DNA of 64,000 nucleotides from Pseudolabrys sp. (GTDB lineage Bacteria > Pseudomonadota > Alphaproteobacteria > Rhizobiales > Xanthobacteraceae): assembly GCA_022841665.1 (NCBI GenBank), contig JALHRB010000004.1:62001-126000 (forward strand). Reading direction: 5' to 3'. The notes beneath the pieces are model-generated. The model did no database searches and was not told where the DNA came from. It was given only the letters and a program-made list of their open reading frames with translations. How positions within the stretch are numbered: position 1 is the first letter of the stretch; every line of letters begins with the position of its first letter. Positions 1-64,000 of the stretch are shown here, piece by piece. The position numbers and the translations under genes are program-made.

Positions 1-2049
1 CGGCAGATCGAGGATTTCGCCGAACTGCCGGTTCCAGCAGATGAGCTGCAGGTCCTTGTCGAACACCGCGATGCCCTGGCGCACGTGGTCGAGCGCGGTC
101 TGCAGGATTTCGCGGTTGTACTGGATGGCGGCGTTGGCGTCGTCGAGCAGCTTGAGCGCGGCCTTGGTCGACACCGTGCGCTTGCGCAGCAGGAGCGACA
201 GCACCAGCCGCGAGGAGGCCGCGCCGATGGCGGAGGCGAGGCTGTGCTCGGCGTAGCGGACCAGGCGGAAATCGGCCTCGTCCTTGGGATCGAGGCTGAT
301 GCGGTGGGTGGCGGCGAAGCTCTCGAAGGCGACGCGCGTGCGCTCCTCGCCGAGATAGCGCGCCACCGTCGTGGTCAGCTCCTCGACGGTCACCGACGAG
401 CGCCAGAGCCGGAACGTCGGCGTGATCGGCGCCAGATCGGTCGGCACGAAGGTATTGGCCTGAAGCTGCTCGATCGGCGAGGGCGCGCGCCGCAGCGAGA
501 AGCCGACATAAAAGAGCAGATTGAGGCCGAGGCTCCACAGCACGCCGTGCACCAGCGGCGCCATGTCGAGCCCGAACAGATGCTGCGGACGCAGTATGCC
601 GATGCCCCAGGGCCCCTCGAGCATGATGCGCTGGCCGACCACGCCGATGTCGGCGAAGGTCGGCAGCAGCAGCGTATAGGCCCACACCAGGATGCCGGCG
701 CTCATGCCGGCGATGGCGCCGCCGGCGGTGGCGCGCCGCCAGACCAGTCCGCCGAAAAAGGCGGGGGCAAGCTGGGCGACCGCGGCGAAGGCCAGAATGC
801 CGATGGCGAAAAGCTGCGCCTCGCCGGCGGCGCGGTAATACATATAGGCGAGCAGCAGGATGACGAAGATCGCGAGCCGCCGCACCTTCAGCAGCAGCGA
901 GCCGACGTCGCCGCGGTCGCCGAGCAGCGTGCCGCGCCGTTGCAGCACCAGCGGCATCACGATGTCGTTCGACACCATGATCGAGAGCGCCACCGACTCC
1001 ACGATCACCATGGCGGTCGCCGCCGACAGGCCGCCGACGAAAGCGGCGATGGTGAGCACGTTGGAGCCGGCCTGCAGCGGCAGCGCCAGCACGTACATGT
1101 CGCTGTCGACCGTGCCGCCGGGGAAGGTCAGCATGCCGGCGAGCGCGATCGGCACCACGAACAGGTTGATCAGCACCAGATAGATCGGGAATAGCCAGGC
1201 GGCGCGCTTGATCTCGCCCTCGTTGTTGTTCTCGACCACGCCGACGTGGAATTGCCGCGGCAGCAGGATGATCGCCACGAACGACAGGAAGGTGGTCGCG
1301 ATCAGCACGTCGAAGCGCGTCTCGCGCTCCAGCAAGGCGGCGGTGCGGACGTTGGCCTTGGCCGCCTCGAACAGCGCGCCCGGGCCGTCGAACATCCAGA
1401 ACGTCACGAAGGTGCCGACGGCGAGGAAGGCGAACAGCTTGACCAGCGACTCGGTGGCGATCGCGAGCATCAGGCCGTCCTGGTGCTCGGTGGCGTCGAT
1501 GTGACGGGTGCCGAACAGCACCGCGAAGGCCGCCATCGACAGCGCCACGAACAGCGCGATGTCGCCAATGACCGGCACCGCGATCGTGCCCTGCGCGGTG
1601 ATGTGGGCGAGGATGGTCTCGAGCGAGGACGAGACCGCTTTGAGCTGCAGCGCGATGTAGGGAATGGTGCCGACGATGGCGATCAGCGCGACGATGGCGG
1701 CGACCGCCTGGCCCTTGCCGTAGCGCGCGGCGATGAAGTCGGCGATCGAGGTGATGTTCTGCGCCTTCGCCAGCCGCACGATGCGGATGAGCAGCGGCGT
1801 GAACAGAGCGAACATCAGCACCGGGCCGATGTAGATGGTGAGGAACTCGTAGCCGGTGCGCGAGGCCGAGCCGACCGAGCCGAAGAAGGTCCACGATGTG
1901 CAGTAGATCGCCAGCGAGAGCGGGTAGATCAGCAGGCCGGTGCGGCCCTTGCGGCCGAGATTGCGGGTGCGGTCGCCGTAGCTCGCCAGCAGGAAGAGCA
2001 GGCCGATATAGCCAAGCGCGACCGCGATGACGACCCAGCCCTGCAGCAT
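1..2049 (-). CDS. Sodium:solute symporter-like (SSS) N-terminal domain fused to PAS sensor histidine kinase, C-terminus beyond window edge
   Basis: Minus-strand frame open from ATG (2049-2047) to the window edge; translation MLQGWVVIAVALGYIGLLFLLASYGDR...ITSIADFIAARYGKGQ... is a multi-TM SSS domain, followed by a PAS-like segment LQTALDHVRQGIAVFDKDLQLICWNRQFGEILDLP. Confidence 0.85.
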   Translation of the reverse strand, partial: MLQGWVVIAVALGYIGLLFLLASYGDRTRNLGRKGRTGLLIYPLSLAIYCTSWTFFGSVGSASRTGYEFLTIYIGPVLMFALFTPLLIRIVRLAKAQNITSIADFIAARYGKGQAVAAIVALIAIVGTIPYIALQLKAVSSSLETILAHITAQGTIAVPVIGDIALFVALSMAAFAVLFGTRHIDATEHQDGLMLAIATESLVKLFAFLAVGTFVTFWMFDGPGALFEAAKANVRTAALLERETRFDVLIATTFLSFVAIILLPRQFHVGVVENNNEGEIKRAAWLFPIYLVLINLFVVPIALAGMLTFPGGTVDSDMYVLALPLQAGSNVLTIAAFVGGLSAATAMVIVESVALSIMVSNDIVMPLVLQRRGTLLGDRGDVGSLLLKVRRLAIFVILLLAYMYYRAAGEAQLFAIGILAFAAVAQLAPAFFGGLVWRRATAGGAIAGMSAGILVWAYTLLLPTFADIGVVGQRIMLEGPWGIGILRPQHLFGLDMAPLVHGVLWSLGLNLLFYVGFSLRRAPSPIEQLQANTFVPTDLAPITPTFRLWRSSVTVEELTTTVARYLGEERTRVAFESFAATHRISLDPKDEADFRLVRYAEHSLASAIGAASSRLVLSLLLRKRTVSTKAALKLLDDANAAIQYNREILQTALDHVRQGIAVFDKDLQLICWNRQFGEILDLP

Positions 2050-2239
2050 GTCCGCGTCCCGCGCGGGGCTAAGCCCCGGCTCTGCCTGCCGTTTTTACTG
2101 GCGCTATAAAGTCACACAGATTGCCCCGCAGGTCCATTCTCGGCGTATAAGGTGCGCCTCCGAAGCCTTGGCCGCGATAGGCTAGGATCGGGGTCGAACC
2201 GCGGCAAACCGGCCGCACCGGGAAGTGAACGGGAGACAA

Positions 2240-2848
2240 ATGGGCTTTTTCGACATGTTCCGGCGGCGGCAGCCGATCGCCGGCCGGGCCGCGCTGGTGG
2301 AATTTATCGACGCCCAGTCGGCCTTCCTGGCGCAAAAGGGCATGTTCGAGTATTCGCGCGCCCGCGCCGGCCCCTACGGCAACATCCTTTTCGCCGACAA
2401 GGGGTTCCTGACCGAGATCGAAAAGTCGCGCTGGCTCGGCTTCCCGATTGCGCTCGCCATGGTCGCCGAGGCGGTCGAGGGCGCGCTGCGGCCCGCCGCC
2501 GGTGAGCAGCGCGATACCGTGCTGAAGGCTGTCGTGGCCGCGACGCTTGAAATATTCGACCGCTATCCGCAGCCGGCTTCACTGGAAGCCGAGCAATGGG
2601 TCAAGGTGCGCGATGAGTTGGCGCACGATCTCTCCTTCGTCGGGCTGCACGGGGTCAAGCGCGTGATGGACGTGCCGGCGCGCTTCGTCGACCGCTACGT
2701 CACCGCCATGCCGATCCACGAGAAGCTGATGACCAAGGATGTGCCGACCATCCACAACTACCTGAGGACCAACTTGTGCAACGTGCACGCCGAGTTCGTC
2801 CGCCGCGCCGATGTCGACGCTTTGGTCGCGTCGCTGTTAGAAGGTTGA
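2240..2848 (+). CDS. Conserved hypothetical protein
   Basis: ORF MGFFDMFRRRQPIAG... with RBS-like gggaga before ATG 2240. Confidence 0.7.
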   Translation: MGFFDMFRRRQPIAGRAALVEFIDAQSAFLAQKGMFEYSRARAGPYGNILFADKGFLTEIEKSRWLGFPIALAMVAEAVEGALRPAAGEQRDTVLKAVVAATLEIFDRYPQPASLEAEQWVKVRDELAHDLSFVGLHGVKRVMDVPARFVDRYVTAMPIHEKLMTKDVPTIHNYLRTNLCNVHAEFVRRADVDALVASLLEG

Positions 2849-2869
2849 GCGTCACCAGCCGGGGGGCGA

Positions 2870-4984
2870 ATGGCGACCATCGCGAATGCAACGCCGCTGA
2901 TTGCGCTCGACGCCGTCGTCATCGACACCGAGACGACCGGGCTCGATCCGGGCAAGGCGCGTGTGGTCGAGATCGGCGCGGTGCCGCTGCGCAAGGGCAA
3001 GCTCGACGAGAGCGCCGCCCTGCGCCGGCTGGTCAATCCGGGCGTGCCGATCCCGCCGGCTTCGACCGCGATTCACGGCATCGACGATGCGGCCGTCGCC
3101 AACGCGCCGGACTTCGCCGGAGTCTGGCCCGCGCTCAATGCCATGACATCGGGCGCGATCCTGATCGGCCACACGCTCGGCTTCGACCTCGCCGTGCTGC
3201 GCCGCGAATGCGAGCGCGCCAAGCTGCCGTGGACGCCGCCGCGCACGCTCGATACGCGGCTGCTGGCGCAGGTGGCCGAGCCGAACCTTGGCGGTTACAC
3301 GCTCGAGAACCTTGCCGCCTGGCTCGGCCTGCCGGGCGAGGGCCGCCACTCGGCGCTTGGCGACGCCGTGATGACGGCGAAGATCTTTCTCGCGCTGCTG
3401 CCCAAGCTGCGCGAAGGCAACATCCGCACGCTGGCCGAAGCCGAGCAGGCCTGCCTTTCGCTCACCAGCGTGCTCGAGGAAGCTCATCGCGCCGGCTGGG
3501 AGGAGGCGGTGGCGCCGCGCCGTGCCGAGCGCGCGCTCGCCCGCATCGATACCTACCCTTATCGCCATCGCGTCGCCGACGTGATGAGCGCGCCGCCCAA
3601 GACGATCGCTGCCGGCGCGGCGCTTGGCACCGCGCTCGCGCGCATGGCCAAGGAGAAGATTTCCTCGCTGCTGGTCGCGCCGGCGGACGGCGTGGCGATG
3701 CGCAAGCAGAACACCGCCATCGTGACCGAGCGCGACGTTCTGCGGGCGCTTAGCCAGCACGGCGCGGATGCGCTCGGCATGCCGGTTTTGCAATTCGCCA
3801 GCAAGCCGCTGGTGGCGCTGCCCGCGGCCGCCTTCGTCTACCGCGCGCTCGGCCGCATGAGTCGGCTCAAGCTGCGCCATCTCGCGGTCGAGGACGACAA
3901 GGGAGAAATCTGCGGCATCGTCACCTCGCGCGATCTGCTGCGCCTGCGCGCGGAGGAAGCAACCGTTCTCGGCGACGGGATCGATCAGGCCGGCGACGTT
4001 CCGGCCTTGGGTGCGGCCTGGGCGCAGTTGCCGCAGGCGGCCGGCGGGCTGCTGGCCGAAAGCGTCGGCGGCCGCGACATCGCGGCGGTCATTTCGCGCG
4101 AGCTCGGCGCGCTCACCCGCAGGGCCGGCGTTCTGGCCGAGCGCCGCATGCAGGACGACGGCTTCGGCGCCGCGCCGTGCGGCTATGCGTTGTGCGTGCT
4201 CGGCTCGGCCGGCCGCGGCGAGAGCCTGCTCGCCATGGATCAGGATAACGCGCTCGTCTTCGCCGAGGGCGAGCCGGACGGCGAGGCGGACAAGTGGTTC
4301 GCGCGCTTCGGCGCGCTCGTCGCCGACATCCTGCACGAGGTCGGCGTGCCCTATTGCAAGGGCGGCATCATGGCCAAGAACGCGCCATGGCGCGGCTCGC
4401 TCGCCACCTGGCACGCGCGCGTGACGGAATGGATCGGCCGCTCCAATCCCAACGATCTCTTGTCGGTCGACATCTTCTTCGACCTCGTCGGCGTGCACGG
4501 CGATGTCGCGCTGGCCGGCGACGTCTGGCGCGCGGGCTTCGATGCCGCGCAGGGCAATGCCACATTCGCCAAGCTGCTGGCGGAGGCGGGCGGCGCGGTG
4601 GAGCCCGGCATCACCATGTTCGGCGGCTTCCGCACCGAGAATGGCCGCATCGACCTCAAGAAGTGCGGCTTGTTCGGCATCGTCACCATGGCGCGCGTGC
4701 TGGCGATCCGCCATCACCGGCTCGAACGCGCGACGCCCGCGCGGCTGGCCGCCGTCGCCGCGCTCGGCCATGGCGGCGCGCAGGACCTCGACGCGCTCGC
4801 CCGCGCGCAGGCCGTTTTCCTCGATCTCATCCTCGAGCAGCAGCTCGCCGACATGCGCGACGGTCTGCCGCCCAGCAACAAGGTGGCGGTCAAACGGCTG
4901 TCGCGCCAGCAGCGCGAGGCCCTGCACGATGCACTCGGCGCCGTGCGCCATCTCGACGCCCTGACGCGCGACCTGCTGTTCTGA
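2870..4984 (+). CDS. DnaQ-like 3'-5' exonuclease / CBS pair / DUF294-type nucleotidyltransferase fusion protein
   Basis: N-term VVIDTETTGLDPGKARVVEIGAV and HSALGDAVMT (DEDDh exonuclease motifs); central CBS-like repeats; C-term GSAGRGESLLAMDQDNALVF (DUF294/GlnD-like NTase). Confidence 0.82.
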   Translation: MATIANATPLIALDAVVIDTETTGLDPGKARVVEIGAVPLRKGKLDESAALRRLVNPGVPIPPASTAIHGIDDAAVANAPDFAGVWPALNAMTSGAILIGHTLGFDLAVLRRECERAKLPWTPPRTLDTRLLAQVAEPNLGGYTLENLAAWLGLPGEGRHSALGDAVMTAKIFLALLPKLREGNIRTLAEAEQACLSLTSVLEEAHRAGWEEAVAPRRAERALARIDTYPYRHRVADVMSAPPKTIAAGAALGTALARMAKEKISSLLVAPADGVAMRKQNTAIVTERDVLRALSQHGADALGMPVLQFASKPLVALPAAAFVYRALGRMSRLKLRHLAVEDDKGEICGIVTSRDLLRLRAEEATVLGDGIDQAGDVPALGAAWAQLPQAAGGLLAESVGGRDIAAVISRELGALTRRAGVLAERRMQDDGFGAAPCGYALCVLGSAGRGESLLAMDQDNALVFAEGEPDGEADKWFARFGALVADILHEVGVPYCKGGIMAKNAPWRGSLATWHARVTEWIGRSNPNDLLSVDIFFDLVGVHGDVALAGDVWRAGFDAAQGNATFAKLLAEAGGAVEPGITMFGGFRTENGRIDLKKCGLFGIVTMARVLAIRHHRLERATPARLAAVAALGHGGAQDLDALARAQAVFLDLILEQQLADMRDGLPPSNKVAVKRLSRQQREALHDALGAVRHLDALTRDLLF

Positions 4985-5039
4985 AAGCGCATAGGCTTTA
5001 CCCCGCTTTGGCATTTGACCGCCCGGCCGGCGCGCTGCA

Positions 5040-6191
5040 TTGATCGGCGGTCCTTGCCGCCGGGCTCCTCGAAAGCCGCCTGCCTTGTCCGCTCCGCAAC
5101 CGTCGTCGACCGCCCGGCTCGGCCAACTGGCCGAGACTCTGGCCATTGCGGCGGTGGGCGGACTGACGGTCGGCCTCCTTGGCGTTCCCGGCGGCTATCT
5201 CTCCGGCGCGATCCTGTCGGTCGCCGCCGCCGCGCTCGCCCGCCGGCCGATGGTCGTGCCGGCTCCGTTGACGCGCGTCATCTTCGTGGCCATCGGCATT
5301 TCGCTCGGCGCGGTGGCGACGCCGGAAACCTTGAAAGGCGTGGTCACCTATCCGGCCAGCATCAGCGTGCTCGTCGTCGCCATGGCGATCGTCGGCGTCG
5401 CCAGCGCCTGGTACCTGAAGATCGTGCACCGCTGGAACCTGCTGTCCGCCTATCTCGCGTCCGCGCCGGGCGGCCTGTCGCAGGTGATGGCGCTCGCCGC
5501 CGAGATGGGCGCCGACCTGCGCGGCATCGCCATCGTGCAGACGATTCGTGTGGTGATCATCGCGGTCGGCCTGCCGGCCGGGCTCTCGCTGGCCGGCCTG
5601 GTGGCGCCGAGCACGCGCGGCGTCGGCGGCGCCTTCGATATCGCCACGCTCGACGAGCTGGCGATCCTCATCGGCGTTTCGACGGCGGCCGCGATCGTGC
5701 TCTACCGCATCCGCTTTCCCGGCGGGCTGCTTTTCGGCGCCATGCTCACCTCCGCCATCTTGCACGGCAGCGGGCTGGTCCAGGTGGCGATGCCGTGGTG
5801 GGTGGCGAACGCGGCGATGATCGCGCTCGGCGCTGTCACCGGCTCGCGCTTCGCCAACACGCCGCTGCGGCTGGTGGTGGACTTCATCGCGGCGGCCTTC
5901 GGCTCGTTCCTGGTCGCCGTCGCGATCGGCGCGGTGTTCGCCGCCGGGCTGATCGGCATGATGTCGTTGAGCGTTCCCGAAGTGCTGATCTCGTTCGCGC
6001 CGGGGGCGGTGGATGCGATGATGCTGCTGGCGCTCGCGCTGCATCTCGATCCGGTCTATGTCGGCGCGCATCACCTCTCGCGCATTTTCTTCGTGTCGGT
6101 GACGCTGCCGCTGGTCGCGCGCCGCATTGCGCGCAAGCCGAAGCCGCCGGCGGACACGCCGCCGCGCCCGCAGCCGCCGTTTCAGGATTGA
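5040..6191 (+). CDS. AbrB-family (duplicated) integral membrane protein
   Basis: Multi-TM ORF with GLLGVPGGYLSGAILSVAAA and YLASAPGGLSQVMALAAEMGAD typical of the AbrB/'ammonia monooxygenase' membrane family; true start may be TTG 5085. Confidence 0.75.
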   Translation: MIGGPCRRAPRKPPALSAPQPSSTARLGQLAETLAIAAVGGLTVGLLGVPGGYLSGAILSVAAAALARRPMVVPAPLTRVIFVAIGISLGAVATPETLKGVVTYPASISVLVVAMAIVGVASAWYLKIVHRWNLLSAYLASAPGGLSQVMALAAEMGADLRGIAIVQTIRVVIIAVGLPAGLSLAGLVAPSTRGVGGAFDIATLDELAILIGVSTAAAIVLYRIRFPGGLLFGAMLTSAILHGSGLVQVAMPWWVANAAMIALGAVTGSRFANTPLRLVVDFIAAAFGSFLVAVAIGAVFAAGLIGMMSLSVPEVLISFAPGAVDAMMLLALALHLDPVYVGAHHLSRIFFVSVTLPLVARRIARKPKPPADTPPRPQPPFQD

Positions 6192-6265
6192 AGAAGGCCC
6201 TTGTCTGGCAACGCCCGCTGGGCAAGGCTGCCGCCCTTTGCCGCTCTTTACGAGTCGCCTCCGGA

Positions 6266-7498
6266 ATGTCACCTGCAATTGCTCCCAGCGCCCGCCAGGC
6301 GCGGCTCATCCTGATCGGGACCGCGCTGCTGCTCACCCTGGGCATGGGGATACGCCAGAGCTTTGGATTGTTTCTGGAGCCGGTCACGCGCGATCTGGCG
6401 GTGACGGCCGCCGATTTCACTTTGGCGCTGGCGGTCCAGAACATCGTCTGGGGCCTGTCGCAGGCGCTGGTCGGCGCGATCGCCGACCGCTTCGGTCTGC
6501 GCATCACGATGATGGCCGGCGCCGCTATCTATATTGTCGGTCTCGGCATCATGGCGTTGGCCCAGGGCGCGCTCGCCTTGATCGTCTCCGGCGGGTTGAT
6601 CGGCATTGCGCTGTCGTGCACCGCGACCTCATTGGCCATGACCGCCTGCGTGCGCGCGGTCTCGGCCAAGCAGCGCAGCAAGATGCTTGGCATTGTCTCC
6701 GCGGCCGGATCGCTCGGCACCCTCGTGGTGCCGCTCGCCACGCAATCGCTGCTCGCGCGCGAACCGTGGCAGATCGGCATCCTGTTTTTCCTGTTGATGG
6801 CGATCGCAATGCTGCCTGCCGCCTTCTGGGCCGGCGGCGCCGACAAGCTGCCCGCGCAAGGCACGGCGGCGACCTCCATGCGCGAAGTGCTCGGCCAGGC
6901 CGTGCGGAACCGGCCGTTTCTCGTGATGTCGGGGGCCTATTTCGTCTGCGGTCTCAATCTCATTTTCCTGACCACGCATCTGCCGGCCTATCTGGCGCTC
7001 TGCGGCCAGGACCCTATGCTGAGCGCGGAAGCGCTCGCCGTGATCGGCGGCATGAGCGCCGTCGGCTCGCTGGTGACCGGCTGGCTCGGCGGCAGATATC
7101 CTAAGCACATCATCCTCGGGCTTCTCTACATCCTGCGCGCGATCATGTTCGCCATATACTTCATGTTGCCGCCGACGCCGGCAAGCACGCTCCTGTTCGC
7201 CGCGGCGATGGGGATGCTGTGGTGGCCCGGCTTGGTGCCGCTCATCGGCGGCCTGGTCGCCGAGATATTCGGCACGCGCTACATGGCGACGCTGCTCGGC
7301 CTGTCCTTCGTCGTGCACCAGATTGGGTCGTCGCTCGGCGCGTTCGGCGGCGGTCTGATCTTAGACCTTTCCGGCTCTTATGACGTCGCGTGGAAGATCG
7401 GCACGCTGATCGGCTTTGCCGCCGGTGTCGTGCAGATCGTGGCCGGAGGTCCGACCCGGCGCGACGATCCCAGGATGGTGCCCGCGGTCGCGACCTAG
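6266..7498 (+). CDS. MFS transporter
   Basis: ATG 6266 MSPAIAPSARQARLILIGTALLLTLGMGIRQSFGLFLEPVTRDL...; 12-TM-like pattern with loop AIADRFGLR. Confidence 0.85.
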   Translation: MSPAIAPSARQARLILIGTALLLTLGMGIRQSFGLFLEPVTRDLAVTAADFTLALAVQNIVWGLSQALVGAIADRFGLRITMMAGAAIYIVGLGIMALAQGALALIVSGGLIGIALSCTATSLAMTACVRAVSAKQRSKMLGIVSAAGSLGTLVVPLATQSLLAREPWQIGILFFLLMAIAMLPAAFWAGGADKLPAQGTAATSMREVLGQAVRNRPFLVMSGAYFVCGLNLIFLTTHLPAYLALCGQDPMLSAEALAVIGGMSAVGSLVTGWLGGRYPKHIILGLLYILRAIMFAIYFMLPPTPASTLLFAAAMGMLWWPGLVPLIGGLVAEIFGTRYMATLLGLSFVVHQIGSSLGAFGGGLILDLSGSYDVAWKIGTLIGFAAGVVQIVAGGPTRRDDPRMVPAVAT

Positions 7499-7510
7499 CT
7501 TCGAAGATTT

Positions 7511-8740
7511 CTATTCCGCCGCTTGCCGCTGCTCGCGCGTCGGCAGGCCGAGCCGGTCCCACACGTCGACCAGGGCTTCCGCGAGGCGGTCGATCAGCGC
7601 GTCGTCGTGATAGGGCGAGGGCGTGATCCGCAGGCGTTCCTCGCCGCGCGGCACCGTCGGGTAGTTGATCGGCTGGATATAAATGCCGTGCTCGGCGAGC
7701 AGCATGTCGCTCGCCGCCTTGCACTTCTCGGCGTCGCCGATCAGCACCGGCACGATATGCGTGTCGCTCGGCATCACCGGCAGGCCGGCGGCGTTGAGCA
7801 CCGCCTTCACGCGCGCGGCGCGGTCCTGGTGGCGCTCGCGCTCCCAGCTCGAGGTCTTGAGATGCTTGATGGCGGCGGTCGCGGCGGCGCAGATCGCCGG
7901 CGGCAGCGCGGTGGTGAAGATGAAGCCCGGCGCATAAGAGCGCACGGCGTCGACCATCTCGGCCGATCCCGCGATATAGCCGCCGAGGCAGCCGAAGGCC
8001 TTGGCCAACGTGCCTTCCAGCACGTCGACGCGCGCCATGGCGTTGTCGCGGTCGCAGATGCCGCCGCCGCGCGGGCCGTACATGCCGACCGCGTGCACTT
8101 CGTCGCAATAGGTCATGGCGTTGTAGCGCTGCGCGAGATCGCAGATCGCGTGCACCGGCGCCACGTCGCCGTCCATCGAATAGAGGCTCTCGAACAGGAT
8201 GACCTTCGGGCGCGCCGGGTCGGCCGCCTTCAGCAGCTCTTCGAGATGGGCGAGGTCGTTGTGCCGCCAGATCTGGCGCTCGCAGCCGGCCTGGCGGATG
8301 CCCTCGATCATCGAATTGTGGTTGAGCGCGTCCGACAAGAGCAGGCAGTTCGGCAACAGCTTGGCGATGGTGGCGATGCCGGTCTGGTTCGACACGTAGC
8401 CGGAGGTGAAGACGAGGGCGGCTTCCTTGCCGTGCAGGTCGGCGAGCTCGCGCTCCAGCTCGACCAGCGGATGGTTGGTGCCGGCGATGTTGCGGGTGCC
8501 GCCGGCGCCGGTGCCCATGCGCGTGGCGGTCTCGACCATGGCGCCGATCACCTTCGGGTGCTGGGCCATGCCGAGGTAGTCGTTGGAGCACCAGATGACG
8601 ACCTCGCGGGCGCCTTGGGGCGAATGCCAGAGGGCGTGCGGGAACCGGCCGGCAATGCGCTCCAGGTCGGCAAACACCCGGTAACGCCGCTCATCCCGCA
8701 ACTTGTCCAGCGAAAATGCGAAAAAATCGTTGTAATTCAT
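7511..8740 (-). CDS. hemA: 5-aminolevulinate synthase
   Basis: [36 protein letters not shown]...[16 protein letters not shown]...[21 protein letters not shown]...[15 protein letters not shown]. Confidence 0.96.
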
Positions 8741-8834
8741 TGTGTTTACTTTCCCGCCCCGCGGCGCGCCTCTTTTTTAGAAGCCTTCCAGGGGGTTTGT
8801 CGAGGCGAGATTCGCCGGATTCCAAAGAGGTGCA

Positions 8835-8848
8835 TTGATAGGGATCAA
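8835..8848. promoter_or_regulatory. FNR/FixK-type binding site (TTGATAGGGATCAA)
   Basis: Perfect TTGAT-N4-ATCAA palindrome in the hemA upstream intergenic region, centred about 101 bp upstream of the hemA ATG. Confidence 0.75.
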
Positions 8849-8906
8849 GGGCGCGGCGGGAGGCTCACAGACCCCGCAAAAACAGCCGATTCGCCGCCGT
8901 CCGTCG

Positions 8907-9479
8907 CTAAACCGGATTGCGGCTGGCGAGCGCCCCGAGGTCGATATGGCCGCGGATACCGGCGAGCAGCAGCGCCCCGACATGGAGCTGCAGGGCGAAG
9001 TTGCCGGACAGGATCAAGCCGGCGAGTTCGGCGGGCGTGACCGTGCGCACCTCGATCCCGGCTTCGGCCGGCGCGGCCGAGCGTGGGCCGGTTTCGACAA
9101 AGAAGGAGTGCACCGTGTTGGACAGGCGGGCGGTGCAAGGAGCGTATGAGCCGAGCGCATGCACGGCCCGGGCCGGGTAGCCGGTCTCCTCCAGCAGTTC
9201 ACGGCGGCAGCAGTCCTCCGGCATTTCGCCGGGCTCGACCATTCCCGCCGGCAATTCCCAGGTGAAGCGCTCCACCGCCGGCCGGTACTGGCGCACGATC
9301 GGGATTAAGCCCTCGGGCGTCAATGCGACGATGGCGAGGTAATCCTGCTGGCCGACCGCGTGATAAAGCTCCGGCGCCGCGCCGGGCGTGAACTCCACCG
9401 CGCGCTCGATCACCTTCATCCAGGGTGAGATGTCGATGGTGCGGCGGGATTTGATTTTCGGGAATTCAGGATCGGCCAT
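8907..9479 (-). CDS. NUDIX hydrolase (ADP-ribose pyrophosphatase-like)
   Basis: GMVEPGEMPEDCCRRELLEETGY matches the Nudix box GX5EX7REUXEEXGU. Confidence 0.9.
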   Translation of the reverse strand: MADPEFPKIKSRRTIDISPWMKVIERAVEFTPGAAPELYHAVGQQDYLAIVALTPEGLIPIVRQYRPAVERFTWELPAGMVEPGEMPEDCCRRELLEETGYPARAVHALGSYAPCTARLSNTVHSFFVETGPRSAAPAEAGIEVRTVTPAELAGLILSGNFALQLHVGALLLAGIRGHIDLGALASRNPV

Positions 9480-9500
9480 GCGGGGAGGTTAGCATGTAAC

Positions 9501-9610
9501 CGTCGTCCCCGCGAAAGCGGGGACCCAGTACGCCGCAGTCTATCGATAAGCTACGGAGTACTGGGTCCCGGCTCGCGCTCGCTGATGCTCGCTTGGCCGG
9601 GACGACGACG
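9501..9610. repeat. Intergenic paired palindromic repeat (copy 1)
   Basis: cgtcgtccccgcgaaagcggggacccagtac ... ggagtactgggtcccgg ... ccgggacgacgac; inverted ends. Confidence 0.75.
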
Positions 9611-9613
9611 GAG

Positions 9614-10882
9614 CTAAAGGAAACGCGGCACCGGCAGCGGCGTGATCAGCTTGCCGCGGAAGCCCTTGGCCTTGAGCTTGGGCGCCAGTTCGTCGGCGAT
9701 GTGCCAGGAGAAGATCAGCGCGGCGTCGGGCTGGTCCTCGAACAGTCTTGCTTCGTCGACCACCGGGATCGCGGTGCCCGGCATGCACTTGCCGATCTTG
9801 AGCGAGCCGGGGATTTCGCAGACGTAATCGATCAGGCCTTCGTCGAGCCCGACATAGTTGACCATGGTCGAGGCGCGCGATGGCGCGCTGATGCCGGCGA
9901 TGCGCGCGCCCTTTTCCTTCAGCTCGCGCAGCATCGACATCAGGCGGAGCTTGGACAGGATCACGTCGCGGCGGAAATCGGCCAGCCGCTTGCTCATGGC
10001 CGCGCCGCGCGGCTCGCTCGCCAGCATGCGGCGCACGCTGTCCTGCACCGTATGCGCGCCTTTGCGCGCGGCATAGACGCGGATCGAGCCGCCGTGGCTT
10101 GGGATCGGGCGGGCGTGGAAGACTTCGAGGTCGTGCATCTCCAGCAGATGCTTGAGGCTCGCGAGCGAATAGTAGCGCAGGTGCTCGTGATAGACCGTGT
10201 CGTATTGCAGCGTGTCGAGCAGCGGAATGAGGTAGTGCGACTCCGAGATGAACACACCCTTCGGCGCCAGCATCTCGACGATGCCGTCGACGATGGCGTG
10301 CACGTCCTCGATGTGGGCAAAGCAGTTCGCCGCCGTGACCACGCTCGCGGGGCCGTATTTCGCCTTCACCTCGCGCGCGGCATCGAGGCCGAAATAGCGC
10401 TTGATGGTCGGGATGCCGCGGCTGTTGGCGATATCGCCGACGTCGGTCGGCTCGATGCCGAGAATCTTGTGGCCGCCGTTCTTGAAGTTGGACAGCAGCG
10501 TGCCGTCGTTGGAGCCGATGTCGACGATCAGGTCCTCGCCGCCTAAGCCCAGCATGCCGGCGCTCTCGCGCTGCAGGTCAGCGAAATTGTCGCGCAGCAG
10601 CTTGGTGGTGCCGCTGGTGTAAGGATATTCCGGCGGGAAGATGATGACCGGATCGACCGCCAGCCCGAGCTGCACCAGGTCGCACTGCCGGCAGTGCAGC
10701 AGGTCGGTCGGAAACCACGGCTGCTGGCGCGGCACCTGTCCGATCGGCACCATCTGGTTCACCGGCGGCATGTAGCCGAGCGAGAGCACCGTATCGAGTT
10801 CTTCGCTGCCGCAGACCTGGCAGGCTTCGACCGGAACGCTGGCGCCGGTGCCGGCGGCACGCGCGACTTTGGTGGGGCGCAA
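9614..10882 (-). CDS. Class I SAM-dependent methyltransferase (C-methyltransferase-like, zinc-binding N-terminus)
   Basis: CQVCGSEELDTVLSLGYMPPVNQM...LHCRQCDLVQLG; SAM motif LIVDIGSNDGTLLSNF; VYHEHLRYYSLASL. Confidence 0.88.
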   Translation of the reverse strand: MRPTKVARAAGTGASVPVEACQVCGSEELDTVLSLGYMPPVNQMVPIGQVPRQQPWFPTDLLHCRQCDLVQLGLAVDPVIIFPPEYPYTSGTTKLLRDNFADLQRESAGMLGLGGEDLIVDIGSNDGTLLSNFKNGGHKILGIEPTDVGDIANSRGIPTIKRYFGLDAAREVKAKYGPASVVTAANCFAHIEDVHAIVDGIVEMLAPKGVFISESHYLIPLLDTLQYDTVYHEHLRYYSLASLKHLLEMHDLEVFHARPIPSHGGSIRVYAARKGAHTVQDSVRRMLASEPRGAAMSKRLADFRRDVILSKLRLMSMLRELKEKGARIAGISAPSRASTMVNYVGLDEGLIDYVCEIPGSLKIGKCMPGTAIPVVDEARLFEDQPDAALIFSWHIADELAPKLKAKGFRGKLITPLPVPRFL

Positions 10883-10899
10883 GGGGAGCTCCTTCGACG

Positions 10900-11877
10900 T
10901 CAGGCTTTCGGCGCAAGCGCAACGTTGCGCCAGTACCAGTCGAGCGTGGGCTTGAGGCCCTGATCGAGCGGCACGCGCGGCTTATAGCCCAGCTTGGCCA
11001 GTTTCGAAATGTCGGGGCAGCGGCGCGGCGTGCCGCCGGCGGCGGCCTTGCCGGGAACCAGCTCGATCTCGCGCCCGGCGGCGGCGGCGACCCGGCGCGC
11101 CACGTCGGCGATGCTCACTTCCTCCGTCGTGCCGACGTGATAGATGCCGAGATGCTCGCCCTCGTCGCGCATCGCCATGACGCCCGCGACCAGGTCGTCG
11201 ATATAGCAGAAGCTGCGCGTGTCCGCGCCGGTGCCCTGGATCTCGAAGCGCAATACGCCCTGCGGCTGCGCGTCGGCGAGCTTCTTCAAGCGCAACGCGA
11301 ACTGCGGCACCACGTGCTCCCAGCCCATGTCCGGCCCGTAGACGTTGTGCGGGCGGAAGATCAGCACGCGCTCGAAATATTTGCGGCCGAAATTGATCGC
11401 CATCAATTCGCTGATCAGCTTGCCGCCGCCGTAGGAATAACGCGGGTTGAGCGGGTCGGGGATCGACAGCGGCGCGCGCTCGTCGGTCGGCACCGTCGGC
11501 GGCGTCTGATAGACCTCCGACGACGACGCCAGGATGAGATTGCCGACGTTATGCTTCCGGCAGGCGTCGATGACGTTGATCATGCCGCGCACGCCGACGT
11601 CGAGCACCAGGTCCGGCTGGCTGTAGAAGAACTCGGTGCCGTTGACGAAGGCGAGATGATGCACCTCGTCCATGCCGGCCGTGGCGCGTGCGACCGCGTC
11701 CGCGTCGCGGATGTCGCCGGCGATGAACTCGATGTCCCTTTCGACGTCGGCCAGCCGGCGCGGGCGACCGCGCGAATTGTCGTCGAGCACGCGCACGCTC
11801 GCGCCGCTCTTCACCAGCGCCTTCACCAGCCCGGAGCCGATGAAGCCGCTGCCGCCGGTGACCAGAACCTTGCTCAC
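10900..11877 (-). CDS. NAD-dependent epimerase/dehydratase
   Basis: GTG start VSKVLVTGGSGFIGSGLVKALV; YSYGGGKLISE; starts in overlap with the upstream gene stop (GTGA). Confidence 0.88.
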   Translation of the reverse strand: MSKVLVTGGSGFIGSGLVKALVKSGASVRVLDDNSRGRPRRLADVERDIEFIAGDIRDADAVARATAGMDEVHHLAFVNGTEFFYSQPDLVLDVGVRGMINVIDACRKHNVGNLILASSSEVYQTPPTVPTDERAPLSIPDPLNPRYSYGGGKLISELMAINFGRKYFERVLIFRPHNVYGPDMGWEHVVPQFALRLKKLADAQPQGVLRFEIQGTGADTRSFCYIDDLVAGVMAMRDEGEHLGIYHVGTTEEVSIADVARRVAAAAGREIELVPGKAAAGGTPRRCPDISKLAKLGYKPRVPLDQGLKPTLDWYWRNVALAPKA

Positions 11878-12920
11878 GACAGTTGCTCCGGCGAAACGTC
11901 CATCCACTTGCCTTCCTTGTGCGAGCGCTGCGCCGCGTCGATGAGTTGCTGCGACCGGTAACCTTCGGCGAAGCCCGGGCGCGGCGTGCCGCCTTTTTCG
12001 ATGGCGTCGAAGAACAATTTGGCCAGCCGCGACACCGGCGCGATGCGGCCGTCGGGATACTGCGCGTCGACCGGATCGTGCACCGGAATGTGTTTCACGT
12101 CGGCGCCCCGCCGCGCATGAGTCAATTCGAAGCCGCGCATGTAGTCGGCACCGGGATTGTGCAGCACCAAAGTGCCGTCCTCGCCGAAGAATTCGACTTT
12201 GTGACCGTCGCCCCGATACGACGCGCAGCTCATCGACAGGCTTACCAGCGGTCCGGATTTGAAAGTCAGCGCCATCGCCGCGGTCGTCTCCAGGTCGGCC
12301 ACGCCCGGCATGCCGCCGATGCGCGCCGACAGCCCTGCGAGCGGTCCCACGAACCACTCGAGATAGTGGAAACAGTGCGAGATGAAGTTGCCGAGCACGC
12401 CGCCGCCGTCGTCGCCGACCGTCTTCCAGCTCCGCATGCGTTTCTGGATCGCCTGGCTCTCCACGTGCCAGTGCACGGCGACATGGCGCAGCGCGCCGAC
12501 GGCGCCGGCGTCGAGCATTTCCTTAGCGCGCAGCCAGGCGGCGATCTGATGGAAGTTGAAGTCGATCATGGTCGGCACGCGGCTCGCTTCCGCCGCCTTC
12601 AGCAGTGAGCGCGCGGCGGCGAGGTCGCTCGCCAGCGGCTTCTCGGCGAACACCGGCTTGCCGAGCGCGAGCGCACGCAGCGCCACCTGCGTTTGCAGGC
12701 TTGGCATCGTGGCGATGGCGACAGCCTGCACGTTCTTGTCTTCGACCAGCGCGCGCCAATCGCCATAGGCCTTCGGCACGTTGGCCTCACGCGCGCGCTC
12801 GGCTGTGCGCGCCGCGTCGCTGCCGGCCATGGCCACGACCTCGCAACGCGGGTCGGCGCGGAACGCCGGCAATTGCACGGTGCGTCCGTAATTGCTGCCG
12901 ACAATGCCGAGACGGATCAC
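11874..12920 (-). CDS. Gfo/Idh/MocA family oxidoreductase
   Basis: MIRLGIVGSNYGRTVQLPAF...; ALGKPVFAEKPLASDL typical EKP motif. Confidence 0.9.
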   Translation of the reverse strand: MIRLGIVGSNYGRTVQLPAFRADPRCEVVAMAGSDAARTAERAREANVPKAYGDWRALVEDKNVQAVAIATMPSLQTQVALRALALGKPVFAEKPLASDLAAARSLLKAAEASRVPTMIDFNFHQIAAWLRAKEMLDAGAVGALRHVAVHWHVESQAIQKRMRSWKTVGDDGGGVLGNFISHCFHYLEWFVGPLAGLSARIGGMPGVADLETTAAMALTFKSGPLVSLSMSCASYRGDGHKVEFFGEDGTLVLHNPGADYMRGFELTHARRGADVKHIPVHDPVDAQYPDGRIAPVSRLAKLFFDAIEKGGTPRPGFAEGYRSQQLIDAAQRSHKEGKWMDVSPEQLS

Positions 12921-12999
12921 GGTGAACCTTCGAAAAATTCGAGGTGGCGCGGCATGGATTTGAGCTAATTCGGCATGCTACGCAAGGGCGAACTAAGGG

Positions 13000-15135
13000 G
13001 TGGCGGGACCGATGCCGGCGACGACGTTGAGCGATGAAGGAGCGGGCTGGCGCAAATTCGCCCTGCTCGTGCTGGCCGTCGCCGCGGTCGGGTTGCCGGT
13101 CAACAACCTCTCCGACTACGCGCTGCTCGTCATCGTGAGCGTCATTGTCTTCACCGGCACGGTGGACACGCGCGCGCGTGCCTGGCTTGCCGCCGCCGCC
13201 GTCGTCGCGGCTGCCATCGCGGCGCAGGCGCTGCTGTCGCCGCCGCGCATTCAGGAGGGGCACAATGTCTTTTTGCCCCGCCCGGCGCTGGAGCGCGCGC
13301 TGCCGCAGCAGGTCTACCGCGCCATGGCGGACGCGTTCGACGCGCAATATCCCGCCGACCGCCGCTGCGCCCCCGGATCGTCCGGCTGCTGGCAAGGCGG
13401 CACCGCGCCCGACCAGCCTTTCGCGTTTTCGAGTGACGGCATCTGGGTGAAGCCGGAAATGTCGCGCGCGGTGCACGGCTTCGGTTTCTCCGATCCGGTC
13501 TGGTTGCGGCTCGCGGCCATCAACACCATGGCCTACAACTGGTACACCGCCGCGCCTGACGTGCACCGCTCCGACCGCGACCGGCGGTTCTGGGCGGGGC
13601 TCGCGCGCTGGCAGATCGCGATGCCGTGGTACGTGGCGATCCGTCTGCCGTCCGCCTATGCCGGCGGGCAAGTGTGCTGGCGCGGCGACCTGCTGTGGGA
13701 AGGCGACAACGAGCGGTTCTCGCGCTGGAGCGGCGAAGGCTGCCGCGACGTCGAGCCGGCCGACGCCGGGCGGCGCATTTTCGGGCTCTCCATCAAGCCC
13801 GGCAGCCTGGCGATGCAGGTGACGCCGCCGTGGACCGTGCAACTGCGGCTCTATCTGAAGTGGGCGCTCGCCTTTGCCGCCGTCTTCGCCGTCATTGCGC
13901 TGCTGGTCCGCTTCAAGGCGCGGCGCACGCTGCTGCCCTTCCTGCTGATCGGGCTTGCGCTCCTGGTCATCGCCGCCGACGACGCCAGCTTCATCGGCGG
14001 CATGCGGCCGTTCGACGGCGGCGACGACGGTCTCTTCTACGACGGCCTCGGGCGCGTCCTGCTGCAGCGCTTGCTGGCGGGCGACGTCGCCGGCTTTTTG
14101 CAAGGCGGCGAGGACGTCTTCTATTACGGCGGCCCCGGCCTGCGTTACTTCCGCGCCATCGAGCACGCCATCTTCGGCGAATCCTATCTCGGCTACCTGT
14201 CGCTGGTGCTCGCCTTCCCGTTCATCATGCTCGCGCTGTTCCGCCGCTTCCTGCCGGCGCCCTGGCCGGTCGCCTTGATATTGCTGTTCGTCGCGGTGCC
14301 GCTTGGCACGCTGTTCGGCACCACTTTTGTGCAGTACTCGAAATGGGCCGCGCGCGGCTTCGCCGACCCGGCCGCCTACATTCTCTTCACCGCCGGGCTT
14401 GTGGTGCTGATCGGCGCGCAGGACGGCCCGAACCGCCGCTTCCTGCCCGGCTTCTTTGCCGCGCTGCTGTTCGCGCTCGGCATCTTCATGAAGCCGATTA
14501 TTGCGCCGGCCGCCGCGGTGCTGCTCGGCGGCGCCGGGCTTGCCGCGCTTTACCTTCGCCAATGGCCGCGGCTTGCCGGCCTCTGCGTCGGCTTCCTGCC
14601 GGTGTTTTCGATGGCGCTGCACAACTGGGTGTTCGGCCACGTCTTCGTGCTGTTCTCGTCGAACTCCGGCGACGCCAATCTGCTGACCATGCCGCCCTCG
14701 GCCTGGCTGGGCGCGCTGCGCGAACTCGTCACGTTCAACTTCGGCGGCGATTTCCTGCGCCGCGGTGCGAGCCAGCTTGCCGACTGGCTGAGCAACCCCG
14801 CGGAGTCGCGCTGGACCATCCCGCTCAACCTCGTCGGCGTCGCGATCCTCGCCTGGGTCGTTACGCGCGGCCGCGCTTTCGATCCCTGGCTGCGCCTGAT
14901 CGGCGCCGCCGCGCTGGCGCAGCACGCGGTCGCCTTGTTCTATAATGCCGCCACCGCCCGCTACCATTTCCTTGCCTGGCTGCTGACCATGCTCGTGGTC
15001 GTGGTCTGGTTTCACGATGTCGGAAGCGCGTGGCTGGCGCGGCGCTATCCCGTGGTCGCGCGGCGCATTGCAAATCATCGCGCGGCGCGGCAGCTTGGCG
15101 CCGCGTTGACGCGCCTCCAGAAGGGTTCGGCATGA
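13000..15135 (+). CDS. Large multi-TM membrane protein of unknown function (glycosyltransferase-C-like topology)
   Basis: 711-aa ORF, long soluble insert after two N-terminal TMs, many hydrophobic helices C-terminally; alternative start ATG 13012. Confidence 0.7.
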   Translation: MAGPMPATTLSDEGAGWRKFALLVLAVAAVGLPVNNLSDYALLVIVSVIVFTGTVDTRARAWLAAAAVVAAAIAAQALLSPPRIQEGHNVFLPRPALERALPQQVYRAMADAFDAQYPADRRCAPGSSGCWQGGTAPDQPFAFSSDGIWVKPEMSRAVHGFGFSDPVWLRLAAINTMAYNWYTAAPDVHRSDRDRRFWAGLARWQIAMPWYVAIRLPSAYAGGQVCWRGDLLWEGDNERFSRWSGEGCRDVEPADAGRRIFGLSIKPGSLAMQVTPPWTVQLRLYLKWALAFAAVFAVIALLVRFKARRTLLPFLLIGLALLVIAADDASFIGGMRPFDGGDDGLFYDGLGRVLLQRLLAGDVAGFLQGGEDVFYYGGPGLRYFRAIEHAIFGESYLGYLSLVLAFPFIMLALFRRFLPAPWPVALILLFVAVPLGTLFGTTFVQYSKWAARGFADPAAYILFTAGLVVLIGAQDGPNRRFLPGFFAALLFALGIFMKPIIAPAAAVLLGGAGLAALYLRQWPRLAGLCVGFLPVFSMALHNWVFGHVFVLFSSNSGDANLLTMPPSAWLGALRELVTFNFGGDFLRRGASQLADWLSNPAESRWTIPLNLVGVAILAWVVTRGRAFDPWLRLIGAAALAQHAVALFYNAATARYHFLAWLLTMLVVVVWFHDVGSAWLARRYPVVARRIANHRAARQLGAALTRLQKGSA

Positions 15136-16847
15136 GCGACAAGCCCACCGGCATTGCCAACGGTCTGACCAATTACGGCGACCGCGATTTCTCTCTCTAT
15201 CTGCGCCGCTCTTTCGCGCAGTCGATGGGCTATTCGCGCGCCATGTTGGGCAAGCCCGTGGTCGGCATCGCCTACACCGAGTCCGGTTTCAACAATTGCC
15301 ACCGCCATTTTCCGGAGCTCTTGGAAGCGGTGAAGCGCGGCGTGCTCGCCGCCGGCGCGCTGCCCATCGACTTTCCCACCATCTCGCTCGGCGAGGTCTT
15401 CCTTAATCCGACCAGCCTCAAATTCCGCAACCTGATGTCGATGGACACCGAGGAAATGGTGCGCGCGCAGCCGATGGATGCGGTGGTGCTGATGGGCGGC
15501 TGCGACAAGACCGTGCCGGCGCAGCTCATGGGCGCGGTGTCGGCCGCGCGCCCCACCGTCATGCTGGTCGCGGGCCCGATGATGACCGGCCGCCATCACG
15601 GCGAACGGCTGGGCGCCTGCACCGACTGCCGCCGCTTCTGGGCGCAGTTCCGCGCCGGCAAGGTCAGCGCCGACGAAATCCACGAGGTCGAGAGCAAGCT
15701 CGCCACCACCGCCGGCACCTGCGCCGTGATGGGCACCGCCTCGACCATGGCCTGCATCGCCGAAGCGCTCGGGCTCATCCTGCCCGGCACCGCCGCCATC
15801 CCCGCCGTGCACGCCGACCGCCTGCGCGCGGCGGAAGCGACCGGCGCGGCGGCCGTGAAGCTGATCGGCTCACAGCTCACGCCCGACAAGATCGTCAACG
15901 CCAAGTCGGTCGAAAACGCGCTGCGCATCCTGCTCGCCATCGGCGGCTCGACCAATGCGGTGATCCATCTCGCGGCCATCGCCGGTCGCGCCGGCGTGCC
16001 GGTCTCGCTACAGCGGCTCAACGAATTATCCGACACCACGCCGGTGCTGGTGAACCTGAAGCCCGTCGGCAACGGCTACATGGAGGACTTCTTCGCCGCC
16101 GGGGGCGTCGGCGCGCTGCTGCGCGAGTTGAAGGACCTGCTGCATCTCGACTGCATGACCGTCACCGGCGAGACGCTGCGTGAGCGCCTCGCATCCGAGG
16201 ATGGCGACGCCACGCGCGACACCTGGGTCGACCGCACCATCATCGCCGAGCGCGCCAAGCCGCTGGAGCCGCAGGGCGGCCTCGTCGCGCTGTTCGGCAA
16301 CCTTGCGCCGCAGGGCGCCATCCTCAAGCGCTCGGCCGCCGACAGCCGTCTGTTCGAGCACGAGGGCAGGGCGGTGGTGTTCTCTTCGCTGGAGGATCTC
16401 GCCGCGCGCGTGGACGATCCCGCCCTCGACGTCGAAGCCGACGACATCCTCGTGCTGCAGAATGCCGGCCCGCATTCCACCTCGGCCATGCCGGAGGCCG
16501 GCTATCTGCCGATCCCGAAGAAGCTCGCCACCAAGGGGGTCAAGGACATGGTGCGCGTCTCCGACGCGCGCATGAGCGGCACCGCCTTCGGCACCATCGT
16601 GCTGCATGTCACGCCGGACTCAGCCTCCGGCGGGCCGCTTGGCCTGGTGCGCAACGGCGACCGCATCAAGCTCTCGGTCAAGGACCGCCGCATCGACCTC
16701 AAGGTCGACGAGGCCGAGCTGAAAAAGCGCGCGTCCGCCGCCAAGCCCACGGCCGAGCAACCCGCCCGCGGCTACGCCCGTCTCTACGCCCAGGAGATTC
16801 TCGGCGCCGACCAGGGCTGCGATTTTGCGTTCCTGAAGCCGCGCTGA
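15132..16847 (+). CDS. IlvD/Edd family dehydratase
   Basis: ATG 15132 MSDKPTGIANGLTNYGDRDFSLYLRRSFAQSMGYSR...; GGCDKTVPAQLMGA; TCAVMGTASTMACIAEALGL; IGGSTNAVIHL. Confidence 0.92.
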   Translation: MSDKPTGIANGLTNYGDRDFSLYLRRSFAQSMGYSRAMLGKPVVGIAYTESGFNNCHRHFPELLEAVKRGVLAAGALPIDFPTISLGEVFLNPTSLKFRNLMSMDTEEMVRAQPMDAVVLMGGCDKTVPAQLMGAVSAARPTVMLVAGPMMTGRHHGERLGACTDCRRFWAQFRAGKVSADEIHEVESKLATTAGTCAVMGTASTMACIAEALGLILPGTAAIPAVHADRLRAAEATGAAAVKLIGSQLTPDKIVNAKSVENALRILLAIGGSTNAVIHLAAIAGRAGVPVSLQRLNELSDTTPVLVNLKPVGNGYMEDFFAAGGVGALLRELKDLLHLDCMTVTGETLRERLASEDGDATRDTWVDRTIIAERAKPLEPQGGLVALFGNLAPQGAILKRSAADSRLFEHEGRAVVFSSLEDLAARVDDPALDVEADDILVLQNAGPHSTSAMPEAGYLPIPKKLATKGVKDMVRVSDARMSGTAFGTIVLHVTPDSASGGPLGLVRNGDRIKLSVKDRRIDLKVDEAELKKRASAAKPTAEQPARGYARLYAQEILGADQGCDFAFLKPR

Positions 16848-17027
16848 CCCGCGTTCACTCTGATTTTTCAAGGATATTTGCGCGCAACGCGTTTACGCCT
16901 TCGTAGCATTAATATCCGATTAACCATTTCGGGACCCGTAATTTAATACGGTCGAAGAACTCCTCCCCCAGACTGGCGATCCGAATCTGTAAGGAGACGG
17001 GGGATCCCCCGTTCTGACGCCGGACGA

Positions 17028-19328
17028 ATGGTTGGCGCGTCGAAAAAGCTGCGCAAATACCGCGACCGGTGGGCCGTAAGCCTTGCCGGTCTGCTCGGCT
17101 TTGCGCTCACCGCCGGCGTGATGGAGATCATCGATCATTATTCGGTGTCGCTGAGCGCGCTGTCGATTGCGCTCGCGGCCGTGGTCGGCGCCCTCTCCGG
17201 CATGCTGCTGGTCGGCTCGGTGGTCGCCGTGCGCGTGCGCCGCAAGCTGTCCGAGCAGAACCTGCGCCTCGACGCCGCGCTCAACAACATGAACCAGGGC
17301 CTGTGCATGTTCGATGCGCAGAACCGGCTGGTCGTTTGGAACGAGCGCTACCGGGCGATGTACAACATCGATCCGCTGCGCATCTGGCGCGGCGCCACCA
17401 TCCGCGACCTGCTCGACGCCCGCATTGCCGCCGGCACCTTCCCGCTCGATCCGGCGGCCTACGACGCCGACCTGCGCGCGCGCCTCAAAGAGGGACATAC
17501 CTTCACGATCAACGTCGAATTGTCCGACGGCCGCAGCATTGCCGTCGTCAACCATCCGATGGCCGGCGGCGGCTGGGTGGCGATGCACGAGGACAATACC
17601 GAGCGCAAGCGCGCCGTGCGCGACCTTGAGCACACCCGCTCGTTCCTCGACACCATCATCGAGAACGTGCCGTCGCCGATCATCGTCAAGGACATCCCGA
17701 GCCTGCGCTATTCGCTGATCAACCGCGCGGCGGAAAATTACCTCGGGCTTGATCGTGCCGTGATGCTGGGCAAGACGGCGAAAGAGGTCATGCCGGCGGC
17801 CAGCGCCGAGGCGATCGAGGCCGAGGATCAGAGGCTGCTCGCTGCCGGCAAGCCGGTGTTCATCGACGAGCACGCCATCGTCACGCCGAACAACGGCACG
17901 CGCATTGTGACGGCGGCCCGGCTGCCCGCGCTCGAGCCCGACGGCGGAGCGAAATACCTGATCACGGTCATCAACGACGTCACCGACCGGAAGCGCAGCG
18001 AGCAGCGGCTTGCGCACATGGCGCGCCACGATCAGTTGACAGATCTGCCTAACCGCGCCGCCTTCAACGAGTGCCTGACCGCCACGCTCGACATCGCCGC
18101 CCGCTCGGGCGAGAGTTTCGCGGTGCTGTGCATGGACCTCGACCGCTTCAAGGAGGTCAACGACGTGTACGGCCATTCGGCCGGCGACGCGCTGTTGCGC
18201 GATCTCGCCCGCCGCATGGAAGAGGCCGCGCAGGGCGCCTTCATCGCCCGCATTGGCGGCGACGAATTCGCCGTGGTCACGCCCACCGGCCCGCAGCCGT
18301 CCGCCGCCGAGGCTCTGGCCGTTCGGCTGGCCGCGGCGCTCGACGTCGATATCGACGTCGACGGCCATCCCATGCGCACCGGCCTGACCGTCGGCATCGC
18401 CGTCTTCCCGCAGGACGGCGGCGACGCGGCCACCCTGATGGCCAATGCCGATGCCGCGCTGTTCCGCGCCAAGGCGGAGGCGCGCGGCTCCATCCGTTTC
18501 TTCGAAGTCTCGATGGACAAGCAGCTGCGCGAGAAGCGCGCGCTGCAGCAGGACCTGCGCTCGGCCCTTGCGCGCGGCGAGATCGAGCTGCACTACCAGC
18601 CGCAGGCGCAGATCGGCGGCGGCGTCACCGGCTTCGAGGCGCTGGTGCGCTGGCATCATCCGCGCCACGGCATGGTGCCGCCTTCGACCTTCATCCCGCT
18701 CGCCGAGGAGAGCGGCTTCATCATGGCGCTGGGCGAATGGATACTGCGCACCGCCTGCCGCGAGGCGGCGTCGTGGCCGCGCCCGCAGCGCATCTCCGTC
18801 AACCTGTCGCCGGTGCAGTTCAAGCACGGCGACCTGCCGGCGCTCGTGCACGAGATTCTGCTGGAGACGGGGCTGGCGCCGGCGCGCCTGGAGGTGGAGA
18901 TCACCGAAGGCGTGCTGATCGGCGACTTCAACCGCGCGGTGTCGATCCTGCGCCGGCTGAAGAACCTCGGCCTGCGCATCGCCATGGACGATTTCGGCAC
19001 CGGCTATTCGTCGCTCTCCTACCTGCAGTCGTTCCCCTTCGACAAGATCAAGATCGACCGCGCCTTCGTGTCGAACCTCGGCCGCAGCGCGCAGGCGGCG
19101 ACCATCATCCGCGCGGTGATCGCGCTCGGCCGCGGGCTGCATCTGCCGGTGGTGGCGGAAGGCGTGGAGACCGAGGAGCAGCTCAAGTTCCTGGCCGCCG
19201 AAGGCTGCACCGAGATCCAGGGCTATCTGGTCGGCCGCCCGAAGCCGATCGCCGACTATGCCGCCGAGGTCGGGCGCGCCGCGCCGCCGCGCAAGCCGAA
19301 GAAGTCGCAGTTGAAGGCGGCGAGCTGA
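17028..19328 (+). CDS. TM-PAS-GGDEF-EAL bifunctional diguanylate cyclase/phosphodiesterase
   Basis: PAS-like NNMNQGLCMFDAQNRLVVWNERY; FIARIGGDEFAVVTP (GGDEF); GFEALVRWHHP (EAL) and DDFGTGYSSLSYL. Confidence 0.93.
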   Translation: MVGASKKLRKYRDRWAVSLAGLLGFALTAGVMEIIDHYSVSLSALSIALAAVVGALSGMLLVGSVVAVRVRRKLSEQNLRLDAALNNMNQGLCMFDAQNRLVVWNERYRAMYNIDPLRIWRGATIRDLLDARIAAGTFPLDPAAYDADLRARLKEGHTFTINVELSDGRSIAVVNHPMAGGGWVAMHEDNTERKRAVRDLEHTRSFLDTIIENVPSPIIVKDIPSLRYSLINRAAENYLGLDRAVMLGKTAKEVMPAASAEAIEAEDQRLLAAGKPVFIDEHAIVTPNNGTRIVTAARLPALEPDGGAKYLITVINDVTDRKRSEQRLAHMARHDQLTDLPNRAAFNECLTATLDIAARSGESFAVLCMDLDRFKEVNDVYGHSAGDALLRDLARRMEEAAQGAFIARIGGDEFAVVTPTGPQPSAAEALAVRLAAALDVDIDVDGHPMRTGLTVGIAVFPQDGGDAATLMANADAALFRAKAEARGSIRFFEVSMDKQLREKRALQQDLRSALARGEIELHYQPQAQIGGGVTGFEALVRWHHPRHGMVPPSTFIPLAEESGFIMALGEWILRTACREAASWPRPQRISVNLSPVQFKHGDLPALVHEILLETGLAPARLEVEITEGVLIGDFNRAVSILRRLKNLGLRIAMDDFGTGYSSLSYLQSFPFDKIKIDRAFVSNLGRSAQAATIIRAVIALGRGLHLPVVAEGVETEEQLKFLAAEGCTEIQGYLVGRPKPIADYAAEVGRAAPPRKPKKSQLKAAS

Positions 19329-19501
19329 AGCGCTTCCGGTTTTCTGAAGTTGTCGTGCCGGCCGCGCACTGGGACTTTGCGCTCGCCTGAGCGCGCGCGT
19401 CGGCGCTTGCCACGAATTGTTCCATGCTGGTAGCTTTTCACCTCGGCGGGGACGGCGCAAAGCCCGGTGGGGGCAGCCAATCCGTCACTGGGGGGATCAA
19501 A

Positions 19502-19771
19502 ATGCCAATAGTCGCCGTCGTTCACCGCCTGAAAAACTTCGATGCGTGGTTCACGCAATTCAAGGCCAATCCGCCGCCGAAGGTTGGCCGCTGGCGCGTG
19601 CTGCGCGGCGCCGACGACCGCAACCGCGCGCATGTGGTCGGGGAAATGGCCGCCTCCGAGGTGACGGGGGTCAAGGACTTCCTCGCCTCGCCGCACATGC
19701 AAGAGGTGTTCAAGAACGTCAACGCCATGTCGACGGCGCCGGTCGAAATCGTGTGGCTGGACGAGGTGTGA
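19502..19771 (+). CDS. Small conserved hypothetical protein (89 aa)
   Basis: MPIVAVVHRLKNFDAWFTQFKANPPPKVGRW... Confidence 0.6.
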   Translation: MPIVAVVHRLKNFDAWFTQFKANPPPKVGRWRVLRGADDRNRAHVVGEMAASEVTGVKDFLASPHMQEVFKNVNAMSTAPVEIVWLDEV

Positions 19772-19826
19772 CAGTGGTCGGCGGATAGTCTTCGCTGGTT
19801 TGCCGGCCGGCGCTCCGGAGGAGCGA

Positions 19827-19878
19827 AGGCTGGTGCTGCCGGAGTGGATTGAACACTCGACCTCCCCCTTACCAAGGG
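19827..19878. repeat. 52-bp direct repeat, partial copy of tRNA-Thr 3' half (att-like, copy A)
   Basis: aggctggtgctgccggagtggattgaacactcgacctcccccttaccaaggg, identical to 20472-20523 inside/adjacent to tRNA-Thr. Confidence 0.93.
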
Positions 19879-19930
19879 CCGGGCGGTCGCGCCCGGTGGC
19901 GGGATGGGGCGCGTGTGCTATAGTGTGGGC

Positions 19931-20161
19931 ATGGGCACGAACGTCAAAGATTTGCTGCGGCAGGTCGAAGCCTGGCCCGCGGAGGACCAGCAGGAACTGG
20001 CCGACGTGGCACGTGTGATAGAGGCCCGTCGCACAGGCGTGTACCGCCTGTCCGATGACGAGCGCGCTGCGGTGCGTGAAGGCATGGCGGCGGCCCGTCG
20101 CGGCGAGTTCGTCCCCGACGAAGAGATGGAGAGGTTCTATCGCCTGCACCGGGACGCATGA
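19931..20161 (+). CDS. ParD-like antitoxin
   Basis: MGTNVKDLLRQVEAWPAEDQQELADVARVIEARR...LSDDERAAVREGMAAARRGEFVPDEEMERFYRLHRDA; 4-bp ATGA overlap with downstream ParE-like gene. Confidence 0.78.
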   Translation: MGTNVKDLLRQVEAWPAEDQQELADVARVIEARRTGVYRLSDDERAAVREGMAAARRGEFVPDEEMERFYRLHRDA

Positions 20162-20460
20162 AGGTCCGCTTCACCCGGCCGGCGCAGATCGATCTCCAAC
20201 GCATCCACACTTACGTCAGCGATGATAATCCGGCCGAGGCGTCGCGCCTGATCGCGCGGTTGATCGAGCATGCGCGGGCGCTCGGCCGCACACCGCATGA
20301 GGGCCGGTCGACGGATGAGCCGAATGCCCGGGTCATCGTGGTGCCGCGGCTGCGCTATTTTATTTTCTACGCGGTCGAAGGCGACGAGGTGCATATCACG
20401 CATATACGCCACACATCGCGGCGCAGACCGCCCGGCTGGCGGCGCGAAGCCAAGGATTGA
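20158..20460 (+). CDS. ParE/RelE-family toxin
   Basis: MKVRFTRPAQIDLQRIHTYVSDDNPAEASRLIARLIEHARALGRTPHEGR...VPRLRYFIFYAVEGDEVHITHIRHTSRR, typical ParE. Confidence 0.88.
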   Translation: MKVRFTRPAQIDLQRIHTYVSDDNPAEASRLIARLIEHARALGRTPHEGRSTDEPNARVIVVPRLRYFIFYAVEGDEVHITHIRHTSRRRPPGWRREAKD

Positions 20461-20471
20461 TGAAGGAGCGG

Positions 20472-20523
20472 AGGCTGGTGCTGCCGGAGTGGATTGAACA
20501 CTCGACCTCCCCCTTACCAAGGG
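20472..20523. repeat. 52-bp direct repeat within tRNA-Thr gene (att-like, copy B)
   Basis: Exact match to 19827-19878. Confidence 0.93.
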
Positions 20524-20550
20524 GGTGCTCTACCACTGAGCTACGGCAGC
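20476..20550 (-). tRNA. tRNA-Thr (GGT)
   Basis: Reverse complement GCTGCCGTAGCTCAGTGGTAGAGCACCCCCTTGGTAAGGGGGAGGTCGAGTGTTCAATCCACTCCGGCAGCACCA folds as cloverleaf; anticodon GGT; CCA encoded. Confidence 0.95.
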
Positions 20551-20635
20551 GCCGAGGCGAGCGAATATCCGATCGTTGCCGCGATGTCGAGCCTCACGCT
20601 TGCCGGCCGCGCGCGCGCCTTTTATCCCTGTCCCC

Positions 20636-20824
20636 ATGACGGCAGGAAGCGGCAAATCCGGCGATCGGCGGCGCGCCGAGCGGCTCAAGGCGGCGCTGCG
20701 CGACAATCTCAAGCGCCGCAAGGCGCAGGAGAAGGCCCGCGCGGCCGCCGATGCCGTCAAGCCAAAGCCCCACGATTCCGCCGGAATTAGCCCCGAAATT
20801 GCGGCCTCCAAGCCAAAAGGCTAG
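20636..20824 (+). CDS. Small basic conserved hypothetical protein
   Basis: [42 protein letters not shown]... upstream of murA. Confidence 0.55.
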
Positions 20825-20910
20825 TAACCGTCCCCTTGTCCGGGCCTTGCATGGAACGGACGGCGGTTCTAGCTGATTGTCTGGCCGCCAGGGCCTGCAA
20901 GCGGGGCGAG

Positions 20911-22200
20911 ATGGATCGGATCAAGATTGTCGGCGGCCAACGGCTGAACGGGACCATCCCGATCTCCGGCGCCAAGAACGCCACGCTGCCCTTGATGATC
21001 GCGAGCCTGCTCACCGAGGAGCCGCTGGTCCTCGAGAACGTGCCGCGGCTCGCCGACGTCATCCAGCTCCAGCGCATCCTCGGCAATCACGGCGTCGACG
21101 TGACGATCGAGGGCAAGAAGCCCGGCGCCGATCCCAATCACGGCCGCACCATCCAGCTTTCCGCCCGAACAATCGTCGACACCACCGCGCCCTACGAGCT
21201 CGTCTCGAAAATGCGCGCGAGCTTCTGGGTGATCGCGCCTTTGGTGGCGCGCATGGGCGAGGCCAAGGTCTCGATGCCCGGCGGCTGCGCCATCGGCACG
21301 CGCCCGGTCGACCTGCTCATCATGGCGCTGGAGGCGCTCGGCGCCGAGATCGAGATCGAAGCCGGCTATGTCATCGCCCGCGCCAAAAAAGGCCTGCGCG
21401 GCGGCGAGATCGTCTTCCCCAAGGTCACCGTCGGCGGCACCCACACCGCGCTGATGGCGGCGGCGCTCGCCCGCGGCACCAGCGTGATCGAGAACGCCGC
21501 GCGCGAGCCCGAGATCGGCGACGTCGCCGACTGCCTCAACAAGATGGGCGCCAAGATTTCCGGCGCCGGCACCGCGCGCATCGTGGTGGAGGGCGTGGCC
21601 CGCCTTTCCGGCACGCGCCACGCCGTGCTGCCCGACCGCATCGAGACCGGCACCTACGCCATGGCGGTGGCGATGACCGGCGGCGACGTGCTGTTGCAGA
21701 ATACGCGGCCGGATTTGCTGCAGGCCGCGCTCGACGTGCTGGAGCAGGCCGGCGCCACGGTGACGCCGACCAACGAGGGCATCCGCATCGCGCGCAATGG
21801 TTCAGGCCTGATGCCGGTCGACGTGACCACCGCGCCGTTCCCCGGCTTCCCGACCGACTTGCAGGCGCAGTTGATGGCGCTGATGTCGCGCGCCAAGGGC
21901 ACCTCGCGCATCACCGAGACCATCTTCGAGAACCGTTTCATGCACGTGCAGGAGCTCTCGCGCCTGGGTGCGCGCATCAAGCTCAACGGCGAAACGGCGA
22001 CCATCGAAGGCGTCGAGCGGCTGAAAGGCGCGCAGGTGATGGCGACCGATTTACGCGCGTCGGTGTCGCTGGTGATCGCCGGGCTGGCCGCCGAAGGCGA
22101 GACCACGGTCAACCGCGTCTATCACCTCGACCGCGGCTTCGAGAAGCTCGAGGAAAAGCTCGCCGCCTGCGGCGCGGCCATCGAGCGGATCAGCGATTGA
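20911..22200 (+). CDS. murA: UDP-N-acetylglucosamine 1-carboxyvinyltransferase
   Basis: [34 protein letters not shown]...[15 protein letters not shown]...[17 protein letters not shown]. Confidence 0.97.
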
Positions 22201-22212
22201 GCGATCCGGTGC

Positions 22213-22252
22213 GTAGGGTGGGCTAAGGCGCGTCAGCGCCGAGCCCACCGGC
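22213..22252. repeat. Short inverted repeat (tagggtgggctaaggcgcgtcagcgccgagcccacc)
   Basis: GGTGGGC ... GCCCACC with inner GCGC palindrome, immediately downstream of murA. Confidence 0.6.
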
Positions 22253-22367
22253 GGCGTTTAGGCAGGCCGGACCTATTTGCAAAAACCATTGATTCCAATA
22301 TATAAAACGACTGACGCGCCGCCGGGAGTGGCCCGACGACGCGCCAGCTTCTAGGTGGTGGTTGCAT
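22233..22367 (-). CDS. Candidate mini-ORF (44 aa) with near-perfect Shine-Dalgarno
   Basis: AAAGGAGGTGATGGTCATG then MQPPPRSWRVVGPLPAARQSFYILESMVFANRSGLPKRRRWARR*. Confidence 0.35.
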   Translation of the reverse strand: MQPPPRSWRVVGPLPAARQSFYILESMVFANRSGLPKRRRWARR

Positions 22368-22590
22368 GACCATCACCTCCTTTACCGGGGCTGCCGCGCC
22401 AACCCCGGGCCTGCGTTGGGCGGTCCTTTCAAACCTCCCCTGACCGGCTCGCCCGGTCTGCCGACTGCATTAGGAAACGCGGTCCTAGTGCAGCCGGGAT
22501 TCTGCTCCCCGGGCAGGCCGGTCCACAGCCGACCGCCCGGGGCTCCCTCCCCAAAGACCGCATGCAGCCATTGGGAAGCTCTAGCGACGG

Positions 22591-23412
22591 CTAACTGCCG
22601 TCGCCCGCCACTCCAGTGACATGGACGTAATTGCCGTCGCCGTCTGACTGGAATTCCGGCCACCGCGACAAATAGATCGTCAGTGCGCCGAGCGATTTCT
22701 TCTCCGTCCCCATGATGCCGACGTTCATGAGGTGCTCCAGAATTTGGGTGCGGTGAGCTTTCCGATACTTGCGCTTTCCCAAATATCGCGCCGTTTCTTC
22801 TTTTATCCGCTCCTCTTTCGTCATCGGCACGACCTTAAATCCAGGTGCTACGCCAACGCCGGTCGGGTGCGGGTCTGAATTAGGAAGCACGTATTTCTTC
22901 CCCCGCTTATCGAGCACGCCATCGGCGCGCATACGCTTCATGGCGATGTAGATGTAGTCGGCACCTACCTTCTTGATTTCTTCGGGGATGCTGTAGTCAC
23001 CCACAAATGCCAGCCAGACATCCTGCGGGTCAAAGCCCTCAGGCTTGTCACGTCCGATGCGAAGCGCATGCTGCCGGAGGAACTCATCAGCGGGAGCCAA
23101 CGGCTTCCCGGGGCGGCCCGGGCCTTCGGCCGCATTGGCGTTCGGGGGAGCATCAAGCGAATCAGCTACGATGCGGGCGGGGGGCAAGGGTCCCGTTGCG
23201 TCGCCAAGCCGTTCCTTTTCCGCATCTTCGAAAACCCGCAGTCTCTGCTGTAGAACCTCAATACGCGCTAATACGGGGGCGTATTCAGTCAGGAGATTGC
23301 GCAATTCGCCGGCCCACCGGTCCTTATCGGACACGGTGAAAAGCGCCGTATCGGTGGGTGCTCCTCCAGCCTTGGTTTTCAAGATCTCGGGCATAGTCCG
23401 TATATTCGTCAT
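22591..23412 (-). CDS. Hypothetical protein (273 aa)
   Basis: MTNIRTMPEILKTKAGGAPTDTALFTVSDKDRWAGELRNLL...; no recognised family. Confidence 0.65.
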   Translation of the reverse strand: MTNIRTMPEILKTKAGGAPTDTALFTVSDKDRWAGELRNLLTEYAPVLARIEVLQQRLRVFEDAEKERLGDATGPLPPARIVADSLDAPPNANAAEGPGRPGKPLAPADEFLRQHALRIGRDKPEGFDPQDVWLAFVGDYSIPEEIKKVGADYIYIAMKRMRADGVLDKRGKKYVLPNSDPHPTGVGVAPGFKVVPMTKEERIKEETARYLGKRKYRKAHRTQILEHLMNVGIMGTEKKSLGALTIYLSRWPEFQSDGDGNYVHVTGVAGDGS

Positions 23413-23527
23413 GATTTATGCCCCGTCAACCAGTATCTGGCCATCTCTCCCCTTCCTTGTTGAAAATGGTAATAAGGCACCGTTACGTTCATGGCGGTTG
23501 CGGAGCGCCGAATCTCTTCTAGGACTA

Positions 23528-23556
23528 TTGACCCATCCTATCTTCTAGACTATATT
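23528..23556 (+). promoter_or_regulatory. Candidate sigma70 promoter (TTGACC-N17-TATATT)
   Basis: ttgacc 23528-23533, 17-nt spacer, tatatt 23551-23556. Confidence 0.6.
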
Positions 23557-23562
23557 CCTCGA

Positions 23563-24075
23563 ATCCCGCCCCAATTCGAGGGGTGTCTGATCAGCGTCTC
23601 CAGACGCGGGGCGGGGAGCGGTGGCCGGGGAATGACCTTGCATCGGAGATGCGGTGCGAGGGCCCGGCGGTCCAAGCCGCGACCGTCCCCGCCCGACGTC
23701 GTCGGGCCGAGGACCCTGATGGCCAGTGGCCGCACCCCCGTCAGAGGGGCCGGCCCGAGCGCCTGGTCCTCCAGGTAGTACGCGCGCTAGCGCGAAAACC
23801 TAGCGCCATTAAACGCCCGCCTGCCTGGGACCGTCGCGGAGCAGACCTCAAACACCGCGCGCGGGACGCCATGGGTTGGGCGGACTTGCGGCAGCCTGCC
23901 ACACCATTCAAATCCGGATGGCGCGGCGGGCAAACGGACTTCGACATGCCTCGATGTCGCGAGGCGTCGAGGCCCGCGGGTCCTCCGGGACCCAATGGCG
24001 TCCCGCGCGCCCTCGCGCTTTCTTTCAGGGCAGCGGCGAAGAGGAAGACCGGCCGCCCCGGGCCGCGATAAAGAA
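23563..24075 (+). ncRNA. Candidate structured non-coding RNA, identity unknown
   Basis: About 500 bp of very GC-rich, hairpin-dense sequence directly downstream of the 23528-23556 promoter; several perfect short hairpins (cgtctccagacg, gcatcggagatgc, cccgacgtcgtcggg, cctggtcctccagg, gggtcctccgggaccc); ORFs on both strands have no convincing RBS or family. Confidence 0.35.
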
Positions 24076-24100
24076 CAGGGGCGGCGGAGCTATGTTTGCT

Positions 24101-24205
24101 GTCATTCCGGGCGAGCGAGCGCAGCGAGTGAGACCCGGAATCCAGTACGCCGTGCCCTCTCGATGTGCTGCGGCGTACTGGGTCCCCGCCTTCGCGGGGA
24201 CGACG
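24101..24205. repeat. Intergenic paired palindromic repeat (copy 2)
   Basis: gtcattccgggcgagcg...cagtacgccgtgcc...gcggcgtactgggtccccgccttcgcggggacgac. Confidence 0.75.
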
Positions 24206-24280
24206 TTCGCACCTGCGGGCCGTCTTTACTCGCCCGCATGGCTCCGTCACTCTCCGCCGCGCAATGCAGGAGATAAGCCA

Positions 24281-24985
24281 GTGGCCTCAATCAAAATCAT
24301 GAGCGCGGGCGCAGTGAAGGCGATGGTCGCCGCTTTGGGCGCGGAGTTCGAGCGCGCGAGCGGCCACACGCTCGACCTCAATTTCGGCACCGCCGGCTCG
24401 CTGCGCGAGCGCATCAAGAGCGGCGAGAAAGCCGACCTCATCGTCCTGTCGGAATCGGCGATCGCCGAACTGGCCAAGCTCGGCCTGGTCGACGCTGCCA
24501 GCGTCACCGATCTCGGCCGCACCGTCACCGGCGTCGTCGTGCGCGAAGGCGCGCCCAGGCCCGACATCTCCACGCCCGAGGCCTTCAAGCAGGCGCTGCG
24601 CAACGCGGCTTCGGTCGCCTATACCGATCCCAAGGCCGGCGGCTCCGGCGGCATCATGTTCGCCGGCCTGCTGCAAAAGATAGGGCTGGCCGACGAGGTG
24701 AATGCCAAGGCCGTGCTCTGCAAAGGCGGCTTCGACGTGTCGACCACCGTGGCCGAAGGCCGCGCCGCGCTCGGCACCACTTTCATCAGCGAAGCCTTGC
24801 CGGTGAAGGGCCTGACCGTGGTCGGCCCGCTGCCGGGCGACCTGCATAACGCCAACACCTATACGGCCGCGCTCGGCGCCGGCAGCGCGTCGGCGGAGGC
24901 CGCGCGCGCCTTCCTGCGCAAGCTCACCGACCCTGCGGGCCGGGCGCGCTGGTCGGCGGCCGGCCTGGAGCCCGCCTTTTCGTAA
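24281..24985 (+). CDS. ModA-like extracellular substrate-binding protein
   Basis: GTG start after aggaga; SIKIMSAGAVKAMVAALGAEFERASGHTLDLNFGTAGSLRERIKSGEKADLIVLSESAIAEL... Confidence 0.8.
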   Translation: MASIKIMSAGAVKAMVAALGAEFERASGHTLDLNFGTAGSLRERIKSGEKADLIVLSESAIAELAKLGLVDAASVTDLGRTVTGVVVREGAPRPDISTPEAFKQALRNAASVAYTDPKAGGSGGIMFAGLLQKIGLADEVNAKAVLCKGGFDVSTTVAEGRAALGTTFISEALPVKGLTVVGPLPGDLHNANTYTAALGAGSASAEAARAFLRKLTDPAGRARWSAAGLEPAFS

Positions 24986-25206
24986 GTCGCGTGTCCCGGG
25001 CGCGGTGCAGCGTGAGCCTTTTGGCGAACGGTGCGCCGCAGACCCGGGACCGTCGCGAATGCCGAGCTTGGGACGGCCCCGGATCTGCGGCGCGTCATAT
25101 CGCTTCGCTCATGCCGCACCGCGTCCGGGGCAGGGAGCACAAGCGGCCTTGCGGCTGCGGGTGGGCTTGCCTAGGTAGGCCATGAAGGGAGCCGAGGAGC
25201 GCACCG

Positions 25207-25680
25207 ATGGACAACAAAGCGGCCCAGCTTAAATTCGTCGTCCTCGATGAGGAGGATCTGGAGGTCGTCTCCACCCACCTGCAGGACGCCGTCGTGAAGG
25301 TCGCCGACGTGCTCTGGCGGCCGGCCGAAAAGCGCCTGGTCGTGGCGCTCAACCGCTTCGACTGGGAGGGCGCGCAATCGGCTTCCCCCGAATACCGCCG
25401 CCGCCGCTCGGCGCTCCGCTTCGAGCGGGCGCTATCCTGCAAATGCCGCAACGTGGATCAGGCCGCCAAGGACGGGGTGCTCAACCTCCTGGCGGTCGAG
25501 TTTGCCGAGACCGAAGCTCCGTCCGGCGTGGTCACGCTCATCTTTTCCGGCGGGGCGGCGTTGCGACTCGAGGTCGAATGCCTGGAGGCCGAACTGGCCG
25601 ACCTTGGCCCGATGTGGACGACCGCGGCCTGCCCGGCCCATGCCGGGCTGGATGAAGCCAGGCCGGCTACGCGGCGTTAA
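25207..25680 (+). CDS. DUF2948 family protein
   Basis: MDNKAAQLKFVVLDEEDLEVVSTHLQDAVVKVADVLWRPAEKRLVVALNRFDWE; adjacent to hisD as is common in Rhizobiales. Confidence 0.85.
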   Translation: MDNKAAQLKFVVLDEEDLEVVSTHLQDAVVKVADVLWRPAEKRLVVALNRFDWEGAQSASPEYRRRRSALRFERALSCKCRNVDQAAKDGVLNLLAVEFAETEAPSGVVTLIFSGGAALRLEVECLEAELADLGPMWTTAACPAHAGLDEARPATRR

Positions 25681-25784
25681 CGGCCGCCACACTGCAATAG
25701 ATTCTGGTTCAGAACCCGCCCGGCGGATTGATATTTGCCGGTTCCGGTGGCGTAGTGGCCCCGCTTCTCAAACAGGGGTCGACC

Positions 25785-26027
25785 ATGCGCAAACTGATTC
25801 TCGCCGCCGGGCTGCTGCTCGGCGTGGCGTTGCTCGGCGGAACGCCGGCCAAAGCCGAACTCGGCTGCGTCTGCGCCAAGCTTGGCGCGCCGCTTCTCTG
25901 CACCTCCGGGGTCACCGCCTGCACGATGCAGGGTGGCGGCGCTTGCGTGCTGCCGTGCGACTACCAAGCGCCGGCAAAGAAGAAGATGGCCAAGGCTAAG
26001 GCCAAGGCGACGAAGAAAAAAATGTAA
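25785..26027 (+). CDS. Small secreted cysteine-containing protein with Lys/Ala-rich tail
   Basis: MRKLILAAGLLLGVALLGGTPAKAELGCVCAKLGAPLLCTSGVTACTMQGGGACVLPCDYQAPAKKKMAKAKAKATKKKM; signal peptide and 6 Cys. Confidence 0.65.
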   Translation: MRKLILAAGLLLGVALLGGTPAKAELGCVCAKLGAPLLCTSGVTACTMQGGGACVLPCDYQAPAKKKMAKAKAKATKKKM

Positions 26028-26050
26028 CACGGCGTTAGTGCCGGCTGCCG

Positions 26051-26084
26051 AAAGGCTCCGCCTCACGGCGGGGCCTTTGTTTTT
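26051..26084 (+). terminator. Rho-independent terminator
   Basis: aaaggctccgcc-tcac-ggcggggccttt followed by gttttt. Confidence 0.8.
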
Positions 26085-26169
26085 AAGGCTTTGCGGCGCG
26101 CAGGGTTGACGGCAGGGCGCGCATAACCCATTGACCTATATAAAGGTCAGGGCCCGCGGGACCGAACTC

Positions 26170-27465
26170 ATGCCGCTGCGTTTGGACAGTCAAAGCGCCG
26201 ATTTTGCCGAGCGTTTCCGCGCTCTGCTGGCGGTCAAGCGCGAGGCCGCGCAGGACGTCGAGCAGGCGGTGCGCGGCATCATCGCCGACGTCGCGGCGCG
26301 CGGCGACGAGGCGCTGATCGAACTGACGGCGAAGTTCGACCGGCTCGACCTGCGCAAGGCCGGCATCCGCGTGACCGCCGCCGAGATCGACGCCGCCGCG
26401 CAGGCATGCGACCCGCAGGCGCTCGCCGCGCTCAAGCTCGCGCGCGACCGCATCGAAGCCTATCACCTCAAGCAGAAGCCCAAGGACGAGCGCTGGACCG
26501 ACGCGCTCGGCGTCGAGATGGGCGCCAAGTGGACGGCGATCGAGGCCGCCGGCCTCTACGTGCCGGGCGGCACGGCGGCCTATCCGTCCTCGGTGCTGAT
26601 GAACGCCGTGCCGGCCAAGGTCGCCGGCTGCCCGCGGCTGGTCATGGTGGTGCCGGCGCCGGACGGCCGGCTCAGCCCCCTGGTGCTGGCGGCGGCCAAG
26701 CTCGCCGGCGTCGACGAGGTCTACCGCGTCGGCGGCGCCCAAGCGGTCGCCGCGCTCGCCTACGGCACCCCCACCATCGCCCCCGTCGCCAAGATCGTCG
26801 GCCCGGGCAATGCCTATGTCGCCGCCGCCAAGCGCCTCGTCTTCGGCAAGGTCGGCATCGATATGATCGCCGGTCCGTCCGAGGTGCTCATTCTCGCTGA
26901 CAAGACGGGCAATGCCGACTGGATCGCCGCCGATCTTTTGGCGCAGGCCGAACACGACGTCAGCGCGCAGTCGATCCTGATCACCGACGACGCCGCGCTC
27001 GCCGCCGAGGTCGAGAAGGCGGTCGAGTCGCAGCTCAAGACTTTGCCGCGCGCGGATGTCGCCGGCGCGTCGTGGCGCGACTTCGGCGCCATCGTCATGG
27101 TGCCGAAGCTTGCCGACGCCGTGCCGCTGGTCGACGCGCTGGCGCCCGAGCATCTTGAGATCGCTGCCGAAGACGCCGAGGCGCTGACCGCGCGTATCCG
27201 CAATGCCGGCGCGATCTTCATCGGCGCGCACACGCCCGAAGCCATCGGCGATTACGTCGCCGGCTCCAACCACGTGCTGCCGACGGCGCGCTCGGCGCGC
27301 TTCTCCTCGGGCTTGAGCGTGCTCGACTTCATGAAGCGCACGTCGCTCTTGAAATGCGGCCCCGATCAGCTGCGCGCGCTCGGACCCGCGGCCATCGCGC
27401 TCGGCGAAGCGGAAGGACTGAGCGCGCACGCCCGCTCGGTGGCGATCCGCCTCAATCTGCGATGA
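26170..27465 (+). CDS. hisD: Histidinol dehydrogenase
   Basis: [58 protein letters not shown]. Confidence 0.96.
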
Positions 27466-27956
27466 ACCCCAGCAAACCTCACGCCGGCGGCAAGCAGCGC
27501 CTCGTTGCGGTCACGCTCGATGAGGAATCGATCGGCCGCTCCAACCCGGACGTCGAGCACGAGCGGCAGGTCGCGATCTACGATCTCCTGGAGCAGAACA
27601 TGTTCGCGCCGGTCGGCCATGCCGGCGGTCCTTACGCGCTGTTCCTCTCCATCAACGGCAACCGGCTGGTCTTCGACATCCGCCAGGAGGACGGCAAGCC
27701 GGTGGTCGCGCATCTGTTTTCGCTGACGCCGCTGCGGCGGATCGTGAAGGACTACTACATGATCTGCGACAGCTACTATCAGGCGATCCGCACCGCCACG
27801 CCCGACAAGATCGAGGCGATCGACATGGGCCGCCGCGGCATCCACAACGAGGGCTCGCGCATCCTGATGGAGCGGCTGAAGGACAAGGTGAAGATCGACG
27901 TCGATACCGCGCGCCGCCTGTTCACGCTGATCTGCGTGCTGCATTGGAAGGGGTGA
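27462..27956 (+). CDS. UPF0262 family protein
   Basis: [36 protein letters not shown]...; overlaps hisD stop. Confidence 0.9.
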
Positions 27957-27989
27957 CGCAGTGTCACGCAGGCCCTATCTCACACTCCG

Positions 27990-28074
27990 CTCATTCCCGC
28001 GAAAGCGGGAATCCAGCGCGGCATATGACGTAACTGCAATGCCGCTCCGGGTCCCCGCTTTCGAGGGGACGAAC
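27990..28074. repeat. Intergenic paired palindromic repeat (copy 3)
   Basis: ctcattcccgcgaaagcgggaatccagcg...ctccgggtccccgctttcgaggggacg. Confidence 0.7.
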
Positions 28075-28084
28075 GGAGAGTAAA

Positions 28085-28549
28085 TTGGCCGCCGAGCGCT
28101 CCTCGCGCCCCCAGGCGGTGCTATTCGCCTGCGGCCAGAACGCGGTGCGCTCGCCGATGGCCGCCGGCCTGTTCCGCGAATTGTTCGGCAAGTCGGTCTA
28201 TGTCGCCTCCGCCGGCGTGCAGAAGGGCGAACTCGATCCTTTCGTGGTCGCGGTGATGGAGGAGATCGGCATCGACATCGCACGCCACAAGCCGGCGACC
28301 TTCGAGGACCTCGAGGATATGGAAGGGCTCAACTTCGACCTGATCGTCACGCTGTCGCCGCCCGCGCACCACAAGGCGCTGGAGTTGACCCGCACCATCG
28401 CCTCCGAGGTTGAGTATTGGCCGACCGTCGATCCCACCGCCGCCGAGGGCAGCCGCGAGCAGAAGCTCGATGCCTACCGGCAGGTGCGCGACCAATTGAT
28501 GAAGCAAATCCGGGCGCGCTTCGGGCGGTCCGGCTCGGTTAACGAGTGA
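28085..28549 (+). CDS. Low-molecular-weight phosphatase / ArsC-like protein
   Basis: TTG start; VLFACGQNAVRSPMAAGLFRELFG P-loop motif. Confidence 0.85.
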   Translation: MAAERSSRPQAVLFACGQNAVRSPMAAGLFRELFGKSVYVASAGVQKGELDPFVVAVMEEIGIDIARHKPATFEDLEDMEGLNFDLIVTLSPPAHHKALELTRTIASEVEYWPTVDPTAAEGSREQKLDAYRQVRDQLMKQIRARFGRSGSVNE

Positions 28550-28560
28550 GCTTAAACGTT

Positions 28561-28650
28561 GTCATGGCCGGGCTCGTCCCGGCCATCCCGCTTAGGAAGG
28601 CACGGCCTTGCCTTGCTTATCGGGGTCACCGGGACAAGCCCGGTGACGAC
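28561..28650. repeat. Intergenic palindromic repeat (copy 4)
   Basis: gtcatggccgggctcgtcccggccat ... ggggtcaccgggacaagcccggtgacgac. Confidence 0.7.
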
Positions 28651-28730
28651 AGAGTCACAGATTGTGAACCGCACGCCCTTCCGGTAGTTTCCGCGGCCTG
28701 CTCGTCCCGTCCTGGAATCGCATCGCCCCA

Positions 28731-29354
28731 ATGATCGGCCGTCCCAAATTCGTCCTCGCTTCCGGCTCGCCGCGCCGGCTGGCGCTGATCAATCAGGCCG
28801 GCATCGAGCCGGACGCGCTCAAGCCCGCCGACATCGACGAGACGCCCAAGCGCGGCGAGATTCCGCGCGCCTATGCCAACCGGCTGGCGCGCGCCAAGGC
28901 CGAGGCGGCGCTCGCCAACGTGTCGCTCGACGACGAGTTGCGCGGCGCCTTCATCCTCGCCGCCGATACGGTGGTGGCGGTCGGCCGCCGCATCCTGCCG
29001 AAGGCGGAACTGCTCGACGAGGCGGGCCAGTGCCTGCGTCTCCTGTCCGGCCGCAACCACCGCGTCTACACCTCGATCTGCCTGGTGACGCCGAAGGAGG
29101 CGTTCCGCCAGCGGCTGGTCGAGACGCGCGTGCGCTTCAAGCGCCTGTCGGAAGAGGACATCGAATCCTACCTCGCCTCCGGCGAATGGCGTGGCAAGGC
29201 CGGCGGCTATGCCGCGCAGGGCATCGCCGGCACCTTCATCGTCAAGCTGGTCGGTTCCTATTCGAATGTCGTCGGCCTGCCGCTCTATGAGACCATGCAA
29301 TTGCTCGGCGGCGAGGGCTACCCGATCCGCTTCGGCTGGCTCAACGCGGTCTAG
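28731..29354 (+). CDS. maf: Maf-like nucleoside triphosphate pyrophosphatase
   Basis: [37 protein letters not shown]... Confidence 0.92.
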
Positions 29355-29461
29355 TCGTCATTCCGGGACGGCGCGCAGCGCCGGACCCGGAATCCGGATG
29401 CGCGCACGGTCTATGTTCTGGATTCCGGGTTCGCTCGCTGGCGCTCGCGCCCCGGAATGAC
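29355..29461. repeat. Intergenic paired palindromic repeat (copy 5)
   Basis: gtcattccgggacggcgcgcagcgcc ... cgccccggaatgac inverted ends. Confidence 0.75.
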
Positions 29462-29475
29462 CAATAATTAGCGCC

Positions 29476-31005
29476 ATGAACATCGCGCTCTGGCTCTCGC
29501 GTTCCGGCCTCAGTCATCCCGCGCTTCCGGCCCTTGCTTCCGGCACGCACGTCGTCGCGACCTATGGCGATCTGGCGGGCCGTGCGGCGCGGCTGGCCGG
29601 CGCGCTGCGCGAGCAGTTCAAGCTCGCGCCGGGCGAGCGCGTGGCGGTCGTCGCCAAGAACACGCCCGCCTATCTCGAATTGCTCTACGGCATCTGGCAC
29701 GCAGGCCTTGCCGCGGTGCCGGCCAATGCCAAGCTGCACGGCGCCGAACTTGGCTACATTTTGGAAAACTCCGGCGCGCGCGTCTGCTTCGTGTCGGAAG
29801 GACTCGATGCCGAGATCGCACCGCATGCACCGACAAGCCTTGAACGCATGATCGTCATCGGCGGCGTCGGCTACGAAGCGCTGTTCGCCGCCGATCCGAT
29901 CGCGGCGGTGCCGCGCACGGGCGACGATTTCGCCTGGCTGTTCTACACCTCGGGCACCACCGGTCGCCCGAAGGGCGCCATGCTCACGCATCGCAATTTG
30001 GCGGCGGCGAGCTTTGCCTATGCCATGGAGGTCGATCCGATCGCGCCCGGCGATGCGATCGTGCACGCCGCGCCGATGAGCCACGGGTCCGGCCTCTACA
30101 TCATGGCGCATGTTGCGCGCCTCGGCGTGCAAGTGGTGCCGGAATCGGGCGGCTTCGAGCCTGAGGAGATTTTCGGTCTGTTCGACGCCTGGCCGCGCGC
30201 GTCGATGTTCGCCGCGCCGACCATGATCAAGCGGCTGGTCGCGTGCCCGAACGACTGCCGCGTGGAGAACATCCGCACGCTGATCTGGGGCGGCGCGCCG
30301 ATGTATGTCGAGGACGCGCTCGCCGCGCTCGACCGCTTCGGTCCGCGGCTCGCGCAAATTTACGGGCAGGGCGAAGCGCCCATGACCATCACCACGCTTT
30401 CGAAGCAGGACATTGCCGACCGCGCGCATCCGCGCTGGCGCGAACGGCTGGCCTCGGCCGGCCGTCCTTATGCGAGCGTCGAGGTAACGATCGCCGATGC
30501 GCAAGACCTTCCCCTGCCAGCGGGCGCGATGGGCGAAATCCTTTGCCGTGGCGATGTCGTGATGCCGGGCTACTGGCAGAACGCGGAGGCCAGCCGCGCG
30601 GCGCTGCGCAGCGGCTGGCTGCACACCGGCGACGTCGGCGCCTTCGACACGGAAGGCTACCTGCATCTCAAGGACCGCTCCAAGGACCTGATCATCTCCG
30701 GCGGCTCCAACATCTATCCGCGCGAGGTCGAGGAGGTGCTGCTCATGCACCCGCAGGTGCGCGAGGTCTCCGTCATCGGCCGCCCCGACCGCGAATGGGG
30801 CGAGTTGGTGGTCGCCTACGTGGTCGGCGATGCGAGCCCGGCAGCGCTCGATGCGCTCTGCCTCGAGCGCATCGCGCGCTTCAAGCGCCCGAAGGACTAT
30901 GTCTTCGTCGGCGCGCTGCCGAAGAACAATTACGGCAAGATCCTCAAGACGGAGCTACGCGCCGCCGACGCAAAGCGCGCGGAAAATATGGGCATTCCGG
31001 GCTAG
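29476..31005 (+). CDS. AMP-dependent synthetase / acyl-CoA ligase
   Basis: FYTSGTTGRPKGAMLTHRNL; DVGAFDTEGYLHLKDRSKDLIISGGSNIYPREVEEVL. Confidence 0.93.
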   Translation: MNIALWLSRSGLSHPALPALASGTHVVATYGDLAGRAARLAGALREQFKLAPGERVAVVAKNTPAYLELLYGIWHAGLAAVPANAKLHGAELGYILENSGARVCFVSEGLDAEIAPHAPTSLERMIVIGGVGYEALFAADPIAAVPRTGDDFAWLFYTSGTTGRPKGAMLTHRNLAAASFAYAMEVDPIAPGDAIVHAAPMSHGSGLYIMAHVARLGVQVVPESGGFEPEEIFGLFDAWPRASMFAAPTMIKRLVACPNDCRVENIRTLIWGGAPMYVEDALAALDRFGPRLAQIYGQGEAPMTITTLSKQDIADRAHPRWRERLASAGRPYASVEVTIADAQDLPLPAGAMGEILCRGDVVMPGYWQNAEASRAALRSGWLHTGDVGAFDTEGYLHLKDRSKDLIISGGSNIYPREVEEVLLMHPQVREVSVIGRPDREWGELVVAYVVGDASPAALDALCLERIARFKRPKDYVFVGALPKNNYGKILKTELRAADAKRAENMGIPG

Positions 31006-31045
31006 TAAATCGGGGTTGATGTGGGCTTCCGGCTGGCCTATTCCT

Positions 31046-31066
31046 AAGGTCCATAAATATGACCTT
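31046..31066. promoter_or_regulatory. Inverted repeat AAGGTC-N9-GACCTT, candidate operator
   Basis: Located 17 bp upstream of the LigB-like dioxygenase ATG. Confidence 0.4.
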
Positions 31067-31083
31067 TCTGGAGTGGACGCGCC

Positions 31084-32073
31084 ATGGCCGACATCGTGCT
31101 CGCAATCGGAACCTCGCATAGCCCGCTTCTGAACAGTCCGGCCGAGGATTATCCCAAGCACGCCGCCATCGACGCTTCCGGCCGCAAGCTGCTCGACAAG
31201 AACGGCAAGCCCTGCACCTACGGCGACCTCTTGGAAAGGGCCGACCCTTCCATCAAGAGCCAGATCGAGCCCAAGGTGCTGGAGGAGCGCTCGGCCCGCT
31301 GCACGGCCAACATCGAACGGCTGTCGCGCGAGATGGCCGACGCCAGGCTCGACGCGCTCATCATCATCGGCGACGACCAGCACGAGCAGTTCTTCGACGA
31401 CAACATGCCGGCGATCCTGATCTATTGGGGCGAAACGATCGAGAACAACCTGCTCCACATGGACGAGGACGCGCCGCAGTTCTGGCGCAAGGCGCGATCG
31501 CAGTATCACGAGACCGCGCAGCCGCGGCAGTACCCGGTCGACGCCAAGCTCGGCCTGCACTTGATCGAAAGCCTGATCGAGCAGGGCTTCGACATCAGCC
31601 AGGCCAAGCGGCTCTCGAAGGAGCACGGCGAAGGCCACGCCTTCGGCTTCGTGCACCGGCGCATGATGGACGACGCGCACATCGTTCCGATCGTGCCGGT
31701 CGCGCTCAACACCTACTTTCCGCCCAATCAGCCGCGCCCGCGCCGCTGCTACGAACTGGGCAAAGCGATCCGCGCGGCAGTGCGCAGCGGCCCGAGCGGC
31801 CGCGTCGGCATCCTCGCCTCCGGGGGCTTGAGCCACTTCACCATCGACGAAGAGCTCGACCGCGGCGTGCTCGATGCCTGTAAGACGAACGACGCCGAGG
31901 CGCTATGCGCGATCCCGGTCTCGAAGCTCAACTCCGGCTCGTCCGAAATTCGCAACTGGATCACGGTCGCCGGCGCCGCCTCGCACCTCAACAATGCCTG
32001 GCAGGAGTACATCCCCTGCTATCGTTCGGCCGCCGGCACCGGCTGTGGCATGGGTTTTACGGTCTGGAAATAG
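31084..32073 (+). CDS. Class III extradiol ring-cleavage dioxygenase (LigB-like catalytic subunit)
   Basis: MADIVLAIGTSHSPLLN...DALIIIGDDQHEQFFDDNMPAI...GRVGILASGGLSHFTIDEELDRG. Confidence 0.85.
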   Translation: MADIVLAIGTSHSPLLNSPAEDYPKHAAIDASGRKLLDKNGKPCTYGDLLERADPSIKSQIEPKVLEERSARCTANIERLSREMADARLDALIIIGDDQHEQFFDDNMPAILIYWGETIENNLLHMDEDAPQFWRKARSQYHETAQPRQYPVDAKLGLHLIESLIEQGFDISQAKRLSKEHGEGHAFGFVHRRMMDDAHIVPIVPVALNTYFPPNQPRPRRCYELGKAIRAAVRSGPSGRVGILASGGLSHFTIDEELDRGVLDACKTNDAEALCAIPVSKLNSGSSEIRNWITVAGAASHLNNAWQEYIPCYRSAAGTGCGMGFTVWK

Positions 32074-32100
32074 CGCCGGAATCGTGCGAACTGATGCGGC

Positions 32101-32313
32101 ATGAACGCGATGGAGCGCCAAAAAGCCGAGGCCGCGGGCTGCCCGATCTGCGGCAAGCCGCGCCTTGAGGCGTTCAAGCCGTTCTGCTCCAAGCGCTGCG
32201 CCGACATCGACCTCAACCGCTGGCTCAGCGGTGTCTATGCCGTGCCGGTGAAGGAAGATGAGGACGAGGACGGCAGCCATCCGGCCGAGCCGGGCGAGGG
32301 GGAGCGGTCATGA
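32101..32313 (+). CDS. yacG: DNA gyrase inhibitor YacG (zinc-binding)
   Basis: [31 protein letters not shown]. Confidence 0.93.
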
Positions 32314-32837
32314 ACGTCGTCTCGGCGCCGCTGTGGCCCGACCGCTTGTTCGACGTGTTCAAGCGCTCCGACATCCGCCAGGTCGGTTATGTGCCGGACG
32401 CCGGCCACGCCCGGCTGATCGAGCGCTGCCGCGCCGATGCCGGCATCCGCGACGTCGTGCTCACCACCGAGGAGGAAGGCGTGGCGCTGGCCGCCGGCGC
32501 CTGGCTCGGCGGGATGCGCGCCGCGCTGCTGATGCAGTCGAGCGGGCTCGGCAACTGCATCAACATGCTGTCGCTCGCACGCTCTTGCCGCTTTCCGCTG
32601 CTGATGGTCATCACCATGCGCGGCGAGTGGGAGGAGTTCAATCCCTGGCAGGAGCCGATGGGGTCGATCGTCGATCCGGTGCTGAAACTGTGCGAGGCCG
32701 AGGTCTACCGCGCGCGCAAGCCCGACGAGGTCGAGGGCTTGGCCGAGCGCGCCGTGCAGCACGCCTTCGGCGACGAGCGCATCGCCGCGCTGGTGCTGTC
32801 GCAGGAACTGATCGGCCGCAAGGTGTGGACCAAATGA
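32310..32837 (+). CDS. TPP-binding decarboxylase subunit (sulfopyruvate/phosphonopyruvate decarboxylase alpha-like)
   Basis: [16 protein letters not shown]...[42 protein letters not shown] overlap with yacG. Confidence 0.83.
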
Positions 32838-33403
32838 GTCTGGAACGCCGCGCCGCCATGGCCGCGCTGCTCGCCGGCCGCGATGACGACCTGCTGGTCG
32901 TGCCCGGCCTCGGCTCGACCTGCTGGGATCTCGCGGCCGCCGGCGACAACGACCGCAATTTCTATCTGTGGGGCGCCATGGGCGGCGCCGCCATGATCGG
33001 CCTTGGGCTCGCGCTGGCGCAGCCGGGCAAGCGCGTCGCCGTCATCACCGGCGACGGCGAGATGCTGATGGGGCTGGGGGCTCTCGCCACCATCGGCATC
33101 CAGCAGCCGCAGAATCTCGCCGTGGTCGTCTTCGACAACGGCGTCTATGGCGAGACCGGCATGCAGGCGAGCCACACCCAAAGCGGCGTCGATCTGGTGG
33201 CGGCCGCGCGCGCCTGCGGGATCGGGACGTGCCTGGACGTGCGGGACGAGGCGGGCCTTGCCGACCTCGCCGGCCGGCTGAAAGCCTTGGCCGGGCCGCT
33301 GTTCGCGCGCGTGGCCATCGACCCCGCCGAGCCGCCGCGGGTGCTGCCGGAGCGCGACGGGGTCGTCCTCAAGCAGCGCTTCCGCGCCGCCATCGGCCTC
33401 TAA
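32834..33403 (+). CDS. TPP-binding decarboxylase subunit (beta-like, TPP-binding motif)
   Basis: FYLWGAMGGAAMIGLGLALAQPGKRVAVITGDGEMLMGLGALATIG...VVVFDNGVYGETGMQASHT; overlaps the alpha subunit. Confidence 0.83.
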   Translation: MSLERRAAMAALLAGRDDDLLVVPGLGSTCWDLAAAGDNDRNFYLWGAMGGAAMIGLGLALAQPGKRVAVITGDGEMLMGLGALATIGIQQPQNLAVVVFDNGVYGETGMQASHTQSGVDLVAAARACGIGTCLDVRDEAGLADLAGRLKALAGPLFARVAIDPAEPPRVLPERDGVVLKQRFRAAIGL

Positions 33404-33503
33404 GTCCTTGGTTTTCCGGGCTTGCGGCCGTTCTGGACAGGCCGGTATCCGCCCTTTATAAAGCCCGCGCTCTGCTTGTCCGCCGGTTCTGGGCGGGCTC
33501 GGC

Positions 33504-33579
33504 GCCCAGGTAGCTCAGTTGGTAGAGCATGCGATTGAAAATCGCAGTGTCGGTGGTTCGATTCCGCCCCTGGGCACCA
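33504..33579 (+). tRNA. tRNA-Phe (GAA)
   Basis: GCCCAGGTAGCTCAGTTGGTAGAGCATGCGATTGAAAATCGCAGTGTCGGTGGTTCGATTCCGCCCCTGGGCACCA; anticodon GAA; CCA encoded. Confidence 0.97.
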
Positions 33580-33766
33580 TTCCTATCTCATAGTTTCTCA
33601 TAACCCGGCCGGAATTTGGTTTAGCGCCTCTCGTGTCTCTGCGCTGCGATGTCCAGGTGAGCGAGAACCGCCGGCGTTCGGGCGGATAGGCTGGCGTGAC
33701 TAAAGTCCGACGGTCTGCTCTTGCTCGCCCACGAATACTCGCCGAAATAGTCGCTGGTAATGCAGT

Positions 33767-34843
33767 TTAATGCTGCTGCGCGAATGCCCACGCCTTGTCG
33801 GCGAGCGGGCGGATCATCTCGGCCTTGGCAGGCGCAAACTCGCTCGTCGCTGTGCCGTCGCGCACGCGGCCGATGATGCCCTGCAGGATCGCGGCGATGC
33901 GGAAGAAATTATAGGCGAGATAGACGGCAAGGTGCGGGCGCGGGTCGAGCCCGGTGCGCGCCACGTAGTCATCGACATAATCCGCCATCGACGGAATGCC
34001 GAGCGCGCCGAGGTCGTGGCCGACCAGCGAGGCTGTGCCGGCCGCGCTCTCCGAGTGCGGCATGTGCCAAGCCATCAGGTGATAGGTGAAGTCGGCGAGC
34101 GGGTCGCCGAGCGTCGACAATTCCCAGTCGAGCACCGCGATGACCTTCGGCGCGTCCTTCGCGATGATGAGGTTGTCGAGCCTGTAATCGCCGTGCACCA
34201 GCCGCGCCGGCCCGGCCGGCGGAATGTGCTTCGGCAGCCAGTCGATCAGCCGCTCCATGGCCTCGATCTTCTCGGTCTCCGAGGCGCGGTACTGCTTCGA
34301 CCAGCGTTCGACCTGGCGCGCGACGTAGTTCTCGCCTTTGCCGAAGTCGGCAAGCCCGATCTCCGCCGGATCGAAAGAATGCAGCCGCGCGATGGTCTCG
34401 TTCATCGAATCGTAGATTGCCGCGCGCTCGGGAGGGCTCGAGCCCGCCATCTGCGGTTCCCAGAACACGCGGCCGTCGGCGAAATCCATCACGTAGAAGG
34501 CGGTGCCCGCCACGCTCTCGTCGGCGCAATAGCAGAGCGGTTCGGCCACTGGAAAGCCTTGCGCGTAAAGCGCGCCGATCACGCGGTACTCGCGGTCGAC
34601 CGCGTGCGCGGACGGCAGCAGCTTGCCCGGCGGCTTGCGCCGCAGCACATAGCGCCGCGCCGGCGTCTCCAGCAGATAGGTAGGATTCGACTGTCCGCCC
34701 TTGAACTGTTTGACCGTCAGCGGGCCGGCAAAGCCGCCGATCTGGCCGGCGAGATATTGCGCGAGCCGTGCCGCGTCGAGCTTGAGCGCGGGGGCCGCCT
34801 CCTTGGTGCCGGAAAAAGCCTGCTGCCGGTCTATCGTCGTCAT
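33767..34843 (-). CDS. Phosphotransferase (APH) family protein, ACAD10/11-like kinase domain
   Basis: FKGGQSNPTYLLETPARRYVLRRKPPGKLLPSAHAVDREYRVI; ARLVHGDYRLDNLIIAKDAPKVIAVLDWELSTLGDPLADF. Confidence 0.92.
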   Translation of the reverse strand: MTTIDRQQAFSGTKEAAPALKLDAARLAQYLAGQIGGFAGPLTVKQFKGGQSNPTYLLETPARRYVLRRKPPGKLLPSAHAVDREYRVIGALYAQGFPVAEPLCYCADESVAGTAFYVMDFADGRVFWEPQMAGSSPPERAAIYDSMNETIARLHSFDPAEIGLADFGKGENYVARQVERWSKQYRASETEKIEAMERLIDWLPKHIPPAGPARLVHGDYRLDNLIIAKDAPKVIAVLDWELSTLGDPLADFTYHLMAWHMPHSESAAGTASLVGHDLGALGIPSMADYVDDYVARTGLDPRPHLAVYLAYNFFRIAAILQGIIGRVRDGTATSEFAPAKAEMIRPLADKAWAFAQQH

Positions 34844-34846
34844 GTC

Positions 34847-35136
34847 TCAGCACGAATCCTTGCGCGTCGTGGCGACTGAAATCGGCGCGTGCAAAACGAC
34901 GATGGCGCGCGCCATGGCGGCGCGGTTGGTCACATCGGCCTCAACCGTAACGGCGCAGCCGCCCGCCGCCTCGATCGACACTTGCAATTCGGCGAGCGGC
35001 TCCACGCGCCGCGCCACCAGTGCACCGCCGCGCCGTTATCCGCCAGCATCCGCGCGAAGTGACGCCCGCGTCCGCTCGACGCACCGGTCACCAGCGCCAC
35101 GCCGCCTTTCAGCCTGAACATATCAGCAGCTTTCAT
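34847..35136 (-). pseudogene. Truncated, frameshifted short-chain dehydrogenase (SDR) fragment
   Basis: N-term MKAADMFRLKGGVALVTGASSGRGRHFARMLADNGAAV then a frame change to ARRVEPLAELQVSIEAAGGCAVTVEADVTNRAAMARA and a premature end. Confidence 0.78.
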
Positions 35137-35429
35137 TCAACGTCCTTCATTAGCATGGCATTTCGCCCCGGAAGCGTTCTTCCGATCGGCAGATACGCGA
35201 ATTTCTGAGGATCGCCGAAAAGAGTGCACCACCGCGACGTCCGCTCGGCGACCTGGAGTAGCTCTGTTCGTTCGACGCCGCAACACCGGAGCAAGAGTCC
35301 GGCCCGTCTCCTTTCAGGTATAGATTGCATTATGAAACTAACTAAGCTAGCTTTAAAAAAGCGGCTCGACGGCGCCTCTTCATAACAGGCACCTTCCTGA
35401 GATTGGCGGGTAGAGTAACGCTCTCTCTC

Positions 35430-35446
35430 AGTTTCATAACGAAACT
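35430..35446. promoter_or_regulatory. Palindrome AGTTTCATAACGAAACT, candidate HxlR operator
   Basis: 6+5+6 perfect inverted repeat 8 bp upstream of the HxlR-like ATG; related half-site tATGAAACT at 35331-35339. Confidence 0.5.
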
Positions 35447-35454
35447 TAGGTTAC

Positions 35455-36621
35455 ATGGAGCCATCGCGTTTGGCAACAATCAAGTCGAAACAAAAAGAGG
35501 GTAAGTCAGGAGGCCGGCGGAACGGCCGAGGCGGGCGGCCGTCCGTGGACCTGGACGAGGCGAAACCTCGTCAGATATCATCGGTCATTCGGGCGCTCGA
35601 CGTTTTGTCGGATCCCTGGTCGTTCCTGGTGTTACGCGAGGCTTTCTTCGGCGTGCGCCGGTTCGATGGCCTGCAGCGAAATTTGGAGATTGCGCGCAAC
35701 ATCCTCTCGAGCCGCTTGACGCGGCTTGTCGCGGAGGGGCTGCTCGAGAGGCAGCTCTATATGGCGCGCCCGCCGCGCTTCGAATACCGCCTGACGGATC
35801 AGGGGCGCGACTTTTTTCCTCCGATTGTCGGATTGGTGACGTGGGGAGATCGTTGGCGGCCGCGAAAGTCGGGCCCGCCGCTCGATCTGACCCACAAGGA
35901 CTGCGGTAAGACGCTCGCCCCCCGCGTCGTCTGCGGTGCCTGCAAACACCCCCTCTCGCCCTTTGATGTCGAATTCGAAAATGGGCCGGGAGCCGGAACG
36001 GAAACCGACTTTCACGCGCCCACCACGCGGCGTCGCGACAGCGAACAGAACTGGTTGAGAGGCCGGCCGTGCTCGGTGGCGAGCACGTTGAAGGTAATCG
36101 GCGACCGCTGGAGTCTAAGAATTCTTCGCGAATGCTTCGTCGGCGTGAAGCGATTCAAAGATTTCCAGAGCAGTCTCGCGATCGCGCGGAATATTCTGAG
36201 CGACCGCCTCGATCTTCTCTGCAAAGAAAAGATCCTGGTGCGCCGGCGATACCAGGATCGGCCGCCACGTTTCGAATATGTCCTGACGCCCGCCGGCTAC
36301 GATCTTTATGCGAGCCTGGTGCTGTTCATGGCCTGGGGAGACAAATGGCGCAGTCCGCCTGAAGGCGTTCCCCTGAAACTGCGGCACAAATTGTGCGGCC
36401 AGGAAGCCACGCCGGTCCTGGTGTGCGGCAATTGCGGCGGTCCGGTCAGAACGGACAATGTGGCTTATCACATGCACTACAAATTTGACGGTCAAAAACC
36501 GGCCGCGAAATCCAAGGGGGCCGCGAAATCCAAGGGCGCCGCGCGATCCAAAGCGGCCGCAGGCGCGCGCAAGCGGAAACCTACCGCACCAGCATTAGCG
36601 AAAGCTGCGGCACATAGGTGA
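35455..36621 (+). CDS. Double HxlR-family winged-helix transcriptional regulator
   Basis: Two HxlR modules: SSVIRALDVLSDPWSFLVLREAFFGVRRFDGLQRNLEIARNILSSRL... and ASTLKVIGDRWSLRILRECFVGVKRFKDFQSSLAIARNILSDRL...; each followed by a CX9CX2C motif. Confidence 0.88.
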   Translation: MEPSRLATIKSKQKEGKSGGRRNGRGGRPSVDLDEAKPRQISSVIRALDVLSDPWSFLVLREAFFGVRRFDGLQRNLEIARNILSSRLTRLVAEGLLERQLYMARPPRFEYRLTDQGRDFFPPIVGLVTWGDRWRPRKSGPPLDLTHKDCGKTLAPRVVCGACKHPLSPFDVEFENGPGAGTETDFHAPTTRRRDSEQNWLRGRPCSVASTLKVIGDRWSLRILRECFVGVKRFKDFQSSLAIARNILSDRLDLLCKEKILVRRRYQDRPPRFEYVLTPAGYDLYASLVLFMAWGDKWRSPPEGVPLKLRHKLCGQEATPVLVCGNCGGPVRTDNVAYHMHYKFDGQKPAAKSKGAAKSKGAARSKAAAGARKRKPTAPALAKAAAHR

Positions 36622-36783
36622 TCACCAGCAGCGTCAGCAGATTGATCACGAGAAAAGGCATCACGCCGTAAAACAGATCGCGCATCGATACGCCGAACAA
36701 AGAGTGCGCCGCGAGCGCCGCGGCCCATGATCTCGCCGGCAAGGATGAAAAACGGCACGGCCACGAGGGGGTAGCCGTCATGG
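36581..36783 (-). pseudogene. Remnant of TRAP transporter large permease (DctM)
   Basis: Minus-strand fragments VAVPFFILAGEIMGRGAR (one frame) and SLFGVSMRDLFYGVMPFLVINLLTLLVITYVPQLSLMLVR* (another frame), with the intervening protein missing. Confidence 0.72.
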
Positions 36784-37114
36784 AGAGCTTATAGGCCAGG
36801 TGCGATTCCGCCCTTGGCAATATTGTAATATTATCAAATAAAATCAATTGCTTAGAACCATGCGGCGCGTCCGTTTGGTGTGCGACTAAAGAATATATCT
36901 GCCGCCCGGGAACCAAACGCCGGTTCGCGAATTTTCTTCTTCGGCGTGATGTACGCGGGGGGAACGCAAACGCAGCCATCGACGACGCATGTTCCAAACC
37001 TACCGTTGCCGCCTCCACGGAGGGGTGAACGGCAGCGAAGGTCGGCGCGGCTGTCTTAAGCATTCCTTGGCCAGCAACCGGTCGCGGTAAGGGCGGCAAC
37101 GGAGGATTAATAAG

Positions 37115-43438
<6,324 letters not shown>

Positions 43439-43447
43439 GGCCGCCCG

Positions 43448-45355
43448 ATGGACGCCAGCGACAAGGTCAACATCCTCCTGGTCGACGACCAGCCGGCCAA
43501 ACTGATGAGCTACGAGGTAGTGCTGCGCGAACTTGGCGAGAATCTCATCAAGGCGGAGACTGCCACCGACGCGCTGCAGATTCTGCTGAAGAACGACGTC
43601 GCCGTCGTGCTGATGGATGTCTGCATGCCGGATCTCGACGGGTTCGAGCTGGCGGCGATGATCCGCGAACATCCGCGCTTTCAGCGCACCGCCATCATCT
43701 TCATCTCCGCGATCCACCTGACTGAAACCGATTATCTGCGCGGCTACGAGATGGGCGGCGTCGATTACGTGCCGGTGCCGGTGGTGCCGGAACTTTTGCG
43801 CGCCAAGGTGAAGGTATTTTCCGAACTTTTCCGCAAGACCCGCCAACTTGAGGCGCTGAATGCCCAGCTTGAAACGCGCGTGCGCGAGCGTACGGCCGAG
43901 CTGGAAACGGCGGCCGAGCGGCTGATCGAAAGCGAGCGCCGGCGCAACCTCGCGCTTGCGGCCGGCCAGATGGGTTCGTGGGACTGGGACATCGTCAAGG
44001 GCGACTGGATGTGGGACGAGGGCCAGTGCCGCATCTTCGGCGTCGATCCGGCGACGTTCGATGTCACTCTTGAAAACGTGGCGCCGCTGGTCGCATCCGA
44101 AGACCTGGCGCGCCTGCAGCAGATGATGGCGGACTTCTCCGCCGGCAACAGGCAGGCCTACCAGGCCGAGTTTCGCGTCTTCCGGCCGGACGGCGAGGTA
44201 CGCTGGTGCTTCGGCACGGCGACGCCGGCGCTGGATGCGCAGGGCAAGCTGATCCGGGTCAGCGGCGTCACCGTCGATATCACCGAGCGCAAGCAGATCG
44301 AGGAGCGCCAGCTTCTGCTGGCGCGCGAGGTCGACCACCGCGCGCGCAATGCGCTCGCGGTCGTGCAGGCGATCGTGCGCCTGACCAAGGCGACCTCGCA
44401 AAGAGGCTATGTGCGCGCGGTCGAAGGCCGCATCCACGCGCTCGCGCATGCGCACACGCTGCTGTCGGAAAGCCGCTGGCAGGGCGCGGACGTGAAGCGG
44501 CTGGTCATCGAGGAACTGGCGCCCTATTGCACGGCCGACAACCCGCGCGTCACGGCGGAAGGCCCGACGCTGTTTCTCTCACCGGAGAAGTCGCAGAACC
44601 TGGCGCTGGCCTTGCATGAACTGGCGACCAACTCGGCCAAATACGGTGCGCTCTCGTCGGCCAAAGGCACCCTCGCCGTGGTGTGGTCGGTCGAGCGCGG
44701 CATGCTGACGCTGCAATGGCGCGAGGCCGGCGGGCCGCCGGTGCAGCCGCCGAAGTCGCAAGGCTTCGGCACCAAGATCCTGAATGCCAGCATCAAGCGC
44801 CAGATCGGCGGCAACGTTGCCTGGGATTGGCACCCCACCGGGTTGCACTGCACATTGCAGATCCCGACCAGCGGCTCGGCCTACAGTGCGCAGGACGGCG
44901 CGGCGTCGTCCGAAAACCTGGTGCAGCTGCCGAGCGGCGCGATGAAGCGCGTCCTGCTCGCCGAAGACGAGGCCATGATCGGCATGATGATGCGCGAGCT
45001 TCTCGGCGAGTGTGGCGTCTTTGTCGTCGGGCCGTGCTGCACGGTGAACGAGGCGCTGTCCGCGATGGTCACCGAGCTCGACGGCGCGATTCTCGATCTC
45101 AACCTGGGCGGCGATGCAATCTATCCGGTTGCTGCCGAGCTGGGCAACCGCAACGTGCCATTCGCCTTCGCGACCGGTTACGGCCGCGAGAGCATCGACC
45201 CGCGTTTTGCGCACGTGCCGATCCTGCAGAAACCGATTACGCGCGAAAGTCTGGAAACCTGTCTCGCTCAGATGCTAGGTATCGGGCAAGGTTCGGCGGT
45301 CGCGAGTGCGCCGCCGGGCAAACCAGTTGAGGTGTCATCGATCCAGAGGGCGTAA
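43448..45355 (+). CDS. REC-PAS-HWE/HisKA_2 histidine kinase with C-terminal REC
   Basis: ILLVDDQPAKLMSYEVVLREL; LLAREVDHRARNALAVVQAIVRLT; C-term RVLLAEDEAMIGMMMRELL. Confidence 0.9.
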   Translation: MDASDKVNILLVDDQPAKLMSYEVVLRELGENLIKAETATDALQILLKNDVAVVLMDVCMPDLDGFELAAMIREHPRFQRTAIIFISAIHLTETDYLRGYEMGGVDYVPVPVVPELLRAKVKVFSELFRKTRQLEALNAQLETRVRERTAELETAAERLIESERRRNLALAAGQMGSWDWDIVKGDWMWDEGQCRIFGVDPATFDVTLENVAPLVASEDLARLQQMMADFSAGNRQAYQAEFRVFRPDGEVRWCFGTATPALDAQGKLIRVSGVTVDITERKQIEERQLLLAREVDHRARNALAVVQAIVRLTKATSQRGYVRAVEGRIHALAHAHTLLSESRWQGADVKRLVIEELAPYCTADNPRVTAEGPTLFLSPEKSQNLALALHELATNSAKYGALSSAKGTLAVVWSVERGMLTLQWREAGGPPVQPPKSQGFGTKILNASIKRQIGGNVAWDWHPTGLHCTLQIPTSGSAYSAQDGAASSENLVQLPSGAMKRVLLAEDEAMIGMMMRELLGECGVFVVGPCCTVNEALSAMVTELDGAILDLNLGGDAIYPVAAELGNRNVPFAFATGYGRESIDPRFAHVPILQKPITRESLETCLAQMLGIGQGSAVASAPPGKPVEVSSIQRA

Positions 45356-45399
45356 AGCCGGAACCATGACGTAATGAGAGCCGGGGGCGGCCTCTTTGC

Positions 45400-45810
45400 A
45401 TGATTTTGGAGCGACCTACCAATGACAGACAGACGGCCCCGGGCATGAGTTCGGAAGAGACGGTTCTCGACTTCGCCGGTGCTGCGTTCAGGTCCGTGTG
45501 GGCTCTCGAACTGCTGCTTGCGCTCAAGCGGCGCGATCGCGCCTGGCAGGCGTCCGAAATCATCGTCGAACTGCGCAGCAGCCGCGTGGTCGTGGTCGAA
45601 GCCCTGGATAACCTCATTGCTGCCGGGCTGGTCGCCCAGGACGACGCCGGCGGCTACCGCTATCGTGCGGGATCGCCGGCCATCGACGCATTGGTGACTG
45701 AGTTGGAGAAGCTTTACGCCTCCAAGCCTTCCGCCATTGTCCGCAAGATCGTCACCTCGCCGAGCTTGAAACTGCAAATCCTCTCGGATGCATTCAGGAT
45801 CAAAGAATGA
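45400..45810 (+). CDS. Predicted winged-helix regulatory protein
   Basis: ALELLLALKRRDRAWQASEIIVELRSSRVVVVEALDNLIAAGLVAQDDAGGYRY; alternative start ATG 45445. Confidence 0.65.
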   Translation: MILERPTNDRQTAPGMSSEETVLDFAGAAFRSVWALELLLALKRRDRAWQASEIIVELRSSRVVVVEALDNLIAAGLVAQDDAGGYRYRAGSPAIDALVTELEKLYASKPSAIVRKIVTSPSLKLQILSDAFRIKE

Positions 45811-46079
45811 GCAACCCCGTCGCAACCATCGTGTACATCCTGTGCTTTGCAGCCAGCGCCGGCTGCGGGTGGCTCCTGGTGCGCAGCTATCTGCGCACGC
45901 GCACGGCGCTGCTCCTGTGGACGGCAGCGTGTTTCGTTTTGCTGGCGGGCAACAACTTCATCCTGGTCATCGACCTTGGGCTCTTGCCTGACTCGGTAGA
46001 CCTCCAGTTCGCGCGCTTGGGCTTGACCGCCGCTGCGATCACGACGTTGCTTTACGGGTTTATCTGGGAGCTTGACTGA
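45807..46079 (+). CDS. DUF5985-like small membrane protein
   Basis: MSNPVATIVYILCFAASAGCGWLLVRSYLRTRTALLLWTAACFVLLAGNN; ATGA overlap with upstream gene. Confidence 0.75.
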   Translation: MSNPVATIVYILCFAASAGCGWLLVRSYLRTRTALLLWTAACFVLLAGNNFILVIDLGLLPDSVDLQFARLGLTAAAITTLLYGFIWELD

Positions 46080-46345
46080 TGGTCGCTTTTTTCAGCGGAA
46101 TGGTCACCGCGGGCTTTCTAATCGCGGCGCTGTTCTTCTTCCGGTTCTGGAAGCAGACGCGCGACCTGCTGTTCGCCATCTTCGGCATTTCTTTCCTGCT
46201 TTTTGCTTCGAGCCAGGCGGCCTCGCTCTTCTTCGACGCTCCGCGCGATGATAAGACCTGGGTCTATCTGCTGCGCCTGGCCGGCTTTGTGCTGCTGCTG
46301 GTAGCCATCATCCGGAAGAACCGCGGCAAATCGGCTGCGCCATAG
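46079..46345 (+). CDS. DUF5985-like small membrane protein (second copy)
   Basis: MVAFFSGMVTAGFLIAALFFFRFWKQTRDLLFAIFGISFLLFASSQ; overlaps previous stop. Confidence 0.75.
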   Translation: MVAFFSGMVTAGFLIAALFFFRFWKQTRDLLFAIFGISFLLFASSQAASLFFDAPRDDKTWVYLLRLAGFVLLLVAIIRKNRGKSAAP

Positions 46346-46429
46346 CGGCCGCTTGCGCGCCGGATGTTTCGTCCGGAACAATTCCCGCCGATTCGCGATT
46401 CAACCCTGACACAGGGCGGGCACAAGACT

Positions 46430-46621
46430 ATGGCTGCGCGCACGAAAACGAAGCTGCGGACCTATCACGCCACCATGGTGGTCACGCGCACCGAGGAGTG
46501 GTGCGTCGAGGCTTCCAGTGCGGAGGAGGCGAAAGCCTTGCTGGCGGCCGGAGAAGGCCACCGCTGCCATTTGGGCGATGCCGTGCAGGTCGAGTTCGAC
46601 CAGCTTTTCGACAGCCACTAG
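46430..46621 (+). CDS. Small hypothetical protein
   Basis: MAARTKTKLRTYHATMVVTRTEEWCVEASSAEEAKALLAAGEGHRCHLGDAVQVEFDQLFDSH. Confidence 0.6.
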   Translation: MAARTKTKLRTYHATMVVTRTEEWCVEASSAEEAKALLAAGEGHRCHLGDAVQVEFDQLFDSH

Positions 46622-46632
46622 CGCGCTGCGCG

Positions 46633-47076
46633 CTACACCTGCTCGGCGTTGAGATAGGCGAGCCGCGCGCCGCAATAGGCGCAGATGAGGCCGAGTGCGA
46701 GCGCGGTGAGGCCGGCGATCACGTCGACGGTGCCGCCGACGTTGCCCGTCTTGCTCATGACACCGCCGGCGGTGGCGACGGCAAACACCACCGCGATGAG
46801 AAAGCGTTGCGCCAGCCGATAGATGAAGGCGCGCTCGCGCGCCGCCGCGATCAGATAGGCGCCGCTGATCCAGCCGCCTAGAAAACCGGCGCCGGCGATC
46901 GACCACCAGGCCAGCGCCGAGACGAGCTGCGGCCGGTGCCCGGCGCCGCCGTCGCGCAGCACCGAGGCGAGCGAAAAACCCAGCATTGTCAACAGGATAT
47001 GGACCACCAGCGCGGCGAAGACGCCGCAGGCAATGGCGGCGGCATAGTGCAGGCGGCGGAGGGCGTCGTTTTCCAT
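46633..47076 (-). CDS. Four-TM hypothetical membrane protein
   Basis: MENDALRRLHYAAAIACGVFAALVVHILLTMLGFSLASVL... Confidence 0.65.
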   Translation of the reverse strand: MENDALRRLHYAAAIACGVFAALVVHILLTMLGFSLASVLRDGGAGHRPQLVSALAWWSIAGAGFLGGWISGAYLIAAARERAFIYRLAQRFLIAVVFAVATAGGVMSKTGNVGGTVDVIAGLTALALGLICAYCGARLAYLNAEQV

Positions 47077-47120
47077 GCGGGCGCGACAATAACGCGCGCC
47101 AATGGCGCCGTTTGAATTTT

Positions 47121-47282
47121 TTAGCGGGGCGCGGCGGCCAAAAGCTCGCGAAATTCGCGCTCCAGCGCGTCGAGCGCGGCGCGCCGCGCCGGCGTCATCA
47201 GGCTCGCGCGGCTTTCGTCATGCTCGTAGAAGCCCTGTTGCTCGCTCCTGACCGGCCGATGCTCGGCTGTCTCCAGGCGCAT
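47121..47282 (-). CDS. Candidate small ORF (53 aa)
   Basis: MRLETAEHRPVRSEQQGFYEHDESRASLMTPARRAALDALEREFRELLAAAPR*; below ORF-track length cutoff. Confidence 0.4.
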   Translation of the reverse strand: MRLETAEHRPVRSEQQGFYEHDESRASLMTPARRAALDALEREFRELLAAAPR

Positions 47283-47439
47283 GTTCCGTCTCCCCGACGT
47301 TGTGTCTCGCGCCCAGAGCTATCTGAGTCGGAATCTGGGGATAAGTCGTTCGCGCCAATTGACCTGGATTGTTGCATTCCGGTGACAGCGCGCGCGGTCG
47401 TAGTGAACTTTGAGTCGGATCAAGGCGTTAGCCCGGCCG

Positions 47440-48873
47440 ATGGCGGCCGCTCAGGCAATCGTGGAGACCGACATCCCGGCACGCCTCGACCGGCTGCCTT
47501 GGGGGCGCTTTCACACATTGGTGGTGGCGGCGCTCGGCATCACCTGGATCCTGGACGGGCTGGAGGTGACGCTGGCGGGTTCGCTCGCCGGCGCGCTCAA
47601 GCAGAGCCCGGTGCTCGCCTTCTCCAACGCCGACGTCGGCATCGCCGCCAGCGCCTATCTGGCCGGCGCGGTGCTGGGCGCGATCTTCTTCGGCTGGCTC
47701 ACCGACCGGCTCGGCCGCAAGAAATTGTTCTTCATCACGCTCGTCGTCTATCTCACCGCCACCGCGGCGACCGCGCTCACCTGGAACCTGTTCACTTTTG
47801 CGCTCTGCCGCTTCGTCACCGGCGCCGGCATCGGCGGCGAATACGCCGCCATCAATTCCACCATCCAGGAGCTGATTCCGGCGCGCGTGCGCGGCTGGAC
47901 CGACCTCGTGATCAACGGCAGCTTCTGGGTCGGCGCCGCGCTCGGCGCGCTCGGCTCGCTGGTATTGCTCGACCCGGCGGTGATCGATCCGGAATACGGC
48001 TGGCGGCTCGCCTTCCTCACCGGCGCCGGGCTGGCGCTGGTGATCTTCTTCATGCGGCTGTGGCTGCCGGAAAGTCCGCGCTGGCTGATGACGCACGGCC
48101 GCGCCGAGGAGGCCGAGCGCGTCGTGCGCGGCATCGAGGCGCGCTTCGCGAACCTGCCGCCGGCTACGGGCCTGCCGCGCGTCCGCTTGCGCACGCGCAA
48201 GTCGACGCCGCTCGCCGAAGTGGCGCGCGTGCTATTCTATCACCACCGCCAGCGCACCGCGGTCGGCTTGAGCCTGATGGCGGCGCAGGCCTTTTTCTAC
48301 AACGCCATCTTCTTCACCTATGCGCTCATCCTCACCGATTTCTACGGCGTGCCGGCGGACCGCGTCGGCTGGTACATCCTGCCCTTCGCGGCGGGCAATT
48401 TCCTCGGGCCGGTGCTGCTCGGCCGGTTGTTCGACACGCGTGGGCGGCGGCCGATGATCGCCTTCACATATATCGTCTCCGGCCTGCTGCTCGCCGCCAC
48501 CGGCTGGCTGTTCCTGCACGATGTGATCACGGCCGAGACGCAGACGCTCTGCTGGATGACCATCTTCTTCTTCGCCTCGGCGGCGGCGAGTTCGGCCTAT
48601 CTGACGGTGAGCGAGAATTTCCCACTGGAGATCCGCGCGCTCGCCATCGCCTTCTTTTACGCGGTCGGCACCGGCGTCGGCGGCATCGCCGGGCCGTGGC
48701 TGTTCGGCGCGCTGATCGACACCGGCTCGCGTGCCAGCGTGTTTGGCGGCTATCTGCTGGGCGCCGTGCTGATGGTCGCGGCGGGGCTGGTGGCCTGGCG
48801 CTGGGCGGTCGCGGCCGAGCGCAAGCCGCTGGAGGAGGTGGCAAGGCCGCTGACCTTTATCGATATCGCGTGA
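47440..48873 (+). CDS. MFS transporter (sugar/aromatic acid type)
   Basis: RFHTLVVAALGITWILDGLEVTLAGSLAGAL...GWLTDRLGRKKLFF...VTGAGIGGEYAAINSTIQELIPARVRG. Confidence 0.88.
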   Translation: MAAAQAIVETDIPARLDRLPWGRFHTLVVAALGITWILDGLEVTLAGSLAGALKQSPVLAFSNADVGIAASAYLAGAVLGAIFFGWLTDRLGRKKLFFITLVVYLTATAATALTWNLFTFALCRFVTGAGIGGEYAAINSTIQELIPARVRGWTDLVINGSFWVGAALGALGSLVLLDPAVIDPEYGWRLAFLTGAGLALVIFFMRLWLPESPRWLMTHGRAEEAERVVRGIEARFANLPPATGLPRVRLRTRKSTPLAEVARVLFYHHRQRTAVGLSLMAAQAFFYNAIFFTYALILTDFYGVPADRVGWYILPFAAGNFLGPVLLGRLFDTRGRRPMIAFTYIVSGLLLAATGWLFLHDVITAETQTLCWMTIFFFASAAASSAYLTVSENFPLEIRALAIAFFYAVGTGVGGIAGPWLFGALIDTGSRASVFGGYLLGAVLMVAAGLVAWRWAVAAERKPLEEVARPLTFIDIA

Positions 48874-48886
48874 GCGGCACGGTGGA

Positions 48887-48904
48887 CCGTCACCGATTTG
48901 TCAT
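48887..48904 (+). promoter_or_regulatory. Candidate Pho box CCGTCAC-CGAT-TTGTCAT, with further in-phase GTCAT at 48922-48926
   Basis: 7-4-7 direct repeat (11-bp period) resembling CTGTCAT-N4-CTGTCAT, upstream of the ptx-like operon. Confidence 0.5.
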
Positions 48905-48975
48905 CGAACAATCGTCCGACCGTCATAGGTCGTCCTTAACGCTCATGGTGCAGCGCGCAAAGGACGGCGCAATTG

Positions 48976-49767
48976 ATGACGATTCAAGCCAACAATCTCG
49001 AAGTTGTATATCCCAACGGCACGCGTGCGCTCAATCCGACCAGCACGTTCTTTCGGACCGGTGAGTTCACCGTGCTTCTCGGCGCATCGGGCGCAGGCAA
49101 GTCGACCTTGCTGCGCGCGCTCAATGGGCTGGTGACTCCCACGCGGGGCGCCGTGCAGATCGACGGCATTGGCGAGCTGTCCAATAAGACGTTGCGCGCG
49201 CACCGCCGGCGCACCGGCATGGTGTTCCAGCAGCATCAATTGATCGGGCGCGCCAGCGTGCTCGCCAATGTGCTGATGGGCCGCCTCGGCTATCACGCCA
49301 GCCTGCGCACGTTGCTGCCCTTCCAGGTCAAGGAAAAGCAAATTGCCCTCGATGCCATCGAACGTGTCGGGCTGATCGAATACGCTCTGCGCCGTGCCGA
49401 CGAGCTCTCCGGCGGACAGCAGCAGCGCGTCGGCATTGCGCGCGCGCTGGTGCAGGAACCGAGCCTCATCCTCGCCGACGAGCCGGTGGCAAGCCTCGAC
49501 CCCGCCAGCGCCGACCGCGTGCTGGGCCTGTTGCACAGCATCTGCAAGGACGACGGCATCACCGCCATCGTCAGTTTGCATCAGCTCGAGTTCGCAAAGC
49601 GCTATGCGGACCGGATCGTCGCACTGGCGCAGGGCCGGATCGTGTTCGACGGCACGCCGGCCAAGCTCGGCAAACAGGAGATTGCGCGCATCTACGGGAC
49701 GACACCGGCGGACGCGCAAGACTCGCCGGAAGAAGAGATGAACCTCAGGACAGGAACCTACGCATGA
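48976..49767 (+). CDS. ptxA: Phosphite/phosphonate ABC transporter ATP-binding protein
   Basis: VLLGASGAGKSTLLRALNGL; GMVFQQHQLIGRASVLANVLMGRLG; LSGGQQQRVGIARALVQEP; PhnC-like. Confidence 0.88.
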   Translation: MTIQANNLEVVYPNGTRALNPTSTFFRTGEFTVLLGASGAGKSTLLRALNGLVTPTRGAVQIDGIGELSNKTLRAHRRRTGMVFQQHQLIGRASVLANVLMGRLGYHASLRTLLPFQVKEKQIALDAIERVGLIEYALRRADELSGGQQQRVGIARALVQEPSLILADEPVASLDPASADRVLGLLHSICKDDGITAIVSLHQLEFAKRYADRIVALAQGRIVFDGTPAKLGKQEIARIYGTTPADAQDSPEEEMNLRTGTYA

Positions 49768-50633
49768 TCAACCGCCGCATTTTTCTCGGTGGCACCGCCA
49801 CCGCGCTCGCCCTTTCGTCGCTGCCGGCCTTCGCCCAGGCGAAAGACCCCGCCAAGCTGCGCGTCGCGCTGCTGCCGGACGAAAATGCGACCACCCTGAT
49901 CCAGAATGCGCAGCCGCTGAAGGCCTATCTGGAAAAGACGCTCGACAAGTCCATCGAGATCATCGTCACCACCGACTATTCGTCGATGATCGAGGCCATG
50001 CGTTTCGGCCGCATCGAGATCGCGTATTTCGGGCCGTTCTCCTATGTGCTGGCCAAATCCAAGGCGCCGGCCATCGAGCCGTTCGCGGTCGGCATCGAGA
50101 AGGGTTCGCCCACCTACAATTCCATCCTCATCGCGCAGGCCGGCGGTCCGGTGGCGAGCATCGCGGACGTCAAGGGCAAGCCTTTCGGCTTCGGCGACCA
50201 GGCGTCGACCTCGAGCCACCTAATCCCGCGCGCCTATCTGCTCAAGAACGGGCTCGACGGCGCCAAGGACTACAAGCCGGTGCATCTCGGCACGCATGAC
50301 GGTGTTGCCCGCGCCGTGCAAAACGGCCAGGTGCCGGCCGGCGCCCTGTCGAAGGCGATCTATGAGGTTCTGGTGACGCGCAAGACCATCGACGCCGCGA
50401 AGATCAAGGTGCTCGCCGTCACCCCGCCGATCCCGAACTATCCGATCACCATGCAAGGCGATCTCGCACCCGCGCTGAAGGACAAGATCCGCAAGGCGTT
50501 CCTGGAGGCGAAGGATGCGGCGGTGCTGAAGTCGTTCCGTGTCGAAGGCTTTGCGGCCACCGACGACAAGGCCTACGACGTGCTGCGCGACACCGCCAAG
50601 ATCCTCGACCTCGATCTGGCGAAGATGAGCTGA
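49764..50633 (+). CDS. ptxB: Phosphite/phosphonate ABC transporter substrate-binding protein
   Basis: LRVALLPDENATTLIQNAQPLKAYLEKTLDKSIEIIVTTDYSSMIEAMRFGRIEIAYFGPFSYVLA; PhnD family. Confidence 0.88.
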   Translation: MINRRIFLGGTATALALSSLPAFAQAKDPAKLRVALLPDENATTLIQNAQPLKAYLEKTLDKSIEIIVTTDYSSMIEAMRFGRIEIAYFGPFSYVLAKSKAPAIEPFAVGIEKGSPTYNSILIAQAGGPVASIADVKGKPFGFGDQASTSSHLIPRAYLLKNGLDGAKDYKPVHLGTHDGVARAVQNGQVPAGALSKAIYEVLVTRKTIDAAKIKVLAVTPPIPNYPITMQGDLAPALKDKIRKAFLEAKDAAVLKSFRVEGFAATDDKAYDVLRDTAKILDLDLAKMS

Positions 50634-51439
50634 TGGCACTTGCCGAGAGCCGTCATCTGACGATTCTCGCCGACGAGCGGCGTGCCGCGTTCCGGCACGC
50701 CAGCCTCGCCGGCGCAATTGGTGTCGTCTGCATCGCTTCACTTTGGATAACCGGCTTTTTCGATGCAGAGCGGCTGCTCGAAGGCCTGCCGGCGCTCGGC
50801 CAACTGGCCTCGGAAATGGTGCCGCCGGACTTCTCGCGCTGGCAAAGCTGGCTGCGGCCGCTGGTCGACACGCTGGCGATGTCGATTGCCGGCACCGTCC
50901 TGGCGGTGGCGATCTCGTTGCCGCTCGCGCTGCTGGCGGCGCCCAACACGTCGCCCAATGTCTTCATCCAGCAGGCCTGCCGTGTGCTGTTGAGCGCGTT
51001 GCGCTCGGTGCCCGAGATCATCATGGGCATTATCTTCGTGGCGGCGGTCGGCTTCGGGGCGCTGCCCGGCGTGCTGGCGCTCGCGCTGCATTCGGTCGGC
51101 ATGGTCGGAAAATTCTATGCCGAGGCGATCGAGCACGTGGACCCGAAGCCGCTGGAAGCCGCGCGCGCGGCCGGCGCCAGCCCGTTCCAGGTCATCACCC
51201 ATGCGGTGCTGCCGCAGGTGCTGCCGCAACTCGCCGACATCACCATTTATCGATGGGAATACCACTTCCGTGCCTCCGCCGTGCTCGGCATCGTTGGCGC
51301 CGGTGGCATCGGCTTCGAGTTGATCGCGGCGCTGCGCATCATCCGCTACGACCAGGTGTCGGCGATCTTGCTCACCATTCTGCTCTGCGTGATCGTGGTC
51401 GACGGCCTCGGCGCATGGCTGCGCAAGCAGCTCAAATGA
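50633..51439 (+). CDS. ptxC: Phosphite/phosphonate ABC transporter permease
   Basis: PhnE-like; ALRSVPEIIMGIIFVAAVGFGALPGVLALALHSVGMVGKFYAEAIEHVDPKPLEAARAAGAS. Confidence 0.88.
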   Translation: MALAESRHLTILADERRAAFRHASLAGAIGVVCIASLWITGFFDAERLLEGLPALGQLASEMVPPDFSRWQSWLRPLVDTLAMSIAGTVLAVAISLPLALLAAPNTSPNVFIQQACRVLLSALRSVPEIIMGIIFVAAVGFGALPGVLALALHSVGMVGKFYAEAIEHVDPKPLEAARAAGASPFQVITHAVLPQVLPQLADITIYRWEYHFRASAVLGIVGAGGIGFELIAALRIIRYDQVSAILLTILLCVIVVDGLGAWLRKQLK

Positions 51440-52437
51440 CGTCGCGCCGCCCGCACATCCTGGTAACAAACTGGGCCTTTCCCGAGACGCACGCGCATCT
51501 CGCGGCGCTGGGCACGGTGGACGCCAACCCCGCCCGTATTGTGTGGCCACAGGACGAGATCGTCCGCCGTGCCGCGCAGGCCGACGCGATCATGGCCTTC
51601 ATGCCGGATTGCATCAATGCGGCCTTCCTTGCGCGCTGCCCACGGCTGCGGATCGTCGCTTGCGCGTTGAAAGGTTTCGACAACTTCGACGTCGAGGCCT
51701 GCACCGCGGCCGGGGTGTGGCTGGCCATCGTGCCCGATCTCCTGACCGAGCCGACGGCGGAACTCGCGGTCGGCCTCGCCATCGGCCTCGGCCGCATGAT
51801 CCGGGATGGCGATGCCATCGTGCGGGCAGGGGAGTTCGAGGGCTGGCGGCCCATTCTGTATGGGTCCGGCCTCGACGGATCGACGGTGGCGGTCGTCGGC
51901 ATGGGTCATGTCGGTCGTGCCGTCGTGCAGCGGCTGTCCGGCTTCGGCTGCCGCATGCTCGGCGTCGATCCGCGCGCCGCAATGCCGGCGAATGTTACGG
52001 CCTGCGGCTTCGAGGAGGCGCTGGCGGCCAGCGACTACATCGTCGTTGCCGCGCCGCTCACCGCCGGGTCGCGTCATCTCGTCGGGCGGGAAGCGATTTC
52101 GCGCATGAAACCAGGCGCTCTGCTGATCAACGTCGGGCGCGGCTCGGTGGTGGACGAGGCGGCCGTCGCCAGCGCGCTGGAGGCCGGCCGGCTCGGCGGT
52201 TACGCGGCGGACGTGTTCGAGATGGAGGATTGGGCGCTGCCGGACCGGCCGCGGCAGATCGACCCGCGGCTCCGGGGCCATGCGCGCACGTTGTTCACAC
52301 CGCATCTCGGCTCCGCGGTCGAGCGCGTGCGCCGCATGATCGAACTGCGGGCCGCCGACAACATCGTGGACGTGTTGGCCGACAGGCCGCCGCGCGACGC
52401 AATCAACCGGGCGGTTGCTCTACGGCGGGCCGGCTGA
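51436..52437 (+). CDS. ptxD: Phosphite (phosphonate) dehydrogenase, PtxD-like
   Basis: AIMAFMPDCINAAFLARCPRLRIVACALKGFDNFDVEACTAAGVWLAIVPDLLTEPTAELAVGLAIGLGR...GGYAADVFEMEDWALPDRPRQIDPRL, closely resembling remembered PtxD sequence. Confidence 0.88.
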   Translation: MTSRRPHILVTNWAFPETHAHLAALGTVDANPARIVWPQDEIVRRAAQADAIMAFMPDCINAAFLARCPRLRIVACALKGFDNFDVEACTAAGVWLAIVPDLLTEPTAELAVGLAIGLGRMIRDGDAIVRAGEFEGWRPILYGSGLDGSTVAVVGMGHVGRAVVQRLSGFGCRMLGVDPRAAMPANVTACGFEEALAASDYIVVAAPLTAGSRHLVGREAISRMKPGALLINVGRGSVVDEAAVASALEAGRLGGYAADVFEMEDWALPDRPRQIDPRLRGHARTLFTPHLGSAVERVRRMIELRAADNIVDVLADRPPRDAINRAVALRRAG

Positions 52438-52462
52438 CGCACGGGCCGTTATCGACGCGCCG

Positions 52463-53632
52463 TTACAGCCCGGCCAGATCGCGCATGATGCGGTAGAGCG
52501 CCGCCTGGCCCTCGAAGCCGATGCCGGGGCGGCCGGACAGCGCGATAGCTCCGTCGGCAACGACCGCGTCGTCGGCAAAGCCCCCAAATATCCCAAACAC
52601 CCCGGGATAGGACTCTGCCCCGCCCAGGCCGAAGCCGGCGGCAATGGCCAGCGACATCTGGTTGCCGCCATGCGGGAAAAGGGCGCTCCGCGGCCAGCCG
52701 CGGCGCTCCAGCACGGCCAGCGTGCGGGCGTATTGCACGATGCCGTAGGCCTGCGGCGGGTCGATCTGGATGACGTCTTTGCTGGGGCGGAAACCGCCGA
52801 AGGTGACGAGGTTCTCGACGTCCTGCGTGGAGTAGAGGTTTTCGCCGGTGGCGAGCGGCGCGTCGTAGACGCTGGCCAGTTCGGCGAACAGCGCGAAGTC
52901 GAGCGGGTCGCAGGGCTCCTCGAACCAGCGCAGCTTGAAGGGCGCCAGCGCGTGCGCGTAACGCAGCGCCTCGGCGCGGTCGAACTTGCAGTTGGCGTCG
53001 ACCGCGAGACGGTCGCCCGAGCCGACCACCTCCAGCACGGCCTCCAACCGGTGCAGGTCGTCCTCCAGCGGCAGGCCGCCGACCTTCATCTTCACCAGGG
53101 TGTAGCCGGCGGCGAGATGGCGGCGCATCTCGTCCTGAAGGTCGCGGATCGTCTGTCCCGGCCAATACCAGCCACCGCCTACATAACAGAACATCTTGTC
53201 CGGCACTTGGCCGCCGCCAAAGCGCTCGGCGAGCAGGACGTGCAGCGGCTTGTCCGCGATTTTGGCGACCGCGTCCCACACCGCCACCTCGATGGTGCCG
53301 ATGGCGATGGAGCGCTCGGAATGGCCGCCGGCCTTCTCGCGCTTCATCATGACGGCGAGGATTTTCTCGGGATCGAGGTTATCGCCACGCGCGTCGAGCA
53401 GGCTGCCAGGGTCGGCGGCCAGAATGCGCGGGATGAAGCGCGCCCGCATCTGCGCGCCACAGGCATAGCGCCCGGTCGAGTTGAAGGCGAAGCCGCACAC
53501 CGGCTTGCCGGAGCGCATCACGTCGGTGATGACGGCGACAACCGAGGTCGTCATCTCGGAAAAGTCGAAGCTCGAATTGGCGATGTTCGACTTCAGCGGG
53601 ATCGCGGTTTCGCGGATATCGACGATGCGCAT
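52463..53632 (-). CDS. Enolase-superfamily dehydratase (mandelate racemase/muconate lactonizing, tartrate dehydratase-like)
   Basis: MRIVDIRETAIPLKSNIANSSFDFSEMTTSVVAVITDV...YTLVKMKVGG...LAVDANCKFD...ENLYSTQDVENL. Confidence 0.83.
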   Translation of the reverse strand: MRIVDIRETAIPLKSNIANSSFDFSEMTTSVVAVITDVMRSGKPVCGFAFNSTGRYACGAQMRARFIPRILAADPGSLLDARGDNLDPEKILAVMMKREKAGGHSERSIAIGTIEVAVWDAVAKIADKPLHVLLAERFGGGQVPDKMFCYVGGGWYWPGQTIRDLQDEMRRHLAAGYTLVKMKVGGLPLEDDLHRLEAVLEVVGSGDRLAVDANCKFDRAEALRYAHALAPFKLRWFEEPCDPLDFALFAELASVYDAPLATGENLYSTQDVENLVTFGGFRPSKDVIQIDPPQAYGIVQYARTLAVLERRGWPRSALFPHGGNQMSLAIAAGFGLGGAESYPGVFGIFGGFADDAVVADGAIALSGRPGIGFEGQAALYRIMRDLAGL

Positions 53633-53648
53633 GGATCACTTTCTTATA

Positions 53649-53755
53649 CCTCCCCCTGCAAGGGGGAGGTCGGATCGCGAAGCGATCCGGGTGGGGGTCA
53701 TCGCCGTCGCTAAGACGACCCCCACCCTGACCCTCCCCCTTTCAGGGGGAGGGAA
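53649..53755. repeat. Intergenic palindromic repeat (cctccccctgcaagggggagg type, copy 6)
   Basis: cctccccctgcaagggggagg ... ccctccccctttcagggggaggg; inner ggatcgcgaagcgatcc. Confidence 0.75.
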
Positions 53756-53765
53756 GGAGAAGCTC

Positions 53766-54740
53766 TTACTGTATCTGCGGGATCTTGGCGTCCTTGATCA
53801 CCTTGCCCCACTTCTCGACTTCTTTCTTGATGTAGGCGGTGAACTGCTCGGGGCTGTTGGCGACGGGATCGAAGCCGAGCTGCGCGCACTTCGCCTTCAC
53901 GTCCTCCATCGCCATGGCCTTGGCGACTTCCTTGTTGAGCAGGTCGACGATGGCCTTGGGCGTATTGGCCGGCAGGAAGATGCCCTGCATCGTCTCCGAC
54001 TCCTGGTCCTTGAACCCGAGCTCGGCCATGGTCGGCACGTCGGGCAGGGCGGCCGAGCGCTTGGCCGAGGTGACGGCGAGCCCGCGCAAGGTGCCGGCCT
54101 TCACCTGCGGCGAAGTCGGCGGCAGCGCGGTGAAGGCGATCGGCGTATGACCGGCCACCGCCGATTGGATCGCAGGTCCCGCGCCGTTGAACGGCACGCT
54201 GGTGGCGTCGAGCTTGAGCTGCAGCTTGAACAGTTCGGCGGCGAGCTGCGGCGTGGTGCCGACGCCGGGATTGGCGATTGAATATTTGCCCGGCTCCTTC
54301 TTCAATATTTCCACCAGTTCCTTGGCCGACTTGGCCGCGAACGAGGCGTTCACCACCAGGATGTTGGGCGAGGCGGCGGCCAGCGTCACCGGCGCGAAGT
54401 CCTTGTAGGCGTCGTAGGGATTCTTGGCGTAGAGGCTCGGGTTCACCACGAAGCTCGAGGACGCCACCAGCATGGTGTAGCCGTCGGGCGCGGCGCGCGC
54501 GACTTCGGCCATGCCGAGATTGCCGCCGGCGCCGGCGCGGTTCTCGATGTAGAACTGCTGCTTCAGGCTTTCCGACAGCTTCTGCGCGATCAGGCGCGCC
54601 ATCACGTCGGTCGGGCCGCCGGCGGCGAAAGGCACAATCACCTTCACCGGCTTTTCCGGGTATGCCGCGAAAGCCGGGCCGATGCCGGCCGCGCTGACGA
54701 TCGCCGCGCAGGCGAGCAGGCTGCGAAGTATGAAGCGCAT
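53766..54740 (-). CDS. Tripartite tricarboxylate transporter (TctC/Bug) substrate-binding protein
   Basis: Signal peptide; AYPEKPVKVIVPFAAGGPTDVMARLIAQKLSESLKQQFYIENRAGAGGNLGM. Confidence 0.93.
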   Translation of the reverse strand: MRFILRSLLACAAIVSAAGIGPAFAAYPEKPVKVIVPFAAGGPTDVMARLIAQKLSESLKQQFYIENRAGAGGNLGMAEVARAAPDGYTMLVASSSFVVNPSLYAKNPYDAYKDFAPVTLAAASPNILVVNASFAAKSAKELVEILKKEPGKYSIANPGVGTTPQLAAELFKLQLKLDATSVPFNGAGPAIQSAVAGHTPIAFTALPPTSPQVKAGTLRGLAVTSAKRSAALPDVPTMAELGFKDQESETMQGIFLPANTPKAIVDLLNKEVAKAMAMEDVKAKCAQLGFDPVANSPEQFTAYIKKEVEKWGKVIKDAKIPQIQ

Positions 54741-54877
54741 TGGTTTCCTCCCCATATGTATTTTGCCGCATCGTAGCATCGGAGACCGGCACCGGCACAA
54801 GGGCTTGCAATCGCTGTTGGGCAAGGCTGTATTCGCCCGCCACCCGCCGTTTGTCCCTTTCACGTGAGGAAATTCGA

Positions 54878-55846
54878 ATGTCCCGCAAGATCAACCGTCA
54901 GGACATGCGTGAGGCCGCCGAGAAGTACAAGAACTGGGGCAAATGGGGGCCGAACGACGAGATCGGCACGCTCAACTACACGAGCGCGGAGGACATCGTC
55001 GCCGCCACCCGGCTGGTGAAGAAGGGCAAGGTGATCTCGCTCGCGCTCAATTTCGACCACATGGGCCCGCAGGGCGCCAAGAGCAAATACCCCTCGATGG
55101 GGCGCACCAACCCGATCCACACCATGCTGCGTACCGGAACCGACGCCTATTCCGGCGTGCTCGACAAGCGCGGCATCCGCGCCGCCGACGACATGGTGAC
55201 CATGCCGCTGCAATGCGGCACGCAATGGGACGGGCTCGGCCACGTCTTCTACGAGAACTACATGTGGAACGGCTACGATTGCCGCGAGGTGACCAGCGCC
55301 GGCGCGCAGAAGTGCGGCATCGAGAAGACCAAGAACAAGATGGTCGGCCGCGGCGTGCTGCTCGACATCGCCCGCTACAAGGGCGTCGAGTCGCTCGACG
55401 ACGGCTACGGCATCACCAACCAGGATCTGTACGAGACGGCGAAGAAGCAGAAGACCGAGCTCAAGCGCGGCGACTACGTCATCGTGCGCACCGGCATGAT
55501 GGAGCGTTGCCAGAAGGCGGGAAGCTGGGACGGCTATCCCGGCGGCGACGCGCCGGGCTTCGCCTTCGAGACGCTCGACTTCGTCAAGGACACGCAACTC
55601 GCCGCGCTCGCCTGCGACACCTGGGGCTGCGAGGTGCGGCCGAACGAGAGCGAGGAAGGCATCAACCAGCCCTGGCACTGGATCACGATTCCCATCATGG
55701 GCATGACCATGGGCGAGATCTTCCAGTTGAAGGAACTGGCGGACGACTGCGCGGCCGACGGCGTCTACGAGTTCCTGTTCGTGGCGCCGGCGATCCCGAT
55801 CACCGGGGCGGTCGGCTCGCCGGTCAACCCGCTGGCGATTAAATAG
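54878..55846 (+). CDS. Cyclase family protein (PF04199-like, kynurenine formamidase-type metal hydrolase)
   Basis: GKWGPNDEIGTLNYTSAEDIVAATRLVKKGKVISLALNFDHMGPQG...LQCGTQWDGLGHVFYENYMWNG. Confidence 0.88.
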   Translation: MSRKINRQDMREAAEKYKNWGKWGPNDEIGTLNYTSAEDIVAATRLVKKGKVISLALNFDHMGPQGAKSKYPSMGRTNPIHTMLRTGTDAYSGVLDKRGIRAADDMVTMPLQCGTQWDGLGHVFYENYMWNGYDCREVTSAGAQKCGIEKTKNKMVGRGVLLDIARYKGVESLDDGYGITNQDLYETAKKQKTELKRGDYVIVRTGMMERCQKAGSWDGYPGGDAPGFAFETLDFVKDTQLAALACDTWGCEVRPNESEEGINQPWHWITIPIMGMTMGEIFQLKELADDCAADGVYEFLFVAPAIPITGAVGSPVNPLAIK

Positions 55847-55854
55847 CCTTCTGC

Positions 55855-55954
55855 TGTCGTACCCCGCGAAAGCGGGGTACCCAGTAAACGCAAGCGCTAA
55901 CGGTTGAATGTCAGACCGGGGTTACTGGATCGCCCGCTTTCGCGGGCGATGACA
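55855..55954. repeat. Intergenic paired palindromic repeat (copy 7, upstream of msrB)
   Basis: gtcgtaccccgcgaaagcggggtacccagtaaacg ... tactggatcgcccgctttcgcgggcgatgac. Confidence 0.8.
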
Positions 55955-55973
55955 GGAAAAGGAGTTGGAGATC

Positions 55974-56372
<399 letters not shown>

Positions 56373-56380
56373 CACTCGTT

Positions 56381-56479
56381 GTCATGCCCCGCGCAGGCGG
56401 GGCATCAGTACGCACAAGCGCTTATGATTATAACAAAGCACACGGAGTACTGGATCGCCCGCTTTCGCGGGCGATGACG
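56381..56479. repeat. Intergenic paired palindromic repeat (copy 8, downstream of msrB)
   Basis: gtcatgccccgcgcaggcggggcatcagtacgc ... gtactggatcgcccgctttcgcgggcgatgac; 31 bp identical to copy 7. Confidence 0.8.
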
Positions 56480-56495
56480 GTCTAGGGGAAATCGC

Positions 56496-58187
56496 ATGAC
56501 CATCGGCCACAACCAGAAACGGATCGGCGCGGAAATCATCGCCGACATGCTCGCCGGCTACGGCGTCACCCATGTGTTCATGGTACCGGCGGTCTTAAGG
56601 CGCACCTTCGCCGAGATGGAGCGGCGCACCTCGATCGCGCGCATCCACTGCCACGGCGAGAAATCGGCCGCCTACATGGCCGACGGCTATGCGCGCGCCT
56701 CCGGCAAGCCGGGCGTGTGCATGGCGCAGGTGATCGGCGCGCTCAACCTCGCCGCCGGCCTGCGCGACGCTTTTCTGGCGCATTCGCCCGTCATCGCCAT
56801 CACCGGCGGCCGCGATCCCAAAACGAAGTTCCGCAAGGTCTACCAGGAGATCGACGACGTGCCGGCTTTCGAGCCGGTGACCAAGTTCAACGCCACCATC
56901 GACGACGTCGCGCGCGTGCCCGACATGCTGCGGCAGGCGTTCCGCGTCGCCACCACCGGCGCGCCGGGGCCGGTGCACCTGCAATTCCGCGGCAACGAGG
57001 GCCAGGTCGACCTCGAAGAAGCCGAGATGGAGCCGCTGGTCGAGCCGCAGTTTGCGCGCGTGCCGCCGTTCCGCCCCGAGCCGGAAGCCGCGCATGTGCG
57101 GGCCGCGCTCGACCTGCTGCAAAAGGCCGAGCGGCCGATCTTCGTCGCCGGCGGCGGCGTGCGCGCCTCCGGCGCCGGCCGCGAGCTCACCGCGCTGGCC
57201 GAGGCGCTGCAGATCCCGGTCGCCACCTCGCTCAACGGCAAGGACTCGATCCCGGGCACCAACCCGCTGTCGGTCGGCGTCGTCGGTTCCTATTCGCGCG
57301 AGAGCGCCAACCGCGCGGTCAACCGCGCCGATCTGGTCTGCTTCATCGGCAGCGAAACCGGCGGCATGACCACGCATTTCTGGGCGGTGCCCAAAATTGG
57401 GACGCCGGCGATCCAGATCGACATCGACCCGGAATCGATCGGCCGCAATTATCCGCTGCAAGCGAGCGTGCTCGGCGACGCCAAGACCGTGTTGGTCAAG
57501 ATGCTGGGGCAGATCGACAAGTCGAGCGCCGCGCGCCGCGCGCCCTGGATCAAGGAAATCGCCGCGCTGCGGGCTGAGTTTTCCGCCAAATACAAGCCGA
57601 TGCTCGAGTCCGACGCGGTGCCGATCCATCCGGCGCGCATCTGCGGCGAGCTCACCCGCCACATGCCCGACGACGCCATCGTCGTGGTCGACACCGGCCA
57701 CGCCGGCATGTGGATGGGCGGACTCTACGACTTGCGCAACGCCGCGCAGAGCTACATGCGCAGCGCCGGCCATCTCGGCTGGGCTTTTCCGGCCGGCATC
57801 GGCGCCAAGGCGGCCTGCCCGGAGCGGCCGGTGGTCGTGTTCACCGGCGACGCCGGCTTCTGGTATCACATCGGCGAGGTGGAGACGGCGGTGCGCTGGA
57901 ACATCCCGTCCGTCACCATCGTCAACAACAACGGCGGCGGCAACCAGAGCAAGCGCGGCTTCGACCGTGCCTATGGCGGCGAGGCCAATAACCGCTCGCG
58001 GGAACTGTGGACCTACAACCCGATGAACTTCGCCCGGCTGGCGGAGGACATGGGTGCGCTCGGCATCCGCGTCGAGCGACCGGACGAGATCGGACCGGCG
58101 CTGGCGCGCGCGATTGCCGCCAAGCGGCCGGCGGTCATCGACGTCGCCACCGATATCGAGGCGCTGGCGCCCACCGCCGTCGCATAA
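56496..58187 (+). CDS. Thiamine pyrophosphate-dependent enzyme (acetolactate synthase large-subunit-like)
   Basis: IADMLAGYGVTHVFMVPAVLRRTFAEME...CHGEKSAAYMADGYARASGKPGVCM...; TPP motif FTGDAGFWYHIGEVETAVRWNIPSVTIVNNNGG. Confidence 0.88.
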   Translation: MTIGHNQKRIGAEIIADMLAGYGVTHVFMVPAVLRRTFAEMERRTSIARIHCHGEKSAAYMADGYARASGKPGVCMAQVIGALNLAAGLRDAFLAHSPVIAITGGRDPKTKFRKVYQEIDDVPAFEPVTKFNATIDDVARVPDMLRQAFRVATTGAPGPVHLQFRGNEGQVDLEEAEMEPLVEPQFARVPPFRPEPEAAHVRAALDLLQKAERPIFVAGGGVRASGAGRELTALAEALQIPVATSLNGKDSIPGTNPLSVGVVGSYSRESANRAVNRADLVCFIGSETGGMTTHFWAVPKIGTPAIQIDIDPESIGRNYPLQASVLGDAKTVLVKMLGQIDKSSAARRAPWIKEIAALRAEFSAKYKPMLESDAVPIHPARICGELTRHMPDDAIVVVDTGHAGMWMGGLYDLRNAAQSYMRSAGHLGWAFPAGIGAKAACPERPVVVFTGDAGFWYHIGEVETAVRWNIPSVTIVNNNGGGNQSKRGFDRAYGGEANNRSRELWTYNPMNFARLAEDMGALGIRVERPDEIGPALARAIAAKRPAVIDVATDIEALAPTAVA

Positions 58188-58373
58188 TTTTCGCGAAATG
58201 CCAAAACACGCTTCAAAAACAAGAGGTTCCCTGCCGCGGCAAAAATGTCGCGCCGCCGCGTTGGCGCCCGATTCCTGTCCAATTCTGCCCGGGCGACTTA
58301 TTCAGTCTCGTCGCGCCGGGACTTTGCGGATCATGCCGGCCTGATTGTTCGAGGAATTGGCAGCACCTAACCG

Positions 58374-60518
58374 ATGTTGACCGCGCGCCACGCAGCCATC
58401 CGGCTGCTCAAGCTGATGATGGTGGCATCGCTGGTGCTGCCGGCGGTGCTGTTCGCGTTCGCCGCTTATGTCAGCTACCGGAACTTCGAGCGGGTCAGCG
58501 ACGAGCGCATCGAGCGCTCGCTCGACATCCTGCACGAGCACGCGCTCAAGGTGCTGCAGACGGTCGAGCGCACTTTTGCCGAGATCAACGAAGTCACGCG
58601 CGGCATGTCGGACGACGACATCCGCATGAACGAAGGGCCGCTGCACGCGCGGCTGCGGCGCATCGTCGACGCGCTGCCGCAGTTGCAGGGCATCGCGCTC
58701 GTGGACCGCGACGGCCGTCCGCTGGTGAGCTCCAACCTGCAACCCGTTTCCAGGACCGTCGATCTGTCCGACCGCGACTATTTCGTCGCCCAGAAGAACG
58801 GCGACGCCGGCACCTATGTCAGCGCCGTGCACGTGCCGCGCATGCAGGGCATCAACGGCTATTTCTTCACGTTGACGCAACGGCGGGCGTCCGACGACGG
58901 CAAGTTCAACGGCGTGGTTTCTGTCGCGCTGCTGCCGCAGTATTTCGAGGAGTTCTACGCCCGCATGGCGCCCGCCAAAGGCGGCTATTACGGCATGGCG
59001 CGCGCCGACGGCGGCTTCCTGGCGCGCTACCCGGTGCTGCCCGACCGCATGCTCAAGCTCGACCGGCGCAGTCAGTTCCGCGTCGGCGTCAGGCACGGGC
59101 TCGATCGCTATATCTACTGGGTCGACTCGCAGTTCGACGGCATCGACCGCCGCATCGGCTACCGCAAGCTCAGCGGCTTTGAGGTCTACGTGCTGGCCGG
59201 CATCGAGCGCGCGGCCATCAACGCCGAGTGGATGGCCTATATGGGCAGCCACCTGATGTTCGGCCTGCCGCTGTCGGCCTTCCTGTTCCTCGGCCTGTGG
59301 CTCGCGCTGCGGCGCACGCGGCGGCTCTACGACGAGGCCGAGCGCCGCGAGATAGCCGAAGGCGCGCTGCGCCAGGCGCAGCGGCTGGAGGCGATCGGCC
59401 AGCTCACCGGCGGCGTCGCGCACGACTTCAACAACCTGCTGATGATCATCAGCGGCAGCGTCGAGCGGCTGCGCGGCGAGCTCACCGACAAGCGCCACAC
59501 GCGGCTGCTCGACATGATCGGCACCGCCACCCATCGCGGCGAGACGCTGACGCGGCAGCTGCTCACCTACTCGCGCAAGCAGACGCTGACGCCGCAGGTG
59601 GTCGACCTCGCCCAGCATCTGCCGGCGGTGCGCGAGCTGCTGACGCGCTCGCTGCGCTCGGACATCGAGATCAAGGTGGACGTGCCGGAAGGCGTGGCGG
59701 TGCGGGTCGATCCGGGCGAGTTCGAGCTCGCCATCCTCAATCTCGCGGTCAACGCCAAGGACGCCATGCCGAACGGCGGCACCATCACGATCCGCGCCAA
59801 GCCGGTGACGTTGAAGGGCGAGGCGACGGAGGAGGGGCTGTCGGGCGACTTTGTCGCCGTGCGCGTGGTCGATACCGGCCACGGCATCCCCGCCGACATC
59901 CTCACGCGCGTGTTCGAGCCCTTCTTCACCACCAAGGAGGTCGGCAAGGGCACCGGGCTGGGCTTAAGCCAGGTCTACGGCTTCGCCAAGCAGTCGGGCG
60001 GCACGGCGACGGTGTCGAGCGCGGAGGGGCGCGGCACGGCGATCACCATCTACCTGCCGCGCTGCCACGAGGCGCCGGCGCTGGCCGAGCCGCAGGCGCA
60101 GGCACAGCCGCAGTCGGAGGCGGCCGGCACCGTGCTGCTGGTCGAGGACAATGCCGACGTGGCCGAGGTCGGCGCCGGCTATCTGCGCCAGCTCGGCTAT
60201 CGCGTGCGCAGCGTCGCCAATGCGCAGGCCGCGCTCGCGGCGCTGCGGCTCGATGCCGAGGTCGATCTGGTGTTCTCCGACATCCTGATGCCGGGCGGCA
60301 TGAACGGGCTCGATCTCGCGCACGAGATCGCCGTGCGCTTTCCCGGCATCCCGGTGCTGCTGACCACCGGCTATAGCGCGAGCGCGCAGGACGCGGTGCG
60401 CCAGGGCCTGGTGGTTTTGCAGAAGCCCTACGATCTCGACAGCCTGCGCCGCAGCATCGGCGAGGCGGTCGAGAACGTGAAAGGGCGCACGCGCCGCAAG
60501 GCCGCCGTGGCGGGTTGA
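58374..60518 (+). CDS. Cache-type hybrid sensor histidine kinase (HisKA-HATPase-REC)
   Basis: Two TMs flanking a sensor region; QLTGGVAHDFNNLLMIISGSVERLR; FFTTKEVGKGTGLGLSQVYGFAKQSGG; VLLVEDNADVAEVG. Confidence 0.92.
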   Translation: MLTARHAAIRLLKLMMVASLVLPAVLFAFAAYVSYRNFERVSDERIERSLDILHEHALKVLQTVERTFAEINEVTRGMSDDDIRMNEGPLHARLRRIVDALPQLQGIALVDRDGRPLVSSNLQPVSRTVDLSDRDYFVAQKNGDAGTYVSAVHVPRMQGINGYFFTLTQRRASDDGKFNGVVSVALLPQYFEEFYARMAPAKGGYYGMARADGGFLARYPVLPDRMLKLDRRSQFRVGVRHGLDRYIYWVDSQFDGIDRRIGYRKLSGFEVYVLAGIERAAINAEWMAYMGSHLMFGLPLSAFLFLGLWLALRRTRRLYDEAERREIAEGALRQAQRLEAIGQLTGGVAHDFNNLLMIISGSVERLRGELTDKRHTRLLDMIGTATHRGETLTRQLLTYSRKQTLTPQVVDLAQHLPAVRELLTRSLRSDIEIKVDVPEGVAVRVDPGEFELAILNLAVNAKDAMPNGGTITIRAKPVTLKGEATEEGLSGDFVAVRVVDTGHGIPADILTRVFEPFFTTKEVGKGTGLGLSQVYGFAKQSGGTATVSSAEGRGTAITIYLPRCHEAPALAEPQAQAQPQSEAAGTVLLVEDNADVAEVGAGYLRQLGYRVRSVANAQAALAALRLDAEVDLVFSDILMPGGMNGLDLAHEIAVRFPGIPVLLTTGYSASAQDAVRQGLVVLQKPYDLDSLRRSIGEAVENVKGRTRRKAAVAG

Positions 60519-60582
60519 CGCGCTTGCCCCGCGCCGCCGGGCTGCCAGAATACACCCTGCCGGACTGCGATGGGGTGACGCC

Positions 60583-61053
60583 ATGAAACGTTCGATTGTT
60601 TTCGCGCTCGGCCTGCTGGCCGGGCTGGCTTTGGCTTTCGCTGTGCCCGCGGGGCGGGCGCACGACGCCGATCAGCTTGCCAAGACAGCGCCGCAGAAGA
60701 ACCCGCTCTTCGTCAACATGACCACGGGCGACAGCTGGCGCGGCTGGATGGGGCTGCACTTCGCCCATGCCACGCTGAAGATGGGCCACCCGGTGGCGGT
60801 GTTTCTCAATCTCGACGCGGTGAAGCTCGCCTCGATGAAAGGCGAGCAGGAGAAGAAGCCGTCGATGCAGCGCGTGCCGCGCGACATCGTCGCGGATTTC
60901 ATCCGCGACGGCGGCGTGGTGCTGATGTGCGGGCCGTGCCTCTCCGAGTTCGGGCTGAAGATTGAGGACCTGGTGCCGGGCGTGCAGATGGGCCGGCCGG
61001 GCTACACGCAAAGCTTCATCTTCGCCGAGAACGCGCGCACGCTGACGTGGTGA
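60583..61053 (+). CDS. Secreted DsrE-like protein
   Basis: Signal peptide; FVNMTTGDSWRGWMGLHFAHATLKMGHPVAVFLNLDAVKLA...VVLMCGPCLSEFGLKIEDLVPGVQMG. Confidence 0.75.
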   Translation: MKRSIVFALGLLAGLALAFAVPAGRAHDADQLAKTAPQKNPLFVNMTTGDSWRGWMGLHFAHATLKMGHPVAVFLNLDAVKLASMKGEQEKKPSMQRVPRDIVADFIRDGGVVLMCGPCLSEFGLKIEDLVPGVQMGRPGYTQSFIFAENARTLTW

Positions 61054-61058
61054 GGGCC

Positions 61059-61313
61059 TCAGCGGCGCTTTGCGCGGTCGAAGAATGCGGTGATAATCTT
61101 GATTTCGTTGCCTTCCAATTTGTGGACGACGCGCAGAAAGCGGCCCCCGCGCTCAGGTATGGCGCGGAATGACCAGAGTGTATCGGCGTGGCGAGGATCG
61201 TTCTCGAGGTGATCGGGCGAGATCACTGTGCGCTCAACCCATTCGCGCTCGATACCGCGTTCCGAAAGCATTGTCGCCGCATGGCGCGTGAGCGCGATGC
61301 GGCCGCTGCTCAC
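61059..61313 (-). CDS. DUF4258-like protein (putative toxin-like partner)
   Basis: IALTRHAATMLSERGIEREWVERTVISPDHLENDP...RFLRVVHKLEGNEIKIITAFFD. Confidence 0.78.
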   Translation of the reverse strand: MSSGRIALTRHAATMLSERGIEREWVERTVISPDHLENDPRHADTLWSFRAIPERGGRFLRVVHKLEGNEIKIITAFFDRAKRR

Positions 61314-61504
61314 TTAGCCGGCACCGGCAATTTTGTGCCGGACGTGAGATGCTCACGGGCGTTCAGAAACTCGAATCCGACGATCTTGCCATGGGCGTCG
61401 AAATCCAGAACGACGCCGTCGGCCACTTCTTCGCTCTCGACGATCGAAGTGTCTGAAAAACGCACATAAAGGGCGTCGGTCTCGGGATCGTAGATCGTTT
61501 TCAT
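61310..61504 (-). CDS. DUF2283-like protein (putative antitoxin-like partner)
   Basis: MKTIYDPETDALYVRFSDTSIVESEEVADGVVLDFDAHGKIVGFEFLNARE; overlaps downstream gene. Confidence 0.85.
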   Translation of the reverse strand: MKTIYDPETDALYVRFSDTSIVESEEVADGVVLDFDAHGKIVGFEFLNAREHLTSGTKLPVPAK

Positions 61505-61544
61505 GGCCGCTATTTTAGCATGCTTAATGGCGGCGACGAAACCC

Positions 61545-62717
61545 TTAGTCTTCGCCGATTTCCTTCAAGATCTCCGCCGTATGCTGGCCCAGCAACGGCG
61601 AGGGGTTCTCCGAGGCGGCGCGCCAGCCGTCGAACACGATCGGCGTGCGCACGCCGGGGATCGTGCCCGCCTTGGCGGCGTCGCTCGGCAGTTCCAGCCG
61701 CATGCCGCGGTGGATCACCTGAGGATCCTTGAACACCTGCTCGACGTCGTTGATCGGGCCGGCCGGCACGCCCTGCGCTTCCAGCTTCTCCAGCAAATCG
61801 TCGCGCTTCATTTTCGATGTCAGCGCCGAGAGCTTGCCGATCAGCTCCTCGCGGTGCTTGAGGCGGCCGATGTTGTCCTTGTATTCGGGATTGGTCGCCA
61901 ACTCCGGCGCGCCCAGCACGTTGCAGAACTTGACGTACTGCGCGTCGTTGCCGGTGGCGACGATGGCGTAGCCGTCGGCGACCGGAAACACCTGGTAGGG
62001 CACGATGTTGGCGTGCGCGTTGCCGATGCGCTTGGGCACCTTGCCGGAGACGAGATAGTTGAGCGCCTGGTTCGACAGCACGCCGACGGTGGAATCGACC
62101 AGCGAGGTGTCGACGTAGCAGCCCTTGCCGGTCTTTTCGCGCTCGTGCAACGCGGCCAGGATTCCGACCACCGAATAGCAGCCGGTGAAGATGTCCGACA
62201 TCGGGATGCCGATGCGCGTCGGCTCGCCGTCCGGCATGCCTGTCAGGTCCATGACCCCGGCCATGCCCTGCGCCATCAGGTCGTAGCCGGCGCGCTTGGC
62301 GTAGGGCCCGTCCTGGCCGAAGCCGGTAACCGAACAGTAGATCAGCCGCGGGCACTCGTCCTTGAGGCTCTTGTAGTCGAGCCCGAACTTGGCGAGCCCG
62401 CCGACCTTGAAGTTCTCGATCAGCACGTCGGACTTGGCGGCGAGCTTGCGCACGATGCGGCGGCCTTCCTCGCTCTCGAAGTCCATCTCGATCGAGCGCT
62501 TGCCGCGGTTGGCGGAATGGAAATAGGCCGAGCCGATGTGCTTGCCGTCCTTGCCCTCGACGAAGGGCGGGCCCCAGCCGCGCGTGTCGTCGCCGGCGCC
62601 CTTGCGCTCGACCTTGATCACGTCGGCGCCCAGGTCGGCCAGCATCTGCCCGGCCCAGGGCCCGGCCAGGATGCGGGCGAGTTCGAGGACGCGGAGACCG
62701 GCGAGGGGTTTCGGCAT
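61545..62717 (-). CDS. CaiB/BaiF family CoA-transferase
   Basis: LAGLRVLELARILAGPWAGQMLADLGADVIKVERKGAGDDTRGWGPPF. Confidence 0.94.
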   Translation of the reverse strand: MPKPLAGLRVLELARILAGPWAGQMLADLGADVIKVERKGAGDDTRGWGPPFVEGKDGKHIGSAYFHSANRGKRSIEMDFESEEGRRIVRKLAAKSDVLIENFKVGGLAKFGLDYKSLKDECPRLIYCSVTGFGQDGPYAKRAGYDLMAQGMAGVMDLTGMPDGEPTRIGIPMSDIFTGCYSVVGILAALHEREKTGKGCYVDTSLVDSTVGVLSNQALNYLVSGKVPKRIGNAHANIVPYQVFPVADGYAIVATGNDAQYVKFCNVLGAPELATNPEYKDNIGRLKHREELIGKLSALTSKMKRDDLLEKLEAQGVPAGPINDVEQVFKDPQVIHRGMRLELPSDAAKAGTIPGVRTPIVFDGWRAASENPSPLLGQHTAEILKEIGED

Positions 62718-62785
62718 AGCGCTTTCCTTGGGATTTCCCTGACGCTTTCAGGTTTCAGGCGCGCCCGGCCCGGGCGCCGGCGCCC

Positions 62786-63688
62786 TTATACCTTGAAGCG
62801 CGGATCGAGGAAGTCCCGCAGGCTGTCGCCGAACAGGTTGAAGGCGAACACCGCGAGGCTGATCGCGACGCCGGGGAACAGGATCAGCCAGGGCGCCTGC
62901 CGGTAGAAGTCGGCGGCGTTGCCGGACAGCATCAGGCCCCAGGCGGCGGTCGGCTCCTGCACGCCGAGGCCGAGGAACGACAGCGAAGCTTCCGCCAGGA
63001 TCGCCTGCGCGATGAAGGCGGTCAGCATAATCAGGTAAGGCGCCACCACGTTCGGCGCCATGTGGCGGAAGATGATGCGCGTGTGCGAATAGCCGGCGGC
63101 GCGGGCGGCGTCGACATAGGGCATCACGCGCACCGATAAGGCCGCGGCGCGCACGACGCGCGCGACGCGCGGCAGGATCGGGATGGCAATGGCGATAATC
63201 AGGTTCAGGTCGATCCCGCCGACCAGCAGTTTGCCGAAAGCCGCCACGACGACCAGCGCCAGCACGATGATCGGAAACGCCAGCAGGACGTCCATCACGC
63301 GCTGGATCCAGCTGTCGATGCGGCCGCCGAAATAGGCCGACGCGATGCCGAGGATCGCCCCGATCGAGGAGCCGATGAACGACGAGGTGAAGCCGATCAC
63401 CAGCGCGGTGCGCGAGCCGTAGATCAGGCGCGAGCAGATGTCACGGCCGTAGGCGTCGGTCCCGCACCAGTGGTCCCACGAGGGCGGGCCGAGGATCGAG
63501 GCGAAATCGATCGCCAGCGGGTCGTAAGGCGCCACCAGCTCCGAGAACAGGCCGGCGAACATCATCGCGACGATAATGAAGAAGCTGACGGTGCCGAGCG
63601 GCTGCTGGCGCACGAACTCCGCGATCGCGCCGCGTGCACGGGGCGCGGCCGGTACGGAAGCGATATCGGGCGTTGTGACGGTCATCAC
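62786..63688 (-). CDS. ABC transporter permease (DppC-type)
   Basis: DPLAIDFASILGPPSWDHWCGTDAYGRDICSRLIYGSRTALVIG; YVDAARAAGYSHTRIIFRHMAPNVVAPYLI. Confidence 0.92.
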   Translation of the reverse strand: MMTVTTPDIASVPAAPRARGAIAEFVRQQPLGTVSFFIIVAMMFAGLFSELVAPYDPLAIDFASILGPPSWDHWCGTDAYGRDICSRLIYGSRTALVIGFTSSFIGSSIGAILGIASAYFGGRIDSWIQRVMDVLLAFPIIVLALVVVAAFGKLLVGGIDLNLIIAIAIPILPRVARVVRAAALSVRVMPYVDAARAAGYSHTRIIFRHMAPNVVAPYLIMLTAFIAQAILAEASLSFLGLGVQEPTAAWGLMLSGNAADFYRQAPWLILFPGVAISLAVFAFNLFGDSLRDFLDPRFKV

Positions 63689-64000
63689 GTGTACCTGATG
63701 CGCGGGTCGAACACGGCATAAAGCAGATCGACGGCGAGATTGACGAAGACGTAGAAGGCCGCGATCAGCATCACCATGCCCTGGATCAGCGTGAAGTCGT
63801 TGCGCGTGACGCTTTGCACGAACAGCTGGCCGATGCCGTTGAGGTTGAACACCTGCTCGGTGACGACCAGGCCGCCGATCAGGAAGGTGAATTCGAGCGC
63901 GATGACGGTGATCGCCGGCAGCAGCGCGTTGCGCAGTGCGTGACGCGAGATCACCAGCTTCTCATAGACGCCCTTGGCGCGCGCGGTGCGGATGTAGTCT
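63685..64000 (-). CDS. ABC transporter permease (DppB-type), partial at window edge
   Basis: Frame open to window edge: DYIRTARAKGVYEKLVISRHALRNALLPAITVIALEFTFLIGGLVVTEQVFNLNGIGQLFVQSV... Confidence 0.88.
   Translation of the reverse strand, partial: DYIRTARAKGVYEKLVISRHALRNALLPAITVIALEFTFLIGGLVVTEQVFNLNGIGQLFVQSVTRNDFTLIQGMVMLIAAFYVFVNLAVDLLYAVFDPRIRYT

Follow-up and report, generated by a model that had tools for sequence, protein, structure and literature searches.

A type II toxin-antitoxin (TA) pair lies between two direct copies of the 3′ half of tRNA-Thr(GGT) in the genome of a Pseudolabrys sp. We put at about 0.7 the probability that this unit is a CIME-like remnant of a mobile island, flanked by putative attL and attR sites, lacking an integrase and collapsed to its addiction module. 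The repeat, the empty sites in related genomes, a cut point common to other genomes and, elsewhere, elements both with and without an integrase at this tRNA were observed directly; the lost integrase, the deletion and addiction as the cause of survival are what we infer. Throughout, the window is the whole stretch of 64,000 nucleotides analysed, and coordinates are positions within it.

The repeat and the genes it encloses

The features of the locus are as follows.

17028–19328, plus strand: gene for a GGDEF/EAL protein, ancestrally adjacent on the distal side (from locus comparison; domain name given by motif, not by profile)
19782–19830, minus strand: genus-type tRNA trailer (CCTTCGC... element) behind the distal repeat (from trailer comparison)
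19819–19878, minus strand: distal repeat, attR-like, read as the displaced original tRNA 3′ end (from repeat alignment)
19919–19924, plus strand: candidate −10 element TATAGT of the TA operon (read from the sequence only)
19931–20161, plus strand: antitoxin gene, 76 aa, no Pfam family, predicted all-helical (start conserved in the homologue alignment)
20158–20460, plus strand: toxin gene, 100 aa, ParE/RelE superfamily (PF05016, TIGR02385)
20464–20523, minus strand: proximal repeat, attL-like, from the anticodon loop through CCA and 12 nt into the trailer (from repeat alignment)
20476–20550, minus strand: tRNA-Thr(GGT), complete and single-copy (ARAGORN)
20911–22200, plus strand: murA, the conserved neighbour on the 5′ side of the tRNA (from locus comparison)

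ARAGORN places tRNA-Thr(GGT) at 20476–20550 on the minus strand of the window, and no second full copy exists elsewhere in the genome, so the gene is single-copy. The direct repeat (19819–19878 against 20464–20523, spacing 645) is 60 nt long with one mismatch (98% identity), and its exact core of 52 nt starts at 19827 and 20472. This core is the longest exact direct repeat of the window, where first-order simulations gave maxima of 15–19 nt. Moreover, the 48-nt tRNA part occurs exactly twice against an expectation from shuffles of 0.00, and a search across the genome found no further copies of the repeat. Alignment and ARAGORN thus agree with the sequence-only reading, which had described a repeat of 52 bp exact, or 60 bp with one mismatch, running from the anticodon loop of tRNA-Thr(GGT) through CCA into downstream sequence. 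The span is that of the tRNA 3′ half, from anticodon loop to CCA, with 12 nt of trailer. The distal copy runs from tRNA position 28 through CCA into these 12 nt, its tRNA part (19831–19878) lies on the same strand as the tRNA, and it matches the proximal copy at 48/48 tRNA positions and 11/12 trailer positions.

The two copies differ in what follows them. A CCTTCGC... trailer containing a GGC.GGCAA.CC stretch stands behind several tRNA genes of this genome and of the genus. All of it is present at the distal copy; at the proximal copy the first 12 nt alone are found before toxin-side sequence follows. The distal copy is therefore the ancestral gene end, and the tRNA 3′ half in current use, from about 20523 down, would have arrived with the element and restored the tRNA-Thr(GGT) gene. 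Displacement of the original 3′ end, with the tRNA rebuilt from the copy carried by the element, is the usual result of integrase insertion. Weak matches of the distal flank in relatives were considered as extra att fragments and rejected, since most of them belong to trailers behind ordinary genes for tRNA-Ala, -Leu, -Cys and -Thr(CGT); as such they speak for the distal copy being the original end of the gene. A 7-bp stem predicted in the distal trailer is no stronger than those of shuffled sequences (z −0.96).

Between the 60-bp repeats are 585 bp holding only two genes, both on the plus strand and forming a type II TA pair. The antitoxin comes first and its TGA is overlapped by the toxin ATG (ATGA, 20158–20161); 15 bp separate the toxin stop codon, which finishes at 20460, from the CCA end at 20476. 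All of this bears out the earlier description of a TA pair as the sole content of the interior. The toxin matches PF05016 (E 2.3e-14, 54.1 bits against a cut-off of 23) and, weakly but above the cut-off of 27.9, the RelE/StbE model TIGR02385 (30.8 bits), so that its label as ParE-like stands. A PF05016 toxin preceded by its antitoxin with an ATGA overlap is also the arrangement of type II TA systems of the ParE/RelE superfamily. The antitoxin most likely starts at 19931 rather than at 19904, since the Met at 19931 is common to its homologues. A Pfam search assigned it to no family, nor did any ParD model appear among its relatives. Its structure model has four helices (pLDDT 83, pTM 0.42) and lacks the N-terminal beta strand of ParD type, and a fold search with this model returned no match. 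Therefore the antitoxin label ParD-like, also proposed from the sequence, has to be dropped: the pair shares a ParE-family toxin with ParDE but differs from it in that no ribbon-helix-helix ParD antitoxin was found. A consensus promoter scan of the TA operon gave no match. The TA genes have a GC3 of 0.78 against 0.91–0.92 for ilvD, the GGDEF/EAL gene and murA. In a comparison of the toxin with one relative pN was 0.135 and pS 0.558, which places the TA family under purifying selection among its relatives.

Empty sites and other insertions at tRNA-Thr(GGT)

In the genus, tRNA-Thr(GGT) is located upstream of murA. The same tRNA-murA locus, with one tRNA copy followed directly by a chromosomal neighbour, is present in at least 11 members of the genus. 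In four of them (G019, G015, G003 and G021) this neighbour is the GGDEF/EAL gene, as in the window, at a distance of 21 to 135 bp from the 3′ end of the tRNA; in seven further genomes it is either ilvD or a gene for a membrane protein with homology to window 13000–15135. The empty sites that the earlier reading had proposed to look for were thus found, with conserved flanks, and none of the tRNA-Thr loci examined in genus relatives contains a second tRNA copy. The relatives compared are not close (murA about 81–89% identical in amino acids), so the age of the insertion is bounded only by the near-perfect repeat. In one relative (G018) the same interval is occupied by 4.7 kb that include ABC transporter genes, and in the window an 89-aa ORF (19502–19771) lies between the GGDEF/EAL gene and the distal repeat, outside the latter. 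This ORF has no match in other genus genomes at E 1e-8 and is possibly an older acquisition at the same spot. Together with the content of G018 it marks the interval as a variable spot.

These flanks also bear on whether the unit is an assembly artefact, with a TA fragment of foreign origin joined in a metagenome bin by way of the 52-bp repeat. The draft genome is broken into 125 contigs, and a repeat of this length could confuse a short k-mer; however, ordinary read lengths exceed the repeat, both the trailer at the distal copy and the gene next to it agree with the locus, and the unit lies within a contig of 147 kb. We give this explanation very little credence.

A search of 219 genomes of the order found tRNA-Thr(GGT) fragments with the same cut point in six other genomes (G036, G254, G141, G140, G058 and G181). 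When aligned by their CCA ends, the fragments' own tRNA identity begins at position 28–31 in all six, as it does in the window (G000). This crossover position corresponds to the anticodon-loop class (site ‘A’) of the Islander survey (PMC4383910). Three of the six carry islands of 41 kb (G058), 45 kb (G141) and 60 kb (G140) with a PF00589 tyrosine integrase that ends 13–31 bp from the fragment, and in each of the three the integrase is kept at the fragment side. In G181 an orphan fragment adjoins a broken integrase reading frame. The segments in G254 (16 kb) and G036 (2.85 kb) yielded no integrase with a small home-made profile. The latter (L144, 2632–5529) has a tRNA-Thr(GGT) repeat of 45/45 bp and two unclassified ORFs (414 and 470 aa). 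Moreover, the same att core occurs in 13 IMG/VR viral-contig stretches, with an integrase-like ORF in 10/13, and in Sinorhizobium meliloti tRNA-Thr(GGU) genes are reported on phage-related elements and many tRNA genes serve as integration sites (PMC11476347). The empty sites in relatives and the cut point common to integrase-bearing islands accord with the suggestion that the repeat is an att-type duplication at the tRNA.

Duplication of the tRNA 3′ half by integrase-free illegitimate recombination, together with capture of the TA pair, might be suspected because the repeat extends 12 nt past CCA and an integrase is absent. The cut point, however, matches that of the integrase-type fragments in the six other genomes, and the repeats of two of these (G058 and G181) likewise run into the trailer. 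We regard this origin as highly improbable.

Other tRNA-Thr arrangements were noted in the relatives. Two tRNA-Thr(CGT) 3′-half fragments about 330 bp apart occur in L087 (G022) at about 1117–1500, with no complete tRNA within the 2.5 kb examined; two tRNA-Thr 3′ fragments about 113 bp apart lie at a contig end (L147, G005:C152, 1–167); and L156 (G148) has two complete tRNA-Thr(GGT) genes 2.9 kb apart, of equal identity to the query.

Probable collapse of an island or possible movement in trans

The most probable history begins with an element whose tyrosine integrase would have inserted it into the 3′ half of tRNA-Thr(GGT), with crossover at the anticodon loop. Beside the insertion the gene would have been rebuilt from the tRNA 3′ end that the element carried, and the original 3′ end with its trailer would have been displaced to the far side. 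One or more later internal deletions may then have taken the integrase and cargo, sparing the ParE/RelE-type TA between intact att sites. In this history the TA would have lain at the tRNA-proximal edge of the element. If so, and with the integrase at the fragment side, exactly the present structure would follow from one internal deletion that ran from the integrase and stopped immediately upstream of the TA. Loss of the TA, for example by recombination between the repeats, also removes the antitoxin, and the TA would therefore be the piece most resistant to deletion. By analogy with other islands, addiction may be the reason for its survival.

Collapse is supported by the empty sites, the absence of the TA from this place in the genus relatives, the common cut point, the elements with and without an integrase at the same tRNA and the genus-type distal trailer, and further by the GC3 of the TA, the pN/pS of the toxin, the viral att cores and a tRNA-Arg-linked TA in another genus (G384). 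Against it, no integrase scar is present and so the parental island is not seen, the relatives of the TA are not near integrases in the DNA examined and, apart from that in G384, not linked to tRNA genes, and the deletion must have stopped within about 40 bp of the TA promoter.

The best genus relatives of the TA lie elsewhere in G005, G017 and G060 (64–73% toxin identity), with a frameshifted copy in G027. Across 43 genus genomes, which include one MAG named Pseudolabrys, the TA is absent from the tRNA-Thr(GGT) place in all others searched. No close match was found on phages, plasmids or viral contigs, and no integrase in the surrounding DNA examined of the relatives. Linkage to a tRNA was seen in G384 only, where a related TA (73% toxin identity) stands beside a tRNA-Arg 3′ end. 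At that locus (L160, 6571–8934) two inverted copies of tRNA-Arg(CCT), with about 91% identity and one of them apparently degraded, enclose the TA together with an unclassified ORF of 366 aa.

The sequence-only reading had offered either a collapsed island or a non-autonomous mini-element. The latter would be a circle of about 645 bp, comprising attP and the TA, integrated and excised in trans by a phage or island integrase that uses tRNA-Thr(GGT). In its favour, the att copies are both nearly perfect, nothing but the TA with its promoter occupies the interior, and integrases that would suit are present in genomes of the order and on viral contigs. However, searches of the 43 genus genomes, of 297 family genomes (by toxin) and of 84,980 species, one genome per species, revealed no other repeat-TA-tRNA unit, and for this reason we consider a mini-element unlikely. 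The recombinases of the host likewise speak against it. As had been supposed, no integrase lies between the repeats, and the window's contig has no PF00589 match. The genome has four tyrosine recombinases, all on other contigs. In the search proposed earlier for one with a matching att, these proved to be a XerC type, a XerD type, a phage integrase beside tRNA-Arg(TCT), and an integrase of P4 type on contig 8 that has neither a tRNA nor a piece of one in its vicinity. We prefer the collapsed island to the mini-element, since two further genomes of the order have segments without an integrase at tRNA-Thr(GGT) and a second unit is lacking. That sub-kilobase tRNA-targeted units of attP and TA alone are moved in trans by resident phage or island integrases and kept by addiction is, rated on its own, distinctly improbable; if true, such mobile units would be overlooked by existing island finders, owing to their integrase requirement and length filter.

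The phage integrase at tRNA-Arg(TCT) belongs to a phage-like region of the same genome (L130, G000:C51), where its gene (8278–9348) ends beside the tRNA (9404–9480). An integron gene cassette was also considered for the unit and rejected, as no integron integrase was found: the two highest values (99.8 and 93.7 bits, with the cut-off at 265) belong to proteins whose best match is a recombinase of general/XerD type or of XerC type.

Relation to known elements

A cis-mobilizable element (CIME) has lost its integration and transfer genes and retains attL and attR (PMC5704250), and integrase-less ssrA islands of this sort occur in Dehalococcoides (PMC3146451). The window unit resembles them as a putatively att-flanked segment at an RNA gene, bounded at the cut point of integrase-bearing islands and without integration or transfer genes. 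It differs in that a single TA pair is left in the 585 bp between putative att sites. As in the anticodon-loop islands of Islander (PMC4383910), a displaced 3′ tDNA fragment lies in the correct orientation and is identical from anticodon loop to CCA; the unit departs from those islands in being very short and without an integrase. Of the hallmarks of a tRNA island it thus has the tRNA with its displaced, directly oriented 3′ fragment and the empty site, and lacks the integrase. In Shewanella putrefaciens the type II TA HipAB is thought to keep the tRNA-integrated island CGI48 from loss (PMC8978831). Both cases place a type II TA within a tRNA-integrated element, but CGI48 is an intact island of 48 kb, whereas here the TA is the sole gene pair and any stabilisation is proposed by comparison.

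The insertion mechanism is well known; the size (0.6 kb, with the TA alone left) is unusually small. The unit may represent a near-limiting case of island decay, in which both ends of the insertion can still be read and the addiction module holds the only remaining genes. Since a 52-bp direct repeat flanks the TA alone, and its loss should restore an intact tRNA, the locus could serve as a natural test construct for the resistance of chromosomal TA pairs to deletion. Islander filters on integrase and length and would probably have dropped it (PMC4383910), which suggests that very short integrase-less tRNA-flanked units are under-counted by methods of this kind.

Elsewhere in the window, a 2107-aa ORF (37115–43438) looks like a hybrid histidine kinase containing a long repeat array and is the source of many exact repeats of 42–48 bp at 38–40 kb.
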